This document shows positions 1-64,000 of a DNA stretch of 64,000 nt, one piece after another. The notes beneath the pieces are model-generated. The model saw only the letters and a program-made list of their open reading frames with translations, was not told where the DNA came from and searched no databases. Location of the stretch: positions 310,001-374,000 of the forward strand of contig NZ_JALIQS010000001.1 in NCBI RefSeq assembly GCF_024704725.1, read 5' to 3'. The position numbers and the translations under genes are program-made. The stretch's first letter is position 1; every line of letters starts with the position of its first letter. Source of the DNA: Shinella sp. CPCC 101442. Lineage in GTDB: Bacteria > Pseudomonadota > Alphaproteobacteria > Rhizobiales > Rhizobiaceae.

Positions 1-240
1 GGCGTGCGCCCTGAGCACTTTCTCCCGGCCGGCAGCGGCGATGCGGACCTGGCACTCGACGTCGATGTGGCGGAACATCTCGGCAATACGAGCTATGTTT
101 ACGCGAATGCCTCGCCGGAAGAGCGTATCATCGTCGAACATCAGGGCTTTCGCGGAACCGGCAACCGCGACCGGCTGACCGTCGGCCTCTCCGCCGCAAA
201 ATCCTTCCTCTTCGACGCCGCAGGTGCCCGCATCCGCTGA
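1..240 (+). CDS. ABC transporter ATPase, C-terminal fragment (MalK/UgpC type)
   Basis: This is the end of a gene that begins before the window; the frame is open from base 1 and stops at 238-240. The 79 residues start with GVRPEHF, the hallmark of the regulatory OB-fold/TOBE region of MalK/UgpC-type sugar ABC ATPases. The rest (LALDVDVAEHLGNTSYVYA and a short beta-rich tail ending in SFLFDAAGARIR) matches the last part of that domain. The nucleotide-binding domain lies outside the window, so substrate cannot be inferred. It probably closes a carbohydrate-type import operon, and the amidohydrolase gene 126 bases downstream could be co-transcribed. Confidence 0.8.
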   Translation, partial: GVRPEHFLPAGSGDADLALDVDVAEHLGNTSYVYANASPEERIIVEHQGFRGTGNRDRLTVGLSAAKSFLFDAAGARIR

Positions 241-366
241 TGCGGATATCCGTCTTCCCGGCAGGCACCTATCCCTTTGGTGTATTCCTTCGTCTTGTCG
301 CCTGCGCCAAAGGACAGACACGGTCGCTCGATGATCGCGTCCGGGGTAGCAAGAGGAGGAACCTGC

Positions 367-2034
367 ATGCCCGTAACCGCCGATCTGATTGTCACAAATG
401 CGCACATCCTGACGATGGATGACGCCAATCCGCGCGCGGAAGCCATCGCGCTCGCTGGCGGGCGGATCCTCGCCGTCGGCAGCACCGGCGATGTTCTCGC
501 GCTGAAGGGCGAGGAGACGCAGATTATCGATGCGGGCGGCACGTCCGTACTGCCGGGCTTCATCGAAAGCCATATCCACATGTTCGGCGGCGCCGAGGAG
601 CTGCCGCATTTGCAGGTCGCGGAGATCGAGGGCTTCGAGGCGCTGAAGGCGAGCCTTTCGGCCCACGCCGCAGCCCACCCGGACGATGCCCTGCTGAAGG
701 CGCATGGTGCCGGCTACACGATCATCTCCGAAACCGAGACGCTGACACGCCATCATATCGACCGCATCGTCGCCGACCGTCCCGTGGTCATCGTCGCCGC
801 CGACCACCACACCTGCTGGGCCAATACCAGGGCGCTGGAACTGGCCGGCATCCTGCATGGCAAGGTGGTCAATCCCGGCAACGAGGTGGTCATGGGGCCG
901 GATGGCCTTGCGACGGGCGAATTGCGCGAGGGCGAGGCCATGTCGCCCGTCCTGCACCTTGCCGGCCCGAACCGCACGCATCTCGGCATCGAGACCGGCG
1001 GCGAGCCCGATCCGGCACCGACGGCGGCGGAATGGGAGGCCGACAAGGCGATCATGCGCGCCGGCCTTGCGCACGCCGCCAGACACGGCATCACCTCGTT
1101 CCATAATATGGATGGCAATCTCTACCAACTCCAGCTCCTGTCGGCGCTGGAGGAGGACGGCACCATCACCGTGCGCGGCCAGGTCCCCTTCCACTTCAAG
1201 AAGCCGATGACGTTCGCCGACCTCGAAAAGGCAAGCGAGATGGACAGGCGTTACCGCGGAGAATGGATCTCCTCGGGCATGGTCAAGGTCTTCATGGACG
1301 GCGTGATGGAATCCGGCACCGCCTTCCTCGTGGAACCCTATGCCGACCGGCCCGACTGGCACGGCGAGCCCTATTTCAGCAATGAGGAATTTGCCGAACT
1401 CGCCACCGAGATCGACCGGCGCGGCCTGCAGATCGCCGTGCACGCCATCGGCGACGGCGCCGTGCGCCGCGTGCTGAACGGTTACGAGGCGGCGCAGAAG
1501 GCCAATGGCGTGCGCGACAGCCGCCACCGCGTCGAGCATGTCGAACTGATCACCGAAGAGGACATGCCGCGTTTCGCCGAACTCGGCGTCGTCGCCTCCA
1601 TGCAGCCGCCCCATCCGCCGGGCGGCATGTGCTTTCCGCTCGAGCCGACCCTCTCGCGCATCGGTGAAAAGCGCCGCTACCTCGCCTATGCCTGGCGGCG
1701 CATCAAGGAGACGGGCGCCGCACTCGCTTTCTCTTCCGACTGGCCGGTCTCGCCGATCGATCCCATCGCCGGCATCCACGCCGCGGTGACGCGGAAGCTC
1801 TGGCAGGAGGGCGATCCCGACCATTCCGTCAGCCTGCACGACGCCATCGCCGCCTATACGATCGGCAGCGCCTATGCCGGATTTGCCGAAGACCGCAAGG
1901 GCATGCTCAAACCGGGCTACTTCGCCGACCTCGTCATCCTCGACAACGACATCGAGGCCATCGATCCGGAACGCATCCACGAGATCCGTCCGAAGACGAC
2001 GATCTGCGGCGGCCGGGTCACCTACGAGGCCTGA
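367..2034 (+). CDS. YtcJ-like metal-dependent amidohydrolase
   Basis: A 555-residue protein of the amidohydrolase_3 (YtcJ-like) family. It opens with the typical N-terminal beta-sandwich ([14 protein letters not shown]), then shows the metal motif HxH in [12 protein letters not shown] near residue 75. Further metal-site segments are [20 protein letters not shown] and [12 protein letters not shown], followed by a C-terminal return to the sandwich ([13 protein letters not shown]). No signal peptide is seen, so it is cytoplasmic. The start at 367 has an excellent ribosome site (AGAGGAGGA at 352-360); an upstream in-frame ATG at 277 lacks one. Family members hydrolyse amide or imide bonds of varied substrates. 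Its position 119 bases ahead of a polyamine-type importer suggests the substrate is brought in by that system, but this is inference. Confidence 0.85.
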
Positions 2035-2153
2035 GGTCTCATTCTTTCAACGGGAAGACATATCGGCACGCAGCGCACGCTGCGGGCACGATGCGCTGCA
2101 CCCATTCGACAATCATCGCCACCGCAAGGGGCAAAACGGGAGGACGATCGATA

Positions 2154-3254
2154 GTGACGGATCGAATCCACAAAAGTGCCATTGAAGTCCGTGACGTCAG
2201 CAAGGTCTTCGGCGCGGGCGACAGCGCGTTCAAGGCCCTGGACCATGTAAGCGTCGATATCAGGGAAAACGAGTTCTTCACCCTGCTCGGCCCCTCCGGA
2301 TGCGGCAAGACCACGCTCCTGCGCATGATCGCCGGCTTCACCTATCCGACGGACGGCGAGATCAGGCTCTACGGCCAAAACATTGCGGCGCTGCCGCCGT
2401 TCAAGCGACCGGTCAACACGGTGTTCCAGAACTACGCGCTCTTCCCGCATATGACGGTGGGCGAAAACATCGCTTTCGGCCTTGAAATGCTCGACCGCCC
2501 CAAGGCCGAGATTTCCGCCCGCGTCGAGGAGATGCTGGCGCTCGTCAAGATGGGACACCTGAAGGACCGCAAGACGGCGCAGATTTCCGGCGGCCAGCAG
2601 CAGCGCGTGGCGCTTGCCCGTGCGCTTGCCCCGCAGCCGAAGGTGCTGCTGCTCGACGAGCCGTTGTCGGCGCTGGATTACAAGCTGCGCAAGGACATGC
2701 AGATCGAGCTGAAGCGGCTGCAGACGGAGACCGGCATCACCTTCATCTTCGTCACGCATGACCAGGAGGAGGCGCTGACCATGTCGGACCGCATCGCGGT
2801 CATGTCGGCAGGCAAGATCCTCCAGATCGGCGGCCCGCGCGATATCTACGACCGACCCGCCGAGCGCTTCGTCGCCGAATTCATCGGCGAGACGAACTTC
2901 CTGAAGGCCGATGTCGCCACGGTCGCAGACGGTAAGGCGGATGTCGTGCTGCCCGGCGGCACGCGTGTTTGCGCCCGTCTGGCCGAAGGTTTTGTCCCCC
3001 ATGGCAAGGTCACGGTCGTCACGCGGCCGGAACATGCCGCCATCGTCGCCAACCCGGACGGCGCCCATCTGCGCGGCAAGCTGTCGAGCGTCGTCTATGT
3101 GGGCACGGACACGCATTTCCGCGTCGCGCTGGAAAGCGGCGAGAGTTTCTGCGTGCGCCGCCAGAACAGTCTCGAACAGGGCGCGGCCTTCGCAGAAGGC
3201 GATATGGTCGGCGTCGTGCTGGAGACGGGCGCGGCCCAGGTGCTGAAGGATTGA
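2154..3254 (+). CDS. potA: Spermidine/putrescine-type ABC transporter ATP-binding protein
   Basis: A 366-residue ATPase of the PotA/MOI class. The nucleotide-binding domain has Walker [11 protein letters not shown]-loop [19 protein letters not shown], signature ISGGQQQR, Walker [13 protein letters not shown] and the H-loop [15 protein letters not shown]-terminal TOBE domain follows ([11 protein letters not shown] and [12 protein letters not shown]). I chose the GTG at 2154 because GGGAGGA lies 9 bases upstream and the protein then begins close to the conserved [12 protein letters not shown]; an ATG at 2091 would add 21 unconserved residues. It is followed after 5 bases by the first permease, so it heads a four-gene operon. 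The exact polyamine substrate is not visible from the ATPase. Confidence 0.9.
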
Positions 3255-3259
3255 CACCT

Positions 3260-4195
3260 ATGAGCACCCTCACCAGCACCGCAAACGAAGCCGCGCGCCG
3301 CGTCGAGGCGCAGGATATCCGCAACCGCTGGCTCCTCTCCGCGCCGGCGCTCCTCATCATCGCACTTGCGGCCATCGGGCCACTCGCCATCGTCTTCGTC
3401 TATTCCTTCCTGATGCCCGGCAGCTACGGCGACGTCGTCTGGACGTTTTCGCCGGACGCATGGATCGCCGTACTCCTCGAAAAGGATATCTTCGACGGCA
3501 CCTGGTCGATCGCCGATGCGCATCTGTCGATCTTCTGGCGCTCCGTCTGGCTGTCGCTGCTGACCACCGTCACGACGCTCCTGCTCGGCTTCCCGACCGC
3601 CTATTTCATCGCGACACGGCCCGAGCGCACACGCGAGATCTGGCTGTTCCTCATCACCATCCCCTTCTGGACGAACCTGCTCATCCGCACCTTCGCGATC
3701 CAGGAACTCATCCGCAACGAGGGCATGATCAACACGCTGCTCATGAAGGCCGGCCTGATCTCGGCGCCGATCCAGATGATGTACACCGACTTCGCCATCC
3801 TCACCGGCATGACCTATGTCTTCTTCCCGTTGATGGTGCTGCCGCTCTATGCGAGCCTGGAAAAGGTCGATTTCCGCCTCGTCGAGGCCGGCTATGACCT
3901 CTATGCCAGCCGCTGGCGCGTGCTGAAGCGCATCATCCTGCCGCTGGTCAAGCCCGGCGTCATCGCCGGTTCCATCCTCGTCTTCATCCCCTCACTCGGC
4001 TCCTACGTGACGCCACGCATGCTGGGCGGCGGCAGCAAGATGATGCTCGGCAACCTCATCGAACTGCAGTTCGGCCAGGGCCGCAACTGGCCGCTCGGCG
4101 CCTCGCTCTCCATGGCGCTGCTCGCCATCGTCATGGTGGCGCTCATGCTTCAGGTCCGCTTCGCCGGACGTCAGGGAGGCAATGCTCATGGCTGA
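3260..4195 (+). CDS. potB: Polyamine-type ABC transporter permease (PotB family)
   Basis: A 311-residue inner-membrane permease with six predicted hydrophobic segments, the first at about residues 28-50 (LLIIALAAIGPLAIVFVYSF). The cytoplasmic EAA loop that contacts the ATPase reads VEAGYDLYASRWRVLKRIILPL. The sequence resembles PotB/PotH permeases for spermidine or putrescine. The ATG at 3260 lies 5 bases after the ATPase stop. The end overlaps the next permease gene by 8 bases, which indicates translational coupling. Confidence 0.88.
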   Translation: MSTLTSTANEAARRVEAQDIRNRWLLSAPALLIIALAAIGPLAIVFVYSFLMPGSYGDVVWTFSPDAWIAVLLEKDIFDGTWSIADAHLSIFWRSVWLSLLTTVTTLLLGFPTAYFIATRPERTREIWLFLITIPFWTNLLIRTFAIQELIRNEGMINTLLMKAGLISAPIQMMYTDFAILTGMTYVFFPLMVLPLYASLEKVDFRLVEAGYDLYASRWRVLKRIILPLVKPGVIAGSILVFIPSLGSYVTPRMLGGGSKMMLGNLIELQFGQGRNWPLGASLSMALLAIVMVALMLQVRFAGRQGGNAHG

Positions 4196-4997
4196 TCCGA
4201 CTGAAACCTTCGACGTCCGCCGACAGGCGGGCTTTCCCACCGTCGCGGTGGTCTGCTTCTTCCTGCTCTACCTGCCGATTGCAGCCCTCGTCGTCTTCTC
4301 GTTCAACGACGGCACCTCGATCGCCACCTGGGAAGGCCTGTCGCTGCGCTGGTTTGCCGAGGCGTGGAACAATGACAAGGTGGTGGAAGCCTCGATCCGC
4401 TCGGTGCAGATCGCAGCCTGCGCCGCCCTCATCGCGACCGTGGTCGCCACCATGGCGGCGCTTGCCACCACGCGCACACGGAACTATCGCGGCCTCGACG
4501 CGAAATACGCCTTCATCAACATGCCGTTGATGGTGCCGGAAATCGTCGTCGCCGTGGCGCTCCTGATCTTCTTCTCGCGCATCAAGATGGCGACCGGCTA
4601 TTCCGGCCTCGGCTATCTCGTCGCCGCCCACACGGCCTTCTGCATCCCCTTCGCCTACCTGCCGATCCGGGCACGGCTGGAGAGCATGGACCTCTCGCTG
4701 GAAACCGCCGCCGCCGATCTTTACGCGACGCCCCTTAGGGCCTTCCGCAGGGTGACGCTGCCGTTGCTGTGGCCCGGCATTCTCGCCGGCCTGATGCTCG
4801 CCTTCGTCATTTCGCTCGACGACGTCGTCATCACCGAGTTCGTCAAATCGGGCGGGCAGGACACACTGCCGACCTACATGCTCGGCCAGTTGCGCCGCGT
4901 CGTCACGCCCGAAATGAACGCGATCTCGACGGTGTTCCTGCTCCTGTCCATCGCCATCGTCACCGCCTTCTTCTTCATCAGCCGCAAAAAGGATTGA
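4188..4997 (+). CDS. potC: Polyamine-type ABC transporter permease (PotC family)
   Basis: A 269-residue PotC/PotI-type permease with an N-terminal membrane segment (VAVVCFFLLYLPIAALVVFSF) and the EAA loop ETAAADLYATPLRAFRRVTLPL. It partners the preceding PotB-like subunit to form the heterodimeric channel. Two ATGs are close together at 4182 and 4188; AGGGAGG at 4173-4179 fits 4188 much better (8-base spacing). The gene overlaps its upstream neighbour and is followed after 3 bases by the binding-protein gene. Confidence 0.88.
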   Translation: MADPTETFDVRRQAGFPTVAVVCFFLLYLPIAALVVFSFNDGTSIATWEGLSLRWFAEAWNNDKVVEASIRSVQIAACAALIATVVATMAALATTRTRNYRGLDAKYAFINMPLMVPEIVVAVALLIFFSRIKMATGYSGLGYLVAAHTAFCIPFAYLPIRARLESMDLSLETAAADLYATPLRAFRRVTLPLLWPGILAGLMLAFVISLDDVVITEFVKSGGQDTLPTYMLGQLRRVVTPEMNAISTVFLLLSIAIVTAFFFISRKKD

Positions 4998-5000
4998 TCC

Positions 5001-6032
5001 ATGACACGAACCTCAAGGCTCGCCGCACTCGGCCTCATGCTTCTCTGCTCCACGACCGCCCATGCGGCCGGCGAGCTCAACATCTTCAACTGGGGCAACT
5101 ACACAAATCCCGACCTCATCAAGAAGTTCGAGAAGGAATTCGACGTCAAAGTCACCGTGACGGACTACGATTCGAACGACACGGCGCTGGCGAAGATCCG
5201 CCAGGGCGGCCACGGCTTCGACATGGTGGTGCCTTCCGCCAACGTGCTGAAGGTCTGGATCGACGAAGGCCTGCTGCTCGAGGCGCGGCCCGACCAGATG
5301 GCGAATTTCAAGAATGTCGACGAGCGTTGGTTGAATGTCGACTTCGATCCGGGCCGCCACTACACCGTTCCGTGGCAATGGGGCACGACGGGCGTTGCCG
5401 TCAACAAGACCGTCTACAAGGGCGACCCGAACACGTCGGCCCTCTTCCTCGATCCGCCGCCGGAACTGGAAGGCAAGATCAATGTCGTGCCTGAAATGTC
5501 CGACATCATGTTCCTCGCCATCCGCTATGTCGGCGGCGAGCCCTGCACGAACGACCTTGCGGTGCTGAAGAAAGCGCGTGAAGTGCTGCTTGCCGCCAAG
5601 CCGAAGTGGCTTTCGCTCGACTACGGCACGATCGACTCGCTTACAAAGGGCGATTTTGCCCTCGGCGTCGAGTGGAACGGTGCCGCCTTCCGCACCCGCC
5701 TGCAAAACCCCGACATCGTCTACGGCTATCCGAAGGAAGGGTATCCGATCTGGATGGACAATCTCGGCATTATCAAGGACGCCAGGAATGTCGAGAACGC
5801 AAAGCTCTTCATGAACTTCGTCATGGACCCGGAAAACGCCGCCCTGATCTCCGCCTTCGCCCGCTACGGCAACGGCATCAAGGGTTCTGAACAGTTCATG
5901 CCCGAGGACATGAAGACCGCACCGGAGGTCAACATCCCGGCGGAGTTCCAGGCAGCCGGGTCCTTCAACCTCGCCTGCTCGCCCGACGTCCAGCAGATCT
6001 ATACGAAGATCTGGACCGACCTGATGAAGTAA
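5001..6032 (+). CDS. potD: Periplasmic polyamine-binding protein (PotD/PotF family)
   Basis: A 343-residue secreted binding protein. The first 22 residues form a signal peptide (basic MTRTSR, hydrophobic [10 protein letters not shown], cleavage after AHA). The mature part begins with [20 protein letters not shown], the typical start of PotD/PotF proteins, in which the Trp-Tyr region lines the polyamine site. It is the last gene of the operon ATPase-permease-permease-binding protein, whereas most binding-protein genes in this window are promoter-proximal. Putrescine, spermidine or an acylated amine are all possible ligands. Confidence 0.88.
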
Positions 6033-6055
6033 GCGCCTGCGACAGGACGCCACGC

Positions 6056-6100
6056 GCACCCCTCCGCCTTGTTTGATCAACGTCAAAGAAGGAGGGGTGC
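6056..6100. repeat. 10-bp inverted repeat around the FNR-like box
   Basis: GCACCCCTCC at 6056-6065 is perfectly complementary to GGAGGGGTGC at 6091-6100, with a 25-base spacer holding the FNR-like site. It lies 24 bases after the polyamine binding-protein stop. It could be a weak terminator for that operon, but the loop is long and no T-run follows on the plus strand, so its role is uncertain. Confidence 0.5.
6073..6086 (+). promoter_or_regulatory. FNR/NnrR-like operator upstream of pseudoazurin
   Basis: TTGATCAACGTCAA at 6073-6086 matches the FNR-family consensus TTGAT-N4-ATCAA at nine of ten fixed positions. The centre is at 6079.5. A TATCCC hexamer at 6109-6114 is placed where a -10 element would be expected if the box sits at -41.5, giving a start near 6121. 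This arrangement is typical of CRP/FNR-type activated promoters for microaerobic or denitrification genes, and the downstream gene is pseudoazurin. The regulator gene is not in the window. Confidence 0.72.
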
Positions 6101-6156
6101 GGCAGGCCTATCCCTTGCACATGAACGATTGACGTTCGTCAGCAAGGAGAATTCCA

Positions 6157-6603
6157 GTGCGTATCATAGCAAAGAGCATCGTCGGCGCAGCAGCGGTCCT
6201 TTTCGCGCTCGCCCTTCCCGCCGGTGCGGCAGATTTTGAAGTGCATATGCTCAACAAGGGCGCCGCCGGCGCCATGGTGTTCGAGCCCGCCTTCGTGAAG
6301 GTCGCCCTCGGCGACACCGTCACCTTCATCCCGACCGACAAGGGGCACAATGTCGAGACGATCAAGGACATGATCCCCGAAGGTGCGGAAGCCTTCAAGA
6401 GCAAGATGAACGAAACCTACAAGGTCACCTTCGACAAGGCCGGCGCCTATGGCGTCAAGTGCACCCCGCATACCGGCATGGGCATGGTGGGTGTGGTGAT
6501 CGTCGGCGATGCGCCGGCCAATCTCGATGTGGTCAAGACCGGCAAGCTGCCGAAGAAGGCGCGCGAGCGCATGGATGCCGCCATCGCGGCAGCCGGCCTC
6601 TAA
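6157..6603 (+). CDS. paz: Pseudoazurin (blue copper electron carrier)
   Basis: A 148-residue periplasmic type I copper protein. A signal peptide (residues 1-24, ending PAGA-A) precedes a single cupredoxin domain starting [11 protein letters not shown]. The four copper ligands are visible: His in DKGHNVE, then Cys, His and Met in [12 protein letters not shown]. Pseudoazurins donate electrons to copper nitrite reductase and related respiratory enzymes in denitrifying alphaproteobacteria. The start is GTG at 6157 with AAGGAGA at 6144-6150. The FNR-like box upstream supports oxygen- or NO-responsive expression. The stop overlaps the stop of the convergent thioesterase gene. Confidence 0.95.
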
Positions 6604-7016
6604 GGGGCTTCCACGAGATTGCCGGCCGCAGCGACGATTGCGGCCGGCAGCGGCAGGGATTGCCGCGCGGCGAGATCGAAATAGACCGAGACAGCCAGCA
6701 GTTCGGCGCATGGCGCATCGTCCGCCTTGTTCGTCAGCCGGTGCTGCGTCGTGAGCGAAGTACGCCCCACCTTCACGACGGAAGAATGGATTTCGAACAG
6801 GCTGCCGACCGGCAATTCCCTGCGGAAATCGATCTCGTAGCGGCGATCCGCCCAGCCTTCCTTCCGCGTCGTGATCCAGTCTGCCGAATAGCCGGCCGCC
6901 GCCATCAGGTGCCAAAGCGCCTGATCGAACGCGGCTATGTAGTACTGCACGTTCATATGGCCCATTGCATCGCATTGCGCGGGATAGACAACACCCTGAT
7001 AGGTCAGAGACGGCAC
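6600..7016 (-). CDS. Acyl-CoA thioesterase, 4HBT hot-dog family
   Basis: A 138-residue hot-dog-fold thioesterase. The N-terminal [21 protein letters not shown] holds the D-x-x-G-H-M-N pattern of the 4-hydroxybenzoyl-CoA thioesterase family, with Asp as the likely catalytic residue. The GTG at 7016 has AGGAGG at 7023-7028, a 6-base spacing; upstream in-frame ATGs lack this. It is divergent from the LysR gene at 7109 and so is a likely target of it. A thioesterase next to a beta-keto-acid cleavage enzyme also occurs in carnitine catabolism (CdhB with CdhC), where it releases CoA from the cleavage product. A similar role, such as hydrolysis of 4-acetamidobutyryl-CoA, is inferred here. Confidence 0.82.
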
Positions 7017-7108
7017 GGCAAACCTCCTTTGTCCGGCTTGGGACTTTGATGCGGGATCGCGCCATGCAATAGGTCTGCCCCACAGCATAGCTTTGGAGAA
7101 TGATAGGC

Positions 7109-8062
7109 ATGGCGCGGCAAAGACGGCGTTTCGTCTGGGAAATCGACTGGAATCTGCTGCGCACCTTCATGGTGATCGTGCAGGAACGTGGATTGACGGC
7201 AGCGGGAGAAAAGCTCTCGCTCAAGCAGCCGACCGTCAGCAACACGCTGAAGCGGCTGGAAACCCATATGGGTTGCCGGCTCATCGAGCGGAACGCCTCG
7301 CTTTTCGCGGTGACACCCGCAGGTCAACGGCTCTACAGCGAATGCGTCGCCCTTTTCGACATCGTCTCCGGGCTGCCGCAGCATATGGAAGAGCAACCCG
7401 GCGACCTGACGGGCCATATCGAGATCGCGCTTGCCAGCCATGTCGTCTGCCCGCTCCTCGACGAGGCGCTCGCCGCGTTCCACAGCGCCTTTCCGCAGGT
7501 CACGCTCTCGCTCTCCGTCGCCTCCAGCAACGATGTCGTGGCGGCGGTGCTGAACCGCGACGCCTGTTTCGGCATCTGCCTGATGCAGGAGCGTCATCCG
7601 AGGCTCGAATATGACGTGCTTTTCCGCGAGAGCTTCGGCTATTTCTGCGGCGCCCGGCATCCGCTGTTCGGCAAGAAGGACCTGCCGATCTCGACGCTGC
7701 GCCAGGAACCCTATGTCTCCTTCAAGACGGATCAGATGTCCGGCGCGCTCTGGCCGGTCGCCCTCCTGCGCCAGCAGGAGGGGTTCGAGGGGCAGACGGT
7801 CGGCACCTCCTCGCATCTCGAAGAGGTCAAGCGCCTGATCATCGCCGGCTTCGGCTTCGGGCCGCTGCCGATCCATGTCGTGGAGGAAGACGTGCGCGCC
7901 GGCCGCCTCTGGCGTCTGCCCCCCTATGAGAATGCGCCCGTCATCGATGTGCATGTCGTCTATGACGGCTCGGCCCGCCGCAGCCGTGCGGAAAGCCTGC
8001 TGCTGGCGGAGCTGCACCAGGCGATTGCGACGATCCCCTTCGAGCAACGGACCTATCCCTAG
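7109..8062 (+). CDS. LysR-type transcriptional regulator
   Basis: A 317-residue LysR-family regulator. The N-terminal winged helix-turn-helix is clear (DWNLLRTFMVIVQERGLTAA and KQPTVSNTLKRLETHMG), followed by a periplasmic-binding-like effector domain. GGAGA at 7095-7099 fits the ATG at 7109 rather than the one at 7100. It is divergent from the thioesterase (93-base gap) and its end overlaps by 4 bases the end of the deacetylase gene, the last gene of the eight-gene operon. That placement makes it the obvious candidate regulator of both units. The effector is unknown. Confidence 0.88.
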   Translation: MARQRRRFVWEIDWNLLRTFMVIVQERGLTAAGEKLSLKQPTVSNTLKRLETHMGCRLIERNASLFAVTPAGQRLYSECVALFDIVSGLPQHMEEQPGDLTGHIEIALASHVVCPLLDEALAAFHSAFPQVTLSLSVASSNDVVAAVLNRDACFGICLMQERHPRLEYDVLFRESFGYFCGARHPLFGKKDLPISTLRQEPYVSFKTDQMSGALWPVALLRQQEGFEGQTVGTSSHLEEVKRLIIAGFGFGPLPIHVVEEDVRAGRLWRLPPYENAPVIDVHVVYDGSARRSRAESLLLAELHQAIATIPFEQRTYP

Positions 8063-9084
8063 GCTTTTGCACCAAAACCGGTAAGGAAGGCGGTCAGGTT
8101 GTCGCCGAGCTCGTCGCAGAGATAACCGCCCTCCTGCACGATGACCGTCGGCAGCCGAAGCCTGGCGATAGCCTCGGCGATGCGCGCGAAACCGGGCGTG
8201 GAGACCGAAAGACCGCCGAACGGGTCCTTCTCGAAAGCATCCAGGCCAAGCGCCACGACGAGCGCATCCGGCGAGAACGCCTCGACACGGCGGATGGCGG
8301 CGGCGAGCGCTTCGAGATAGACGGCATCGCCGGATTTGCGGGCGAGCGGCAGGTTGAGATTGTAACCGAGGCCAAGCCCCTCTCCGCGTTCATCCGCGTG
8401 TCCCCAGAAGAACGGATAGAAACGCACCGGATCGGCGTGGATCGACACCGTCAGCACGTCGGCACGCTCATAGAACATGCCCTGCGTGCCGTTGCCGTGG
8501 TGCAGGTCGACATCGAGGATGGCGACACGCTTTGCCTGCCGCAGCAGATGCTGCGCGGCGATCCCGGAATTGTTGAAAAAGCAGAAGCCGCCGGCAACAT
8601 CCCTGAAAGCATGATGCCCCGGTGGGCGGCAGAGGGCGTAGGACCATTCATCTCCCGCCATGACAGCCTCGGCGGCCGAGACGGCAGTGAAGGCGCTCCA
8701 GCAGGCACTCTCCCAGGTGTGCTCGGAGATCGGGCAGGACGTATCGGCCATATGATAGCCGGCCTGTCCCACGGCCGAGGCCGGATAGCTGCCGGTGCGG
8801 GCAATCGGATGAATGTTCGGGATGACTTCCGCCGAAGCGCCCTCGATACGCTGCCAGCGTTCATAGATGCGGCGCAGGAAATCGAGATATTCCGGGCTGT
8901 GCACGGCGGAGACCGGTCCGAGACCGTGATCTCCAGGCCGCAGGATTTCCGTGCCTGCGGCCCGAGCGCCGGCAAGCAGACGCTCGACACGTTCCGGCTG
9001 CTCCGGGTTCGGCTGCGGCGCACCGCTCGACAGGAAGAATGTCGGGTCGTGACGCTTCTGTTCTTCGGCAAAAAAGGTCTTCAT
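8059..9084 (-). CDS. Histone-deacetylase-family amine deacetylase (acetylpolyamine amidohydrolase-like)
   Basis: A 341-residue zinc deacetylase of the arginase/HDAC fold, the same length as acetylpolyamine amidohydrolase of Mycoplana. Active-site motifs are complete: PGHH at 155-158, the zinc site DVDLHHGNGTQ (Asp193 and His195), the third ligand Asp282 in LGLDAFEKDP, and the catalytic Tyr321 in EGGYLCDELG. No signal peptide is present. The start overlaps the stop of the GNAT gene (ATGA), so an acetylase and a deacetylase are translationally coupled. The family removes acetyl groups from amines such as acetylputrescine, acetylcadaverine or 4-acetamidobutyrate-like compounds. In this operon, deacetylation of 4-acetamidobutyrate to 4-aminobutyrate is a plausible role, but this is inferred. 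Confidence 0.88.
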   Translation of the reverse strand: MKTFFAEEQKRHDPTFFLSSGAPQPNPEQPERVERLLAGARAAGTEILRPGDHGLGPVSAVHSPEYLDFLRRIYERWQRIEGASAEVIPNIHPIARTGSYPASAVGQAGYHMADTSCPISEHTWESACWSAFTAVSAAEAVMAGDEWSYALCRPPGHHAFRDVAGGFCFFNNSGIAAQHLLRQAKRVAILDVDLHHGNGTQGMFYERADVLTVSIHADPVRFYPFFWGHADERGEGLGLGYNLNLPLARKSGDAVYLEALAAAIRRVEAFSPDALVVALGLDAFEKDPFGGLSVSTPGFARIAEAIARLRLPTVIVQEGGYLCDELGDNLTAFLTGFGAKA

Positions 9085-9575
9085 GCTGTGTCCTCACCGG
9101 CGAAGGCGTCGAAATCCGCGCCCTTGATCATATGGATCAGCTCATCGCGGGAGTGGCGGATGCCGATCCGGTCGTAAAAGGCCTGCGCCCTCGGGTTCTC
9201 GACGTCGACCGAGAGGCGCATGTAACGCGCGCCCTTTTCCCGGCCGCGACGGGCCGCCGCATGCAGAAGCCGCTCTCCGATGCGCCGGCCGCGAAAAGCA
9301 TCCGCGACGAAAAGATCCTGCACATAGATGCCGGGCGTGCCCATCCAGGTCGAAAAGCTCGCAAACGTCAGGCAGAGACCGGCGAAGGCATTGTCCGCTT
9401 CCGCAAGCAGCACCTCGAAAGCCGCTACCGCACCAAACCCATGGTGCCTGATATCCTCGACCGTCGAGACGAATTTCGGCCCGGCCTTCATGCCGGCGGC
9501 CATGTCCCTCAGCCCCGCATGAATGGTTTCGGCGTCATCGACGAGCGCGAGCCGAATTCGAATGTTGTCCTGCAT
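9081..9575 (-). CDS. GNAT-family N-acetyltransferase
   Basis: A 164-residue GNAT enzyme. Motif A (VQDLFVADAFRGRRIGERLL) carries the pyrophosphate-binding R-G-x-x-I-G loop for acetyl-CoA, and motif B follows (YMRLSVDVENPRAQAFYDRI). It lies between the cleavage enzyme (9-base gap) and the deacetylase (4-base overlap) in the eight-gene operon. Diamine and small-molecule amine acetyltransferases share this layout. In context it may acetylate the terminal amine of the imported substrate to protect it before transamination. Substrate cannot be read from sequence. Confidence 0.85.
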   Translation of the reverse strand: MQDNIRIRLALVDDAETIHAGLRDMAAGMKAGPKFVSTVEDIRHHGFGAVAAFEVLLAEADNAFAGLCLTFASFSTWMGTPGIYVQDLFVADAFRGRRIGERLLHAAARRGREKGARYMRLSVDVENPRAQAFYDRIGIRHSRDELIHMIKGADFDAFAGEDTA

Positions 9576-9584
9576 GGTCTCTCC

Positions 9585-10514
9585 TCAGAACGCGACGCGG
9601 TCGCCGCCCTTGAGACCGAGCATAGCGCGCGCCTCGTCAGGCGTCGCGACTTCAAGCGACAGGCCTTCGAGGATCGCGCGGATTCGGCGAACCTGGACGG
9701 CGTTGGAGGTGGCAAGTTCGCGGCCATCGAACAGGCTGTCCTCCAGCCCGACGCGCACGCTGCCGCCCATGGTCGCTGCCATGGTGATCATCGGCGTCTG
9801 CTTGCGGCCTGCCGCCAGAACGGAGAAGCGGTAGTCGTCGCCGAACAGCTTGTCGGCGATGCGTTTCATATGCATCAGGTTCTCGGGGTCGGCCCCTATG
9901 CCGCCGAGAATGCCGAGGACGAACTGGATGAAGGGCGTGCCTGGTATCAGGCCGCGATCGCGAAAATGCGCGAGCGTGTAGAGATGCCCGACATCATAGC
10001 ATTCGAATTCGAAGCGCGTGCCGCAGCCCTCGCCGAGGCGTTTGAGGATCGTCTCGATGTCACCGAAGGTGTTGCGGAAGATCGTGCCGCGCGTCGCCTC
10101 CAGAAGTTCAGGCTCCCAGGCGTGCTGCCATTCGCGCGGGCGGTCCAGCATGGGGTAGAGGCCGAAATTCATCGAGCCCATGTTGAGCGAGCACATTTCC
10201 GGCTCGGCGGCGAGCGCTGCCGCCGTCCTGTCCTCCAGCGTCATCAAGGAGGAGCCACCCGTGGTGATGTTGATAACCGCATCGCTCGCCTGCTTGATGA
10301 CCGGCAGGAAGCGCATGAAGACCTTGGGATCGGCGGTAGGACGGCCGTTTTCCGGGTCGCGGGCATGCAGATGCAGGATCGAGGCCCCTGCCTCTGCCGC
10401 CTCGATGGCCTGGGCGGCGATGTCTTCCGGCTTGTAGGGAAGATGCGGCGACATGGAGGGCGTGTGCACCGAGCCGGTGACGGCGCAGGTGATGATGACC
10501 TTGTTGGATTTCAT
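9585..10514 (-). CDS. Beta-keto acid cleavage enzyme (BKACE, DUF849)
   Basis: A 309-residue protein of the BKACE family, whose prototype is 3-keto-5-aminohexanoate cleavage enzyme of lysine fermentation. The start MKSNKVIITCAVTGSVHTPS is typical. The zinc-binding HxH is seen in ILHLHARDPENGRPTADP (His48 and His50), and INITTGGSS is also conserved. The reaction is beta-keto acid plus acetyl-CoA giving acetoacetate plus a new acyl-CoA. The ATG at 10514 was chosen over a longer frame because it begins at the conserved N-terminus and has a GGGGC-type ribosome site. The aminotransferase immediately upstream (10-base gap) could make the beta-keto substrate from a beta-amino acid. Confidence 0.92.
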   Translation of the reverse strand: MKSNKVIITCAVTGSVHTPSMSPHLPYKPEDIAAQAIEAAEAGASILHLHARDPENGRPTADPKVFMRFLPVIKQASDAVINITTGGSSLMTLEDRTAAALAAEPEMCSLNMGSMNFGLYPMLDRPREWQHAWEPELLEATRGTIFRNTFGDIETILKRLGEGCGTRFEFECYDVGHLYTLAHFRDRGLIPGTPFIQFVLGILGGIGADPENLMHMKRIADKLFGDDYRFSVLAAGRKQTPMITMAATMGGSVRVGLEDSLFDGRELATSNAVQVRRIRAILEGLSLEVATPDEARAMLGLKGGDRVAF

Positions 10515-10524
10515 GGCCTGCCCC

Positions 10525-11895
10525 TTATTTTCGCACCGGCAAAGACAGCTCGCCGGCAAGCTGCGCCAGCGTCGCGTCGAGGATCGTGACAATCTCGCCG
10601 ACCTGTTCTTCCGTGGTGATCATCGGCGGGCAGACGAGGAAATGGTCGCCCTCCACGCCGCCGCGCGTGCGGCGCGAATAGATGATCAGGCCGCGTTCAT
10701 AGGCGATATCGACGACCCGCTGGTGCGCCTCCAGCGCCTTGGGCAACGGCGCCATGGTCTCGCGGTCGGAGACGAATTCGGCGGCGAGCAGCAGGCCTTT
10801 GCCGCGCACGTCACCAATAAAGGGATAACGTTCCGCCAATCCCTCAAGCTCGGCCTTCATCAGATCGCCGATGCGGGTGGCATTGCCGAGCAGATCCTGC
10901 CGCTCGATCTCGTCGAGCACGGCAAGGCCGGCGGCGCAGGCGAGCGGATTGCCGGCATAGGTGTAGCCATGGGCGAAGCCGCCGCGATCAAGCACCGGCT
11001 TGACCAGTTTCGAATGGGCGATCATCGCGCCGAGCGGGCAATAGCCGGCACCGAGCCCCTTGGAGAGCGCGATGATGTCAGGCCGGCAGTTCCAGTGATC
11101 GCCACCAAGATAGCGGCCGGTGCGGCCCGCGCCGCTCATCACTTCGTCATGGATCAGCAGGATGCCGTACTTGTCGCAGATCTCGCGAATGCGCGGATAG
11201 TAGCTGTCGGGCGCCACGAGTGCGCCGGTGGAGGCCCCGCCAATCGGCTCCATGATGAAGGCGAGCACGCTTTCGGCGCCCTCCTCCAGGATTTTTTCCT
11301 CCAGCATGTCGGCATAACGAAGCCCGCGCTCTTCCATCGAAAAGTTGTCGCGGTCGAGATAGGCGGTCGGGGCCTTGATGTGCGGCATGTCGCGCAGCAT
11401 CGGCAGGAAGGGCTTTTTCAGCTCGTCGTAGCCGGTGACGGCGAGCGCTCCGAGCGTCGAACCGTGATAGGAGGGGAAGCGCGAGATGACCTTCCAGCGT
11501 TCCGGCTGGTCGGTGGCGAGCGCCCATTGGCGGGCGAGCTTCAGGCAGGATTCCACCGCTTCAGAACCGCCGGAGACGAAGAACACCCGGTCAAGCCCCT
11601 CGGGCATATGGCCGGCAAGCCGGCGCGCCAGGTCTTCCGCCGGCTGGTTCTCGAAATGCAGGCGATAGGCGAAAGTCGCCTTGTCCATCTGCCGCTTCAT
11701 GGCGTCGAGCACATTGCGGTTGGAATGGCCGATATTGACGACCATCGCGCCGCTGGAGCCGTCGATGACCTTCCGGCCGTGCTCGTCCCAGATATAGATG
11801 CCCTCGGCGCGGTCGGCGAGCGGCCGACGCATGCGGGACTGGTAGAAGAGGTGCGATGCCGGGCGTTCACCGGGCGCAGTCGATTGCTGGCTCAT
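10525..11895 (-). CDS. Class III pyridoxal-phosphate aminotransferase
   Basis: A 456-residue fold-type I aminotransferase of the omega/beta-amino acid class. It has the phosphate-binding SGGSEAVE at 108-115, Asp250 in LLIHDEVMSGAGRTG that pairs with the pyridine nitrogen, and the Schiff-base Lys279 in ALSKGLGAGYCP. The family transaminates amino groups that are not alpha to the carboxylate, including beta-alanine, beta-lysine derivatives and diamines. It follows the ABC ATPase after 45 bases and precedes the cleavage enzyme, which needs a beta-keto acid. A beta-amino acid is therefore the natural substrate to propose. EC 2.6.1.65 (N6-acetyl-beta-lysine transaminase) is one specific possibility. 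Confidence 0.9.
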   Translation of the reverse strand: MSQQSTAPGERPASHLFYQSRMRRPLADRAEGIYIWDEHGRKVIDGSSGAMVVNIGHSNRNVLDAMKRQMDKATFAYRLHFENQPAEDLARRLAGHMPEGLDRVFFVSGGSEAVESCLKLARQWALATDQPERWKVISRFPSYHGSTLGALAVTGYDELKKPFLPMLRDMPHIKAPTAYLDRDNFSMEERGLRYADMLEEKILEEGAESVLAFIMEPIGGASTGALVAPDSYYPRIREICDKYGILLIHDEVMSGAGRTGRYLGGDHWNCRPDIIALSKGLGAGYCPLGAMIAHSKLVKPVLDRGGFAHGYTYAGNPLACAAGLAVLDEIERQDLLGNATRIGDLMKAELEGLAERYPFIGDVRGKGLLLAAEFVSDRETMAPLPKALEAHQRVVDIAYERGLIIYSRRTRGGVEGDHFLVCPPMITTEEQVGEIVTILDATLAQLAGELSLPVRK

Positions 11896-11940
11896 GATCG
11901 ATCCATTGAAAAAGATAAAAATGCAGCGGCCGGAGACAGT

Positions 11941-12705
11941 CTAGCCGTTGAGGAACTTCTTGAGGAAGCTGCGGGTGCGTTCCTGCACCGGATTTCGGAA
12001 GAGATCGTCGGGCTTGCCCTCCTCGACGACCGCGCCATCCGCCATGAAGATCACCCGGTCGGCGACTTCGGCGGCAAAGCGCATCTCGTGGGTGACGATC
12101 ACCATGGTCATGTGCTCGGCCGCGAGTTGCTTCATGACGAGGTTCACCTCGTCCACCAGCTCCGGATCGAGCGCCGAGGTCGCCTCGTCGAACAGCATCA
12201 CCTTCGGCTGCATGGCGAGCGCTCGCGCAATGGCGACACGCTGCTTCTGCCCACCGGAAAGGCGCGCCGGGAACGCGTCGATCTTGTCGGCGAGCCCTAC
12301 CTTGTCGAGCATCTTCAGGGCGAGCGCCCGCGCGTCCACCTTCGCCATGCCCTTCAGCTTCATCGGGGCGATGGCGATGTTTTCCGCCACGCTCAGATGC
12401 GGGAAGAGGTTAAAATGCTGGAACACCATGCCCATCTGCTGGCGCACGCTGTTGATGTGCTTTTCGAAGGCGCGACGGGGGAGCGTCTGGTTGACCTTGA
12501 CGCCATCCAGCCACACCTCGCCGCCGTCGAGCGTTTCCAGATGGTTGATCGAGCGCAGCAGCGTGCTCTTGCCCGAACCGCTCGGACCGATCACGGCGAC
12601 GATCTGGCCGCGCGCCACGCTGAAATCGATGCCCTTCAGCACCTCCAGCGGCCCGAAGAATTTGCGCGCGCCGCGCACCTCGATCATCGGACGGACATCG
12701 GTCAT
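11941..12705 (-). CDS. Polar amino acid ABC transporter ATP-binding protein (GlnQ/HisP type)
   Basis: A 254-residue ATPase with Walker [11 protein letters not shown]-loop [17 protein letters not shown], signature LSGGQKQR, Walker [13 protein letters not shown] and the H-loop [13 protein letters not shown]. The overall pattern is that of polar amino acid uptake systems such as GlnQ, HisP and OccP. It overlaps the upstream permease gene by 4 bases. It serves two permeases, as in histidine/opine and lysine/arginine/ornithine systems, so a basic or omega-amino acid ligand is plausible. Confidence 0.93.
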
Positions 12706-13361
12706 CGCGAAAGCTCCACTTTCCGTTCGATCCTGCCGAGGACCGCTTCGAGAATGAGATTGAGGACGTAATAGAGGGCGGCGGCCGTCAGGTAGAATTC
12801 GAAGGGCCGGTAGGTCTCGCTGATGACGAGCTGGGCGCTGTGCACCAGTTCGGCGATGCCGATCATCGAGACGATCGAGCTTTCCTTCAGGAGCGCGATC
12901 ATCATGTTGCCGACGGCCGGCACCGTGTTGCGCAGCGCCTGCGGCACGACGATGTAGAGCCGCGTCTGCCAGGCGCCGAAGCCGAGCGAGCGCGCCGCTT
13001 CCGTCTGCCCTTTATCCAGCGAGACAATGCCGGCGCGAAAAATATCGGCGTTGTAGACGGCGAAATGCAGGCTGAGGCCGATGATGCCGGACCAGAGGGC
13101 CGGGATATCGATGCCGATCTGCACGAGGCCGAAATAGATCAGGAACAGCTGCAAGAGCAGCGGCGTGCCCATGAAGAGCCACATGAAGAGGCGCACGGGG
13201 TAGCGCACCACGGGCGACGCATAGAGCACGATGAGGGCAAAGCCCATGCCGGCGATGATGCTGAAGAGGGCGGAGACGACGGAGATGACGACCGTCCACC
13301 ACAGGCCCTTGCCGATCAGCGGCAGATATTCCGGAACGATGCTGAAATCGAGACCCTGCAT
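12702..13361 (-). CDS. Amino acid ABC transporter permease
   Basis: A 219-residue HisM/HisQ-type permease. Hydrophobic segments include [20 protein letters not shown] and [18 protein letters not shown]. The EAA loop reads [25 protein letters not shown]. It sits 3 bases after the other permease and overlaps the ATPase gene by 4 bases. Together the two make a heterodimeric channel for polar amino acids. Confidence 0.9.
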
Positions 13362-13364
13362 GGC

Positions 13365-14015
13365 TTACGCCTCCTCGGCATAGGCACGGTCGAGCCTGTC
13401 GATGACAAGCGTCAGGCCGTAGACCATGATCATGTAGAGCACCGCCGTCACCGCGAAGATCTCGAAGGGCTTGTAGGTGGAGCCGATGAAACGCTGCGCC
13501 GTATAGGTGAGCTCCACGACCGAGATGGTGGCGACGAGCGCCGTGCCCTTGACCAGCGCAACGGCATTGACGCCGAGCGGGCGGATCATCAATTTGGCGG
13601 CCTGCGGCAGCACGATCCAGCGCATGGACTGGCCCTCGCCGAAACCGAGCGAGCGCGCCGCCTCCATCTGGCCGCGATCCACCGACAGCACGCCGCCACG
13701 GATCGATTCCGCCATATAGGCCGCGATGTTGAGGCCGAGCGCGATGGCGCCCGCCGCGAAGGGCTCGAGCTGGATGCCGATCTGCGGGCCGCCGAAATAG
13801 AGCAGGAAGATCTGGAGAAGTGCCGGCGTGCCGCGAAAGACGCTGACATAGGCAGTGCCGATGAAGCGCAGCACCGCCAGATGCGAAAGCCGCAGGCCCG
13901 CGATCAGCGCCGCCACGGCAAGACCGAGGACCAGCGAAAGCAGCGAGAGCTGAACGGTCGTCCAGGCCGCCTGGACGAAGACAGGGATGATGCGGCCGAT
14001 GAGAGCGATGTCCAT
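13365..14015 (-). CDS. Amino acid ABC transporter permease
   Basis: A 216-residue permease paralogous to its neighbour, with segments such as VQLSLLSLVLGLAVAALIAG and an EAA loop [21 protein letters not shown]. It is the second gene of the eight-gene operon, 76 bases after the binding-protein gene. A strong hairpin lies in that gap and probably sets the ratio of binding protein to channel. Confidence 0.9.
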   Translation of the reverse strand: MDIALIGRIIPVFVQAAWTTVQLSLLSLVLGLAVAALIAGLRLSHLAVLRFIGTAYVSVFRGTPALLQIFLLYFGGPQIGIQLEPFAAGAIALGLNIAAYMAESIRGGVLSVDRGQMEAARSLGFGEGQSMRWIVLPQAAKLMIRPLGVNAVALVKGTALVATISVVELTYTAQRFIGSTYKPFEIFAVTAVLYMIMVYGLTLVIDRLDRAYAEEA

Positions 14016-14039
14016 TCCCGGATCCTCGGCAATCGGTCA

Positions 14040-14071
14040 GGCTGTCCGGCGCGATTTCCCGCCGGACAGCC
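14040..14071 (-). repeat. Intercistronic GC hairpin after the amino-acid binding-protein gene
   Basis: GGCTGTCCGGCG (14040-14051) pairs perfectly with CGCCGGACAGCC (14060-14071) around an 8-base loop. No T-run follows in the minus direction, so it is not a full terminator. Such hairpins after the binding-protein cistron usually protect the upstream message from 3' exonucleases or attenuate read-through. It is one of four similar cases in this window. Confidence 0.75.
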
Positions 14072-14091
14072 GTCTCAGGATGCGAAAACGA

Positions 14092-14877
14092 TCAGCGGAT
14101 GTCCGAGCCGACCCACTTCATGGCGATGGCCTCGTAGGTGCCGTCGGCCATCATGTCGTCGAGCGCCTTCTGCATGGCGGCCTTCAGCTCGGGATTGCCC
14201 TTGCGGATGGCGATGCCGATCTTGTCCTCGGTGCCTGCAAATTCCGGCACGTCGAGCTTGGTGAACTTCTCGCCGGTTTCCTTGATGGCGATCGAGACCG
14301 GAACGGCATCGACGATCATCGCCTGGATACGGCCGGCCTTCAGCTCGAGGAAGAGTTCCGGCAGGCCCTTGTAGGTGCGGATTTCCCAGCCGCCGCGCTC
14401 GCGGGCCCACTTCTCGTGGGTTTCGCCGAGCGTCACGCCGATCGTCTTGTCCTTGAGGTCGTCGATCGACTTGACCTCGGAACCCTCGACAACGAAGACA
14501 CCGCGGCCGGACTTGTAATAGGGACCGACGAAATCGACGGCCTTTTCACGCTCCGGCGTGATGGTCATGCTGCCGATGACCGAGTCGTATTTGCCGGCAA
14601 GCAGACCCGCGATAATACCGTCCCAGGCGGTGCTGAGGCCGGTGCCCTTCACGCCGAGACGCTTGGCGATCTCGTTGCCGATATCGACGTCGAAGCCGAC
14701 CGTCTGGTTGCTGTCATCGACGAAGCTGAAGGGCGGATAGGCGCCGCTGTTGGCGAACTTGAATTCGCCTGCCGCCTTGACGGTTTCCAGATCGTCCGCG
14801 CTCGCCGCGAAGGGCGTCGCGAGAACCGAGAAGGCAAGGCCGGCGGCCATGGCGCAGGATAGAATGCTTTTGAACAT
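14092..14877 (-). CDS. Periplasmic amino-acid-binding protein (SBP family 3)
   Basis: A 261-residue family 3 solute-binding protein. A signal peptide of about 24 residues (MFKSILSCAMAAGLAFSVLA, cleavage after ASA) is followed by DDLETVKAAGEFKFANSGAYPPFSFVD. The conserved VGFDVDIGNEIAKRLG and the internal SMTITPEREKAVDFVGPYYK segments are present. The ATG at 14877 begins at the signal peptide. It is the promoter-proximal gene of an operon running leftwards through two permeases, the ATPase, the aminotransferase, the cleavage enzyme, the acetyltransferase and the deacetylase. The ligand is probably a cationic or omega-amino acid that feeds those enzymes. Confidence 0.9.
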   Translation of the reverse strand: MFKSILSCAMAAGLAFSVLATPFAASADDLETVKAAGEFKFANSGAYPPFSFVDDSNQTVGFDVDIGNEIAKRLGVKGTGLSTAWDGIIAGLLAGKYDSVIGSMTITPEREKAVDFVGPYYKSGRGVFVVEGSEVKSIDDLKDKTIGVTLGETHEKWARERGGWEIRTYKGLPELFLELKAGRIQAMIVDAVPVSIAIKETGEKFTKLDVPEFAGTEDKIGIAIRKGNPELKAAMQKALDDMMADGTYEAIAMKWVGSDIR

Positions 14878-14953
14878 GTTCGTTCCCCTTGTTGCTGGCG
14901 GGGAAGATCGGGCATGCCCATACATTACACAAATAGATAGTCAAAATGCCAAA

Positions 14954-14970
14954 CATTCCGCAAAGGAATG
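14954..14970 (-). terminator. Possible weak terminator after the CDF gene
   Basis: CATTCC and GGAATG form a 6-bp stem with a 5-base loop two bases beyond the stop of the minus-strand CDF gene. The following minus-strand sequence is T-rich (TTTGGCATTTT). The stem is short, so confidence is low. It also lies in the promoter region of the amino-acid operon, about 80 bases upstream of that gene's start. Confidence 0.4.
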
Positions 14971-14971
14971 C

Positions 14972-15895
14972 TCAATCCGCCCATTCCGGATCGGTCGTAA
15001 AGGCAATGGTAAGCCAGCGATCCGGGCCTTCATCGCCGATTGCAATGCCGATTTCATCGCGAATCCGATCCCAATCCTGCAATTTCCGCGCCGGAAAATT
15101 CTCGGGGACAATGAAATAGAGCTCGATCTGCCGGCCCCGGCCGACGCGGGCGACATAAGCGCGGTAGGAGAGAAAACCGTGTTTTTCGACAATCGCTTTG
15201 GCGACCGTGTCGACATGGCCTTTCAGATCCACCGGGGTGACGAGCAGGATATCGGCGAGCGCCTGGCGTATGGTGCCGGCGGGAATGGGAATGATAACGA
15301 TGCAGACGAGCGCCAGCGCCACCGGGTCGATATAGGGCGAGAGCCATTCATGCTGCGTGCCCTGGATGAAATAGCCGATGACGAAGGCGACGAGCAGCGC
15401 GCTCGTCAACCCCGCCGACATGATCCAGGCCTTGGCGTCGAGCGCTACGAAATCCGATTGGATCGTACGGTTCGCCCGCGTGCCGATGATCGCCATGGTA
15501 ACCGTGACCGCGATCGTCACGACGGCATAGATGATCGCCTGGTCGAAATTGAGCGCCCGTCCACCGTCCATGATGGAGCCGATGGCATTGATCAGCGCGT
15601 AGATGGCCGCGCCCGTCAGCATGATGCCGTTGAGGCCGAGCACCATCGGCTCGAGATGCCAGAAGCCCATGGTGAAGTGCTTGACGAAACGCCCCTTGCC
15701 GCTGCCGGAGGCCGAGGCGGCGATGAGGTTCGAGACGAGCAGCGCGACGATGGTCATGACGGCGTCCGTCAGGGCGTAGACCCCATCGAAGACGATGGCG
15801 AAGGAACCCGAGAGGATACCGAACAGGATGCCGACGCCGGCCAGCACGATGGTGACAGCGATGGAAATGCGCAGCAGCCCCTGTTCCGTGGTCAT
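14972..15895 (-). CDS. Cation diffusion facilitator family protein, divergent
   Basis: A 307-residue CDF-type membrane protein with six hydrophobic segments and a soluble C-terminal domain (VDTVAKAIVEKHGFLSYRAYVAR and QIELYFIVPENF). The second membrane segment reads FDGVYALTD: Asp37 and Asp44 align with the family but the usual metal-binding His is Tyr40. In the fifth segment (ALDAKAWIMSAGL) the usual His-x-x-x-Asp pair aligns with Ile158 and Gly162. Transport of zinc or manganese by the canonical site is therefore doubtful, and the protein belongs to a variant subgroup. It lies upstream of the amino-acid operon on the same strand, and no regulator is adjacent. Confidence 0.8.
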   Translation of the reverse strand: MTTEQGLLRISIAVTIVLAGVGILFGILSGSFAIVFDGVYALTDAVMTIVALLVSNLIAASASGSGKGRFVKHFTMGFWHLEPMVLGLNGIMLTGAAIYALINAIGSIMDGGRALNFDQAIIYAVVTIAVTVTMAIIGTRANRTIQSDFVALDAKAWIMSAGLTSALLVAFVIGYFIQGTQHEWLSPYIDPVALALVCIVIIPIPAGTIRQALADILLVTPVDLKGHVDTVAKAIVEKHGFLSYRAYVARVGRGRQIELYFIVPENFPARKLQDWDRIRDEIGIAIGDEGPDRWLTIAFTTDPEWAD

Positions 15896-16048
15896 GGATC
15901 CGCCCTTTCGCGTGTTCGATGGTCTTTGCCGCTTATAGCCTCAGGCACGGCCAAATTCCAACTTCTGCATGATCCGGATTTACACATTTAATTTTCTAAT
16001 GGCGCCGCCCCCTGCTAGTTTCACCTTCACAAACCAATGGGATAGCGC

Positions 16049-16717
16049 ATGCTGAAATTCTTCCTGCTGTCGGCCTGGCTCTTCCTTGCGGCCCTCTGCT
16101 CTCCCCTTCTTGCTGCCGGTGACGCCATGGATCTTCAACTGCACAAGGCCGCCGCCGCCAATGATGTCGCCGCGATCAAGACCATGCTCGACAAGGGCGC
16201 GGCAATCGAGGCGCGCGACGGCAGCGGTGCCACGGCACTTCTCGTCGCCACTCATGCCAACAAGGTGGATGCCGCCCGCGCACTGATCGATGCCGGCGCC
16301 GACGTCAATGCCAAGGACGATATCGAGGACAGCCCCTATCTCTATGCCGGAGCCCGCGGGCACCTGGAAATCCTCAAGCTGGCGCTCACCCACGGTGCCG
16401 ATCTCAAAAGCATCAACCGCTACGGCGGCACGGCGCTCATCCCCGCCTCCGAGCGCGGCCATGTCGAGACGGTCGAGACGCTGATCAAGGCAGGCGTCGA
16501 TGTCGACCATGTCAACCGGCTTGGCTGGACGGCCCTTCTCGAGGCCATCATCCTCGGCGATGGCGGGCGGCGCCATGTCGAAATCGCCGATCTGTTGATA
16601 AAGGCCGGCGCGAACGTCAACCTCGCGGACAATGACGGCATTACGCCGCTCCAGCACGCGCGGGGGCGCGGCTTCGGCGAGATCGTTGCTCTTCTCGAAA
16701 AGGCGGGGGCGAAATAG
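16049..16717 (+). CDS. Secreted ankyrin-repeat protein
   Basis: A 222-residue protein with a signal peptide (residues 1-23, MLKFFLLSAWLFLAALCSPLLAA written in two parts as MLKFFLLSAW and LFLAALCSPLLAA) and about five ankyrin repeats. Repeat units are recognisable as GATALLVATHANKVDAARAL, ALIDAGADVNAKDD, GHLEILKLALTHGADL, GHVETVETLIKAGVDV and VEIADLLIKAGANVNLADND. Ankyrin domains mediate protein binding; the partner is probably periplasmic. It is a single gene with its own start region, 78 bases before the ureidoglycine aminohydrolase gene, and could be co-transcribed with it. Confidence 0.88.
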   Translation: MLKFFLLSAWLFLAALCSPLLAAGDAMDLQLHKAAAANDVAAIKTMLDKGAAIEARDGSGATALLVATHANKVDAARALIDAGADVNAKDDIEDSPYLYAGARGHLEILKLALTHGADLKSINRYGGTALIPASERGHVETVETLIKAGVDVDHVNRLGWTALLEAIILGDGGRRHVEIADLLIKAGANVNLADNDGITPLQHARGRGFGEIVALLEKAGAK

Positions 16718-16795
16718 CGCTCTCCAAGAACAGCGCGGCGGCCAACGCCGTGTTCATAAAATATCGGAAACACTCACATCAAAGGGCCTGAGACG

Positions 16796-17632
16796 ATGCA
16801 ACGCAGCTACTATTCCTCCCTCGGCGGTCATCCGCCGCAGAGCGACCTCCTGACAGGCCGAGCCGTCTTTACCGAGGCCTATGCGGTGATCCCCAAGGGC
16901 GTGATGCAGGACATCGTCACCAGCTTCCTGCCCTTCTGGGACGGCACGCGTTGCTGGGTAATCGCCCGCCCGCTCTCCGGCTTTGCCGAGACCTTCTCGC
17001 AATATGTCATGGAAGTGGCGCCGGGCGGCGGCAGCGACAACCCGGAGCAGGATCCGGAAGCCGAGGGCGTACTCTTCGTCGTCGATGGCGAAGTGGAGCT
17101 GTCGCTGCCATCGGGCAAGCACACGCTGGAACCTGGTGGCTACGCCTTTCTGCCGCCGGGGCTGAAATGGTCGCTGCGCAACCGTTCGGGCGCCCATGCG
17201 CGCTTCCACTGGGTCCGCAAGGCCTATGAAGCCGTTGATGGCCTGCCGCATCCCGAACCGCTGATCCTCAACGAGAAGGACATCAAGCCATCGGAAATGC
17301 CCGGCACGAACGGCGGCTGGGCGACCACACGCTTCGTCGATCCCAATGACCTGCGCCATGACATGCACGTCACCATCGTCACGCTGATGCCCGGCGCGGT
17401 CATTCCCTTCGCCGAAACTCACGTCATGGAGCACGGCCTCTATGTGCTACAGGGCAAGGCGGTCTATCGTCTCAACCAGGATTGGGTGGAAGTGGAAGCC
17501 GGCGACTTCATGTGGCTGCGCGCCTTCTGCCCGCAGGCCTGTTATGCCGGCGGTCCCGAGCCGTTCCGCTACCTGCTCTACAAGGACGTCAACCGTCACA
17601 TGGCGCTGAAACCCTTCGGGTCGCGCCGCTAG
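16796..17632 (+). CDS. allE: (S)-ureidoglycine aminohydrolase
   Basis: A 278-residue bicupin. The N-terminal cupin includes GVLFVVDGEVELSLPSGKHT, and the C-terminal cupin holds the metal site with Glu, two His and Gln in AETHVMEHGLYVLQGKAVY and FCPQACYAGG. This Mn-dependent enzyme converts (S)-ureidoglycine to (S)-ureidoglycolate and ammonia in allantoin breakdown. The fit over the full length is good. No allantoinase, allantoate amidohydrolase or ureidoglycolate gene is next to it, which is unusual. The stop codon TAG at 17630-17632 is the first part of a palindromic repeat element, and a strong terminator follows. Confidence 0.88.
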   Translation: MQRSYYSSLGGHPPQSDLLTGRAVFTEAYAVIPKGVMQDIVTSFLPFWDGTRCWVIARPLSGFAETFSQYVMEVAPGGGSDNPEQDPEAEGVLFVVDGEVELSLPSGKHTLEPGGYAFLPPGLKWSLRNRSGAHARFHWVRKAYEAVDGLPHPEPLILNEKDIKPSEMPGTNGGWATTRFVDPNDLRHDMHVTIVTLMPGAVIPFAETHVMEHGLYVLQGKAVYRLNQDWVEVEAGDFMWLRAFCPQACYAGGPEPFRYLLYKDVNRHMALKPFGSRR

Positions 17633-17665
17633 AGCATTTCCAGCCGACGCGAGTTCGCATCGGCT
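17629..17665. repeat. Palindromic intergenic element beginning with CTAGAGCATTTCC
   Basis: The element starts at CTAG (17629-17632), which supplies the stop of the ureidoglycine aminohydrolase gene. It contains an imperfect palindrome, AGCCGACGCGA facing TCGCATCGGCT (17642-17665, one mismatch). Short palindromic intergenic repeats of this style are common in rhizobial genomes. Copy number cannot be judged from one window. Confidence 0.55.
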
Positions 17666-17676
17666 TCCCTTCTTTG

Positions 17677-17708
17677 AAAACCCGCGCCCTTACGAAGCGC
17701 GGGTTTTT
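17677..17708. terminator. Strong rho-independent terminator between convergent genes
   Basis: AAAACCCGCGC (17677-17687) pairs perfectly with GCGCGGGTTTT (17697-17707) around a 9-base loop, with a T-run on the plus strand and the matching A-run on the other side. It ends the ureidoglycine aminohydrolase transcript and, being symmetrical, also the MFS transporter transcript from the other strand. Confidence 0.92.
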
Positions 17709-17711
17709 CGT

Positions 17712-18899
17712 TCAACGCACAAGGGACATGGCGACATTGTAGCGGCGCGGATCGAAGCGCAGGTAGAGCAGCGCCGTCACCAGCACGCAACCGAGATGCA
17801 GCATCCAGCCGGCGGCAAAGCCGCCCGTCCAGTCGTGCAGCAACGCCACGGCGTAGGGGCCGAGCGCCGCGATGAGGAAGCCGCCACCCTGCATGAGCGC
17901 GGCCAGCGCGCCGGCCTGCTCCGGTCGCGGCAGATGGTCGAGTGCGGTCACGAGGGCAAGCGCGAAGCTGCCGCCAAGGCCCGCGCCGCAAAGCCCCGCC
18001 CAGACCATGGGGGCGGCTTCCGGCAGATTGGCGAGCCCGAAGAAGCCGATGGCCTGGAAGGCGATGGTCAGCCACAACCAGCGGCGGCGGTCGACATTGC
18101 CGCGCGCCAGCGTCGGCAGGCCAAGCGCCGCGGCCGCCTGGCAGATGGCCATGACCGCGACGAGGCCGCTGCTGTCGGCACTGGTCCAGCCCTGCGCCTG
18201 GTAGTAGGGCGCAAGCCAGGCGATCATCGAGGAATACCCGGCATTGATGAGGCCGAAAGCGGCCATCAGCACCCAGGTGCGCGGCCGCGCCAGCAGCCGG
18301 CGCGTCAATGTGCCGTCAGGACGGTTCGCCTGCACGTCCGAGAGGATGCGCCAGGCGGCGGCGAGCGCGATGGCGACCGGCACCGCCAGCCAGGCAAGCG
18401 CTGCCCGCCAGGAATAGCCGGCATGGATAAAGGCGGGCATCAGCCGCGCGCCAAAGGCGCCGCCCGCCATGATCATCGCGGAGTAGAGCCCGGTGACGAC
18501 GGGTACGCTCGTCGGAAAGCGCGCCTTGATGATGCCGGGAAAGGCCGCCTGGATGAAGGCGACGCCGATGCCGCAGAGGGCTGCCGTCGCAATCAGCGCG
18601 ACACCGTTCTGCGCATAGAGCCGCAATGCCGAACCCGCCAGGAGGATGGCAAGAGCGATCAGCAGGCCGCGCCGCGTGCCGATGCGCACCTGCAGCCCCG
18701 GCGCCACGAAGGCGCCGACCCCCATCAGGAACATCGGTAGCAGCGTCAGAAGCGCCACGCCGCCAAGCCCGAGGCCCGTATCCGCCACGATCTCGTTGAG
18801 AATGGGCGCGGGGGCGGCGAGGAAGGGCCGCAGGTTCAGTCCGACAAGGACGACCAGCCCGAGCATTGCCCAATCACGGGCGGCGCGCGTATCTGCCAT
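17712..18899 (-). CDS. MFS transporter, CynX/NimT-like
   Basis: A 395-residue major facilitator protein with about twelve hydrophobic segments. The start (WAMLGLVVLVGLNLRPFLAA) and the N-R-P motif within it match the CynX/NimT (cyanate and 2-nitroimidazole) subfamily. The conserved cytoplasmic loop reads GLQVRIGTRRGLLIA. Substrates of this subfamily are small anions or drugs, and the true substrate here is unknown. It is divergent from the LysR gene at 19047 with 147 bases between them, which suggests control by that regulator. Confidence 0.85.
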   Translation of the reverse strand: MADTRAARDWAMLGLVVLVGLNLRPFLAAPAPILNEIVADTGLGLGGVALLTLLPMFLMGVGAFVAPGLQVRIGTRRGLLIALAILLAGSALRLYAQNGVALIATAALCGIGVAFIQAAFPGIIKARFPTSVPVVTGLYSAMIMAGGAFGARLMPAFIHAGYSWRAALAWLAVPVAIALAAAWRILSDVQANRPDGTLTRRLLARPRTWVLMAAFGLINAGYSSMIAWLAPYYQAQGWTSADSSGLVAVMAICQAAAALGLPTLARGNVDRRRWLWLTIAFQAIGFFGLANLPEAAPMVWAGLCGAGLGGSFALALVTALDHLPRPEQAGALAALMQGGGFLIAALGPYAVALLHDWTGGFAAGWMLHLGCVLVTALLYLRFDPRRYNVAMSLVR

Positions 18900-19046
18900 G
18901 GTTCGACTTCCTGCTGACGCTTGACTTCTGTCATCTGGCGGCTCGCGGGATCGCGCCGTCTTGCTACTCCATCGCTACCATTCGCTTGAATCATGCGCAA
19001 ATTACATGTTTAGATACCCACCATTCCGGTTTTCAATGGAGATATC

Positions 19047-19904
19047 GTGCTCGACCCGCGCCTGCTCCGGGCTTTCGTAGCGATCGCCGATGCCGGCAGC
19101 TTCACCGCTGCCGCCGACCGGCTGCACATGACCCAGTCGACGATGAGCCAGCAGATCGCCCGCCTGGAGGAGATGATCGGCCGCGACCTCATCGACCGCG
19201 CCGCCCGCCCGGTGCGCCTGACGGTGACCGGCGAGCGCCTGCTCGGCCATGCCCGCCGCATTCTCGCCTTGCAGAGCGAGGCGCTGGCGCTGGTGGCCGA
19301 GACCTCCGGCACCACCTCTGTGCGCATCGGCATGCCCGACGATATCGCCACGCCCGAAATGGCCCGCGTCTTCGCCACCTTCACCAAGCGCCACAAGGAA
19401 GCCCGGCTGGACGTCACGACCGGCCTGCGCTCGGACCTGACACGGCGTTACCGCGCCGGAGAACTCGACATCGTGGTCTTGAAGGAGGACACGCCGAACG
19501 CCGACGCCTGGGCGAGTTTCGAAGAGCCCATCGCCTGGTTCACCGCCATGGACGCGGCCGCCGATCTTCCCGATCCCGTGCCGCTCGTCACCTTCCCGAC
19601 CGGCGGGCTCTATCGCGACGCGATGTTCGAGCGGCTGGAACGGGAGCGGCGGCGCTGGTACGTCGCCTTCACCTCCGCCAGCCTGCGCAACGTGCTGATG
19701 GCCATCGAGGCCGGGCTCGGCCTCTCCATGCTGCCGATCGACGCCGCCAGGGGCTGGCGGATCAAGCCGCTCGCCGAATTCGCGCCGGAGCCACCCGTCG
19801 TCGCCTCGCTCTATTCCTGGGAACGGGGCGGCATTGTCGGCGAGCTCGCAACCGAGGTTCTCGACATTCTTCGAAAGCACTTTGCCTACGATCAGGCCTT
19901 GTAG
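19047..19904 (+). CDS. LysR-type transcriptional regulator
   Basis: A 285-residue LysR regulator with helix-turn-helix DPRLLRAFVAIADAGSFTAA and MTQSTMSQQIARLEEMIGRD. It starts at GTG 19047 with GGAGA at 19038-19042. The classic divergent arrangement with the MFS gene suggests it controls that transporter. Its 3' end overlaps the 3' end of the malonyl-CoA synthetase gene by 13 bases. Confidence 0.88.
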   Translation: MLDPRLLRAFVAIADAGSFTAAADRLHMTQSTMSQQIARLEEMIGRDLIDRAARPVRLTVTGERLLGHARRILALQSEALALVAETSGTTSVRIGMPDDIATPEMARVFATFTKRHKEARLDVTTGLRSDLTRRYRAGELDIVVLKEDTPNADAWASFEEPIAWFTAMDAAADLPDPVPLVTFPTGGLYRDAMFERLERERRRWYVAFTSASLRNVLMAIEAGLGLSMLPIDAARGWRIKPLAEFAPEPPVVASLYSWERGGIVGELATEVLDILRKHFAYDQAL

Positions 19905-21403
19905 AGATCCTCATAGGTCTGGCGCAGCACGTTCTTCTGCACCTTGCCCATCGTGTTGCGCGGCAGGTCTTCGACGAAGAGGACACGTTTGGGCTGCTTG
20001 TAGCGCGCCAGCCGGTCCTTGAGACCATCCAGCACGGCCTTCTCGTCGAGTGTCGCGCCCTTCGCACGCACCACCACCGCCGTCACGCCCTCGCCGAAAT
20101 CGGGATGCGGCAGACCGATGACCGCGCTTTCGACGACACCAGGCATGGCGTCGATCTCGGTCTCGACTTCCTTCGGATAGATATTGTAGCCCCCGGAGAT
20201 CACGAGGTCCTTGCCGCGGCCGACGATATGGACATAGCCGCGCTCATCGATCTTCCCGAGATCACCGGTGATGAAAAAGCCATCGGCGCGAAACTCCGCC
20301 GCCGTCTTTTCCGGCATGCGCCAGTAGCCCCTGAAGACGTTCGGCCCCTTCACCTCGATCATGCCCGTCTCGCCATCCGGCACCGGCCTGCCGCCTTCCG
20401 GCTCGCTGACGCGCAGCAAAACCCCCGGCAGCGGGAAACCGACCGTTCCGGCGATCCGGTCGCCTTCATAGGGATTGGACGTGTTCATGTTGGTCTCGGT
20501 CATGCCGTAGCGTTCGAGAAGGGCATGCCCGGTTTTTTCCGAAAACGCCCTGTGAGTTTCCGCCAGAAGCGGCGCGGAACCGGAGACGAACAGCCGCATT
20601 TTCGCGGTCGCCTCGCCGGTAAGGCCGGGATGCTGCACCAGCCGGACGTAGAAGGTCGGCACCCCCATCATGACGGTCGCGGTTTCCATCAGCGTCAAAA
20701 CCTCGTCCGCATCGAATTTCGGCAGCAGATACATCGAGGCGCCGGAAAGCAGCGTCACGTTCGAGGCGACGAAGAGACCGTGCGTGTGGAAGATCGGCAG
20801 CGCGTGGATCAGCCGGTCGGCGCTCGTGAAACGCCAGTGGTCGCGCAGCGTCAGGGCGTTCGAGAGCAGATTGTCATGCGTCAGCATGGCGCCCTTGGAG
20901 CGGCCGGTCGTACCAGACGTGTACAGGATCGCCGCCAGATCGTCCGGGCCGCGCTCGACATCGGTGAAATCCACGGGTTCGTCTGCCGCCCGCTCGATGA
21001 GGCTGCCGCTGCCGGACGCATCGAGGGTCTCGACACGGCCGCCATGGTTTCCGGCAATCGCCGCGACGCCCTCGCGCGATTTCGGCCCGACGACGACAAG
21101 CGCCGGCTCGGCATCGCCGATGAAATAATCAAGCTCGGCCAGCGTATAGGCCGTGTTGAGCGGCAGGTAGACTGCCCCCGCCCGAAGGCACGCCAGATAG
21201 AGCATCAGCGCCTCGGGGCTCTTTTCCACCTGCACCGCGACCCGATCGCCCGCACGCACGCCGAGTGCCTGAAGTGCTCCCGCCAGCCGGCCAGAGAGGG
21301 CGATCATGTCGCCATAGGTCCATCGCCTGCCATCGGCCGTTTCGATGAAGACCGCGTCCGGCGTTGCAACAGCCCGGATCGCGTCGAAAAGATGATTGCC
21401 CAT
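19892..21403 (-). CDS. matB: Malonyl-CoA synthetase
   Basis: A 503-residue acyl-adenylate-forming enzyme. Core motifs are LYTSGTTGRSKGAML (phosphate loop), RYGMTETNMN, FFITGDLGKIDERGYV, GRGKDLVISGGYNIYP and the C-terminal catalytic Lys in RNTMGKVQKN. The N-terminus MGNHLFDAIRA and the RYGMTETNMNTSNPYEGDR segment are characteristic of malonyl-CoA synthetase (MatB), which activates malonate or methylmalonate. The ATG at 21403 has AGGAGAGGA upstream. No malonyl-CoA decarboxylase (MatA) or malonate carrier (MatC) gene is adjacent. It is divergent from the trehalose synthase gene. Confidence 0.87.
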   Translation of the reverse strand: MGNHLFDAIRAVATPDAVFIETADGRRWTYGDMIALSGRLAGALQALGVRAGDRVAVQVEKSPEALMLYLACLRAGAVYLPLNTAYTLAELDYFIGDAEPALVVVGPKSREGVAAIAGNHGGRVETLDASGSGSLIERAADEPVDFTDVERGPDDLAAILYTSGTTGRSKGAMLTHDNLLSNALTLRDHWRFTSADRLIHALPIFHTHGLFVASNVTLLSGASMYLLPKFDADEVLTLMETATVMMGVPTFYVRLVQHPGLTGEATAKMRLFVSGSAPLLAETHRAFSEKTGHALLERYGMTETNMNTSNPYEGDRIAGTVGFPLPGVLLRVSEPEGGRPVPDGETGMIEVKGPNVFRGYWRMPEKTAAEFRADGFFITGDLGKIDERGYVHIVGRGKDLVISGGYNIYPKEVETEIDAMPGVVESAVIGLPHPDFGEGVTAVVVRAKGATLDEKAVLDGLKDRLARYKQPKRVLFVEDLPRNTMGKVQKNVLRQTYEDLYKA

Positions 21404-21569
21404 GGATGAATTCCTCTCCTGCTGCGCGTACCTTGTCACATCGTCTGCGGGGAAGGCCAGCGGGAACCGTGATGGCAAAAGGGCCATCCCCAAAGTCCGA
21501 AGAACCATTTGGAACAAAACGGGAGGATCTGCGTTTAGGGCCGGGCTTTACTCGCATCTTCTGGGCTTT

Positions 21570-24170
21570 ATGACATCTCCCCACTCGACCTACCGCCTGC
21601 AGTTTCGCAACGGCATGGACTTCGCGCGAGCGCGCCGATTGGTTCCCTACCTTAAACGGTTGGGGATCAGCCACCTCTACGCCTCGCCCCTCATGACCGC
21701 CGTCAGCGGCTCGACGCATGGCTACGATGCCACTCGTGCCGACGAGATCGATCCCGCGCTCGGCGGCCTCGACGGACTGCGCCTGCTGGCGGAGGATCTG
21801 CATGAAAATGGCATGGGCCTCCTCCTCGACATCGTGCCCAACCACATGGCCGCAAGCCTTGAAAATCCATGGTGGCGCAGTGTCGTTGCCTGGGGCGCCG
21901 AGAGCGTCTTTGCCCGCCATTTCGACATCGACTGGTCACAGAAGCTGACCCTGCCTTTCCTTGGCGAGGATTTTGCGAAAGAACTGGCCGATGGTACGAT
22001 CCGGCTCGCCATCGACGCGCGGCACGATGCCCCTGCCCTCGCCTACCACGACAGTTTCTATCCGCTGCATCCGCAGACCTGCCGGGCATTGCTGGTGGAA
22101 GCGGGCCTGTCCGCCGCCGTACCCGATCCAGAGGCGGATCCGCAGGGCCGCGCGGTTCTCTCCGCCGCGCTCTCCGCGTCGGGTTCCCGCCACGCGCTGC
22201 TAAAGCACCTCAATACCCTCTCGGCGAATCCCGAACGGATCGCCGCCATCCATGCGGCGCAGCCCTGGATGCTCACGGACTGGAAGACGGCGAGCCGGCA
22301 TCTCAGCTACCGCCGTTTTTTCGAGATCGCCGGTCTTGCCGGCCTGCGTGTCGAGGATTCCGCCGTCTTTAACGACAGCCACCGGCTGATCCTCGACCTC
22401 GTGCGCAACGGCACCGTCGATGGCCTGCGCATCGACCATATCGACGGACTTGCCGACCCGGCGGGCTATCTGGAGCGCCTGCGCGCCGCCGTCGGTCCCG
22501 ACGTCTACATCGTCGTGGAAAAGATTCTTGAGAAGCACGAGCCGTTTGCCCCGGAATGGCCGGTGGCGGGAACGACAGGCTACGAATTCATCGCCTCGCT
22601 CGCCGATGCATTCGCCGACGAGCAGGAGAGCGGGCGGCTTGCGAGGGCTTTTCGTCTCCTGAAGAACGAGGACTATCGGGGCACCTATGCCGAAGAGGCG
22701 AAAGCCGGCAAACGGCAGATGCTGACCGAAAATTTCGAAGGTGAGGTCCATCGTCTCGCGACGCTCGCGAAAGGCATCGCGGACCTCGCCCAGGCCGACC
22801 TTTCGCGCAGCTTCCTGACCGAGGCGGTGCGGGCGATCATCATCGCCCTCCCCGTCTACCGAACCTACATGACCTCGGCCGGCGTCATGGAACGCGACCG
22901 CCAACGTCTTGCGACCGCGCGGCAGGCCGCACAGGAGAGCGCCCTGCCGGAGGTGCGCGAGGCGATCGATTTCGTCTGGGAGCTGCTTGTCGACGACCGT
23001 GTCGCCGGCACCTTCAAGGATTGCGCCGAATTCCGCAGCCGCTTCCAGCAGGTAAGCGGCCCGATCATGGCCAAGGCGCTGGAGGACATGCTTTTCTATC
23101 GCGAAAACGCCTTCCTCGCGCTCAACGAAGTCGGCGGCAATCCGGGCGAGGCCACCGAAGGTCCCGCCGCCTTCCATGCCGCCATGCAGGCACGGTTTCA
23201 GACCATGCCGCACAGCCTGTCGACAACATCGACCCACGACACCAAACGTGGCGAGGATGCGCGGGCGCGGCTCTACACGCTCAGCGAAGCGCCGGAACAC
23301 TGGATCGACGCCACGCAGCGCTGGGCCAGCCTCAACTTCCGCTTCCGTCGCTCGCACGGGGGACGCACGGTGCCGGAGCCCGATGTCGAATGGCTGATCT
23401 ATCAGGCGCTGGCCGGCATATGGCCAATACACGGCCGCGCGGACCTCGGAAAACGCATGGTGCCCTATGTGGTGAAGGCGCTGCGCGAGGCCAAGATCGG
23501 CTCGAACTGGAACCGGCCCGACATCGACTACGAGCAAAACGTCACTGGCTTCGTAGAGGATGTTCTCGGCCATGAGGTTTTTCTGGGCGATTTCGCGGAG
23601 ACGCTTGCGCCCTTCATCGATGCCGGCCTGATGAACGCTCTCGCGCAGACCCTGGTCAAGCTGACGGCACCGGGCATTCCCGACATTTATCAGGGCAGCG
23701 AGCGCGGCGATTTTTCGCTGGTCGATCCGGATAACCGCCCCCTGCTGGACGTGGTGTCCCTGACCGTGCCTGAACGCCCGCGTCCCACGCGTGAGAACTT
23801 CGCCGACTATAAACAATGGCTCATCGCGACCGTGCTTGCCGCACGCAACGAACAGCCCCGACCGTTCAGCGGACCGTATCGCCCGCTTGATCTTTCCGAC
23901 GGTTCCCGACAGGCCCTCGCTTTTCTGCGCGGCACGCCGGAGGCGTTTGCGATCACGGCCGCTCCGCGCCTCGTCTTCGGCAAGACCCGGCCGGATGCGC
24001 TGTATCTGACCGAAGCGGTATCACGGAATGTGTCGCTGACCCTTCCCGCCGGTTTCGAAGGCCACACGATGCGATCCGTGCTCGACAACCGGGAGGTCAG
24101 GCTCGGCGGCACAATCCCGCTTTCGGAACTGCTCTCCACCGACCCTGTCGCGCTGCTGCTCAGCCGCTAG
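21570..24170 (+). CDS. treY: Maltooligosyltrehalose synthase
   Basis: An 866-residue GH13 enzyme. It begins TSPHSTYRLQFRNGMDFARA, as TreY proteins do. Catalytic regions are GLLLDIVPNHMA, the nucleophile Asp in VDGLRIDHIDGLADP, the acid/base Glu in VVEKILEKHEP, and the third carboxylate in TSTHDTKRGED. TreY converts the reducing end of a glucan chain to a trehalosyl unit; TreZ then releases trehalose. Neither treZ nor glycogen genes are nearby, so TreZ must be encoded elsewhere. The ATG at 21570 begins at the conserved start although its ribosome site is weak. The stop TAG at 24168-24170 lies in a palindromic element. Confidence 0.92.
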   Translation: MTSPHSTYRLQFRNGMDFARARRLVPYLKRLGISHLYASPLMTAVSGSTHGYDATRADEIDPALGGLDGLRLLAEDLHENGMGLLLDIVPNHMAASLENPWWRSVVAWGAESVFARHFDIDWSQKLTLPFLGEDFAKELADGTIRLAIDARHDAPALAYHDSFYPLHPQTCRALLVEAGLSAAVPDPEADPQGRAVLSAALSASGSRHALLKHLNTLSANPERIAAIHAAQPWMLTDWKTASRHLSYRRFFEIAGLAGLRVEDSAVFNDSHRLILDLVRNGTVDGLRIDHIDGLADPAGYLERLRAAVGPDVYIVVEKILEKHEPFAPEWPVAGTTGYEFIASLADAFADEQESGRLARAFRLLKNEDYRGTYAEEAKAGKRQMLTENFEGEVHRLATLAKGIADLAQADLSRSFLTEAVRAIIIALPVYRTYMTSAGVMERDRQRLATARQAAQESALPEVREAIDFVWELLVDDRVAGTFKDCAEFRSRFQQVSGPIMAKALEDMLFYRENAFLALNEVGGNPGEATEGPAAFHAAMQARFQTMPHSLSTTSTHDTKRGEDARARLYTLSEAPEHWIDATQRWASLNFRFRRSHGGRTVPEPDVEWLIYQALAGIWPIHGRADLGKRMVPYVVKALREAKIGSNWNRPDIDYEQNVTGFVEDVLGHEVFLGDFAETLAPFIDAGLMNALAQTLVKLTAPGIPDIYQGSERGDFSLVDPDNRPLLDVVSLTVPERPRPTRENFADYKQWLIATVLAARNEQPRPFSGPYRPLDLSDGSRQALAFLRGTPEAFAITAAPRLVFGKTRPDALYLTEAVSRNVSLTLPAGFEGHTMRSVLDNREVRLGGTIPLSELLSTDPVALLLSR

Positions 24171-24221
24171 AGTCTGTCTTTTCGGGAAAACCGGCCCCCA
24201 CTTTTCCCTGACAAACTCTAG
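24167..24221. repeat. RIME-like palindromic element supplying both flanking stop codons
   Basis: CTAGAGTCTGTC at 24167-24178 faces GACAAACTCTAG at 24210-24221 with one mismatch in twelve. Inside, GGGAAAA (24184-24190) faces TTTTCCC (24202-24208). The left CTAG holds the stop of the trehalose synthase gene, and the right CTAG holds the stop of the convergent ribulokinase gene. The composition resembles the short palindromic repeats dispersed in rhizobial genomes. It may also act as a bidirectional terminator. Confidence 0.72.
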
Positions 24222-25849
24222 CGAATGTCGCGTGCCAAGTTCTGCAGCTGCCGGAAGGCATCGTAACGCCTGGCATGCAGGGCGATGATCTCGCCGTCGG
24301 CGGGCTCGTAGGTGCGATCCGTTGCCGAAAGTGCCGCCATGGCGGCGCGCACGTCCGGGAACGCCCCGGCGGCGACGCTGCCGAGAATGGCCGCACCAAG
24401 CAGGACGGGTTCGTCCGCGCGCGTCGCGAGCAAAGGTTTACCCGTGGCGTCGGCGAGAAGCTGGCGCACGAGATCGAGCTGGCCCGCGCCACCGCTGATG
24501 ACGATCTTGTCGATCGGAGCGCCGGCCGCCGCCTGCGCGTCTATGATCTGGCGCAGGCCATAACCGATCCCGCAGAGCCCGGCGATATAGAGCGCAACGA
24601 GATTGTCGAGATCGCGCTCCATGCCGAGGCCGACAATGGCCGCGCGGGCATGGGGATCGGCGAAGGGGGCGCGGTTGCCGAGGAATTCCGGCACGACATG
24701 CAGGCCATCCGCGAGCCTTGCCACGTCCGACAGAGACCCTGTCTTTTCAGACGCCAGTTGCGCCAGCAGCACCGGCAGGGAAAGGCCGCGCGCCTTCGCC
24801 AGCGCCGTGGCGTCGCCGGCCGCCGGGTGGAAGGAGAGAAGCTGCTCGATAGCCGCCCCCGCTGCTGACTGGCCGCCCTCGTTGAGCCACATGCCCGGCA
24901 CCATGGCGGAAAAATACGGACCCCAGACACCCGGCACGAAAACCGGCTCATGGGTCGAGGTCATCGTGCAGGAGGATGTGCCGAAGACGTAACCGAGATT
25001 GTTCTCCGGCGGGCCATCGACGCCCACCGTGCCGATGCCGCCGGCATGCGCATCGATCATGCCGGCGGCGACCGGCGTGCCCGCGACAAGGCCGAGTTCG
25101 TTAGCCGCGCGTTCCGTCAGGCCCTTGCCGAGCGGCGTGCCGGGCTCGACGACATGCTGGCCGATGCGGGCAAAATCCTCGTCGGCGAGAACACCGAGGC
25201 CGATTCCGTGGAAATAGCTCGAATCCCAGCGTTTCTCATGCGCGAGATAGGTCCATTTGCAGGTGACGGTGCAGGTGGAACGGGCAAGATCGCCCGTCGA
25301 GCGCCAGGTCAGGAAATCAGCGAGATCGAAGAACTGCCAGGCTGCGTCGAAGACCTGCGGGCGGTTCTCCCTAAGCCACAGGAGCTTCGGCGTTTCCATC
25401 TCCGGCGAAATGATGCCGCCGACATAGCGCAGAACACCATGGCCTTTCGCATTGATGCGCTCGACCTGATCCACCGCGCGATGGTCCATCCAGACGATGA
25501 TGTCACGATCCGGATCCTCCGAAGGGCCGACAGGCAGCGGCTTGCCACCCTCCCCCAGCACCACCAGCGAGCAGGTCGCATCGAAACCGATACCCGCGAC
25601 CGTCTCCGGTGCGACCCCCGCCTTCTCGACGGCCTCGCGCACCGAGGCGCAGACGGCGGCCCAGATTTCCGTGCTCGACTGCTCGACCATGGCGCCCGGC
25701 TCGCGAAACAGCGAAATGTCGCGTTTGCCCGACGCGAGCATCCGGCCCGAGAGGTCGAAAATGCCGGCTCTGGCGCTGCCCGTGCCGACATCGACGCCGA
25801 CAAGATAGCGTTCGCCGCCCGCCGAGCGTGCGGAGGAAGGAGTGTTCAT
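24218..25849 (-). CDS. rbtK: D-ribulokinase (FGGY family)
   Basis: A 543-residue FGGY carbohydrate kinase of the ribulokinase branch. The N-terminal phosphate motif is YLVGVDVGTGSARAGIFDLS, the sugar site includes DIIVWMDHRAVDQVERIN, and the C-terminal ATPase motif is KIVISGGAGQLDLVRQLLAD. The ATG at 25849 starts shortly before the conserved motif; a TTG further upstream is less likely. It is the last gene of the ribitol operon, after ribitol 2-dehydrogenase (62-base gap). That dehydrogenase makes D-ribulose, so the expected reaction is D-ribulose plus ATP to D-ribulose 5-phosphate, which enters the pentose phosphate pathway. Confidence 0.87.
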   Translation of the reverse strand: MNTPSSARSAGGERYLVGVDVGTGSARAGIFDLSGRMLASGKRDISLFREPGAMVEQSSTEIWAAVCASVREAVEKAGVAPETVAGIGFDATCSLVVLGEGGKPLPVGPSEDPDRDIIVWMDHRAVDQVERINAKGHGVLRYVGGIISPEMETPKLLWLRENRPQVFDAAWQFFDLADFLTWRSTGDLARSTCTVTCKWTYLAHEKRWDSSYFHGIGLGVLADEDFARIGQHVVEPGTPLGKGLTERAANELGLVAGTPVAAGMIDAHAGGIGTVGVDGPPENNLGYVFGTSSCTMTSTHEPVFVPGVWGPYFSAMVPGMWLNEGGQSAAGAAIEQLLSFHPAAGDATALAKARGLSLPVLLAQLASEKTGSLSDVARLADGLHVVPEFLGNRAPFADPHARAAIVGLGMERDLDNLVALYIAGLCGIGYGLRQIIDAQAAAGAPIDKIVISGGAGQLDLVRQLLADATGKPLLATRADEPVLLGAAILGSVAAGAFPDVRAAMAALSATDRTYEPADGEIIALHARRYDAFRQLQNLARDIR

Positions 25850-25911
25850 GGATCTACCGCCTGCAATCAGGATTTTCTTGGGCAAGCGGCATCATGCCGC
25901 TTGCCGCTCGC

Positions 25912-26640
25912 TTAGAGATCGACGCTGTTGGGCAGGATGACGAGGTCACGGATCGTGACATTGCGCGGCCGCGTCAGCATGAAGAGCACGGCATCGGCCA
26001 CTTCCTTCGGCTGCATCAGGCTGCCATTTGCCAATGCCTCGTCCATCTTTTCTTTCGGCCAGTCGTCGAGCAGCGCCGTCACCACCGGACCCGGCAGGAC
26101 AGCGCCGACACGCACGCCATGCTGCGCCACCTGACGGCGCGTCGAATGCACGAAGGCCTGCACGGCGAATTTCGAGGCCGTATAGATCGGTTCCCACACG
26201 ACGGGCACGACGCCCGCGATCGAGGAGGTGAACAGGATGTCACCCGTCTTCTTCCCGATCATGTAGGGCAGCACCGCATGGACGGAGCGGAAAGCCGCGT
26301 TGATGTTGAGGTTCAGCATGCGGTCCCAGGCATCCGGGTCGCCTTCCGCCACCGGCCCGCCGATATAGGCGCCGGCATTGGCGTGGAAGATGTCCAGTCC
26401 ACCGGCGATCTCCAGAATGCGCGGGAGCATGCCGGAAACGTCTGACGGCTTGAGGAGGTCGACGACGAGCGGCAGGGCGTTCGGGCCAAGCTCCTTGCAG
26501 AGCTGCTCCAGTCTGTCCTGCGCGCGGTCGACGAGCACTACCTTCGCACCCTCGGTCAGAAGCGTTCTGGCACATTCGAGACCGATGCCGGAGGCGGCAC
26601 CGGTAATGGCGGCGATCTTGCCCTTCATGAGGTCAGCCAT
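25912..26640 (-). CDS. rbtD: Ribitol 2-dehydrogenase (SDR family)
   Basis: A 242-residue short-chain dehydrogenase. The NAD-binding motif is [17 protein letters not shown], the catalytic Tyr-x-x-x-Lys is [11 protein letters not shown], and the Ser is in [13 protein letters not shown]. Long stretches such as [20 protein letters not shown] and the C-terminus [13 protein letters not shown]-like end ([13 protein letters not shown]) match Klebsiella ribitol dehydrogenase as I remember it. The reaction is ribitol plus NAD to D-ribulose. It lies between the ABC permease (26-base gap) and the ribulokinase, giving a complete uptake-and-oxidation route. Confidence 0.93.
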
Positions 26641-26666
26641 AGTTTAAAACTCCATTTCAGTATTCG

Positions 26667-27911
26667 TTAGGCGCGGCCGTGGCTGACGCGCGAGCGACGG
26701 GCGAGCGAGTCGACGATGACAGCGATGGCGAGAACGCCGCCTGTTATCATGTAGCGCAGCGAGGACGACAGGTTGAGCAGCGTCAGGCCGTTCGAAATCG
26801 CCTGGATGACGATGATGCCCAGCAGGGCCGAATAGGCGCTGCCACGCCCACCGAAGAGGCTGGTGCCGCCGATGACGGCAGCCGCGATCGCGTTGAGATT
26901 GACGTCGCCCGTGCCGGCCTGCTGGCTCGACGAGGCCAGACGCGAGGCGGAGAGGATGCCGCCGAGGGCCGCGAGCGTCGAGCAGAGCATGAAGGCGCTC
27001 ATATAGATGCGGCGCACATTGATGCCCGAGCGGCGCGCCGCCTCCTTGTTGCCGCCGACGGCGAACATCGAGCGGCCCCACTTCGTGCGTGTCAGCGCAT
27101 AGTTGAGGACGACGGCAAGCGCGATGAAAAGGGCAAACATCCACGGCATGCCGCGGCCGAGATTGAGGTAGAAGACTGCAGCTTCCAGCGCGACCGTCAG
27201 CACGACGGCCTTGAGGATCAGCGCCCGCATCGGCTGCGCCGACAGATTGGCGGCAAGGCGCTGGCTGCGGGTGCGAAGACCGCGACCGATCATAACGAGA
27301 CCCGGCGCAAGCGCAAGCGTATGGGACAGCCAGTCGGGCATGATGAGGATCTGGCCGAAGCGCACGAGCGAGGAAGCATAGGGCAGGTTGATGGAGCCGG
27401 TCGGGCCGAGAATGTAGAGCTGCATGCCGAGCAGCGCGAGCAGACCGGCAAGCGTGGCGACGAAGCTCGGCATGCCCAGGCGATTGTAGAGCGTCGCATA
27501 GAGCAGGCCGACGCCTGCACCGACGACGAGGGCGGCAAGGATGGCGCCGACGATCGGCCAGCCCTGATTGACCCAGAGCACGCCGACCATGGCCGACGCC
27601 AGCCCGCTCATCGAGCCGACCGAGAGGTCGATTTCGCCGAGCACCAGCACGCAGACGATACCGAGCGAGATCACGCCCACCGTCGCGCAGTCGAAGAGCA
27701 GGTTCACGAGGTTGTTCGGCGCGAGGAAAATCGGGTTCAGCGCGGAAAAGACGATGGAGATGACGACGAGACCGACGGCGACCGGCAGCATGCCGAGGTC
27801 ACCGGAGCGCACGCGGTCGACGAAGCCTCGGGCCATGGCGGCAAAGCTGTCATCGTGGCGCACGCGTTCGTCGCTGCGGTCCAGTGTCGGCTGGGACGGA
27901 TTCTGGCTCAT
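26667..27911 (-). CDS. Sugar/polyol ABC transporter permease (XylH-like)
   Basis: A 414-residue CUT2-type permease with about ten or more hydrophobic segments. The EIDLSVGSMSGL motif, NYALTRTKWGRSMFAVGGN and AAAVIGGTSLFGGRGS are diagnostic of the RbsC/XylH family. XylH-like proteins are longer than RbsC, as here. It overlaps the ATPase gene by 4 bases. With the adjacent ribitol dehydrogenase, the likely cargo is ribitol. Confidence 0.9.
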   Translation of the reverse strand: MSQNPSQPTLDRSDERVRHDDSFAAMARGFVDRVRSGDLGMLPVAVGLVVISIVFSALNPIFLAPNNLVNLLFDCATVGVISLGIVCVLVLGEIDLSVGSMSGLASAMVGVLWVNQGWPIVGAILAALVVGAGVGLLYATLYNRLGMPSFVATLAGLLALLGMQLYILGPTGSINLPYASSLVRFGQILIMPDWLSHTLALAPGLVMIGRGLRTRSQRLAANLSAQPMRALILKAVVLTVALEAAVFYLNLGRGMPWMFALFIALAVVLNYALTRTKWGRSMFAVGGNKEAARRSGINVRRIYMSAFMLCSTLAALGGILSASRLASSSQQAGTGDVNLNAIAAAVIGGTSLFGGRGSAYSALLGIIVIQAISNGLTLLNLSSSLRYMITGGVLAIAVIVDSLARRSRVSHGRA

Positions 27912-28726
27912 GCTGCTCCCCCATGATGTTCGTGTGCTTCACCGGCCTTGCGGTCGGCGCGGCGCGAGACGGAATTGTCCGTGGCGCCCGTTATGGCGGA
28001 AACGAGTTCCTGGTTGGACGAGTCGGGTGTGAAGATGCCGTTGTTCTTCCCGAGCCGGAGCACGACGATACGGTCGGCAACGGCGCGCACGTCTTCCATG
28101 TTGTGGCTGATGATGATGACGCCGAGGCCACGGTCGCGCACACGCTCGATGAGGTTCAACACCTCGGCCGTCTGCGCGACGCCAAGGGCGGCGGTCGGCT
28201 CGTCCAGCATGATCAGCTTCGGATTGAGCAGCAGCGAACGGGCGATGGCGACCGTCTGCCGCTGGCCGCCGGACAGCGAGGCGATGGGTTCGCGGACGGA
28301 GGGAATGCGTGCGGCAAGCTCGCGCAGCAGCGTCCAGGCACGCACTTCCATGGCAACCTCGTCGAGCGCCCAGGGCGACATTTCGTGGCCGAGGAAGAGG
28401 TTCGCGACGACGTCCAGGTTTTCACAAAGCGCAAGGTCCTGGAAGACCGTGGCGATACCGAGGTCCAGCGCCTTGGCGGGGCTGTCGAGCGCCACCTGCT
28501 GGCCGCAGAATTCGATGGTACCGGAGGACGGCTGGTGCACGCCGGCGAGCACCTTGACCAGCGTCGACTTACCGGCGCCGTTGTCGCCGACAAGGGCAAC
28601 GACCTCACCGGCCTTCACATCGAGTTCGATATCCGTCAGCGCGGATACGGCCCCGAAATTCTTGGAAACGCCGCTGAGACGCAGCACCGATTGCCCCTTG
28701 GGCGGAAGACTTTGCGTGGCTGTCAT
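27908..28726 (-). CDS. Sugar/polyol ABC transporter ATPase, single nucleotide-binding domain
   Basis: A 272-residue ATPase with Walker A GDNGAGKST, signature LSGGQRQ, Walker B LIMLDEPTAALG and H-loop IISHNMEDVRAVAD. It resembles the N-terminal half of RbsA/XylG but has only one nucleotide-binding domain, as FrcA of rhizobial fructose transporters does. It would act as a homodimer. The ATG at 28726 was chosen over a longer frame that runs into the preceding gene. It is separated from the binding-protein gene by a 68-base gap with a strong hairpin. Confidence 0.9.
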   Translation of the reverse strand: MTATQSLPPKGQSVLRLSGVSKNFGAVSALTDIELDVKAGEVVALVGDNGAGKSTLVKVLAGVHQPSSGTIEFCGQQVALDSPAKALDLGIATVFQDLALCENLDVVANLFLGHEMSPWALDEVAMEVRAWTLLRELAARIPSVREPIASLSGGQRQTVAIARSLLLNPKLIMLDEPTAALGVAQTAEVLNLIERVRDRGLGVIIISHNMEDVRAVADRIVVLRLGKNNGIFTPDSSNQELVSAITGATDNSVSRRADRKAGEAHEHHGGAA

Positions 28727-28754
28727 GCCCCTGCACCTTTCAACGGACCGGAAT

Positions 28755-28781
28755 GTCCGGCCGCGAACAACGCGGCCGGAC
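28755..28781 (-). repeat. Intercistronic GC hairpin after the ribitol binding-protein gene
   Basis: GTCCGGCCGCG (28755-28765) and CGCGGCCGGAC (28771-28781) form a perfect 11-bp stem with loop AACAA. No T-run follows, so it should stabilise the binding-protein message or cause partial termination rather than end transcription. Confidence 0.75.
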
Positions 28782-28794
28782 ACGATGGGCTGGA

Positions 28795-29841
28795 TTAGTT
28801 GATGATGCCGAGTTTGCGGCAACCTTCAACATATTCGCCGGTGCAGACTTCTTCAGGCTTGTTGATGCCCTTGTCGAAGATTTCGGCCTTGATGTTTTCA
28901 GCCGTCACGACAGCCGGAACGAACAGCTGCGAAGGCGTTTCGTAGAGCTTGTGGGTGGCTTCCGGGGTCTCGCCCTTGAGCAGCTTGACGGCGATGCCGG
29001 CCGCGGCGGCAGCCACGATTTCCGACGGCTTGGAGATCGTGTTGTACTGGTCGCCCGAGATGATGAGCTGCAGCGCCGCGATCGTCGCGTCGTTGCCGGT
29101 CACCGGCGGCATTTCCTTGACGCCGGCCGCCTTCAGCGCCGCAATCGCGCCGCCGCCCGTACCGTCGTTGGCAGCCACGATGCCCTTGATCTCGTCGCCG
29201 AAGCGGGTGATCTGGCCGGCGGCCCATTCCTGTGCCTTCGGCGGCGCCCAATCCGGCGTGTCGAACTCGGCGAGCGTCTTGTAGGGCGAAGCGGAGAGCG
29301 CCTCATGGATACCGTCGCGGATGAGGCCGGCGGCCGCATCGGTCGGCGAACCGTTGATCTGGAGCACGCCGGCGCCATCGGCGACGCCCTTGGCCTTCAG
29401 ATGCTCGACCAGCGACTGCGCGATGGCCTTGCCGATCCCCTGGTTGTCGAAGGAGACGTAGTAGTCGGCCGGCTTGGCGGGGATCGGACGGTCATAGGCG
29501 ATGACCTTGACGTCCTGCGACTGGGCGATTTCGACGAGTGCGGCGGCAGCGGCAGAATCGACCGGGTCGAGCACGATGACCTTGGCGCCCTGCGCGATCA
29601 CCGAGTTGAACTGCTGCTGCTGGAGCGCCACATCGGCATTGGCGTTCTGGTAGATCACCGTGCAGGTCGCGCAGAGCTTTTCCATTTCAGCCTTGAAGCC
29701 GGGATAGTCGTGCTGCTCATAGCGGGTCGAGGCCTGGTCAGGCATCAGGAAGGCGACGGTCGCGTTTTCCTGGGCGAAAGCGGCGCTGCCGAGCGACAGG
29801 ACGAGGCCGGTCGATGCGAGCAGAGTGGTAAGCGTCTTCAT
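28795..29841 (-). CDS. Periplasmic sugar/polyol-binding protein (XylF-like)
   Basis: A 348-residue family 1 type-I periplasmic binding protein. The signal peptide covers about 23 residues (MKTLTTLLASTGLVLSLGSA, cleavage after AFA). The mature part starts QENATVAFLMPDQASTRYEQ and contains VIVLDPVDSAAAAALVE and YYVSFDNQGIGKAIAQSL, typical of XylF/RbsB-type proteins. Cysteines in EKLCATCTV and in the last 20 residues may form disulfides. A GGAGG ribosome site precedes the ATG. It is the promoter-proximal gene of the ribitol operon and faces the LacI-type regulator gene. Confidence 0.9.
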   Translation of the reverse strand: MKTLTTLLASTGLVLSLGSAAFAQENATVAFLMPDQASTRYEQHDYPGFKAEMEKLCATCTVIYQNANADVALQQQQFNSVIAQGAKVIVLDPVDSAAAAALVEIAQSQDVKVIAYDRPIPAKPADYYVSFDNQGIGKAIAQSLVEHLKAKGVADGAGVLQINGSPTDAAAGLIRDGIHEALSASPYKTLAEFDTPDWAPPKAQEWAAGQITRFGDEIKGIVAANDGTGGGAIAALKAAGVKEMPPVTGNDATIAALQLIISGDQYNTISKPSEIVAAAAAGIAVKLLKGETPEATHKLYETPSQLFVPAVVTAENIKAEIFDKGINKPEEVCTGEYVEGCRKLGIIN

Positions 29842-30027
29842 TGGGTTCCTCCACGGTTGATTTTCAGTTCATTCGCCGGCGACCTCAAGCCGCCAAGGGC
29901 GACAGGACCGACGCACACCGCACGCCAGAAGCGCGCGGATCATCCTTCGTCGCAGCGGTGCCGCAACGTCCGGTTCGTCGATGCTCCGTCTGACTCCTCC
30001 CTTGGGTCAGCCTTGCTGTTCAGGCAA

Positions 30028-30041
30028 CTTCATCGATGAAG
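30028..30041. promoter_or_regulatory. LacI-family operator, site 1
   Basis: CTTCATCGATGAAG is a perfect 14-bp palindrome with a central CG, as LacI/GalR-family operators have. It lies in the 280-base region between the ribitol binding-protein gene and the divergent LacI-type gene. Its right half (ATCGATGAAGCA) is repeated exactly in site 2. Confidence 0.75.
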
Positions 30042-30046
30042 CACAT

Positions 30047-30066
30047 TTGCTCAATCGATGAAGCAA
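30047..30066. promoter_or_regulatory. LacI-family operator, site 2
   Basis: TTGCTCAATCGATGAAGCAA is a 20-bp near-palindrome (two mismatched pairs) centred at 30056.5. The centre is 22 bases, about two helical turns, from that of site 1. Two sites on one DNA face suggest cooperative repression of both divergent promoters by the adjacent regulator. Confidence 0.72.
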
Positions 30067-30121
30067 GAATTGTCACCAAACGCTAATGGTGTCAAGGTGG
30101 CTTTCGAAACGGAGATGGCAT

Positions 30122-31141
30122 GTGAATCGGACGACGCCCGCGAAAAGGACGACCATCTATGATCTGGCAGAGCTGGCGGGCACATCCGCGAGTGCCGTCA
30201 GCGCCGTTCTCAACGGCAACTGGAAGAAGCGGCGCATCAGCGCAAAGCTTGCCGAAAAGATCACGAAGCTGGCCGAGGAACAGGGCTATGCGCTCAACAT
30301 GCAGGCCAGCGTGCTGCGTCGCGAGCGGTCGAAAATCATCGGCATGATCGTGCCGAAATACGACAACCGCTATTTCGGCTCGATCGTCGAGCAGTTCGAG
30401 GCGCTCGCCCGCGCGCGCGGCCTCTTCCCGATCATCACCTGCACGATGCGCGATCCCGCACTGGAACTGGAAGCGGCGCGTGCCATGCTGTCCTATCAGG
30501 TCGACTGCCTGGTTGCGACCGGCGCCACGGACCCCGACCGTGTCATGGACCTGTGCGCCGCCGCGGGCGTGCGCACCATCAATCTCGACCTTCCCGGCTC
30601 CCGCGCCCCGTCCGTCATCTCCGACAATTATGGCGGGGCGCTGGAGCTGACGCGCCGGGTGCTTGCCAATTGCGAGCGGGAATACGGCGCGAAGGCCCCT
30701 CTCCTCTTCATCGGCGGCCGCGGCACGGACCACAACACGATGGAGCGCGTGCGCGGTTTCCGCGACGCTCATGCGGAAGCCGGCGTTCCGGTAGACGAGG
30801 CGCTGGTACAGACCTGCGGCTACGCCCCGGAAAAGGCGGAAAATGCCATGAGGCAACTCGCCGAGCGGACCAGTAACCTGCCGCGCGGCATGTTCGTCAA
30901 CTCGACGATTTCACTGGAAGGCGTGATGCGCTGGATCCGCCGCTCCGGTCACTATGCCGAGCGCATGCCGCATCTCGGCTGCTTCGACTGGGATCCCTTC
31001 GTCGCCATGCTCGGCGACCATATCGAGATGGTGCGGCAGGACGTGCCGAAAATGCTGGAGGCCGTCTTCGGCATCATCGATTCGGGTGCGACGGACATCA
31101 CCGTGGTGCAGGTACCGCCGATCATGGAAAAGATCGGCTGA
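30122..31141 (+). CDS. LacI-family transcriptional regulator of the ribitol operon
   Basis: A 339-residue LacI/GalR-type repressor. The DNA-binding domain reads TTIYDLAELAGTSASAVSAV, then the hinge region, then a periplasmic-binding-like domain (KIIGMIVPKYDNRYFGSIVE). The GTG at 30122 has GGAGA at 30111-30115. It is divergent from the ribitol operon, and the two palindromes between them fit its binding. The inducer is probably ribitol or D-ribulose. Its 3' end lies 50 bases from the end of the convergent kdpD gene. Confidence 0.9.
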   Translation: MNRTTPAKRTTIYDLAELAGTSASAVSAVLNGNWKKRRISAKLAEKITKLAEEQGYALNMQASVLRRERSKIIGMIVPKYDNRYFGSIVEQFEALARARGLFPIITCTMRDPALELEAARAMLSYQVDCLVATGATDPDRVMDLCAAAGVRTINLDLPGSRAPSVISDNYGGALELTRRVLANCEREYGAKAPLLFIGGRGTDHNTMERVRGFRDAHAEAGVPVDEALVQTCGYAPEKAENAMRQLAERTSNLPRGMFVNSTISLEGVMRWIRRSGHYAERMPHLGCFDWDPFVAMLGDHIEMVRQDVPKMLEAVFGIIDSGATDITVVQVPPIMEKIG

Positions 31142-31191
31142 ACCGCTGCCCGCCGGCACCCCAGCCCCCTATCCACGGACGCGCTCGCTGC

Positions 31192-33897
31192 TCATTTTGC
31201 CTTGCCGGCCTTTGCGACCTCGCCCGCCGGAAAACGGATGACGACACGCGTGCCGCGCTTCTTCACGGCCGGGCTTTCGGCGTGGACCTTGCCGCCCATC
31301 GCCTCGACGAAGCCGCGGGCGATGGAGAGGCCGAGACCCGTGCCGGGCGTTCGGCCATCCGGCTTGCCACGTCGGTAGAACTTGTCAAAGATGCGGTCGA
31401 TTTCGGTGGGCGCAATGCCCTTGCCGAGATCGGTGACGGAGATCAGCACGTCCTGCCCGTCGCGCCGCGCATAGACATTGACCGGCTCCTCGCCGCCGAA
31501 TTTCACGGCATTGTCGAGCAGATTGAAGAGCACCTGGCCGAGCAGCACCGCATCACCCTCGATCAACGGGAGATCCGGCGCGATACCCATTTCGATCGTC
31601 GTCCCCGGAAAATATTTTCGCGCGCGCTCGACAGCCGCGTGAACAACGTCGGAGACGTCAAGACCGTCGCTTCTTGGTTTCAGCGTTCCTGCCTCGATCC
31701 GCGTCATGTCGAGCAGATTGGAGACGAAGAGGCTCATGCGGCCTCCCTCCTCCTCGATGGACAGAAGAAGATCGTCGCGGCTCCCGGGCTCCATCTCGCC
31801 GTCGGCCTGACGAAGGCTGGCGGCGGCGCCCATGATGGTGGAAAGCGGCGTGCGCAGGTCGTTGGAGATCGACGACAGCAAGGCTTCGCGATAGCGTTCG
31901 CCCTCCAGCCGCGCCGCCTGCCGCACGCTTTCCTCCGACAGCCGCGCGCGGTCGAGCGCAATGGCCGTCAGGTCGAGAATGGCCGAAAGCGCGCGCTCCG
32001 CATTCGGCCCCAATTGCTCCTCGCTCAGTTGGACCCCACAAACGCCGACGAGGCCATGCGGCCCCATCAGCGGGCGGAACTCGAAACGGCTGTTTGGCAG
32101 CGTGCCGGTTCCCGCGCCCGCCACTTCCTGCTTGTCGCGCGTCCATCGCGCGGCCGTGAAGTCGGTGACATCGAGTTCGGTATCCGGCGGCCAGACGGCA
32201 GCGACCTTGAGATCGCCCTTGTCGGGCACGAGCAGAACGATATTGCGCTTGAGGCTGGCCTGGAGATGGGAGACCGCAAGCCAGATCGCATCGTCGGCCT
32301 TGTCCGCCGTCGAGAGTTTTCGCGAGAACTCGTAGAGCGATTGCAACGCGGTGGCGCGCACGCGGGCGACTTCCGCCTGTTCCTTGATGCGCGAGGCAAA
32401 ACCGCCGGCAATGATCGCCACCGACAGGAAGACGACCAGCGCAAACACCTCATGCGGCGCCGTTATCGTGAAGGTATGCAGCGGATCGATGAAAAGAAAG
32501 TTGTAGGCGAGCGCCGAAAGAACCGCCGAAATGAAAGCCGAGACATAGCCGCCCAGCACCGCGGAGCCGAGAACGGCGAGCAGGAAGAGCAGCGAAATGT
32601 TCGGCAGCTCCGCGAAGACGAAGACCAGCTTGCCGGCGATTGCGGTCGCACCGGTGAGCGCTGCGGCAATCAGCGCCGATTGCCTGTAGGAGGCGATACC
32701 CGGCAGCGCGAAGCGCGCCGGCGCGGGCGGCTTTTCCTTCTTTTCGGGCGTCACGAAATAGACGCCGAGACCGGCGGCCTTGCGCGACAGCGCATCGGGC
32801 AGCGACGGCAGGAAGAATTTGCGCCAGCCGCGGTTGCGCCGCGCGCCGATCACGACCTGCGTCGCATGTTCACGGCGGGCGAGTTTCAGGATTTCCTCGA
32901 CGAAATCGTTGCCGACCACCCGGCGCGTCTCCGCCCCGAGTTGTTCGGCGAGCCGGAACAGTGCTTCCATGCGCTGCAACTGCTCGGTCGTCTCCGCGTC
33001 CCGGTCGGCGCGTTGAATGGAGACGACGATCCAGGGTGCGTTGAGGCCCGAGGCGAGACGGCTTGCCGCGCGCAGCACCTTTTCCGAGAGATCGTCCGGC
33101 CCGATGCAGACGAGAAGCCGCTCGCCACTCGCCCAGGGGCCTTCGATGGCGTTCTGCTTGAGATAATCGACCACCTGCTCATCCACCCGGTCGGCGGTGC
33201 GGCGAAGAGCAAGCTCGCGCAACGCCGTCAGGTTGCCGAGGCGGAAGAAGCGATCGACGGCACGGCTGGCGCTCTCGGGCAGGTAGACCTTGCCCTCCTT
33301 CAGGCGATCGATCAGTTCGGTCGGCGCCAGGTCGATGAGCAGGACCTCGTCAGCCTTCTTCAGCACCACGTCGGGAACGCGTTCGCGCACCGTTACCCCG
33401 GTGATCTGCGCCACGACATCGGACAGACTTTCAAGATGCTGGATGTTGAGCGCGGTCCAGACGTCGATGCCCGCCGCGATCAGCTCTTCGATATCCTGGT
33501 AGCGCTTCGGGTGGCGGCTACCTTCCGGATTGGAATGGGCGAGTTCGTCTACGAGTATGATTTTCGGACGCCGGGTGAGCGCACCGTCGAGGTCGAACTC
33601 CTCCAGCACCCTGCCGCGATGTTCGACGGACGCGCGTGGCAGCACTTCCAGGCCACCGATGAGAGCGGCCGTCTCGCCGCGCCCGTGGGTTTCCACGAGA
33701 CCGACGACGACATCCACGCCCTCGGCCTTCAGGCGCCCGGCGCGCGTCAGCATGGCGTAGGTCTTGCCCACACCCGGCGCGGCCCCCAGGAAAACGGTCA
33801 GCTTGCCCCTGCGGTCTTTCTCCGCCAGGGCAAGCAATGCATCGGGGTCGGGCCTAAGGCCGTCGTCGCGCTCGTTGTCCGTCATTCTCACTCTCAT
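31192..33897 (-). CDS. kdpD: KdpD-like osmosensitive potassium sensor kinase lacking the phosphoacceptor His
   Basis: A 901-residue KdpD protein. Domains in order: N-terminal KdpD domain (about 30-240) with Walker A FLGAAPGVGKTYAM and DELAHSNPEGSRHPKRYQD; a universal-stress-like domain (about 255-380); four membrane segments (about 400-505); a GAF region; the dimerisation/phosphoacceptor region; and a C-terminal ATPase with LFNLLDNAVKFG, VTDLGKGIAP and TGLGLSIARGFVEAMGG. The H-box reads SSISNDLRTPLSTIMG: the invariant His is Asn679 (codon at 31861-31863, AAC where CAC would encode His). No kdpE or kdpFABC gene is adjacent. The start could also be the ATG at 33885. Confidence 0.9.
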   Translation of the reverse strand: MRVRMTDNERDDGLRPDPDALLALAEKDRRGKLTVFLGAAPGVGKTYAMLTRAGRLKAEGVDVVVGLVETHGRGETAALIGGLEVLPRASVEHRGRVLEEFDLDGALTRRPKIILVDELAHSNPEGSRHPKRYQDIEELIAAGIDVWTALNIQHLESLSDVVAQITGVTVRERVPDVVLKKADEVLLIDLAPTELIDRLKEGKVYLPESASRAVDRFFRLGNLTALRELALRRTADRVDEQVVDYLKQNAIEGPWASGERLLVCIGPDDLSEKVLRAASRLASGLNAPWIVVSIQRADRDAETTEQLQRMEALFRLAEQLGAETRRVVGNDFVEEILKLARREHATQVVIGARRNRGWRKFFLPSLPDALSRKAAGLGVYFVTPEKKEKPPAPARFALPGIASYRQSALIAAALTGATAIAGKLVFVFAELPNISLLFLLAVLGSAVLGGYVSAFISAVLSALAYNFLFIDPLHTFTITAPHEVFALVVFLSVAIIAGGFASRIKEQAEVARVRATALQSLYEFSRKLSTADKADDAIWLAVSHLQASLKRNIVLLVPDKGDLKVAAVWPPDTELDVTDFTAARWTRDKQEVAGAGTGTLPNSRFEFRPLMGPHGLVGVCGVQLSEEQLGPNAERALSAILDLTAIALDRARLSEESVRQAARLEGERYREALLSSISNDLRTPLSTIMGAAASLRQADGEMEPGSRDDLLLSIEEEGGRMSLFVSNLLDMTRIEAGTLKPRSDGLDVSDVVHAAVERARKYFPGTTIEMGIAPDLPLIEGDAVLLGQVLFNLLDNAVKFGGEEPVNVYARRDGQDVLISVTDLGKGIAPTEIDRIFDKFYRRGKPDGRTPGTGLGLSIARGFVEAMGGKVHAESPAVKKRGTRVVIRFPAGEVAKAGKAK

Positions 33898-34219
33898 GGT
33901 CCGCGCGCATCGGGCGCGAGGTTCAGCCTGAACATGTTCACCCGCCGTTGGCCGATGAATCCGAAAAACGGCTTTCTATACGATTTTCGTTACGGTTCGC
34001 TATCTCCGTTTCCGCAGGGCCCCTCGCCTTTGCGACCCGCACCGTCTGCGGACGCGCAAATGGCTATGGAACGTGCAGGCCGGCGCAGAATGCTGCAGCA
34101 GCAATACAAGCATTAAAGCTGATCGTGGAGGGGGCTCGGTGAGGAATAGGTGCAGGCGGCGGCCTGCCGATCAGACCGGGCCGATGGCGACCGCGCCCCG
34201 TTCACCCACGCGTGCGGGA
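33898..34219. other. Intergenic region, no gene recognised
   Basis: These 322 bases lie between the start of kdpD and the end of xdhC, both on the minus strand. They should carry the kdpD promoter. No convincing reading frame with a ribosome site, no strong terminator hairpin and no known RNA element was found by eye. The part near 33955-34010 is relatively AT-rich and is the likeliest promoter site. Confidence 0.5.
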
Positions 34220-35167
34220 TCACTGTTCGGAAGAAGGATATGACCGCCCATAGGCCTGCGCGATATCGGCAACGATCGAAAGGGCGAGCGCGCGCGAATC
34301 CCTTGCCTTGTCGAAGATACCGATCGGTGCCTTGATGTGGGCAAAAGCCGTTTCGCCATGGCCACGCCGGCGAAGCGCTTCGCACCGTTTTGCATGGGTG
34401 CGGCGGCTGCCCAGGGCGCCGATGTAGAAGGCCGGAGAGGCGAGTGTAGCATCGAGCAGCGGCAATTCACGGTCGATGTCATGGAAGAGGAGCGCGACGG
34501 CCGTATCGGCATCGAGTTGGACCGGTGATGGCGCCTCACCGCGCTCGATGGTCAAGACCGCGTAGCCGGAGGCGGCCGCGACACGCGCGACGGCGCCGGT
34601 CTCCATGGGATTGCCGGCGAGAAGAAGACGCGGCTTCGGGCGATAGGCGCGAACGAAGGCGTCCCCGTGCCAACCACTTGCCCCCGCGCCGGGCTCGAAG
34701 AAAAGGGCCTGCGTGCCGGGATGATAGCGCAGGCGCACGGGCGTGCGGCGCCGAAGGCCCGCCAAAGCGCCGCGCAGCGCCGAGGTGTCCCGCAAGACAT
34801 GAATGGCGAGGGTGATGCCCCCGCCACAAGGCAGAACGATATCGAAGAAAGGCGAGCCTTCGCCGAGGCGGAGGATACGGTCGATGCCCTTGCCGAGCGC
34901 GACCACCGCTTCGGCGGCGACGGCGGCCTCGGTGCAGCCACCGGAGACGAAGCCGCAATACAGGCCGTCCTGCCGCACCGCCATCTGTGCACCGATGGCG
35001 CGTGCGGCACCGCCGTGGATTTCCACGAGGGTGACGAGGGCGGTGCGGGAGCCTTCTTCAAGCGACTGCGCGGCGAAAGCGAGGATGTCGATCGCGTCGT
35101 CCGAAAGGAAGGCGGCGCGCGGTTCCGGCACGTGCATTTCCGGGTCGGGAAGGATGCCGGCGACCAT
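34220..35167 (-). CDS. xdhC: XdhC/CoxF-family molybdenum hydroxylase maturation protein
   Basis: A 315-residue protein with an N-terminal XdhC domain (ALVTLVEIHGGAARAIGAQM and LYCGFVSGGCTEAAVAAEAV) and a C-terminal Rossmann-like domain (RLLLAGNPMETGAVARVAAA and YIGALGSRRTHAKR). XdhC proteins bind sulfurated molybdenum cofactor and insert it into xanthine-dehydrogenase-type enzymes. It is the last gene of the UbiX/UbiD/amidohydrolase operon, 1 base after ubiX. The only molybdenum hydroxylase in the window lies about 5.5 kb upstream at 40.7-44.3 kb. This placement links the two operons functionally. Confidence 0.88.
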   Translation of the reverse strand: MVAGILPDPEMHVPEPRAAFLSDDAIDILAFAAQSLEEGSRTALVTLVEIHGGAARAIGAQMAVRQDGLYCGFVSGGCTEAAVAAEAVVALGKGIDRILRLGEGSPFFDIVLPCGGGITLAIHVLRDTSALRGALAGLRRRTPVRLRYHPGTQALFFEPGAGASGWHGDAFVRAYRPKPRLLLAGNPMETGAVARVAAASGYAVLTIERGEAPSPVQLDADTAVALLFHDIDRELPLLDATLASPAFYIGALGSRRTHAKRCEALRRRGHGETAFAHIKAPIGIFDKARDSRALALSIVADIAQAYGRSYPSSEQ

Positions 35168-35168
35168 G

Positions 35169-35753
35169 TCATTCCCCTCCCTGCGTTCCCTGCCAGCGGC
35201 GCACGATGCCCGGATCGAGATCGAAAAGATCGAGCACCCGTCCGACGGTGTGATCGACCATCTCCTCGAGGCTCTGCGGCCTGGCGTAGAAGGCCGGCAC
35301 GGGCGGATAGATGATGCCGCCCATTTCCGTCACCTGCGCCATGTTCCTGATATGGCCGAGATGAAGCGGCGTCTCGCGCAGCATCAGCACGAGCCGGCGG
35401 CGTTCCTTCAGCACCACGTCGGCAGCGCGCGACAAAAGGTTGTCCGTCGTGCCGGTGGCGATCTCCGCCATGGTCTTCACCGAGCAGGGCGCGACGATCA
35501 TGCCAAGTGTCTTGTAGGAGCCGGAGGAACAGACGGCGCCGATATCCTTGTTGGAATGGGTGGTCGTCGCCAGTGCCTCCAGATCCTGCTTCGAAAAGTC
35601 CGCCTCGGCCGCGAGCGTGATGCAGGCGGCGCGCGACATGATCAGGTGCGTCTCGATCTCGAGGTCGCGCAGCACTTCCAGGATGCGCTTGCCGTAGATG
35701 ACCCCGGAAGCGCCCGAAATGCCGACGATCATGCGTCTTGGCCGCGTCGTCAT
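35169..35753 (-). CDS. ubiX: UbiX-family flavin prenyltransferase
   Basis: A 194-residue flavoprotein. FMN-binding motifs are MIVGISGASGVIYGKRILE and the APCSVKTMAEIATG loop, with RPLVLMLRETPLH-type sequence (RRLVLMLRETPLHLGHIRNM) for the prenyl site. UbiX makes prenylated FMN, the cofactor of UbiD decarboxylases. Its gene follows the ubiD-like gene by 3 bases, so the pair forms a complete decarboxylase module. The context is catabolic and not ubiquinone synthesis. Confidence 0.93.
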   Translation of the reverse strand: MTTRPRRMIVGISGASGVIYGKRILEVLRDLEIETHLIMSRAACITLAAEADFSKQDLEALATTTHSNKDIGAVCSSGSYKTLGMIVAPCSVKTMAEIATGTTDNLLSRAADVVLKERRRLVLMLRETPLHLGHIRNMAQVTEMGGIIYPPVPAFYARPQSLEEMVDHTVGRVLDLFDLDPGIVRRWQGTQGGE

Positions 35754-35756
35754 GAC

Positions 35757-37130
35757 CTATCCCACCGATTTGAGGAGTGCGGCGGCGCGAGCGGAAGCCT
35801 CGTCGCTGATGCGGGCGCGCACGCCATGGAAATTCGGGCCGCGCGTGGCATCAAGGCCCATGCGCGAGGTGGTGCCAATGCCGCTGGCCGAGGGGTCGAG
35901 CGCATTGCCTGGCAGGCCCTCGATGATGACGACGTCCTTGTGCGGCTGGAAATGGGTGGCGAGCGCCCAGAGGACTTCCGAGTCCTTGGTGATATCAACG
36001 TCGGCATCCACCACCACGACGTTCTTCAGGTACTGGTCCCAGCCGAGCAGGCCGAGCATGACCTGCCGCGCCTCGCCCTCGCGGGTCTGGTTCATCGCGA
36101 TATAGGCGTGGAAGTGCGTGCCGGAGGACGGGTAGTGTACGGCCGTGATCGAGGGGAAGCGGGCCTTCAGCTTCTCCACGACTTCGGCTTCGCGCGGCAC
36201 GCGGCCAAGGTTCAGGTGCTCGGCCGAATTGCCGCCCGCGACCGAGACGAGCATGGCATCGCGCCGGCGCATGATGGTTTCGACGGTGAAGAGATTGTTG
36301 GTCGAGCGGTCGGAAGAATAGCCGGTGAACTCGCCGAACGGCCCCTCCTCGACATGGGCCTCGGGGTCGATCACGCCTTCCAGCACGATCTCCGCATGGG
36401 CGGGAACACGGATGCCGTATTTCGGCGTCCGCACCACCTGCAAGGGTTCGCCCATCAGGCCGCCGGCCACGTCGCGCTCGTCCTCGCCGAAGGCGAGACG
36501 GGCGGAGGCGGCAATCATGAACAGCGGATGGCCGCCGATCACCATGGCGACCGGCATCGGCTTGCCCTTCTCCTTCGACATGTTCATCAGGCGCCAGAGA
36601 TGGCCGCGCGAATGGAGCGAGGTCGCCAGCGAATTCTTCGAATGGATCATCGCGCGGTGATAGCTGAGATTGCCCGCCCCGGTTTCAGGGTGCTCGCCGA
36701 TGATGATGCCCGAGGTGATATATTTCGCGCGGTCGGTATCAAAGTGCTTCAACATCGGCAGCGCGTTGAGATCGACATCGTCGCCGGAGATGATCTCTTC
36801 CGTGATCGGGCCGCTTTCCAGCAGTTCCGGCGTGAACGGCCGGTTGGAACGGGCCTGATAGGCCTCGTGCAGCCTATCGGCGGTCGAGCCGAGCAGGCGG
36901 GCAATGCGGTCGCGCGAGGCAAAGATGTTGCAGACGACTTCGGCGCCGATGCCGCTGACATTCTTCAGGTGCAGCATCGGATGCTGGCCCTTGTCCGCGA
37001 GGTTCCAGATCAGCGCCGTGGCGTCCTGATCGTCCGAGACCGGCCGGTCGATGGTGATGACGTCCTCGGGATGCTCCGCGTGGTAATCGGCCAGGAAACG
37101 GCGGATGTCTTGCTTGTGGTACTGGCTCAT
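35757..37130 (-). CDS. UbiD-family prenyl-FMN-dependent decarboxylase
   Basis: A 457-residue UbiD-type (de)carboxylase. The catalytic Glu-Arg-Glu network is visible as Arg in NLSYHRAMIH and two Glu residues in EIVLEGVIDPEAHVEEGPFG, followed by EFTGYSSDRS. Further conserved parts are VAMVIGGHPLFMIAAS and the C-terminal DLDRDV-like metal site region VVVVDADVDITKDSEV. Such enzymes decarboxylate aromatic, heteroaromatic or alpha,beta-unsaturated acids. True UbiD for ubiquinone is longer and not in such operons. With ubiX, two amidohydrolases and xdhC alongside, it acts in degradation of an unidentified (hetero)aromatic carboxylate. Confidence 0.9.
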   Translation of the reverse strand: MSQYHKQDIRRFLADYHAEHPEDVITIDRPVSDDQDATALIWNLADKGQHPMLHLKNVSGIGAEVVCNIFASRDRIARLLGSTADRLHEAYQARSNRPFTPELLESGPITEEIISGDDVDLNALPMLKHFDTDRAKYITSGIIIGEHPETGAGNLSYHRAMIHSKNSLATSLHSRGHLWRLMNMSKEKGKPMPVAMVIGGHPLFMIAASARLAFGEDERDVAGGLMGEPLQVVRTPKYGIRVPAHAEIVLEGVIDPEAHVEEGPFGEFTGYSSDRSTNNLFTVETIMRRRDAMLVSVAGGNSAEHLNLGRVPREAEVVEKLKARFPSITAVHYPSSGTHFHAYIAMNQTREGEARQVMLGLLGWDQYLKNVVVVDADVDITKDSEVLWALATHFQPHKDVVIIEGLPGNALDPSASGIGTTSRMGLDATRGPNFHGVRARISDEASARAAALLKSVG

Positions 37131-37185
37131 CTCTCGGCCTCGGTGTTCGGGGTTGGCGGGGCGTCATGCCCGCCCGATATGCAAA

Positions 37186-37209
37186 GCCCGCCGCCTTTCG
37201 ACGGCGGGC
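37186..37209 (-). repeat. Hairpin between the HxH amidohydrolase and ubiD-like genes
   Basis: GCCCGCCG (37186-37193) pairs with CGGCGGGC (37202-37209) around an 8-base loop, 9 bases beyond the stop of the amidohydrolase gene on the minus strand. Only three T residues follow, so it is more likely an mRNA-stability or attenuation hairpin than a full terminator. Confidence 0.55.
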
Positions 37210-37217
37210 GTTATTTA

Positions 37218-38165
37218 TCAAGCCGGCTGTAGCAGGTGCTTGCCGGTGGCGCGGTCGACGCCGGCGTAACTGTCCGTCAGGCGTGCCTGGGCGTCCTTGA
37301 CGTCGCGCGGCGGCGGCGACGGGTCGATGCCGACGAGCTTGGCGATGTTGTTGCCGAGATAGCCTTCCAGATCGTCCTCGGAGAGGTTGATGCCGTGCGG
37401 CGGGTCCTTGCAGAGCACTTCCAGCTCGCGCAGCCACATGCCCGGGTCGTTCGGCGGGCTGTCCGTGCCGAAGACGATCTTGTTCTTCGGCAGCTGCTGG
37501 GCGAACTCCACGATGCGCGACTGGAAGCACCAGCCGGATTCGCAGTAGACGTTCGGCGTGTCCATCGCCATCCAAAACGACTCGAACGAGTAGTTGCCGC
37601 CCGTCTGGATGCCGAAGTGACCGATGATGAAGTTGACCATCGGGAACTCGCGGATGATCGGGTAGAACATCGTCGGGATCGTGTACGGGCCGTCGCCGGT
37701 GTGGATGAGGACGACCACGCCGAGTTCGGCGCACTTCTTCATCGCCGGGCGCAGCCATTCGAGTGCGCGGTCGGGACGGTAGCCGTGCATGTTGGCATGC
37801 AGCTTCAGCATCTTGAAGCCGTATTCCTTGACGTGGAATTCCAGCTCCGCCGCGCCGTTTTCAGGCCCCCAGCGCGGGTTGTAGTTGAAGTTGCCGATGA
37901 AGCGGTCCGGATATTTCTGGCACAGCTCGGCGATATAGGCCATGTAGTCGCGAATGCCGTCGCGGCCCTTGCGGTTGCCGTCACGATAGCCGGTATTGCC
38001 CGGCGGCGGCTGGATGAAGCCCATGTCGATCCGGCGCGGCTTGCCGTTGATCATATAGGGGCCGTCCATCAGCTTGAGCATGCGCTCGCCGGTAAACGGC
38101 GTACCCGTATGGCGCCACGCCTCGTCGACGAGGTTGGTCGGGTGAAGATGGGTATCGATGATCAT
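37218..38165 (-). CDS. Amidohydrolase_2 (ACMSD-like) family protein with intact metal site
   Basis: A 315-residue TIM-barrel protein of the ACMSD/amidohydrolase_2 family (PF04909 type). The metal ligands are present: His6 and His8 in MIIDTHLHPTN, His in VVLIHTGDGPY, His in FIIGHFGIQTGG and Asp in VFGTDSPPND. The family includes non-oxidative decarboxylases (ACMSD, gamma-resorcylate, 5-carboxyvanillate and 3,6-dihydroxypicolinate decarboxylases) and some hydrolases. It follows its paralogue after 17 bases and precedes the UbiD-like gene. The substrate is unknown; the context suggests a ring-cleavage or decarboxylation step on an aromatic or heterocyclic acid. Confidence 0.87.
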   Translation of the reverse strand: MIIDTHLHPTNLVDEAWRHTGTPFTGERMLKLMDGPYMINGKPRRIDMGFIQPPPGNTGYRDGNRKGRDGIRDYMAYIAELCQKYPDRFIGNFNYNPRWGPENGAAELEFHVKEYGFKMLKLHANMHGYRPDRALEWLRPAMKKCAELGVVVLIHTGDGPYTIPTMFYPIIREFPMVNFIIGHFGIQTGGNYSFESFWMAMDTPNVYCESGWCFQSRIVEFAQQLPKNKIVFGTDSPPNDPGMWLRELEVLCKDPPHGINLSEDDLEGYLGNNIAKLVGIDPSPPPRDVKDAQARLTDSYAGVDRATGKHLLQPA

Positions 38166-38182
38166 TGTTCACTCCGTTCAAT

Positions 38183-39106
38183 TTACGCGGCGAGCGAGAT
38201 GCCGTGCTGGCGCAGATACGCCTCGGCCTCTTCGACGCTTGCCGGCGGCTTGGTCGGCTCCAGGCCGATCATGCGGGCGACGTTATTGCCGAGGTAATCC
38301 TCCAGCGTGTCCTCATCGAGGTTCATGCCCTGCGGCGGCTCGTGGCAGAGGACTTCCAGAAGGTTGATCCACATGCCCGGCTCGTTCGGCGGCGTATCGG
38401 AGCCGAAGAGGATCTTGCGTTTGGGCAGGACCTTGGCGAATTCGACGATACGCGACTGGAGGCACCAGCCGGATTCGACGTAGACGCTCGGCGTATCCAG
38501 CGCCATCTGCATGGGCTCGAACACGTAGACGCCGCCGGTCTGCACGCCGAAATGCGCCAGGATGAAGTTCACTTCCGGGAACTCGCGGATGATCGGGTAG
38601 AATTCCGTCGGGATCGAGTACGGACCGTCACCGGTATGCACCTTCACCATCAGGCCGAGCTCGGCGCACTTCTTGAGCGCCGGGCGCAGCCAGTCGAGCG
38701 CGCGGTCGGGGCGGTAGGCGTGCATGTTCGCCTGCAGCTGCACCATCTTGAAATCGAATTCCTTGGCGTAGCGTTCGATTTCTTCGGCGCCGTTCTGCGT
38801 GCCGTAGCGCGGGTTGTAGACGAAGCAGCCGAGGAAACGGTCGGGATGCTCGGTCACCATCTTTTCCGTATAGGCCATGTACTGGCGGATGGCAGCCTTG
38901 CCTTCCAGGTCCATGATCTCGTGGGTGTAGATGGTGTTGCCTTGCGGGGGCTGGATGAAGGCCTTGTCGACGCGGCGCGGCTTGCCGTTCACATAATACG
39001 GGCCATCCATCATCTTCAAAAGCTTGTCGCCGGTGAAGGGCGGTCCATCGTGGCGCCAAGCCAGGTCCACCAGATCGGTGGGGTAGCAGCTTAGGTCAAT
39101 TATCAT
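38183..39106 (-). CDS. Amidohydrolase_2 family paralogue lacking the HxH metal motif
   Basis: A 307-residue protein clearly paralogous to the next gene along its whole length, for example PFTGDKLLKMMDGPY against PFTGERMLKLMDGPY. The N-terminus reads MIIDLSCYPTD, where the partner has MIIDTHLHPTN: both His ligands are replaced (Ser6 and Tyr8). The later sites are kept (VKVHTGDGPY, FILAHFGVQTGG, LFGSDTPPNE). It could be a non-catalytic subunit of a heteromer, or use a single-metal or metal-free chemistry. The ATG at 39106 has a strong AGGAGAACAGGA leader, so it looks expressed. It is first in the operon running to xdhC. Confidence 0.85.
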   Translation of the reverse strand: MIIDLSCYPTDLVDLAWRHDGPPFTGDKLLKMMDGPYYVNGKPRRVDKAFIQPPQGNTIYTHEIMDLEGKAAIRQYMAYTEKMVTEHPDRFLGCFVYNPRYGTQNGAEEIERYAKEFDFKMVQLQANMHAYRPDRALDWLRPALKKCAELGLMVKVHTGDGPYSIPTEFYPIIREFPEVNFILAHFGVQTGGVYVFEPMQMALDTPSVYVESGWCLQSRIVEFAKVLPKRKILFGSDTPPNEPGMWINLLEVLCHEPPQGMNLDEDTLEDYLGNNVARMIGLEPTKPPASVEEAEAYLRQHGISLAA

Positions 39107-39412
39107 TCCTGTTCTCCTGTCGTAGAGGGTCCGGTCGATGCGGGGCCGCGCGATGAACGCCATGCCGGCAAAAGCCGGGCGTGGATCCGCGAACTCAGGA
39201 AACGCCGATGACGGAGAAGAACGGCCGGGGGCCCGAACGGGGCGCAAACGGCGGGTGTTCCTTTCGTAGTCAGCATCGACATCGCAGCCTCATCTTCCAA
39301 CAGACGGTGAGCAATTGTCGGTGCTTATACTCGACGCCAAAAAGACCATGGCGGCGGCTTTATGTCAATAAAAATATCAATCTAAGTCATTATTTTTAAA
39401 AGATATTTTTAG
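39107..39412 (-). promoter_or_regulatory. Promoter region of the amidohydrolase-UbiD operon
   Basis: About 300 bases without a gene. The part at 39360-39415 is strikingly AT-rich for this genome and holds a perfect 9-bp inverted repeat, AAAAATATC (39370-39378) facing GATATTTTT (39402-39410). This is the likely promoter or operator region for the minus-strand operon. No known regulator box was recognised. Confidence 0.5.
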
Positions 39413-39457
39413 AAAAATGCCAGCGACCGCCCGCGCGCTGGAGGGTGCGCGGGCGGT
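39413..39457 (-). terminator. Terminator of the molybdenum hydroxylase operon
   Basis: ACCGCCCGCGC (39426-39436) pairs perfectly with GCGCGGGCGGT (39447-39457) around a 10-base loop. Read on the minus strand, a run of five T follows after 8 bases (39417-39413). It lies about 50 bases beyond the stop of the G3E GTPase gene. It separates that operon from the amidohydrolase operon downstream. Confidence 0.8.
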
Positions 39458-39504
39458 TCAGACAGAAGGTCTTGAGCAGGCGGGTAGCGGCAGGAGAAGC
39501 GCCG

Positions 39505-40686
39505 CTAGGCCGCCAGGCAGGCGCGCAAGTTTCTGTCGATGCCGTCACGGTCGAGGTTGCGGCCGATGAAGACGAATTTCGACTTCGGCGTATCCTCGCC
39601 CCAGGCGTGATCCGGGCGGAAATCGACCAGCTTGTGCACCGCCTGGAGCACGAAGAATCGGTCGTCGTTCGCGACCGATACGATGCCCTTGGTGCGGAAG
39701 ATGTCGTCGCCGTGTTCGCCGAGATAGTCCTTCAGGAAACCCGCCAGCTTCTCGCCGTCGAAGGACTGCGGATAGACGAAGGAGTGCGACTTCACCGTCG
39801 CATCGTGGCGATGCGGGCGCAGGGCCGTTACCGGGGTGTGATCATGCTTTTGGCCGTGATCATGGTGGTGGTCCGGGTGATCGCAGGCTGCGTCGTGGCA
39901 TTCGATGTTATGCCCGTGATCGTGGTCCGGATGGCCGCAGGCCGCATCATGGCAATCGTGGCTGTGATCGCCATGCGCGTCGCCGTCGTCGTCCATGTCG
40001 ATATCCAGGATTTCCGCCCGCTCGCGCACATAGGACGGCCGGAAGCCGTTGACGCCGAGGATGTTGGACAGATCCACCTTGCCATAAGTGGAACGCAGGA
40101 TCGGCGCCGTCTGATTGAGCTTGCGCAGCGACGTTTCGAGCGAGCCGAGGGCTTCTTCTGACGCAAGGTCGATCTTGTTGACGAGAATGCGGTCGGCCGC
40201 GACGATCTGGTTGACCGCCTGGTTGTCGCTGCCGTCGAGCACCGGATCGTAGAGGTGCTGGTCGATATGCATGGCATCGACAAGCGTGACGATGGCGTCC
40301 AGCTCGACTTCGTCGGCGACGCTGCGGTCGACGAAGAAAGCGGTGGCGACGGGTGTCGGGTCTGCCAGACCTGATGTCTCGACGATGATGTGGTCGAACT
40401 TGTCCTTGTGGCTGAGCAGCTTCTTCATCACGTCGATGAGGTCGTTGCGCACATCGACGAAGCAGCAGATGCAGCCGTTCTGCATCTGGAAGATTTCCTC
40501 GTCGGAGGCGAGCACCAGGTCGCTGTCGACATCCACTTCGCCGAACTCGTTCTCGATCACCGCGATGCGGTGACCATGCCGTTCGGTGAGGATGTAGTTG
40601 AGCAGCGTCGTCTTTCCCGATCCCAGGAAGCCGGTGAGGATCGTGATCGGGAGCTTCTTGTTGGCCGGTTCGATATGCATGTTCAT
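39505..40686 (-). CDS. G3E-family GTPase with histidine-rich metal-binding loop (CobW/ZNG1-like)
   Basis: A 393-residue metallochaperone-type GTPase. Walker A is LTGFLGSGKTTLLNY, the metal-binding CxCC motif is QNGCICCFVD, and the base-recognition motif is ILVNKIDLAS. A long His/Asp/Cys-rich insertion separates the GTPase and C-terminal domains; it contains two copies of the CHDAAC unit, each followed by a HPDH-type stretch. The family inserts zinc, cobalt, nickel or iron into client proteins. Its start overlaps the stop of the large molybdenum hydroxylase subunit (ATGA), so it is translationally coupled to it. A neighbouring metal-dependent amidohydrolase is another possible client. Confidence 0.9.
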   Translation of the reverse strand: MNMHIEPANKKLPITILTGFLGSGKTTLLNYILTERHGHRIAVIENEFGEVDVDSDLVLASDEEIFQMQNGCICCFVDVRNDLIDVMKKLLSHKDKFDHIIVETSGLADPTPVATAFFVDRSVADEVELDAIVTLVDAMHIDQHLYDPVLDGSDNQAVNQIVAADRILVNKIDLASEEALGSLETSLRKLNQTAPILRSTYGKVDLSNILGVNGFRPSYVRERAEILDIDMDDDGDAHGDHSHDCHDAACGHPDHDHGHNIECHDAACDHPDHHHDHGQKHDHTPVTALRPHRHDATVKSHSFVYPQSFDGEKLAGFLKDYLGEHGDDIFRTKGIVSVANDDRFFVLQAVHKLVDFRPDHAWGEDTPKSKFVFIGRNLDRDGIDRNLRACLAA

Positions 40687-42989
40687 GCGCCCTTCTCCCT
40701 CAAGGCTTTCAGGATGTCTTCCGGAGTGATCGGATAGTGATGGAAACGGACGCCGATGGCGTCGTGGATGGCGTTGGCGATGGCCGGGCCGATGGCGATG
40801 ATCGGGTCCTCGCCGACACCCTTGGCGCCCCAGGGGCCGCCCGGATCGGGTGCGGCTTCGAGGATGATCGTCTCGATGTCCGGCATGTCCATCGACAGCG
40901 GCATCTTGTAGTCGACGAGGCCGGCATTGAGCGACCGGCCGGTCTTCTTGTCGATAACGTAGTCCTCGGTCAGCGTGTGACCGATACCCTGCTGGATGCC
41001 GCCTTCGATCTGGCCCTGCGCCGCGATCGGGTGGATGACCCGGCCGATATCGTGCACCGGTATGACGCGCTTGACCTCGACGATGCCGGTTTCCGTATCG
41101 ACATGCACCTCGGTAAAATGCGCGGCGAAGGAGTAGGATTTCGTCGGCTCGTAGGTGCCGTTCGCGACGATGTTGGCGGCGGGAATGCCACGCGACGGGC
41201 CCATCGCCTCGGCCACCGTCATGAAGCGGCCGGCGTCGGATTTCAGGAAGATCGTGCCTTCACTGAGATCGAGGTCGGCGGACGACACTTGCAGCTTGAT
41301 CGCCGCCCGTTCGAGCACGGCGGCGCGGACCTTGGTAGCGGCCATCTTGGCGGCGGTGCCGACCAGATAGGTGGTGTGGCTGGCGAAGGCGCCGATATCC
41401 CACGGAACCACATCCGTATCGCCGTGGATGACACCGACATCCTCGAAGCGCACGCCGAGTTCTTCGGCAACGATCTGCGCCAGCGCGGTATGCGCGCCGG
41501 TGCCGAGACCGGCAGCCCCGGTGAGCAGCGTCACCGTACCGTCCTCGTTGACCTTCACGGTCGCGTTGCCCTGTTCCTTGATGCCGGGATAGGCGGAGGA
41601 ACCGTGCATTTCGCAGCCGACGCCCCAGCCAATGCGGATGTGCGGTTGCCTGGGGTCCGGCGTGCGGTCGCGGTTGCGCAGCGTCTTCCAGTCGAGCACG
41701 TCGATGCCGTGCTGGAGGCAGATTTCCAGCCCGTGACCGAGGATCGGGTGACCAGACGGCGCTATGTCGCCTTCCCGCACGACGTTCTTCAGCTTCAGCT
41801 CCGCCGGGTCCATGCCCAGCCGTTCGGCGGCCTCGTCCATCTGGATGTCGAGCGCATAATAGCTCTGCACCACGCCATAGCCACGGAAAGCGCCGTTGAT
41901 CGGCGTGTTGGTGTAAACGCAGCGCCCTTCCAGCCGCACGTTCTCGCAGCGATAAAGCGAGGTCGCGGCGGTGGTGCCGACGATCGTCACACCCGGGCCG
42001 TGCGAACCGTAAGCGCCCGAATCGTAGACCAGCTTCATGTCGCGGGCGACGAGGGTGCCGTCGTTCTTGAAGCCTTGCTTCAACCAGATCTTGCAGGGGT
42101 GGCGCGCGCGGCCGGCAATGAAGGTCTCGTGGCGGGTGAATTCCATCTTCACCGGGCGGCGCGTTTCCTTCGCAAGCAGCGCGCACAAAAATTCGTGCTG
42201 GAAGCAGTCCTGCTTGGCGCCGAAGCCACCGCCCATATGGTCTACGAGCACGCGCACCTTGGTGAGCGGCAGGCCGAGCACTTCGGCAAGGATGCCGCGC
42301 ACCATGAAGGAGGACTGCGTGGAGGTCCAGAAGGTCAGCTTGTTCGAGCCGTCCCAGTCGGCGATGCAGACATTCGGCTCCATATAGGCCGGATGCGGCC
42401 GACCGCCGGAAAATGTGCCTTCGAGCACGAAATCCGCCTCGGCAAAACCGGCCTCGACGTTACCGCGATTGACGCGCACCGGATCGAGCACCAGGTTGCC
42501 GCCAGGCCCGACCTCGTGGATCAGCGGGGCACCCGGCTGGGCCGCGTCTTCCGGCTCGAAAACGGCCGGCAAGGGCTCGTATTCCACCTCGATCAGGTCG
42601 AGCGCTTCGTCGGCGATCTCCTCGCTGATCGCAGCGACGGCGGCTACGCCCTCGCCCCAGAAGCGCACCTTGTCATCGAGGATATACTGATCCTTGGTGC
42701 AGGAGGCCGAGCGCGGATGCGGCGAGCCGTAATGCAGCACGCGCGGCACGTTTTCGTGCGTCAGCACGGCCTTGACGCCCGGATAGGCGAGCGCCTTGCT
42801 GACATCGATGCTCTTGATGCGCGCGTGGGCGACGGTCGCGCGTTTGGTCTTGCCGTACAGCATGCCGGCAAGCTTGACGTCACCGGTATATTCGGCCTCG
42901 CCCGTCACCTTTTCCAGCACGTCGTCACGGCGCACGCTCTTGCCGACGATCTTGAATTCGCGCTCTTCGATAGGGGTGTTGATGTTCAT
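40683..42989 (-). CDS. Molybdenum hydroxylase, large molybdopterin-binding subunit (xanthine dehydrogenase family)
   Basis: A 768-residue molybdopterin subunit. It has the N-terminal a/b hammerhead domain (GKSVRRDDVLEKVTGEAEYT), the cofactor loop DHMGGGFGAKQD and the catalytic Glu in WGAKGVGEDPII near the C-terminus. The GGRPHPAYMEPNV segment shapes the substrate site. The three-subunit layout is shared by xanthine, nicotinate and 4-hydroxybenzoyl-CoA enzymes, so substrate is not certain. The ATG at 42989 has GGAGG upstream and overlaps the iron-sulfur gene stop. The adjacent purine-type permease favours a purine-like or other N-heterocyclic substrate. Confidence 0.9.
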   Translation of the reverse strand: MNINTPIEEREFKIVGKSVRRDDVLEKVTGEAEYTGDVKLAGMLYGKTKRATVAHARIKSIDVSKALAYPGVKAVLTHENVPRVLHYGSPHPRSASCTKDQYILDDKVRFWGEGVAAVAAISEEIADEALDLIEVEYEPLPAVFEPEDAAQPGAPLIHEVGPGGNLVLDPVRVNRGNVEAGFAEADFVLEGTFSGGRPHPAYMEPNVCIADWDGSNKLTFWTSTQSSFMVRGILAEVLGLPLTKVRVLVDHMGGGFGAKQDCFQHEFLCALLAKETRRPVKMEFTRHETFIAGRARHPCKIWLKQGFKNDGTLVARDMKLVYDSGAYGSHGPGVTIVGTTAATSLYRCENVRLEGRCVYTNTPINGAFRGYGVVQSYYALDIQMDEAAERLGMDPAELKLKNVVREGDIAPSGHPILGHGLEICLQHGIDVLDWKTLRNRDRTPDPRQPHIRIGWGVGCEMHGSSAYPGIKEQGNATVKVNEDGTVTLLTGAAGLGTGAHTALAQIVAEELGVRFEDVGVIHGDTDVVPWDIGAFASHTTYLVGTAAKMAATKVRAAVLERAAIKLQVSSADLDLSEGTIFLKSDAGRFMTVAEAMGPSRGIPAANIVANGTYEPTKSYSFAAHFTEVHVDTETGIVEVKRVIPVHDIGRVIHPIAAQGQIEGGIQQGIGHTLTEDYVIDKKTGRSLNAGLVDYKMPLSMDMPDIETIILEAAPDPGGPWGAKGVGEDPIIAIGPAIANAIHDAIGVRFHHYPITPEDILKALREKGA

Positions 42990-43468
42990 GATCTTGCAGC
43001 CTCCATCTCGCGCGCGGCGGATTTGATCGCGTCGAAAATCTTGGTGTAGCCGGTGCAGCGGCAGATGTTGCCGCTGAGGCCGAAGCGGATGTCTTCGTCG
43101 GTCGGGCGCGGATTGTCGGCGAGCAGTTTCTTGGCCATCATCAGTATGCCCGGCGTGCAGAAGCCGCATTGCGAGGCGCCGTGCTGCATGAAGGCATCCT
43201 GCAACGGATGCAGCGTATCGACGCTGGGCTGCAGCCCTTCGACCGTCTCGATCGAGCGGCCTTCGGCCTCGACGGCGAGCATCAGGCAAGCATTGACCGG
43301 CTCGCCGTCGACCAGCACGGTGCAGGCCCCGCAATCGCCGACGTCGCAGCCCTTCTTGGTGCCGGTAAGGCCGACATCGTCGCGCAGCGCGTCGAGCAGC
43401 GAGCAGCAGGCCTCCACCGCCATGTCGCGCGCCTCGCCATTGATGGTGAGTTCGACGATCCGTTTCAT
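42986..43468 (-). CDS. Molybdenum hydroxylase, [2Fe-2S] subunit
   Basis: A 160-residue small subunit. The plant-ferredoxin-type cluster ligands are in GCDVGDCGACTVLVDG plus the following NAC, and the second cluster ligands are in QCGFCTPGILM and NICRCTGYTKI. It passes electrons from molybdenum to FAD. The ATG at 43468 overlaps the stop of the FAD subunit gene, and its own stop overlaps the start of the large subunit, so all three are coupled. Confidence 0.95.
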   Translation of the reverse strand: MKRIVELTINGEARDMAVEACCSLLDALRDDVGLTGTKKGCDVGDCGACTVLVDGEPVNACLMLAVEAEGRSIETVEGLQPSVDTLHPLQDAFMQHGASQCGFCTPGILMMAKKLLADNPRPTDEDIRFGLSGNICRCTGYTKIFDAIKSAAREMEAARS

Positions 43469-44328
43469 GCAAAAGCCTCCAGTGCCTGTTTGATGGCGCG
43501 ACCAGTCAGCACGCCCACCATGTCGCGACGATAATCGGCGCTGGCGCGCACGTTGCTGATCGGCGTGCACTCTTCCATCGCCTTGTTCGCGGCATTCTTG
43601 ATCGTCGCCGCATCGAGCGCCGTGCCGCGCAGCATGGCTTCTGCCTCCGGGGCCCGCAGCACGGTCGCGCCAACGGCGCCGAGTGCGATGCGGATGTCGT
43701 TGCAGAGGCCGTCCTCCATGGTGAGGCTGACGGCGACGCCGACGGTGGACAGTTCCATTGCCTTGCGGCGTCCATGTTTCAGATAGGCCTTGCCGCTGTT
43801 GTCCAGCGCTGGCGGCACCGTGATGCCGGTGACGATCTCGCCCTTGGCGAGCACGCTTTTGCCAGGTCCGGTGAAGAATTCGGCAAGCGGGACCACCCGC
43901 ATGTTGGTGCGGCTGTAGATGTGCACGAAGGCGCCGTCGGCGATCAGCGGCGGGATCGTGTCCGCCGACGGCGAGGCGCGACAGACGTTGCCGACGACGG
44001 TGGCGCGGTTGCGCACCTGGATGGAGCCGAGCGAGGCGAAGGCCGCGCGCAGGTTCGGATAACGCTGGCGTACCAGCGCAAGACGCTCCAGACGACCGAC
44101 CGTCACCAGCGCGCCAAAAGTCAGGCCGCGCGTTTCGTCATAGGTGATGTCGGAGAGACCCGGGATCTGCTTGATATCGACGACGTGGCGCACACGGCGC
44201 AGCCGCTCGCGAATTTCGACCAGCAGGTCCGTGCCGCCGTTGAACAGAAAGGTGTCTTCGCCGAGTTCGGCAAGAAGACGGGAGGCATGTTCCAGCGTTT
44301 CCGCCCGGTGGTATTCAAAGCGCCTCAT
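43465..44328 (-). CDS. Molybdenum hydroxylase, FAD-binding subunit
   Basis: A 287-residue subunit with FAD-binding motifs FLFNGGTDLLVEIRERL and ATVVGNVCRASPSADT, and a C-terminal CO-dehydrogenase flavoprotein domain (MELSTVGVAVSLTM). No extra iron-sulfur loop of the 4-hydroxybenzoyl-CoA reductase type is apparent. The ATG at 44328 has TGAGGAA upstream; an in-frame ATG at 44340 lacks a site. It is 62 bases after the permease gene. Confidence 0.93.
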   Translation of the reverse strand: MRRFEYHRAETLEHASRLLAELGEDTFLFNGGTDLLVEIRERLRRVRHVVDIKQIPGLSDITYDETRGLTFGALVTVGRLERLALVRQRYPNLRAAFASLGSIQVRNRATVVGNVCRASPSADTIPPLIADGAFVHIYSRTNMRVVPLAEFFTGPGKSVLAKGEIVTGITVPPALDNSGKAYLKHGRRKAMELSTVGVAVSLTMEDGLCNDIRIALGAVGATVLRAPEAEAMLRGTALDAATIKNAANKAMEECTPISNVRASADYRRDMVGVLTGRAIKQALEAFA

Positions 44329-44390
44329 GGCATTCCTCATGGGGTTCGGGGCTCCGGCGGCGCGGGCCGCCGGACTGGTCGTGGCACTCT

Positions 44391-45782
44391 TCAGGCGTGG
44401 CCGGTGGCCGGGGCGCCGTTCTCGATCACGGTTTCCTCCGGCTCTTTGGCGGGTATGCCGTTGAAGAGAATGTTGAGCAGTGCTGCGGCAAAGGTGCCGA
44501 CAAGCACGCCGCTGTGCAGGAATTTCCCGACCGCAGCCGGCAGCTGGTCGAAGATGTTTTCCGCAACGACCGGCACCATGGCGAGGCCGACGCTGACGGC
44601 GACGATGTAGAGGTTGCGCCGGTTGGCGACGAAATCCACCTTCGCCAAAATCTTCACGCCCGTCGCCGAGACCATGCCGAACATCACGATGGCGGCACCG
44701 CCGACGACGTAGCTCGGGATGGACGCGCTGATGAAGGCGACCTTCGGCAGCGAGCCAAGCAGAATCAGGATGGCGCCGCCCGCGGCGACCACGAAGCGGC
44801 TGAGCACGCCGGTGATCTGGAGCAGGCCGACATTCTGCGCATAGGTCGTATAGGTGAACGTGTTGAGGAGGCCGCCGATGATGTTGCCGACGCCATCGGT
44901 GCGAAGGCCGCGGGCGAGGTCCGACTGGCTGATCTTGCGCCCGGCCATGTCGCCCACCGCCAGGAACTGGCCGGTCGATTCGATCATCATGACCGTCATG
45001 ACCGCACAGAGCGACAGGATCGACCAGAACTCGAAGATCGGCCAGCCGAAGGCGAGCGGGTGGATGATGCGCACCCACTCGGCATCGCCAACCCCATGGA
45101 AATCCACCTTGCCGGCGGCAATGGCGATGGAAAAGCCGATGCCGATGCCGATCAGGACGGCGAGATTGGACAGAAAGCCCTTGAGAACGCGGGTAAGAAG
45201 CAGGATGGAGAGCAGCACGATGGCGGCGACAGCAAGTCCGAAGGGCGCGCCATAGGCGGGGTTCGGGATCATGCCTTCCGCCCCCCGGATCATGGGCTGG
45301 CCGCCGGCCGCCCAGTTGACGCCGACGCGCATCAGGGAAAGGCCGATGACCAGCATGACCGTGCCGGTGACAACAGGCGGAAAGAAGCGCACCCAGCGTC
45401 CGAAGAACGGCGCGACAAGGATGGTGAAGACGCCGGAACCAATGACGGCACCGATGACGCCGGGCATGCCCAGCTCCGGATTGGTGCCCGTCGCGATGAT
45501 CGAGGGCACGGCCGTGAACGAGACGCCCATCATGATGGGCAGGCGAATGCCGATGTTCCAGATGCCGAGCGCCTGGATCATGGTGACGATGCCGCAGGCG
45601 AAGAGATCCGCGCTGACCAGCATCGCGATCTGTTCCTTCGGCAGGTGCAGCGTACTGCCGACGATGAGCGGTACGGCGACCGCCCCCGCATACATGACGA
45701 GAACATGTTGCAGACCCAGAGCAAACAGGCTCGGGACGGGATACATCTTTTCGACGGGATCCGTCGTATCGGGCTTGGACAT
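44391..45782 (-). CDS. Nucleobase:cation symporter-2 (xanthine/uracil permease family)
   Basis: A 463-residue NCS2/NAT permease with about 12 to 14 hydrophobic segments. Characteristic regions include the start VPSLFALGLQHVLVMYAGAV, the family signature near VMMIESTGQFLAVGD, and NTFTYTTYAQNVGLLQITGV. These carriers take up xanthine, uric acid, uracil or similar bases. It is the first gene of the molybdenum hydroxylase operon, so its cargo is probably the substrate of that enzyme. A LysR gene is divergent from it. Confidence 0.92.
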   Translation of the reverse strand: MSKPDTTDPVEKMYPVPSLFALGLQHVLVMYAGAVAVPLIVGSTLHLPKEQIAMLVSADLFACGIVTMIQALGIWNIGIRLPIMMGVSFTAVPSIIATGTNPELGMPGVIGAVIGSGVFTILVAPFFGRWVRFFPPVVTGTVMLVIGLSLMRVGVNWAAGGQPMIRGAEGMIPNPAYGAPFGLAVAAIVLLSILLLTRVLKGFLSNLAVLIGIGIGFSIAIAAGKVDFHGVGDAEWVRIIHPLAFGWPIFEFWSILSLCAVMTVMMIESTGQFLAVGDMAGRKISQSDLARGLRTDGVGNIIGGLLNTFTYTTYAQNVGLLQITGVLSRFVVAAGGAILILLGSLPKVAFISASIPSYVVGGAAIVMFGMVSATGVKILAKVDFVANRRNLYIVAVSVGLAMVPVVAENIFDQLPAAVGKFLHSGVLVGTFAAALLNILFNGIPAKEPEETVIENGAPATGHA

Positions 45783-45912
45783 TCGCTTTCCTCCCAGCGA
45801 ACAGCTTCCGGCGCGGTGGTGGGCATCTTGGCCTCATGTTTTGTCACCGCACGCCGTACAAGCGGGATCATGCTTCTGGCCAAATCAGCAAACAATCGGC
45901 ATAATTATATTT

Positions 45913-45935
45913 ATTCATCTAGTAATTGAATGAAT
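45913..45935. promoter_or_regulatory. LysR-type regulator binding site (ATTCAT-N11-ATGAAT)
   Basis: ATTCAT at 45913-45918 faces ATGAAT at 45930-45935 with 11 bases between the inner T and A, the classical T-N11-A layout of LysR sites. It lies 8 bases before the LysR start and about 130 bases upstream of the divergent permease gene. It probably serves autoregulation and control of the molybdenum hydroxylase operon. Confidence 0.65.
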
Positions 45936-45943
45936 GGGGCCGC

Positions 45944-46840
45944 ATGGACATCACGCTGAAACAGCTTCGGGCCTTCGTCACCGTGGCCAATCTCGGGCAG
46001 TTCACGCTCGCCGCCGACAAGCTCGGCTCGTCGCAATCGGCCGTCAGCACGCTGGTGCGGCAGCTGGAGACGAATCTGAACCTGCGGCTGTTCGACCGGC
46101 ACACCCGGCTTCTTCGCCTGACCCAGGCGGGCATGGACATCCTGCCGATCGCCGCGCGCGCCGTCGCCGATATCGAGGGCATGGTGGAAAGCTCGCAGGA
46201 GCTGAATGCGTTGCGTCGCGGCAAGGTCACGATGGCCGCGGGCACCGTGCAGGCGGCGCTGATGCTGCCGCAGCTCGTGCATGGCTTCACCAAGCTCTAC
46301 CCGGAGATTACGGTGGCGCTGCATGACGTCGCGGAAAAGACGGTGCTGGAGCAAGTTTCCAACGGTTCCGTCGATCTCGGGCTCGGCACGGTGCCGGAGG
46401 ACGACCCGGAACTCGTCGGCACACGGCTCACCACCGATGAGTTCCTCGTGGTGCTGCATGCCGAGGATCCACTGGTGAAACGCCTTGAACTGCGCTGGAC
46501 GGACCTTGCCGATTGCAAGCTGATCGGCCCGCAACGCGGCAACCCGATCCGAGACCGGCTGGAAAATGAACTGGCGCGCAACGGCATCGTCCTGCCGCTC
46601 GACAAGTCGATGCAGGAAGTGGCGTTGCCGTTGACGATCATCGGCATGGTCGAGGGCGGGCTTGGCGTCGCCATCATGACCTCGGCGGTCACGCGGCTTG
46701 CCACCTCCATGGGTCTCGTCGTGCGCACGCCGAAGGAGCCGCATATCAAGCGCGAGGTCAGTCTGATCCAGAAGCGCGGCCGCTCGCTGTCGCCGGCCGC
46801 GCGGCGGTTTCGCGATTTCCTGCTGAAATCGGTCCATTGA
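45944..46840 (+). CDS. LysR-type transcriptional regulator
   Basis: A 298-residue LysR regulator with helix-turn-helix MDITLKQLRAFVTVANLGQF and SSQSAVSTLVRQLETNLNLR. An upstream ATG at 45926 overlaps the putative operator, so the ATG at 45944 is preferred. It is divergent from the permease-molybdenum hydroxylase operon. It resembles the LysR protein at 55164 (both begin with ITL and QLRAF segments and share LFDRHTR), so the two are paralogues. Confidence 0.88.
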   Translation: MDITLKQLRAFVTVANLGQFTLAADKLGSSQSAVSTLVRQLETNLNLRLFDRHTRLLRLTQAGMDILPIAARAVADIEGMVESSQELNALRRGKVTMAAGTVQAALMLPQLVHGFTKLYPEITVALHDVAEKTVLEQVSNGSVDLGLGTVPEDDPELVGTRLTTDEFLVVLHAEDPLVKRLELRWTDLADCKLIGPQRGNPIRDRLENELARNGIVLPLDKSMQEVALPLTIIGMVEGGLGVAIMTSAVTRLATSMGLVVRTPKEPHIKREVSLIQKRGRSLSPAARRFRDFLLKSVH

Positions 46841-46904
46841 CCCGCTAAAAATTCCAGCGTTATCTGATGGTGCTGCTGGACCGCGCGATAGCCGGGCAGG
46901 CAGG

Positions 46905-46926
46905 GCGCAGCGGCTCGACGCTGCGC
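46905..46926 (+). repeat. Hairpin between LysR and aldolase genes
   Basis: GCGCAGCG (46905-46912) pairs with CGCTGCGC (46919-46926) around a 6-base loop. No T-run follows. It lies in the 154-base gap after the LysR stop and may be a weak terminator or leader structure of the aldolase gene. Confidence 0.4.
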
Positions 46927-46994
46927 GCGGAGGCCGGTGCCCGATGCGCGCCGGGCCAGCCGCCGCTCCCAGCCACACCAGACCAGGAGCATTC

Positions 46995-47795
46995 ATGGCT
47001 CACGCCCTGAACGACCGCGCCATCCATTCCGGCGAACCCGCCCGGCCAAATCGCCCCGATCTTTCCACCGACGCCATCCGCACGGCAAAGGAAGACCTTG
47101 CCGCCTGCTTCCGCATGGCGGCGCGAAACGGTTTCGAGGAAGGCATCTGCAACCATTTCTCCGCCGTCGTACCCGGCCATGACGATCTTTTCATCGTCAA
47201 TCCCTACGGCTACGCCTTCCGAGAACTGACCGCCTCGAAGCTGCTGGTCTGCGATTTCAACGGCACCGTCGTCGATGGAGAGGGCGCGCCGGAAGCCACC
47301 GCCTTCTACATCCACGCCGAAATCCACCGCCGCCTGCCGCGCGCCAGGGTCGCCTTCCACACGCATATGCCCTACGCGACGGCACTCTCCATGACGGATG
47401 GGCCGCCGATGATCTGGGCCGGGCAGACCGCGCTCAAATTCTACGGCCGCACCGCCGTCGACGAGAACTACAACGGTCTGGCGCTCGACTACGCGGAAGG
47501 TGCACGCATCGCCGGCACTGTCGGCGATGCCGACATCGTCTTCCTGAAGCACCATGGCGTGCTGGTGCTCGCCCCCTCCATCGCCGAGGCCTGGGACGAC
47601 CTCTATTATCTCGAGCGCGCCGCTGAAGTGCAGGTGCTTGCGATGTCGACCGGCCGCACGGTCTCACCGGTCGATCCCGATATCGCGCAGGCTGCCTACC
47701 AGCAGATGCGCGAAGGCGACGCGGCGTCCGCCAGGGCTCATCTCGCGGCCATCCGCCGGCAATTGGACGCCGAAGAACCACAATATCGGCATTAA
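46995..47795 (+). CDS. Class II aldolase/adducin-family protein
   Basis: A 266-residue protein of the AraD/FucA superfamily. The N-terminal AARNGFEEGICNHFSAVVPG contains the substrate-phosphate or carboxylate loop. Zinc ligands are the two His in VAFHTHMPYATAL and a later His in FLKHHGVLVLAP. Members are aldolases, epimerases or decarboxylases of small acids. AGGAG at 46985-46989 supports this start. It is alone between the LysR gene and a strong terminator. Its link to purine-like catabolism is positional only. Confidence 0.85.
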   Translation: MAHALNDRAIHSGEPARPNRPDLSTDAIRTAKEDLAACFRMAARNGFEEGICNHFSAVVPGHDDLFIVNPYGYAFRELTASKLLVCDFNGTVVDGEGAPEATAFYIHAEIHRRLPRARVAFHTHMPYATALSMTDGPPMIWAGQTALKFYGRTAVDENYNGLALDYAEGARIAGTVGDADIVFLKHHGVLVLAPSIAEAWDDLYYLERAAEVQVLAMSTGRTVSPVDPDIAQAAYQQMREGDAASARAHLAAIRRQLDAEEPQYRH

Positions 47796-47808
47796 TTTCC
47801 TGAAGAAT

Positions 47809-47842
47809 GGGCGCCATTGCTCAGAGTATTGGCGCCCTTTTT
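47809..47842 (+). terminator. Rho-independent terminator after the aldolase-family gene
   Basis: GGGCGCCA (47809-47816) pairs with TGGCGCCC (47830-47837) around a 13-base loop and is followed by five T (47838-47842). It separates the aldolase gene from the nucleoside-transporter operon downstream. Confidence 0.9.
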
Positions 47843-48015
47843 CTGAAATGCCAATCAATTGAATTATTAGAATTTTCTCCAGAATATTTTGCAAATGCGA
47901 GAAAACTTAGCACCTGCGATTATTACGGATCATTTATCAAACAATTGAAATAATGAATTTGTTTAAACTAATCGCCCATGCTTAGTTTTCCGCCATAACA
48001 AGAAGGTGGGAACGA
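47843..48015 (+). promoter_or_regulatory. AT-rich promoter region of the deaminase/BMP transporter operon
   Basis: This stretch is far more AT-rich than its surroundings. It holds two copies of CAATTGAA (47856-47863 and 47942-47949). It also holds a long-range inverted repeat, GAAAACTTAGCA (47901-47912) facing TGCTTAGTTTTC (47979-47990) with one mismatch. These are candidate regulator sites, perhaps for one of the two neighbouring LysR proteins. AAGGTGG just before 48016 is the ribosome site. Confidence 0.55.
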
Positions 48016-49311
48016 ATGGTACGTGACACTGCAACTGCGTCGCTCGCAAATCTGGCCCCCGGCCGGTCCTTTGCGCTTACGGGCGGAACCGTCATTCACG
48101 AGGACGGCACGCAATCGGCCGGCGATATCATCGTGGGAGCGGACGGGCGCATCGTTGCGGTCGAACCCTATCTCGACACCGGCTCCTGCGGCGCCTGCGT
48201 GGACATCACGGGCATGCTGGTTTCTGCCGGCTTCCTCGATGCCCACCAGCATCTCGACAAGACCGGCGTGCTGCGCTTCACGCCCAATCCTTCCGGTACG
48301 CTGCAGGGCGCCCGCGAGGCCTTCGCCAAATATGCCCGCACCGCCGGCCCCGACGACATCCACAAGCGTGCCACGCGCACCGTCGAGCGATGTCTCTCCC
48401 GCGGCACGACGGGCATCCGCAGCCATATCAACGTCGACAAGGATGCCGGCTTCCACGGCATCGAGACGCTGGCCGGTATCCGCGATGCCGAAAAGGATCG
48501 CATCACCCTCCAGCTCGTCGCCTTCATGACGCCGCATCCGGGCCAGGATTTCGACTGGCTCGGCAAGAACATCGACGGCGCGGTGGCGCTTGCCGATGCC
48601 GTCGGCGGCACGCCGGCTGTCTCCGAAGACCCGCCGCGTTATCTCGACATGCTGTTTGCCGCCGCCGTGAAGGCGGGCAAGCCGGTCGATCTGCATCTCG
48701 ACGAGCATCTCAAGGCCGACGTGCACCTGCTGGACGCCGCCCTCGAACGGGTCGAGCGCTTCGGCATGCAGGGCCGCACCGTGTTCAGCCACGTCTCCGT
48801 GCTGAGCGCCCTGCCCCGCAAGGAATTTCAACGCATCGCCGAACGCCTGCTCGCGCTGGATGTCGGCGTGGTGACGCTGCCCGCGGCAAACCTCTATCTG
48901 CAGGGCCGCGACGCCGAAATGTTGCCGCCGCGCGGCCTGACGCGCGTCGCCGAGCTTTATCGCGCCGGCGTCACCATCGCGACGGCCTCCGACAATATCC
49001 AGGACCCGTTCGTGCCGACAGGCTCCGGCGACATGCTGGAAATCGCCCGCTGGACGCTGCTGGCCGGTCATCTGCGCGGCGACGAGCTTGCCGCCGCCCA
49101 CCGCATGATCACGACGGCGCCGGCCCGCCTGATGGGGCTTGGCAAGGAGCATGGACTGAAGCCCGGTGCGCGCGCCGATTTCATCGTCACCGATTGCATC
49201 GACACCGACACGCTGGTTGCCGGTGGGCCGGACCGGGCCTTCGTCTTCTCGAAGGGCCGTCTCGTCTCGCACAGCGCGACCGAAACGGTCCGCATCAAGG
49301 AGGATGCATAA
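48016..49311 (+). CDS. Cytosine-deaminase-like amidohydrolase
   Basis: A 431-residue amidohydrolase of the CodA/isoguanine deaminase group. Metal and active-site residues: His-x-His in GFLDAHQHLDKTG, a His and Glu in VDLHLDEHLKAD, His in RTVFSHVSVLSA and Asp in VTIATASDNIQDPF. The N- and C-terminal strands form the usual composite domain (FALTGGTVIHEDGTQSAGDI and KPGARADFIVTD). Enzymes of this group deaminate or hydrolyse ring amidines. It heads the operon with a nucleoside-type ABC importer, so a nucleobase or related heterocycle is the likely substrate. Confidence 0.85.
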   Translation: MVRDTATASLANLAPGRSFALTGGTVIHEDGTQSAGDIIVGADGRIVAVEPYLDTGSCGACVDITGMLVSAGFLDAHQHLDKTGVLRFTPNPSGTLQGAREAFAKYARTAGPDDIHKRATRTVERCLSRGTTGIRSHINVDKDAGFHGIETLAGIRDAEKDRITLQLVAFMTPHPGQDFDWLGKNIDGAVALADAVGGTPAVSEDPPRYLDMLFAAAVKAGKPVDLHLDEHLKADVHLLDAALERVERFGMQGRTVFSHVSVLSALPRKEFQRIAERLLALDVGVVTLPAANLYLQGRDAEMLPPRGLTRVAELYRAGVTIATASDNIQDPFVPTGSGDMLEIARWTLLAGHLRGDELAAAHRMITTAPARLMGLGKEHGLKPGARADFIVTDCIDTDTLVAGGPDRAFVFSKGRLVSHSATETVRIKEDA

Positions 49312-49361
49312 CCGAGCGGCGACTCCGGGGGGATTGGACTTCAATCTAAGGGGAGACTGGA

Positions 49362-50354
49362 ATGAACAAGACCGTGTTTTCACGTCGTTCGCTGCTTGCA
49401 TCCACCATCGCACTCACGCTCGCCGGCCCAGCCTTGCAGGCGCCTGCTCGTGCCGACGACTTCAAGATGGGCCTTCTGGTCCCCGGCAGCATCGGGGAAG
49501 AAGGCTGGAACCGGATCGCCTTCGACGCACTGAAGCGCGTCGAGAACGAACTCGGCGCGAAGATCAGCTATGTCGAACTGCCGGAGAACCCGGCCGCCTT
49601 CGAAAAGGCGTTCCGCGACTATGCCAGCCAAGGCTATCAGGTCGTCTTGGGCCATGGCTTCCAGTTCCAGGATGCCGCGCTGACGGCGGCGGAGGATTTT
49701 CCGGATACCGTCTTCCTCATCTCGTCGAGCCGCATCCACGAGGGCAAGGTCATCGGCCTGAACACCGATGCCAGCCAGCCCTTCTATCTGATGGGCGTGA
49801 TCGTCGCGACGATGGGCAAGGGCGCCGGTCTCATCGGCGGCATGGAAATCCCGCCCATCACGCAGGCCTTCGAAGGCTTCGTCAACGGCGCGAAGAGCGT
49901 GAACCCGGATTTCCCGGTCTCGACCGTCTATCTCGGCAGTTTCACCGATGCGAGCGCGGCGAAGGAAGCCGCCTTCAGCGTGATCTCGCAGGGCGCCGAT
50001 TTCGTCATTCCCAATGCCAATTCGGCGGGCATGGGCGTCATCCAGGCCGCGCGGGAATCGGGCGGCAAGGCCAGCACGTTCAGTGTCTACAGCGACTATA
50101 CCCACGCCGCGCCTGAGAACGTGCTCGGCACATTCCTCGCCGACTACGGGCAGGGCATCGTGCGCATCGTCTCGGGCATCAAGGACGGCAAGGTGCCGGA
50201 CAGCAATGTCGATTTCGGCCTGAAGGACACCGACGTCATCAAATTTACCTACAACGACGCGGCCACCAGATCGGTGCCCGCGGAGCTTCGCAAACTCGTC
50301 GACGACGTGCGCGCGAAGATCGTTGCAGGCGATATCCAGACCCGCGCGAAGTGA
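49362..50354 (+). CDS. BMP-family ABC transporter substrate-binding protein, copy 1
   Basis: A 330-residue periplasmic protein of the BMP (Med/PnrA-like) family. The signal peptide carries a twin-arginine-like SRRSLLAST start and ends near ARA-D. The mature part starts DDFKMGLLVPGSIGEEGWNR, with GHGFQFQDAAL and IGGMEIPPITQAFEGFVNGA. BMP proteins bind purine nucleosides or related compounds for ABC import. It is followed after 52 bases by a second, very similar copy. Confidence 0.9.
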   Translation: MNKTVFSRRSLLASTIALTLAGPALQAPARADDFKMGLLVPGSIGEEGWNRIAFDALKRVENELGAKISYVELPENPAAFEKAFRDYASQGYQVVLGHGFQFQDAALTAAEDFPDTVFLISSSRIHEGKVIGLNTDASQPFYLMGVIVATMGKGAGLIGGMEIPPITQAFEGFVNGAKSVNPDFPVSTVYLGSFTDASAAKEAAFSVISQGADFVIPNANSAGMGVIQAARESGGKASTFSVYSDYTHAAPENVLGTFLADYGQGIVRIVSGIKDGKVPDSNVDFGLKDTDVIKFTYNDAATRSVPAELRKLVDDVRAKIVAGDIQTRAK

Positions 50355-50406
50355 CGTGAAGATCCGGCGCGGGCCCCGGAAAACCAGCACAATGGGAGGA
50401 AGTACA

Positions 50407-51387
50407 ATGAAATTCTCAAGAAGACTGTTCCTGGAAGGTGTGGCGGCCCTGTCGATCGCCCTTGCCATCCCGGCAATCGCACAGGCCGATGATTTCAAGA
50501 TGGGCCTTCTCGTGCCCGGCAGCGTCTCGGAAGAGGGCTGGAACCGCATCGGCTTCAACGCACTGAAGGGCGTGGAAAGCCAGCTCGGCGCGAAGATCAG
50601 CTATGTCGAGCTGCAGCAGAACCCGGCCTCCTTCGAAAAGGCTTTTCGCGACTATGCGAGCCAGGGCTACAAGGTCATTCTCGGCCACGGCTTCGAGTTC
50701 CAGGACGCAGCTCTGGAAGTCGCGCTCGACTATCCCGACACCTACTTCCTGATCTCGTCGAGCAGCATCCATGAAGGCAATGTCATCGGCCTCAACACCG
50801 ATACCAGCCAGCCCTTCTACCTGATGGGCGTGATCGCCGCGAAGATGGGCAAGAAGGCCGGCCTCGTCGGCGGCATGGAAATCCCGCCGATCCAGCAGGC
50901 CTTCGCCGGCTTCAAGAACGGCGCGAAAAGCGTCAACCCGGACTTCCCGATCAGCGAAGCCTATATCGGCAACTTCACCGATACGACGGCAGCCAAGGAA
51001 GCCGCACTGAGCATGATCTCGCAGGGGGCCGATTTCGTCGTGCCGAACGCATCGGGTGCCACCGTCGGCGGCTATCAGGCGATCGCCGAATCCGGCAAGG
51101 ACGTACGCTCCTTCTCGATCTTCAGCGACTTCACGCCGGTCGCGCCCAACAACATTCTCGGCCTCTATGTCGCCGACTATGCGCAGGGTGTGGTGGAGGT
51201 CGTCAAATCGATCAAGGACGGCAGCCCGCCGACGGAAAACGTCATCTTCGGCCTCAAGGACCCGAAGGTCATGTCCTTCACCTTCCGCGATGACGGTCCG
51301 GTCTCCGTGCCGGCGGAGATCCGCGCCGAAGTGAAGGCGATCAGCGACAAGATCGCGGCCGGCGAGATCAAGACCGGCGGCGAATAA
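50407..51387 (+). CDS. BMP-family ABC transporter substrate-binding protein, copy 2
   Basis: A 326-residue paralogue of the preceding gene; in the N-terminal half about three quarters of the residues look identical by eye. The signal peptide (MKFSRRLFLEGVAALSIALA, cleavage after AQA) again contains an Arg-Arg pair. GGGAGGA lies upstream of the ATG at 50407. Two binding proteins served by one channel suggest two related ligands or different affinities. A strong hairpin follows before the permease gene. Confidence 0.9.
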   Translation: MKFSRRLFLEGVAALSIALAIPAIAQADDFKMGLLVPGSVSEEGWNRIGFNALKGVESQLGAKISYVELQQNPASFEKAFRDYASQGYKVILGHGFEFQDAALEVALDYPDTYFLISSSSIHEGNVIGLNTDTSQPFYLMGVIAAKMGKKAGLVGGMEIPPIQQAFAGFKNGAKSVNPDFPISEAYIGNFTDTTAAKEAALSMISQGADFVVPNASGATVGGYQAIAESGKDVRSFSIFSDFTPVAPNNILGLYVADYAQGVVEVVKSIKDGSPPTENVIFGLKDPKVMSFTFRDDGPVSVPAEIRAEVKAISDKIAAGEIKTGGE

Positions 51388-51393
51388 ACGGTC

Positions 51394-51427
51394 GCGCGCT
51401 GCGGCGGGCCACCCGGCCGCAGCGCGC
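51394..51427 (+). repeat. Intercistronic GC hairpin after the second BMP gene
   Basis: GCGCGCTGCGGC (51394-51405) and GCCGCAGCGCGC (51416-51427) form a perfect 12-bp stem with a 10-base loop. No T-run follows. It probably stabilises the two binding-protein messages relative to the permease and ATPase part of the operon. Confidence 0.75.
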
Positions 51428-51463
51428 CTCGCCGAATGCCACACAAACATCCGGACCGATCCT

Positions 51464-52558
51464 ATGGCACAGGTAAACCAGGGAGTGCGCGAGACCGTGT
51501 ATCCTCAAGCAGCCCAGACCTTCTACCGGACACTGTCGCAGATCGCGATCAGCGCCGTGACTCCGATCGCGGCGGTCCTCGTCGCCCTTGCCTTCGGCGC
51601 AGCCCTGCTGTGGCTCAATGGCTTCAACGGCAGCGACATCGTCACCGTCATGATCTTCGGCTCGTTCCAGGACATGCGTTCCGTCGGCGAGATATTGCTG
51701 AAGGCAACGCCGCTGATCCTCATCGGCGCCGGCCTTTGCGTCGCCTTCCGCTGTTCGATCTGGAACATCGGCGCCGAAGGCCAGCTCTATGCCGGAGCGA
51801 TCGCCGCCACTTTGGTCGGCACCAGCTTCACAGGGCTCTCCGTCTGGGTCCACGTGCCGCTCGTCATGCTGGCCGGCGCGCTCGCGGGGGCGGCCTGGGC
51901 AGGCATTGCCGGTTATCTGAAGGTGCGTTTCCAGGCGAGCGAGATCGTCACCACGATCATGCTCAACTATATCGCCTTGATCCTGACGAGCTACCTCGTC
52001 ACCGGACCGATGCGCGATGCAAGTGCAGCCTATCCACAGTCCGCCCGCCTCATCCGGGAAGCCTGGACGCCGCGCATCGTCTCGGACATGCGGCTCCATA
52101 TCGGCATCCTCGTCGCCATCGTTCTGGCGGTCGCGCTCTACATCTTCCTGCAACGCAGCAGCCGCGGCTTTGCGCTGCGCGTCGTCGGCCTCAACCCGCA
52201 CGCCGCACGCTATGCCGGCATGCAGGTTGCCCGCAACGTCATGCTCGCCATGTGCATTTCCGGCGCGATGGCGGGGCTTGCCGGCGCCTTTGAGGTGGCG
52301 GGCGTCACGCACCGGCTCTACCAGAACATCTCGCCCGGCTACGGCTTCGAAGGCATCGCGGTCGCGCTGCTTGCGGGCAACAATCCCCTTGCGGCGATCG
52401 TCTCGGGCGGGCTCTTCGCGACGTTGCGCTCCGGTTCGGAGGTGCTGCAGATAACCTCGCAGGTACCGCAGGTCCTCGTGCTGGTCATCCAGGGCATCGT
52501 CATCCTTTCGGTCGTCGCCTTCGCCAAGCTGCGCGACATCCTCAGGATCGTGGCTTGA
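51464..52558 (+). CDS. Nucleoside-type ABC transporter permease
   Basis: A 364-residue permease of the BPD_transp_2 superfamily, close to YufP/NupP-type nucleoside permeases. Hydrophobic segments start near residue 27 (ISAVTPIAAVLVALAFGAAL). Conserved parts are AGLCVAFRCSIWNIGAEGQL, EIVTTIMLNYIAL and the C-terminal GFEGIAVALLAGNNPLAAIV. It pairs with the permease at 52637. It starts 76 bases after the second binding protein. Confidence 0.9.
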   Translation: MAQVNQGVRETVYPQAAQTFYRTLSQIAISAVTPIAAVLVALAFGAALLWLNGFNGSDIVTVMIFGSFQDMRSVGEILLKATPLILIGAGLCVAFRCSIWNIGAEGQLYAGAIAATLVGTSFTGLSVWVHVPLVMLAGALAGAAWAGIAGYLKVRFQASEIVTTIMLNYIALILTSYLVTGPMRDASAAYPQSARLIREAWTPRIVSDMRLHIGILVAIVLAVALYIFLQRSSRGFALRVVGLNPHAARYAGMQVARNVMLAMCISGAMAGLAGAFEVAGVTHRLYQNISPGYGFEGIAVALLAGNNPLAAIVSGGLFATLRSGSEVLQITSQVPQVLVLVIQGIVILSVVAFAKLRDILRIVA

Positions 52559-52636
52559 AAGAATGGAAACTCCCGCGGGGCGCCTGAGCCCCAAGGGAAA
52601 ACAAAACCTTAGGCGACCTTCCTGAAGGGTATCTCC

Positions 52637-53569
52637 ATGGACGACATGATGTTTCTCACCTTCCTCGCGACGCTGGCCGGCGCCGCCTGGAGACTTGCGA
52701 CGCCCCTGATCTTCGCCTCGATCGGCGAGGTATTCTCCGAACGGGCGGGCGTGCTCAATATCGGGCTGGAAGGCACGATGCTGGTCGGCGCCTTCTGCGG
52801 CTTCGCGGCGGCCTTCGCCACCGGAAGCGTGCCGCTTGGCCTTCTGGCCGGCATCGCGGGTGGCATGCTGTTCGGGCTGCTCTTCGCTTTCTTCACGATC
52901 ACCATCAAGGCGGACCAGATCGTGGTGGGGGCGGCGCTCAACCTGCTCGGCATGGGGCTCACGGCCTTCCTGTTCCGCACCTACTATGTCTCGACCGGCA
53001 AGGGCATCGAGATCGCCCAGCCCGTGCACATCCCTTTCCTCAGCGATATCCCCTTCCTCGGCGAGGCCTTTTTCCGGCAGAACCTCATCGTCTATTCGAC
53101 GGTTCTCGTCGCCATCCTCGCCAGCCTCGTGCTCTTCCGCACCTCCTTCGGGCTCACACTGCGGGCGGTCGGCGAACATCCGAAAGCCGTCGACGTCGCC
53201 GGTCGCAATGTCGCGGCCTATCGTTACGGCGCGGTCATGGTCGGCACGGGGCTTGCCGGCCTCGGCGGCGCCTTCCTGACGCTCGGCCATTCGAACCAGT
53301 TCGTCGAAGGTATCACGTCGGGTCGGGGCTTCATCGTGCTGGCCGTGGTTGTCTTTGCAAGATGGTCGCCGATCGGCGCCTTCTTCGTCTCGCTGCTCTT
53401 CGGCCTGTTTTATGCTTTGCAGCTCATGCTCCAGGCACAGGCATCGATCATCGTGCCCTACCAGGTTCTGCAGGCGCTTCCCTACATCATGACGATCATC
53501 ACGCTCGTCGTGCTCCGCGGCAAGGGCGCGGCCCCGAGCAAGCTCGGCCAGCCCTACGAGATGAGGTAA
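52637..53569 (+). CDS. Nucleoside-type ABC transporter permease
   Basis: A 310-residue YufQ/NupQ-type permease with the family segments FASIGEVFSERAGVLNIGLE, GTMLVGAFCGF and FVEGITSGRGFIVLAVVVFA. It forms the second half of the channel. It is followed after 5 bases by the ATPase gene. The gap before it (78 bases) holds no clear structure. Confidence 0.9.
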   Translation: MDDMMFLTFLATLAGAAWRLATPLIFASIGEVFSERAGVLNIGLEGTMLVGAFCGFAAAFATGSVPLGLLAGIAGGMLFGLLFAFFTITIKADQIVVGAALNLLGMGLTAFLFRTYYVSTGKGIEIAQPVHIPFLSDIPFLGEAFFRQNLIVYSTVLVAILASLVLFRTSFGLTLRAVGEHPKAVDVAGRNVAAYRYGAVMVGTGLAGLGGAFLTLGHSNQFVEGITSGRGFIVLAVVVFARWSPIGAFFVSLLFGLFYALQLMLQAQASIIVPYQVLQALPYIMTIITLVVLRGKGAAPSKLGQPYEMR

Positions 53570-53574
53570 CGGAC

Positions 53575-55107
53575 ATGTCCCAGAAACCCTTCCTGCGCAT
53601 CGACAATATCCGCAAGCGCTTCGGTCCTATCGTCGCCAGCGACGGCGTGTCACTGGAAATCGAAGAGGGCGAAATCCACTCGCTGCTCGGCGAAAACGGG
53701 GCGGGCAAGAGCGTGCTGATGAGCATGATCTGCGGCATGGTGCGACCCGACGAGGGCGAGATCGTCTTCAAGGGCCAGTCCGAGCGTTTCAACAGCCCGC
53801 GCGAGGCGATCCGCCAGCGCATCGGCATGGTGCACCAGCATTTCATGCTGGTGCCGAACCTGACGGTCGCGGAAAACTACGTTCTCGGCCAGGGCTCGGC
53901 GCTGCGCATCATCAACGACATGGACAAGGTGCATGCGAGGATCCGCGAACTCTCGGACCGCTACGCCCTCGATGTGCGCCCCGGCGCCATCATCGAAGAC
54001 CTCTCGGTCGGCGAGCAGCAGCGCGTCGAAATCCTGAAAGTCCTGTTCCACGGTATCGACCTGCTCATCCTCGACGAGCCGACCGCCGTGTTGACCCCGC
54101 AGGAGACCGACCGGCTGCTCGCCCTGATGGGCGATCTCGTCAAGGACGGCAAGACCGTCGTCTTCATCTCGCACAAGCTCGACGAAGTGATGCGCGTCAG
54201 CAACCGTATCAGCGTCATGCGCGACGGACGCGTCGTGCACACCGTCAATGTCGGCGAAACGAATGCGCGCGCGCTGGCTCACATGATGGTCGGCCGCGAC
54301 GTGCGCATGGAGCTGCCGCGCAGCCCCGAGCCGCCCGGCCGCGTCGTGCTGTCGGTCGAAAACCTCACCTGCCGCGCCGAGACCGGCCTTCCCGCCGTGC
54401 GCGGCGTGAGCCTCAACGTGCGCTCAGGCGAGATCGTCGGCATTGCCGGCGTGTCCGGCAACGGCCAGACGGAACTGTCGCTCGCCCTTTCCGGCCTGCT
54501 GCCGGTCGATGGCGGCCGCGTGATGCTGAGCGGCAAGGACATTACTGGTCTCGACCCCGCCCGCATCAATGCCAGCAGCTTCTCCCACATCCCGGAGGAC
54601 AGGCACAAACACGGCATCGTCGCCTCGCTGTCGCTCAGCGAAAACACCATTCTCCAGCGCTACGACCAAAAACCCTTCGCAAGCCGTGGCATGCTGAACC
54701 GCCGGGTGATCGGCGAACACACGCGCGACCTCATCAAGCGTTTTCGCGTGAAGAGCCGCGACGAGGATCAGGCGATCGGATCGCTTTCGGGCGGCAACCA
54801 GCAGAAGCTTGTCGTCGCGCGCGAACTTGCCCGCAACCCGGACTTCATCCTCGTCAACCAGCTTGCCCGCGGCATCGATATCGGCGCGATGGAGTTCGTT
54901 ATGGAGGAGATGCTGAAACAACGCGACAACGGTCGCGCCATCCTGCTCATCTCCACCGAACTCGAAGAACTCTTCGCGATCTGCGACCGCATCCTCGTAA
55001 TGTTCCACGGCGAAATCCTGGGCGAGCTGCCGCCGGACCGAACCCGGCTTGACGAACTAGGGTTGCTCATGGCCGGCCAGACGGAACAACCAGCACTTGT
55101 CGGCTAG
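53575..55107 (+). CDS. Nucleoside-type ABC transporter ATPase, two fused domains
   Basis: A 510-residue ATPase of the YufO/RbsA type with two nucleotide-binding domains. Domain 1 has GENGAGKSVLMS, signature LSVGEQQR and LLILDEPTAVLT. Domain 2 lacks a standard Walker A (VSGNGQTELS) but has signature LSGGNQQK and FILVNQLARGID in place of Walker B. This asymmetry is normal for the family. The ATG at 53575 lies just after the permease stop; a longer frame would overlap the permease gene. It ends the deaminase-BMP-BMP-permease-permease-ATPase operon. Confidence 0.92.
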   Translation: MSQKPFLRIDNIRKRFGPIVASDGVSLEIEEGEIHSLLGENGAGKSVLMSMICGMVRPDEGEIVFKGQSERFNSPREAIRQRIGMVHQHFMLVPNLTVAENYVLGQGSALRIINDMDKVHARIRELSDRYALDVRPGAIIEDLSVGEQQRVEILKVLFHGIDLLILDEPTAVLTPQETDRLLALMGDLVKDGKTVVFISHKLDEVMRVSNRISVMRDGRVVHTVNVGETNARALAHMMVGRDVRMELPRSPEPPGRVVLSVENLTCRAETGLPAVRGVSLNVRSGEIVGIAGVSGNGQTELSLALSGLLPVDGGRVMLSGKDITGLDPARINASSFSHIPEDRHKHGIVASLSLSENTILQRYDQKPFASRGMLNRRVIGEHTRDLIKRFRVKSRDEDQAIGSLSGGNQQKLVVARELARNPDFILVNQLARGIDIGAMEFVMEEMLKQRDNGRAILLISTELEELFAICDRILVMFHGEILGELPPDRTRLDELGLLMAGQTEQPALVG

Positions 55108-55163
55108 ACAGGATAGAAGCGGCAGGGTTTGATGGCGTCGCATAACAGGAGGGCCGCGCGTCC

Positions 55164-56069
55164 ATGAATATTACTCTGCGGCAACTCAGGGCCTTCATCG
55201 CGGTGGCGGAACTCGGCCAGTTCAATCTGGCCGCCCGCAGCCTTCATCTCACCCAGTCGGCGGTCAGCATTCTCATCCGCGACCTGGAATCGGAAATCGG
55301 CGTGCGCCTGTTCGACCGGCACACGCGCATGGTCTCGCTCACGCTCGTCGGCCAGGAATTCCTGCCGCAAGCGCGAAAGATCCTGAAGGATCTGGAGCTT
55401 GCCGTCGGCGATGTGCGCGACAATGCCTCGCTGAAACGTGGCCAGGTGACGATTGCCGCAGCCATCGTGCTTGCCGCCACCATCGTGCCGCCGATCATTG
55501 CGCGGTTTCTGCGCATGTATCCGGAAATCTCCGTCAATATCCGCGACATGCCGGAGGAGCAGATAAGCCCGGCGCTCAAGCGCAACGAGGTGGACATGGC
55601 GATCGGCACGCTCTCGGAGGACGACCCCGAGATCGCCGCAACCCCGCTTCTTCGCGACAAGCTGATGCTGTTTTGCCGCGAGGACCACCGTTTTGCCAAG
55701 CGCAAGTCCGTGCGCTGGAGCGAATTGCAGGACGAAAACCTGATCACGCTCGCCGCTGCTAATCCGCTGCGCAACATCGTCGAACACAATCTGCTGCGCG
55801 TCGTGCCGAACTATCGGCCGAAATACGAGGTTCGCTTCTCGACCACCGCCATCAGCATGATCGCCGCCGGCATGGGCGTCGCCGTTCTACCGGAAAACTC
55901 CAGCCAACTCGCCTCCGCCGTGCGGGTCACGACGGTGGATCTCGCCGATCCCCATGTCATGCGCGACGTTTCGCTGCTACAGCGCCTTCATCACAGTCTC
56001 TCGCCCGCCGCCGAGCACCTCAAAGCAGTGTTTATCGCCAGCGCCGTCGAACGAACCACCCCGCCATAG
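55164..56069 (+). CDS. LysR-type transcriptional regulator
   Basis: A 301-residue LysR regulator with helix-turn-helix MNITLRQLRAFIAVAELGQF and LTQSAVSILIRDLESEIGVR. It follows the nucleoside transporter operon by 56 bases on the same strand, and AGGAGG at 55148-55153 precedes the start. It is a paralogue of the regulator at 45944, and the two flank the aldolase and deaminase-transporter block. Its target is probably that operon. Confidence 0.88.
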   Translation: MNITLRQLRAFIAVAELGQFNLAARSLHLTQSAVSILIRDLESEIGVRLFDRHTRMVSLTLVGQEFLPQARKILKDLELAVGDVRDNASLKRGQVTIAAAIVLAATIVPPIIARFLRMYPEISVNIRDMPEEQISPALKRNEVDMAIGTLSEDDPEIAATPLLRDKLMLFCREDHRFAKRKSVRWSELQDENLITLAAANPLRNIVEHNLLRVVPNYRPKYEVRFSTTAISMIAAGMGVAVLPENSSQLASAVRVTTVDLADPHVMRDVSLLQRLHHSLSPAAEHLKAVFIASAVERTTPP

Positions 56070-56090
56070 GGCTCCTTTTCGCTGCATGGA

Positions 56091-57932
56091 TCACGCTGAG
56101 CCACCGGAAGCAGGGCCGATGGATGACCGGGCCTCCTGCTGTTCGGCCACCGGGCGGGTCTGCGACAGCAGAAAGGCTCTCGTCTGAGGGCGAACCTGCT
56201 CCAGCAGGCTTGCACGGACGACTGCGTGGTATCCGTCCAGAAAGGCCACTTCGGGCGGCGTCAGGGCATCGAGGTCGGCCATGGCGAGGTCGATGGGGGC
56301 GAGCGTCAGCGAGGCAAAGCGGCAGAACCCGACACCATCGGCCACCACTTCCACCTGATTTTCGATGCGCATGCCGAAAGCGCCCTGTTTGTAGTAGCCC
56401 GGTTCCACCGTCATGATGTTGCCGGGCTCGAAGGCGTGGAGGTTCGGCTTGCGGTCGAAGCGGTGCGGATATTCGTGGACCAGCAGATTGTGGCCGACGC
56501 TGTGGCCGGTGCCGTGGTCGTAATCGAGGCCCACTTCCCATAGCGGCCGGCGCGCGAAGGCATCCAGCTGGTGGCCCTGCGTTCCCGCCGGGAAGCGCGC
56601 GGACATCAGGGAAACAAAGCCCTTGAGCACGGCCGTATAGGCAACCGTCATTTCTGCGGTCGGTGTACCGAGCATGACGGTGCGCGTAAGATCGGTGGTG
56701 CCGTTCCCATATTGCCCGCCGGAATCCACGAGATAGGGCGCGGCCGTGCCGATCGGCGCATCCGTCTCCTCGCTCGCCGCATAGTGGCACATGGCGGCAT
56801 TGGCGCCAGCGGCGGAAATCGTGCGAAAGCTCGGCTCAAGGAACCCCGGCCTCTCCTGCCGAAAGGCCAGCAACTGGGCTTCGGCCTGAAGTTCGGTGAG
56901 GGAGCCTGCGCTTGCCTGCCGCGCTGGGATCTCCAGAGAGAGCCAGGCAAGGAAATCGGTGACGGCGATACCGTCTTCCAGATGACAATCGCGATAGCCC
57001 TGCAATTCGGCCTGCGTTTTCAAAGCCTTGGCAAGGGTGATCGGGCTCGTCTGCGGTACGAGCCGCCCACCCGCCGCATATATGCGGGCCTGAACGGCGC
57101 TCGGCGCGAAATCTGCGTCGATCATCGCCGCCTTCCCCGCCGCCACCTCGGCAAGCCGTTCTAGGAAACGTTCCGGTGGAGAGAGGGCTACGCCCTCCAG
57201 TTCATAGGCATCGAGATCATTGCCGAGCTTGCGGCGGTCGACAAACCATTCGAGCCGGTTTTCCGCGTCAAGCAGCAGAAAGGAGTGCGGCACCGGGTTC
57301 ATCGGCACGTCGGAGCCGCGCACATTCAGCAGCCAGGCGATATTGTCAGGCAGGGTTTCGACCAGAACATCCGCGCCGCGCTGCCGTATGTCCGCAGCGA
57401 TGCGTGCGCGTTTGCTGGCGGCAGTTTCCCCTGCGGTCTGTGGCGACATCGCCCTGATGGCCCCGAGCGGGCGCGCCGGACGGGCGCGCCAGATCGTGTC
57501 GAAGGGGTCGGCATCGAGCGCGACCAGCTCCGCCCCCGCGGCGGTGCAGCCACCGGCCAGCCTGTCGTAGAGGCTGCCGGCCACCAGCATCGTATCGATG
57601 CCGACGCGCCAGCCAGACCGCGCATGGTCCTTCAGCCAGCCGTCGAGCGGATCGTCGTGCAGGTGGTGCACCTCGAAGAACGACAGATCGACTTCCTCGC
57701 GCACCTGTACCTGATAGCGTCCGTCCACGAAGATGAGCGCTCTGTCCTTCAGGACCAGCACCAGCCCGGCCGAACCGGAAAAGCCGCTGAGATAGCGCAG
57801 GCAATCGTCGCGCGGCGCCGTCACCTCGCTCTGGTGGGCGTCGGTGCGCGGCACGATCAGCCCGTCCAGCCCGGCCGCGTCCAGCCAGCCGCGAAGCGCC
57901 GAAAGCACCGGCGCACGGTCGTTTATGGTCAT
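56091..57932 (-). CDS. pepP: Xaa-Pro aminopeptidase (M24B)
   Basis: A 613-residue three-domain aminopeptidase P of the long type. Two creatinase-like N-terminal domains precede a pita-bread catalytic domain. The metal ligands are the Asp in YLVDSGGQYG, the Asp in GTTDLTRTVML, the His in HGTGHSVGHNL, the Glu in IMTVEPGYYK and the Glu in MRIENQVEVV. It removes an N-terminal residue before proline. It is the last gene of the operon with a prolyl aminopeptidase (15-base gap) and a dipeptide importer, so it works on imported proline peptides in the cytoplasm. Confidence 0.95.
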   Translation of the reverse strand: MTINDRAPVLSALRGWLDAAGLDGLIVPRTDAHQSEVTAPRDDCLRYLSGFSGSAGLVLVLKDRALIFVDGRYQVQVREEVDLSFFEVHHLHDDPLDGWLKDHARSGWRVGIDTMLVAGSLYDRLAGGCTAAGAELVALDADPFDTIWRARPARPLGAIRAMSPQTAGETAASKRARIAADIRQRGADVLVETLPDNIAWLLNVRGSDVPMNPVPHSFLLLDAENRLEWFVDRRKLGNDLDAYELEGVALSPPERFLERLAEVAAGKAAMIDADFAPSAVQARIYAAGGRLVPQTSPITLAKALKTQAELQGYRDCHLEDGIAVTDFLAWLSLEIPARQASAGSLTELQAEAQLLAFRQERPGFLEPSFRTISAAGANAAMCHYAASEETDAPIGTAAPYLVDSGGQYGNGTTDLTRTVMLGTPTAEMTVAYTAVLKGFVSLMSARFPAGTQGHQLDAFARRPLWEVGLDYDHGTGHSVGHNLLVHEYPHRFDRKPNLHAFEPGNIMTVEPGYYKQGAFGMRIENQVEVVADGVGFCRFASLTLAPIDLAMADLDALTPPEVAFLDGYHAVVRASLLEQVRPQTRAFLLSQTRPVAEQQEARSSIGPASGGSA

Positions 57933-57947
57933 GTCATTCGCTTTCGT

Positions 57948-59246
57948 TTAGCGGCCGGCCTTCAGCGGACCACCCTTTTCGGCCACCATCGCGACGAGCC
58001 GTTCGAAAACCGCGCCGGACTGGCGGATGCCGTCATGCTCGAATTCGTTGGTGATCCAGACATCGACATTGCCGACGGCACGGGACGTCTCGAGTGACAG
58101 GCCCGCATCGACATACATGTCGTCGTGGTAGACGACCGCCGAGACCGGCACGGCATTTTCGGCAAGCCGAGCCTTGTCGTAGAGGCGGCTGTAGCGCGGG
58201 CGGCGCGCAAGCGCCTCGGCGGCGGCGCGGAAAGGCTTCAGCAGCGCGACCTCCTCGAACATCGAGGGATATATCATCTCGCCGGTAAAGAGCAGCGGCC
58301 GCGCTGTGGCGTCGAATTCCGGGAATTCGGCAAGCAGGCGTTCGGCCGACCATGCCGTCGCGCCCTCGCCCTGCCCGTAGATCGCTTCGTGGATTGCGGC
58401 AAACAGCGGGTTGCCGTTATAGGCGGTCAGATGCATGAGCGAGCCGAGGAACTGATCGGACAGGCGATCCGGCGCGGCAAAGGCCTCGTCGAGCAGCCAA
58501 TGGATATTCTCGAAGCCTTGTCCCATGCCGAAATCGAGACCGAGGCTCTGGAAACGCCGAACCGAGAGGCGGTCGCCATCGGGCAGCGTCACCGGGTTGG
58601 CATCGATGAAATCGGCGATGCGGGCAGTGAGTGCCCTGTCGTCCGGATAGCGCTTGTAGAACAGGTCGTTCTTGGCACGCACGCGCGGATAGGTATGGCG
58701 GTAAACCGTATCGACGGACGGGTCGATGCTCGGGATGCCACCCGCGACGTAGCAGGCGGAAAGACCTTCCGGTGCGCGGCTGAGATAGGTCAGCGTCAGG
58801 AAGCCGCCATAGCTCTGGCCGAGCGTCTGCCAGCGCTCGCCGTCGAAGGCGGTCTTGCGCAGATGTTCGAGGTCGTCGACGATGGAATCGGCGCGGAAGC
58901 AGGCAAGGTAATCAGCGCCCGCCTCGCCGTCGAAGCCTGCGATCGTCGCGGCATCGACCGGTGTCGAGCGCCCGGTGCCACGCTGGTCGGGCAGGATGAT
59001 GCGATGGGTCTTCAGCGCCTTGGCGAGCCAGGGCGGGCTGTTCTTCGTCGGACGCGGGGATTTGCCGCCCGGCCCGCCCTGCAGGAAGCAGAGCAACGGC
59101 AGCGCCTCGTCCTTGCGGGTAGGATCGACCACTTCCCGGGCGAAGAATTCGATGCTCCTGCCCTGCGGATTGTTCCAGTCGAGCGGCACGGTCACGACAT
59201 GATCGCGCACATGCAGGCCGGGGATGGTGTATTCGGAGACGATCAT
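57948..59246 (-). CDS. pip: Prolyl aminopeptidase (alpha/beta hydrolase)
   Basis: A 432-residue alpha/beta hydrolase of the proline iminopeptidase group. The oxyanion motif is LQGGPGGKSPRP, the nucleophile Ser is in LGQSYGGFLTL, and DQRGTGRSTP is conserved. The long cap region and length match the larger (type 2) prolyl aminopeptidases. It releases N-terminal proline from peptides, complementing the neighbouring Xaa-Pro aminopeptidase. It starts 9 bases after the permease gene in the same operon. Confidence 0.9.
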   Translation of the reverse strand: MIVSEYTIPGLHVRDHVVTVPLDWNNPQGRSIEFFAREVVDPTRKDEALPLLCFLQGGPGGKSPRPTKNSPPWLAKALKTHRIILPDQRGTGRSTPVDAATIAGFDGEAGADYLACFRADSIVDDLEHLRKTAFDGERWQTLGQSYGGFLTLTYLSRAPEGLSACYVAGGIPSIDPSVDTVYRHTYPRVRAKNDLFYKRYPDDRALTARIADFIDANPVTLPDGDRLSVRRFQSLGLDFGMGQGFENIHWLLDEAFAAPDRLSDQFLGSLMHLTAYNGNPLFAAIHEAIYGQGEGATAWSAERLLAEFPEFDATARPLLFTGEMIYPSMFEEVALLKPFRAAAEALARRPRYSRLYDKARLAENAVPVSAVVYHDDMYVDAGLSLETSRAVGNVDVWITNEFEHDGIRQSGAVFERLVAMVAEKGGPLKAGR

Positions 59247-59255
59247 GGACTTTCC

Positions 59256-60209
59256 TCAACGGACTCGCGGGTCAAGCAGCACGTAAAGCAGGTCGACCAC
59301 GATATTGGCAATGACGATGAACACGCCGCCGAGCAGCACGACACCGATGATGATCGGCCGGTCCTGATTGGCAACCGCCTGCACGGCGAGCGCGCCGACG
59401 CCTTGCAGGCCGTAGACCTGCTCGATGACGATGACCCCGCCCAACATGAGGGCGATATCGGCGCCGAGCTGCGTGACGAGCGGCGTCAGGGCTGCGCGCA
59501 TGCCGTGTTTCCAGACCACCCGGCGCTCCGAAAGGCCTTTGGCACGGGCCGTGCGGATATAGTCCTCGCCCATCACGTCCAGCATCTGGCCGCGCGTGAG
59601 GCGGGCATAGATCGCCGCCATGGTCAGCGCCAGCGTCATCCACGGCAGGGCAAGATGCCAAGCCCAGAGTACGGGATTGGAGGAGAGCGCCTTGTAGCCG
59701 CCAGCCGGAAACAGCGTGAAGCCCGACTGCTTCGGCAGGAAGTAGAGCAGGTAAAGCGACATCATGCCGAGCACGAAGGTGGGGAAACTGAGGCCGACGA
59801 GGATGAAGGCCTGCCCCAGCCGGTCGCGCAGACTGCCGACATAACGCGCCGACATGATGCCGATCGGCACGCCGATGGCAAGCCACAGCAGTGCGCCGCC
59901 AAGCACCAGCGACAGCGTCACCGGGATGCGCCTGAGGATGATCGGCGCGACCGGCTGCTGGTTGCGATAGGAGAAACCGAGGTCGCCGGTGAGCGCCTTC
60001 TGCATGAAGGCGCCGTACTGCACGATGATCGGCCGGTCGACGCCAAGATTCTTGCGGATCTGCGCAAGCTGGCTTTCGGTCGCCTTGTCGCCGGCGATCA
60101 TGCGGGCGGGATCGCCCGGCGCCACGAAGAACAGGAAGAAGACGAAGGCCGACAGGACCAGCAAAACGCCGGCGCCGAAACCGATGCGATGGGCGAGGAA
60201 GCGGATCAT
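59256..60209 (-). CDS. Dipeptide ABC transporter permease (DppB family)
   Basis: A 317-residue permease. It begins MIRFLAHRIGFGAGVLLVLS with a membrane segment, then a periplasmic loop (FVAPGDPARMIAGDKATESQ) typical of DppB/OppB. The EAA loop is YIRTARAKGLSERRVVWKHG. It overlaps the DppC-like gene by 4 bases. Here the ATPase gene precedes the permeases, which is not the usual dpp order. Confidence 0.92.
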   Translation of the reverse strand: MIRFLAHRIGFGAGVLLVLSAFVFFLFFVAPGDPARMIAGDKATESQLAQIRKNLGVDRPIIVQYGAFMQKALTGDLGFSYRNQQPVAPIILRRIPVTLSLVLGGALLWLAIGVPIGIMSARYVGSLRDRLGQAFILVGLSFPTFVLGMMSLYLLYFLPKQSGFTLFPAGGYKALSSNPVLWAWHLALPWMTLALTMAAIYARLTRGQMLDVMGEDYIRTARAKGLSERRVVWKHGMRAALTPLVTQLGADIALMLGGVIVIEQVYGLQGVGALAVQAVANQDRPIIIGVVLLGGVFIVIANIVVDLLYVLLDPRVR

Positions 60210-61174
60210 GACTTGCCTCCTGCCTTGGGTTGGCGCTTCAGGCGGCGGGCGGTGCGGGCGCTCTTGGGATCGAGCGCGTCGCGCAGGCCGTCGCCGAGGA
60301 TGTTGAAGGCGAGCGTCGTCATCAAAAGCGCGGTGCCGGGCACGAAGATCAGCCACCAGGCGACGAGATAGAGCGAGTTGGAGGACGCGTCCGCCAGCAT
60401 GCCGCCCCAGCTTGGCGTCGGCGGCACGATACCCATGCCGAGGAAGGAGAGCGTCGCCTCGAAGACGATGGAATTGGGGATCTGCATGGTCGTGTAGACG
60501 ATGATCGGTACCGCGAGATTGGGCAGGATGTCGACGACCATGATCGAGAACGGCCCCGCGCCGAGCGAGCGGCTTGCCAGCACGAAATCCTGCCGGCGCA
60601 GCGAGATCACCTGGCCGCGGATGACGCGAGCCATCGGCGCCCAGCTGAAGAAGACGATGACGGCAACGGAGAGCTGGAGGCTCGGCCCGAAGGCCGAGAC
60701 CAGTGCCAGCGCGCAGAGCAGGAACGGCACGCTCATCACCAGATCGGTCAATCGGCTGAGGACGAGATCGACCGTGCCGCCGAAGTAGCCTGCCGTCGTG
60801 CCGACGATGACAGCGATCAGCGAGGCGAGCATGGAGGCGAAGACGCCAACCAGCAGCGACACCCGCGCGCCATAGGCGAGCCTGACCAGCACGTCACGGC
60901 CGAGCTGGTCGGTGCCGAACCAGAATTCCGCGCCCGGCCCGACAGGAATCCCGGCCGGCGAAAGGCCCGTCTCGCGGAACTGCTCGATGGGCGAATGGCC
61001 CGTCATCGCCGCGCCCCAGGGAGCCGCGATCGCCAGCACGATGACCGCGAAGATGACGCAGAGCGCCGCCATGCTGGCCGTATCGCGCCGGAGCCGCCGC
61101 ACCGTCAGCGCGAAGGAGCCGCGCTGCACGATCTCGGTCTGTGGAGAGGTTTCGGTCGTCGTCACCTTGCTCAT
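60206..61174 (-). CDS. Dipeptide ABC transporter permease (DppC family)
   Basis: A 322-residue permease with an N-terminal cytoplasmic extension, then a membrane segment (ASMAALCVIFAVIVLAIAAP), the family motif FWFGTDQLGRDVLVRLAYGA and the EAA loop FVLASRSLGAGPFSIMVVDI. The ATG at 61174 overlaps the ATPase stop by 4 bases. It pairs with the DppB-like subunit. Confidence 0.92.
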   Translation of the reverse strand: MSKVTTTETSPQTEIVQRGSFALTVRRLRRDTASMAALCVIFAVIVLAIAAPWGAAMTGHSPIEQFRETGLSPAGIPVGPGAEFWFGTDQLGRDVLVRLAYGARVSLLVGVFASMLASLIAVIVGTTAGYFGGTVDLVLSRLTDLVMSVPFLLCALALVSAFGPSLQLSVAVIVFFSWAPMARVIRGQVISLRRQDFVLASRSLGAGPFSIMVVDILPNLAVPIIVYTTMQIPNSIVFEATLSFLGMGIVPPTPSWGGMLADASSNSLYLVAWWLIFVPGTALLMTTLAFNILGDGLRDALDPKSARTARRLKRQPKAGGKS

Positions 61175-63015
61175 GATGCCACCCGTGTCTCGACCAATGA
61201 CCGGCGCTCGCGCTCGGCGAAAGCCGGTAGCGTCTTGGAGGCCGAAAGCAGCGTTCGCGTATAGTCGTGCTGCGGATCGGAAAACAGCCGCTCGGTCGCC
61301 TCCATCTCGACGATGCGTCCGTCCTGCATCACCGCGATACGGTCGCAGACATGGCGGACCACCGAAAGGTCGTGGGAAATGAAGAGGTAGGTCAGGCCGA
61401 GATCCCGCTGCAGTTCGCGCAACAGGTTGAGGACCTGCGCCTGGATCGACACGTCGAGCGCCGAGACCGGCTCGTCGCAGATGATCAGCGCCGGGTTGAG
61501 CGCCAGCGCCCGGGCGATGCCGATCCTCTGGCGCTGCCCGCCGGAAAATTCGGCGGGAAAGCGATTGTAGTGCTCGGGATTGAGGCCGACGAGTTCCATC
61601 AGGTGGCGTACCTTCTGCCGCCGCTCCTCGCCGCTTGCAATGCCATGCAGACGGAAGGGATCGCCGATGATGGCGCCCACGCGGCGACGGGGATTGAGGG
61701 AGCCGAAGGGGTCCTGGAAGACGAGTTGCACCTGTTGGCGCATCTCGCGCCATTGCCGCGCATCGAGCGTGCCCATGTCACGGCCAAGCACGCGCACGCG
61801 GCCGGAGGTCGCCGGCACGAGCCCGGCGACGATGCGCGCCAGCGTGGATTTCCCGCAGCCGCTTTCGCCGACCAGCCCGACCGTCTCGCCGCGCCCGACC
61901 GTCAGGTCGATGCCCTTCAGCACGTCGAGCGACCGCTTCGGACCGAAGAAACTGCCGACCTGGTAGGTGAGACGCACATCCTCGACCTCCGCCACCGGCT
62001 CGGGTGCCGCTGATTTCGTCGCAGCGACTGCGGCAGGGGCGACCGGCCGAACCATACTTGCCCCTTCCTCCAGCCAACAGAGGGCTTCGACGCCGTCGCT
62101 GTAGCGGCGCAGCGGCGGCGGCTCGCTGGAACAGCGCGGCAGGGCCTCCGCACAGCGCGGCGCGAAAACGCAGCCGGCAGGCGTCGCAAGAAGGCTCGGC
62201 GGCCGGCCACCAATCGGGGCAAGCTCGGTGCCGGGGCGGTAATTTGCAGGCGTCGAGCGCAGAAGCCCGGCGGTATAAGGATGTGCCGGCGCACGAAAAA
62301 CGTCCGCCGCCCCGCCATATTCCAGCCGGTTCCCGGCATACATCACCATGACGTCGTCCGCGACGCTGGAGAGCAGGCCAAGATCGTGGGTGATGAGGAT
62401 GACCGTCGTACCGAATTCGCGCCGCATGGTATCGAGCAGTGCCACGATCTGCGCCTGCACGGTGACGTCGAGTGCGGTCGTCGGCTCGTCCGCGATAACG
62501 AGCGCTGGCTTCAGGATCAGGGCCATGGCGATCATCACGCGTTGGCGCATGCCGCCGGAAAACTGATGCGGATAATCGTCGAAGCGTTCGGCGGGGGATG
62601 GGATGCCGACCTTGCCGAGCATGTCGACGACGCGCGCCCGCGCCTCCGCCGGGCTGATTTTTTCGTGTGCATGCAGCACCTCGGCGATCTGCGCGCCGAT
62701 GGTATAAAAGGGATGCAGGCTCGAAAGCGGATCCTGGAAGATCATGCCGATACGCCCGCCGCGCAGGCGGCGCATCTCCTCCTGCGGCAGGCCGATGAGA
62801 TTGCGCCCTTCGAACCAGACCTCGCCACCGATGTCGGCATTGGGCAGGAGCCCCATCACCGCCTGGGTCAAGACACTCTTGCCCGATCCGGATTCCCCGG
62901 CAATGCCGAACAGCGAGCCCGGTTTGATGGAGAAGGAGACGTTGCGCACCGCATGCACGGTGCCGTCCTCGGTCGGGATATCGACGGTGAGACCCTTCGC
63001 TTCAAGAATAGCCAA
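61171..63015 (-). CDS. Dipeptide ABC transporter ATPase, DppD-DppF fusion
   Basis: A 614-residue protein with two complete ATPase domains. Domain 1 (about 1-265) has [12 protein letters not shown], signature FSGGMRQR and [12 protein letters not shown], with the oligopeptide C-terminal region containing Cys residues in [15 protein letters not shown], possibly an iron-sulfur site. Domain 2 (about 345-600) has [12 protein letters not shown], signature FSGGQRQR and [12 protein letters not shown]. In most systems these are separate DppD and DppF proteins; the fused form is common in rhizobia. It starts 75 bases after the binding-protein gene. Confidence 0.93.
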
Positions 63016-63049
63016 GCCAGAACCCGTTCGTCTGCAGAGGAAAGGAAAT

Positions 63050-63075
63050 GCCGGCGGCGACGGGTCGCCGCCGGC
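63050..63075 (-). repeat. Intercistronic GC hairpin after the dipeptide binding-protein gene
   Basis: GCCGGCGGCGA (63050-63060) and TCGCCGCCGGC (63065-63075) form a perfect 11-bp stem with loop CGGG. It lies 15 bases beyond the binding-protein stop on the minus strand and has no T-run. It is the fourth such element after a binding-protein gene in this window. Confidence 0.75.
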
Positions 63076-63090
63076 TGGGATTTCAGCCGA

Positions 63091-64000
63091 TCAGCGTTCC
63101 AGCCAGAGGTTGGTCCAGTCGCCTTCGACGCCCAGCGCATAGGGCTGGTAGTTCTTTACCGCCTCGCTGCGATAACGCGGGTTCTTGTTGGCGATCAGCG
63201 GCACGACCGGTGAATCCGCCATCACCAGTTCATCGACCTCGGCCCAGAGCTTGGCCGTCTCCTCGGGCGTCGTGGCATTGATCGCATTGGTGGCGATCTC
63301 GTTGGCCTTCGGATTGTTGTAGTCGGTATAGTTATAGGTCTGGTGCGTGCCGTCGAAGGTGAACTGCGGTTGGAAGACCGAGCGCGCCGCGCCGCCCACC
63401 CAGTCCGGCGTCCAGCCCACGGGCGCGATGTCCCAGGTGCCTTCCTTGGTGTTGACCGGGTTGGTCATGAACTTGGAGTAATAGTCGGCCGCGGTGACCG
63501 GCGTCATTTCCAGCGTGATCCCGGCGCGCGCAAGGCTCGCCTGCAGCGTTGCGGCGGTCGCCACCTCCAGGTCCTTGTTGCGATAGGGCATCTTCAGCGT
63601 GATGCCATCGGGGAAGCCGGCTTCGGTCAGCAGGGCCTTGGCTTTTTCCGGATCGCCCTTCGCTTCCGGCGAGGGATAGAGGTCGAACTTGTGATGGCCA
63701 AGCACGCCGATGCCGAAAATGCCGTTTGCCGGCTCGGCGACGGTCGCTCCGCCCCATTGCTGCACGATGGCCGCCTTGTCGACGGCGTATTGCAGCGCCT
63801 GGCGCACGCGCAGATCCTTCAGCGCGCCCTTGTTGTTGTCCGACACCGTGTTGATGAACAGGAAGTTCGTGTTGCCGGAGGACATCGCCGTCAGCTTCTC
63901 GTCACCGGTGGCGGCAAGCGTGGCGAGGATCGCGGTCGGCACGTTGATGTCATAGGCAAGGTCGGCATCGCCGGACTGAAGCTGCTGCATGATCGCGTCG
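63091..64000 (-). CDS. Dipeptide/oligopeptide-binding protein (SBP family 5), C-terminal part
   Basis: The gene runs off the right edge; about 303 C-terminal residues are visible and the frame is open to base 64000. Conserved family 5 features are LQSGDADLAYDI, DLRVRQALQYAVDKAAIVQ and KAKALLTEAGFPDGITLKM. The signal peptide and first lobe are outside. It is the promoter-proximal gene of the peptide importer and proline-peptidase operon. Confidence 0.9.
   Translation of the reverse strand, partial: DAIMQQLQSGDADLAYDINVPTAILATLAATGDEKLTAMSSGNTNFLFINTVSDNNKGALKDLRVRQALQYAVDKAAIVQQWGGATVAEPANGIFGIGVLGHHKFDLYPSPEAKGDPEKAKALLTEAGFPDGITLKMPYRNKDLEVATAATLQASLARAGITLEMTPVTAADYYSKFMTNPVNTKEGTWDIAPVGWTPDWVGGAARSVFQPQFTFDGTHQTYNYTDYNNPKANEIATNAINATTPEETAKLWAEVDELVMADSPVVPLIANKNPRYRSEAVKNYQPYALGVEGDWTNLWLER

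Follow-up and report, generated by a model that had tools for sequence, protein, structure and literature searches.

Ten genes lie between positions 6600 and 14877 of the window, the 64,000-nucleotide stretch of Shinella sp. CPCC 101442 DNA that we analysed. Gene calls and profile searches placed all ten at the predicted coordinates and in the families called for them earlier:

14092..14877, minus strand: periplasmic substrate-binding protein of the polar amino-acid type (SBP_bac_3)
13365..14015, minus strand: ABC permease of the polar amino-acid family (BPD_transp_1; best NCBIfam match cystine permease/EhuC, below cut-off)
12702..13361, minus strand: ABC permease of the polar amino-acid family (BPD_transp_1; best NCBIfam match cystine permease/EhuC, below cut-off)
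11941..12705, minus strand: ABC transporter ATPase (ABC_tran; best NCBIfam match EhuA, 333 bits against a cut-off of 345)
10525..11895, minus strand: class III aminotransferase, proposed (N6-acetyl-)beta-lysine aminotransferase (Aminotran_3, PF00202, 330 bits)
9585..10514, minus strand: BKACE (PF05853, 352 bits)
9081..9575, minus strand: GNAT acetyltransferase, proposed to act on the terminal amine of beta-lysine (Acetyltransf_1, PF00583, 51 bits)
8059..9084, minus strand: HDAC-fold acetylpolyamine-type amidohydrolase, proposed deacetylase of 4-acetamidobutanoate or its CoA ester (Hist_deacetyl, PF00850, 252 bits)
7100..8062, plus strand: LysR-type regulator (LysR family)
6600..7088, minus strand: hot-dog thioesterase, proposed to release CoA from 4-acetamidobutanoyl-CoA (4HBT_2, PF13279)

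The eight minus-strand genes from 14877 to 8059 encode the importer (four genes), the class III aminotransferase, the BKACE, the GNAT protein and the HDAC-fold deacetylase, and are spaced by 76, 3, -4, 45, 10, 9 and -4 bp. Because of this close spacing and the overlaps, we read them as one predicted operon. The LysR gene, on the plus strand, is convergent with the deacetylase gene and overlaps it by 4 bp, and the thioesterase gene (minus strand, 7088-6600) is divergent from the LysR gene and thus adjoins the operon from outside. Gene calls and Pfam matches agree with the operon, gene order, families and overlaps given in the preliminary description, and the coordinates 7088-6600 (minus) and 7100-8062 (plus) confirm that the thioesterase and LysR genes adjoin the operon. 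The start of the BKACE gene was set at 10514; a longer mechanical ORF to 10592 would overlap the aminotransferase gene. For the binding protein, the start at 14877 was chosen over 14925. A promoter scan found 2 candidates against 2.0 expected, and a terminator scan 9 against 6.6.

Families suited to acetyl transfer, transamination, cleavage of a keto acid, release of CoA and deacetylation are found together here. The aerobic L-beta-lysine pathway of Pseudomonas, described in the enzymology of the Barker laboratory (EC 2.6.1.65, EC 3.5.1.51), proceeds through the same chemical steps: acetylation at N6, transamination, a cleavage that depends on acetyl-CoA, hydrolysis of the thioester and deacetylation. 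There, however, the enzymes are not known to have been assigned to genes, whereas the window cluster is known from genes alone; to our knowledge, the aerobic beta-lysine pathway is known only from enzymology. Under the scheme that we propose, the ABC importer would take up beta-lysine or N6-acetyl-beta-lysine, and the GNAT protein would acetylate the terminal amine where it is free, preventing cyclisation of later intermediates. The aminotransferase would convert N6-acetyl-beta-lysine to 6-acetamido-3-oxohexanoate, which BKACE would cleave in an acetyl-CoA-dependent reaction. CoA could then be freed by the adjoining thioesterase, by the deacetylase or by a CoA-transferase, and the HDAC-fold amidohydrolase would yield 4-aminobutyrate by deacetylation. 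The operon would probably be inducible.

The aminotransferase scored 461 bits with PRK07483, under the cut-off, and about 422 bits with PRK06917 (the YodT family), where the cut-off of 535 was not reached. It is nevertheless the best YodT-family match of its own genome, the next scoring 303 bits; in several genomes the enzyme in the cluster is equalled or beaten on the YodT model by a paralog. When the class III aminotransferases of 18 cluster-bearing genomes were counted, BKACE lay within 2 kb of 20 of the 33 that scored above 390 bits with the YodT-family model, as against 1 of the 105 that scored 206-331 bits; the pairing goes beyond chance. Paralogous aminotransferases also stand beside other BKACEs (7 of 9 loci), and there the stretch shown held no match to a GNAT, an HDAC-type or an M20 enzyme. 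A draw of 398 genomes from the window's phylum yielded the aminotransferase at E <=1e-120 for 22 members of the window's class and for one genome from outside that class (47% identity). On this distribution, orthology with the Pseudomonas enzymes is not to be taken for granted. A search of 296 actinobacterial genomes returned one, the Leucobacter used as centre.

The neighborhood of this aminotransferase clade was compared across 113 loci, of which 95 distinct ones (97 with duplicates) were left after removal of 16 with short flanks and 2 duplicates. The families co-occur in other genomes, a check that the preliminary description had suggested: the aminotransferase is accompanied by BKACE or a CoA-transferase at 79 of the 95 loci, by a deacylase at 86 and by a GNAT match of either reference type at 68 (27 are without). 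BKACE is present at 67 loci and CoA-transferase at 12, both at none and neither at 16; dereplication to 47 loci gave 29, 9, 0 and 9, respectively. An HDAC-type deacylase is found at 71 loci and an M20 protein at 17, with both at 2 and neither at 9. A thiolase match lies near 7 of the 12 CoA-transferase loci as opposed to 1 of the 83 others (38% identity). The change between BKACE and CoA-transferase requires a minimum of 3 events on the aminotransferase tree (clade rows used) and of 5 on a smaller tree that counts the Bacillus rows. Neither CoA-transferase A/B nor an M20 deacylase is present among the ten window genes. An unlinked BKACE, with best identities of 60-69%, is present in each of the 12 genomes tested from the 16 loci with neither BKACE nor CoA-transferase. 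Since one is also present, at 59%, in a control genome whose linked copy has 80% identity, these unlinked copies offer little comfort. Outside the core enzymes, a LysR match of at least 40% was found near the aminotransferase gene at 51 of the 95 loci and a thioesterase match at 16. Extra hydrolases near the clade comprise DMFA2_C (53 of the 95 loci), creatininase (6), M24 (3) and PTE (1). The proposed pathway does not account for DMFA2_C.

The importer also varies among these loci, being of the polar amino-acid type at 27 of 95 and of the Pot type at 14. A Pot-type transporter at 2091-6032 of the window was considered as the equivalent of the relatives' importer and rejected. Its ATPase and permeases are 46% and 35% identical, respectively, to those of the Pot importers, and its binding protein is just 23% identical to their PotD, which leaves the equivalence unsupported.

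Residues E171, R254, H48 and H50 of BKACE are kept at at least 99% in 78 matched loci, the alignment position of R254 having been counted by eye. H48 and H50 are presumably the metal-binding His pair. E171 is the catalytic base, a role taken from PMC11961710. The protein scored 511 bits with NF053538 (3,5-dioxohexanoate:acetyl-CoA acetone transferase), above the cut-off of 430, which could mean that its substrate is 3,5-dioxohexanoate or another neutral diketo acid of this kind, supplied to it by the aminotransferase from a different amine. We regard this as highly improbable: it would leave the GNAT protein and the deacetylase without a role, and promiscuity, with activities that cross group borders, is described for the family (PMC4922564), so that the substrate used in the cell may differ from the one in the NF053538 name. 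A BKACE (Kce) step also occurs in the clostridial fermentation of lysine (kamA, kamDE, kdd, kce), where it yields acetoacetate (PMC3149608); in that pathway, however, a dehydrogenase oxidises L-erythro-3,5-diaminohexanoate, whereas the window cluster has an aminotransferase and N-acetylation.

The closest solved chains to the deacetylase are the acetylpolyamine amidohydrolases 3men, 9gkz, 6phr and 3q9b. Together with the Pot-type importers of some related loci, this likeness would fit an operon for (acetyl)polyamines, with N-acetylpolyamines as substrates of the deacetylase, transamination at the terminal amine, and a BKACE that serves some keto acid unconnected with them. Such an arrangement seems very unlikely, as it accounts neither for the presence of BKACE and its exclusion by CoA-transferase with thiolase nor for the association between BKACE and this aminotransferase family. 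In NCBIfam, the thioesterase best matches the C-terminal portion of a carnitine 3-dehydrogenase model, scoring 27 bits where the cut-off is 592. The degradation of L-carnitine uses BKACE and a betainyl-CoA thioesterase. The logic of BKACE with a hot-dog thioesterase is thus shared, and the window thioesterase faintly resembles part of that dehydrogenase model, but the ten window genes are without a carnitine dehydrogenase and include an aminotransferase, a GNAT protein and a deacetylase instead.

Lysine 2,3-aminomutase was rejected as a part of the cluster at the counted loci: matches to the AblA and AblB references lie within 7 kb at none of 97 loci, and a KamA-family match is absent from 14 of the 23 cluster-bearing genomes searched. 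The single KamA-family match of the window genome stands beside EpmA and scored 560 bits with TIGR03822 (AblA_like_2), and 287 bits with the AblA model against 525. In a profile search, the window GNAT protein showed no match to the AblB family TIGR03827. The absence of a linked aminomutase, the differing importers and the recurring DMFA2_C, creatininase, M24 and PTE hydrolases, which might first open a bound or cyclic form, would suit the same chemistry on another substrate: a beta-amino acid that carries a further amine, or else an amide or conjugate of such an acid. Candidates include beta-ornithine, beta-arginine, 3,5-diaminohexanoate and natural products that contain beta-lysine. We consider this unlikely; among the versions of the module in this analysis, only the one with ablA and ablB in Bacillus has an amino-acid source adjoining.

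In three Bacillaceae loci (L198, L199 and L200) the order is aminotransferase, CoA-transferase A, CoA-transferase B, M20 'peptidase' and ablB. Directly after ablB, L199 and L200 have an annotated ablA; at the same position L198 has a KamA-family match in two pieces that is unannotated. The beta-lysine acetyltransferase (ablB) and lysine 2,3-aminomutase (ablA) genes form the end of the Bacillus operon, which runs yodT-yodS-yodR-yodQ-yodP(ablB)-kamA(ablA). The same one-strand order of aminotransferase, CoA-transferase A, B and M20 was found in 8 of 13 CoA-transferase loci, with a GNAT gene inserted in two more. The M20 protein of the cluster outscores every other match to NF005373 (YodQ-type) in its genome in all 12 entries (11 distinct genomes), at 291-320 bits with the runner-up at no more than 201. 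The Bacillus operon and the window cluster are alike in a related aminotransferase and in the deacylase and acetyltransferase roles, and the four-gene order of Bacillus matches the CoA-transferase version among the relatives of the window cluster. They differ in that the window has BKACE where Bacillus has CoA-transferase, an HDAC-fold deacetylase as opposed to M20, a different GNAT protein, and an importer but no aminomutase.

The window aminotransferase is 38-39% identical to that of the Bacillus YodT operon. In our tree, Bacillus YodT falls outside a group formed by the window clade and relatives of 48-54% identity without a nearby BKACE match; a grouping of YodT with the window clade alone was not rejected (p 0.12). 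For these relatives (L050-L058), no BKACE, GNAT or deacetylase match was found nearby. A CoA-transferase pair lies about 6 kb away in L056, and a DMFA2_C gene adjoins in L058.

There is good support for the conversion of a beta-amino acid to a beta-keto acid under protection by an N-acetyl group; what we infer is the substrate, the position of the acetyl group, the CoA-removing enzyme and the regulation. We conclude that the operon probably serves the catabolism of imported beta-lysine and/or N6-acetyl-beta-lysine (probability about 0.6). Of the beta-lysine catabolism put forward in the preliminary description, the pathway logic stands, through the conserved linkage, the part-for-part replacement of two steps and the Bacillus order. 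Against beta-lysine as the substrate count the absence of linked AblA and AblB matches, the missing KamA matches, the aminotransferase score below the YodT cut-off, the GNAT protein without an AblB match and the BKACE family named for 3,5-dioxohexanoate. Possibly, at what we judge to be even odds, the window operon and the sporulation-linked yodT-S-R-Q-ablB-ablA operon of Bacillus represent a single aerobic (N6-acetyl-)beta-lysine route in two versions, in which the enzymes of cleavage (BKACE or CoA-transferase with thiolase, several times) and of deacetylation (HDAC-fold or M20) have been exchanged for unrelated ones. The aminotransferase would then be the long-orphan EC 2.6.1.65; rhizobia and roseobacters would live as scavengers of beta-lysine, or of the osmolyte N6-acetyl-beta-lysine, that other organisms release, and in Bacillus the mother cells would burn lysine through the same route.

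Among the literature matches listed, the titles and abstract openings gave no gene-level link to aerobic beta-lysine breakdown, which does not prove its absence. The physiological function of KamA is given as still to be determined, and YodT as uncharacterised (PMC6522883). N-acetyl-beta-lysine is described as an osmolyte in many methanogens (PMC1224877). If true, our reading would supply genes for an aerobic lysine-derived pathway and a function for a sporulation operon of Bacillus subtilis, and would account for soil and marine bacteria consuming beta-lysine and N-acetyl-beta-lysine.

Family calls for the cluster genes, made with Pfam and NCBIfam models, give the following features:

14877-8059, minus strand: predicted single operon, from gene order and spacing, encoding a binding protein, two permeases, an ATPase, a class III aminotransferase, a BKACE (PF05853, beta-keto acid cleavage enzyme), a GNAT acetyltransferase and an HDAC-fold deacetylase
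Plus strand: LysR gene, convergent with the operon end
Divergent from the LysR gene: 4HBT_2 thioesterase gene

Intergenic spacings in operon order are 76, 3, -4, 45, 10, 9 and -4 bases. The BKACE exceeded the cut-off of NF053538 (511 bits versus 430), a model named 3,5-dioxohexanoate:acetyl-CoA acetone transferase. Alignment to BKACE15 (8rio, 8rip) showed that it retains E171, the change of which to leucine abolishes the activity of BKACE15 (PMC11961710), and an arginine at 254, within the aligned VRVGLED stretch; E171, R254 and both histidines of HLHARD are at least 99% conserved across 78 matched loci. The aminotransferase passed the cut-off of none of the models shown by the NCBIfam search, the nearest being PRK07483 (461 bits versus 485) and the YodT-family model, PRK06917 (422 versus 535). 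Just next to the cluster on the plus strand (277-6032), an Amidohydro_3 gene precedes a Pot-type ABC transporter whose binding protein shares only 23% identity with PotD from relatives. A pseudoazurin gene (6157-6603, plus strand; 177 bits versus a cut-off of 110) lies between this transporter and the thioesterase gene.

Relatives were sampled in three ways. Among 385 genomes from the same class as the window, 29 (the window's own included) carried the aminotransferase at E ≤1e-120, and the other 28 loci were taken with wide flanks; in 19 the aminotransferase was 64-77% identical, with BKACE adjacent in 15, and around the nine at 48-54% identity no match to BKACE, GNAT or deacetylase was detected. 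A scan of named genomes used the best 80 of 575 relatives, among which the nearest by aminotransferase were Shinella (96% identity). A phylum search found the aminotransferase in 23 of 398 genomes; of the 22 besides the window's own, 16 were taken (14 counted), G042 was already in the set, and G425, G489, G597, G672 and G705 were left out. Removal of 16 loci with short flanks and two duplicates (L104 of L035, L186 of L124) reduced the 113 loci counted to 95, with aminotransferases 61-96% identical to the window's.

The co-occurrence of these families in other genomes, put forward as a check in the preliminary description, was counted within 7 kb of the aminotransferase in these 95 loci. BKACE was present in 67 and a CoA-transferase in 12, never both, with neither in 16; the deacylase was HDAC-type (at least 45% identity) in 71 and M20 in 17, with both in 2 and neither in 9. 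GNAT matched in 68 loci and had no match within 7 kb in 27. LysR (at least 40% identity) was found in 51, the thioesterase in 16, and importers of the polar amino-acid and Pot types in 27 and 14, respectively. With duplicates included, BKACE lay on the aminotransferase strand and at most 1.5 kb away in 69 of 69 cases. Dereplication at 85% identity left 47 loci: BKACE in 29, CoA-transferase in 9, both in none and neither in 9 (Fisher p 3.6e-5, kinship ignored); HDAC-type in 30, M20 in 14, both in 2 and neither in 5 (p 8e-6, kinship ignored). Exchange between BKACE and CoA-transferase takes a minimum of three changes on the aminotransferase tree. Of the 16 loci with neither cleavage gene linked, 12 had their genomes searched, and all 12 genomes have an unlinked BKACE (best 60-69% identity); whether these serve this route is uncertain, because a control genome with a linked BKACE (80%) also carries an unlinked copy (59%).

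Other genes recur in these loci. A DMFA2_C (N,N-dimethylformamidase-like) hydrolase gene adjoins this aminotransferase family in 53 of the 95. It also neighbors paralogs, YodT-like ones among them; all told, it was seen at L031-L033, L037, L058, many of L059-L138, L203 and L204. Creatininase, PTE and M24 hydrolases occur in relatives too; the creatininase gene is found in six of the 95 (L110, at 7013-7804, L119, L129, L131, L136 and L040), where it is embedded in the importer gene set, with the binding-protein gene on one side and a permease gene on the other. FAD-dependent DAO-type oxidase (at least 45% match) and RidA genes, as at L042:13259-14362 and L049:4341-4688, occur in 12 and 7 of the 95, many with a Pot-type importer. 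At an identity of at least 60%, 16 records place the aminotransferase on a plasmid, including NZ_CP084754.1 and one labelled Roseateles sp. (98%).

As a control for linkage, the class III aminotransferases of 18 cluster-bearing genomes were scored against the YodT-family model. BKACE lay within 2 kb of 20 of the 33 scoring above 390 bits versus 1 of the 105 at 206-331 bits, and that one adjoins a linked pair. By position, 8 of the 13 high-scoring members without a near BKACE have the CoA-transferase version; thus, 28 of the 33 stand beside one cleavage route or the other. The 33 include paralogs from outside the window clade. At nine loci of such paralogs BKACE was adjacent in seven and DMFA2_C in two, and the stretch examined held no match to the GNAT, HDAC-type or M20 references. 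Acetylation and deacetylation genes, as judged by sequence matches, thus accompany the window-type aminotransferase, a pattern suggesting that its substrate carries a second amine.

The order aminotransferase, CoA-transferase A, B, M20 is kept on one strand in 8 of 13 CoA-transferase loci, with GNAT inserted in two more; of the 12 with sufficient flank, 7 have a thiolase match no more than 7 kb away. Three Bacillaceae records (L198-L200) have this same order followed by ablB (beta-lysine acetyltransferase) and then ablA (lysine 2,3-aminomutase), the latter annotated in L199 and L200 and a two-piece tblastn match in L198. Their aminotransferase is 38-39% identical to the window's, and their CoA-transferase A, B and M20 are 44-46%, 44-49% and 33-36% identical to the relatives' proteins. 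The B. velezensis proteins score 767 bits with PRK06917, 742 with PRK06915 (YodQ-type M20) and 303 with AblB, and for all 12 entries, which come from 11 distinct genomes, the cluster M20 is the top PRK06915 match of its own genome. Overexpression of yodP-kamA in B. subtilis reportedly yields N-acetyl-beta-lysine. In a separate aminotransferase tree that includes Bacillus, YodT falls outside the group formed by the window clade and the relatives at 48-54% identity; a branch with support 84 sets YodT and all other members apart from seven paralogs found in the window's genome, and a single group of YodT and the window clade is not rejected (p 0.12). In several of the 18 genomes another aminotransferase equals or beats the cluster one with the YodT model. 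Given this tree position and these paralogs, window-clade aminotransferases and YodT are relatives in one wider family, short of proven orthology. A PLP-enzyme survey describes B. subtilis KamA and YodT as SigE-dependent and the function of KamA as undetermined, and offers biotin metabolism as a guess for YodT (PMC6522883).

Neither ablA nor ablB matched in the 97 loci, duplicates included. Among 23 cluster genomes, the KamA family was not found in 14, was over the cut-off in 8 and weak in 1. The lone match of the window's genome adjoins EpmA, which points to EF-P modification. At L001:287-2538, EpmA adjoins a TIGR03822 AblA-like protein that stays under the cut-off of the EpmB model (246 versus 369); the two may form a variant EF-P beta-lysylation pair.

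In the best-supported reading, the importer would take up beta-lysine or N6-acetyl-beta-lysine, N-acetylation would follow uptake, beta-transamination would give a beta-keto acid, and cleavage, CoA release and, lastly, deacetylation would lead to 4-aminobutyrate. Of the beta-lysine catabolism proposed at the outset, it is the logic that stands firmest: a beta-amino acid whose second amine is protected is very probably converted to a beta-keto acid and split (probability about 0.85). Beta-lysine or N6-acetyl-beta-lysine as the named substrate is somewhat favored. Related genomes also pair class III aminotransferase paralogs with distant BKACEs (L204-L208, L210 and L211), which suggests that beta-amino acid pathways form a broader set.
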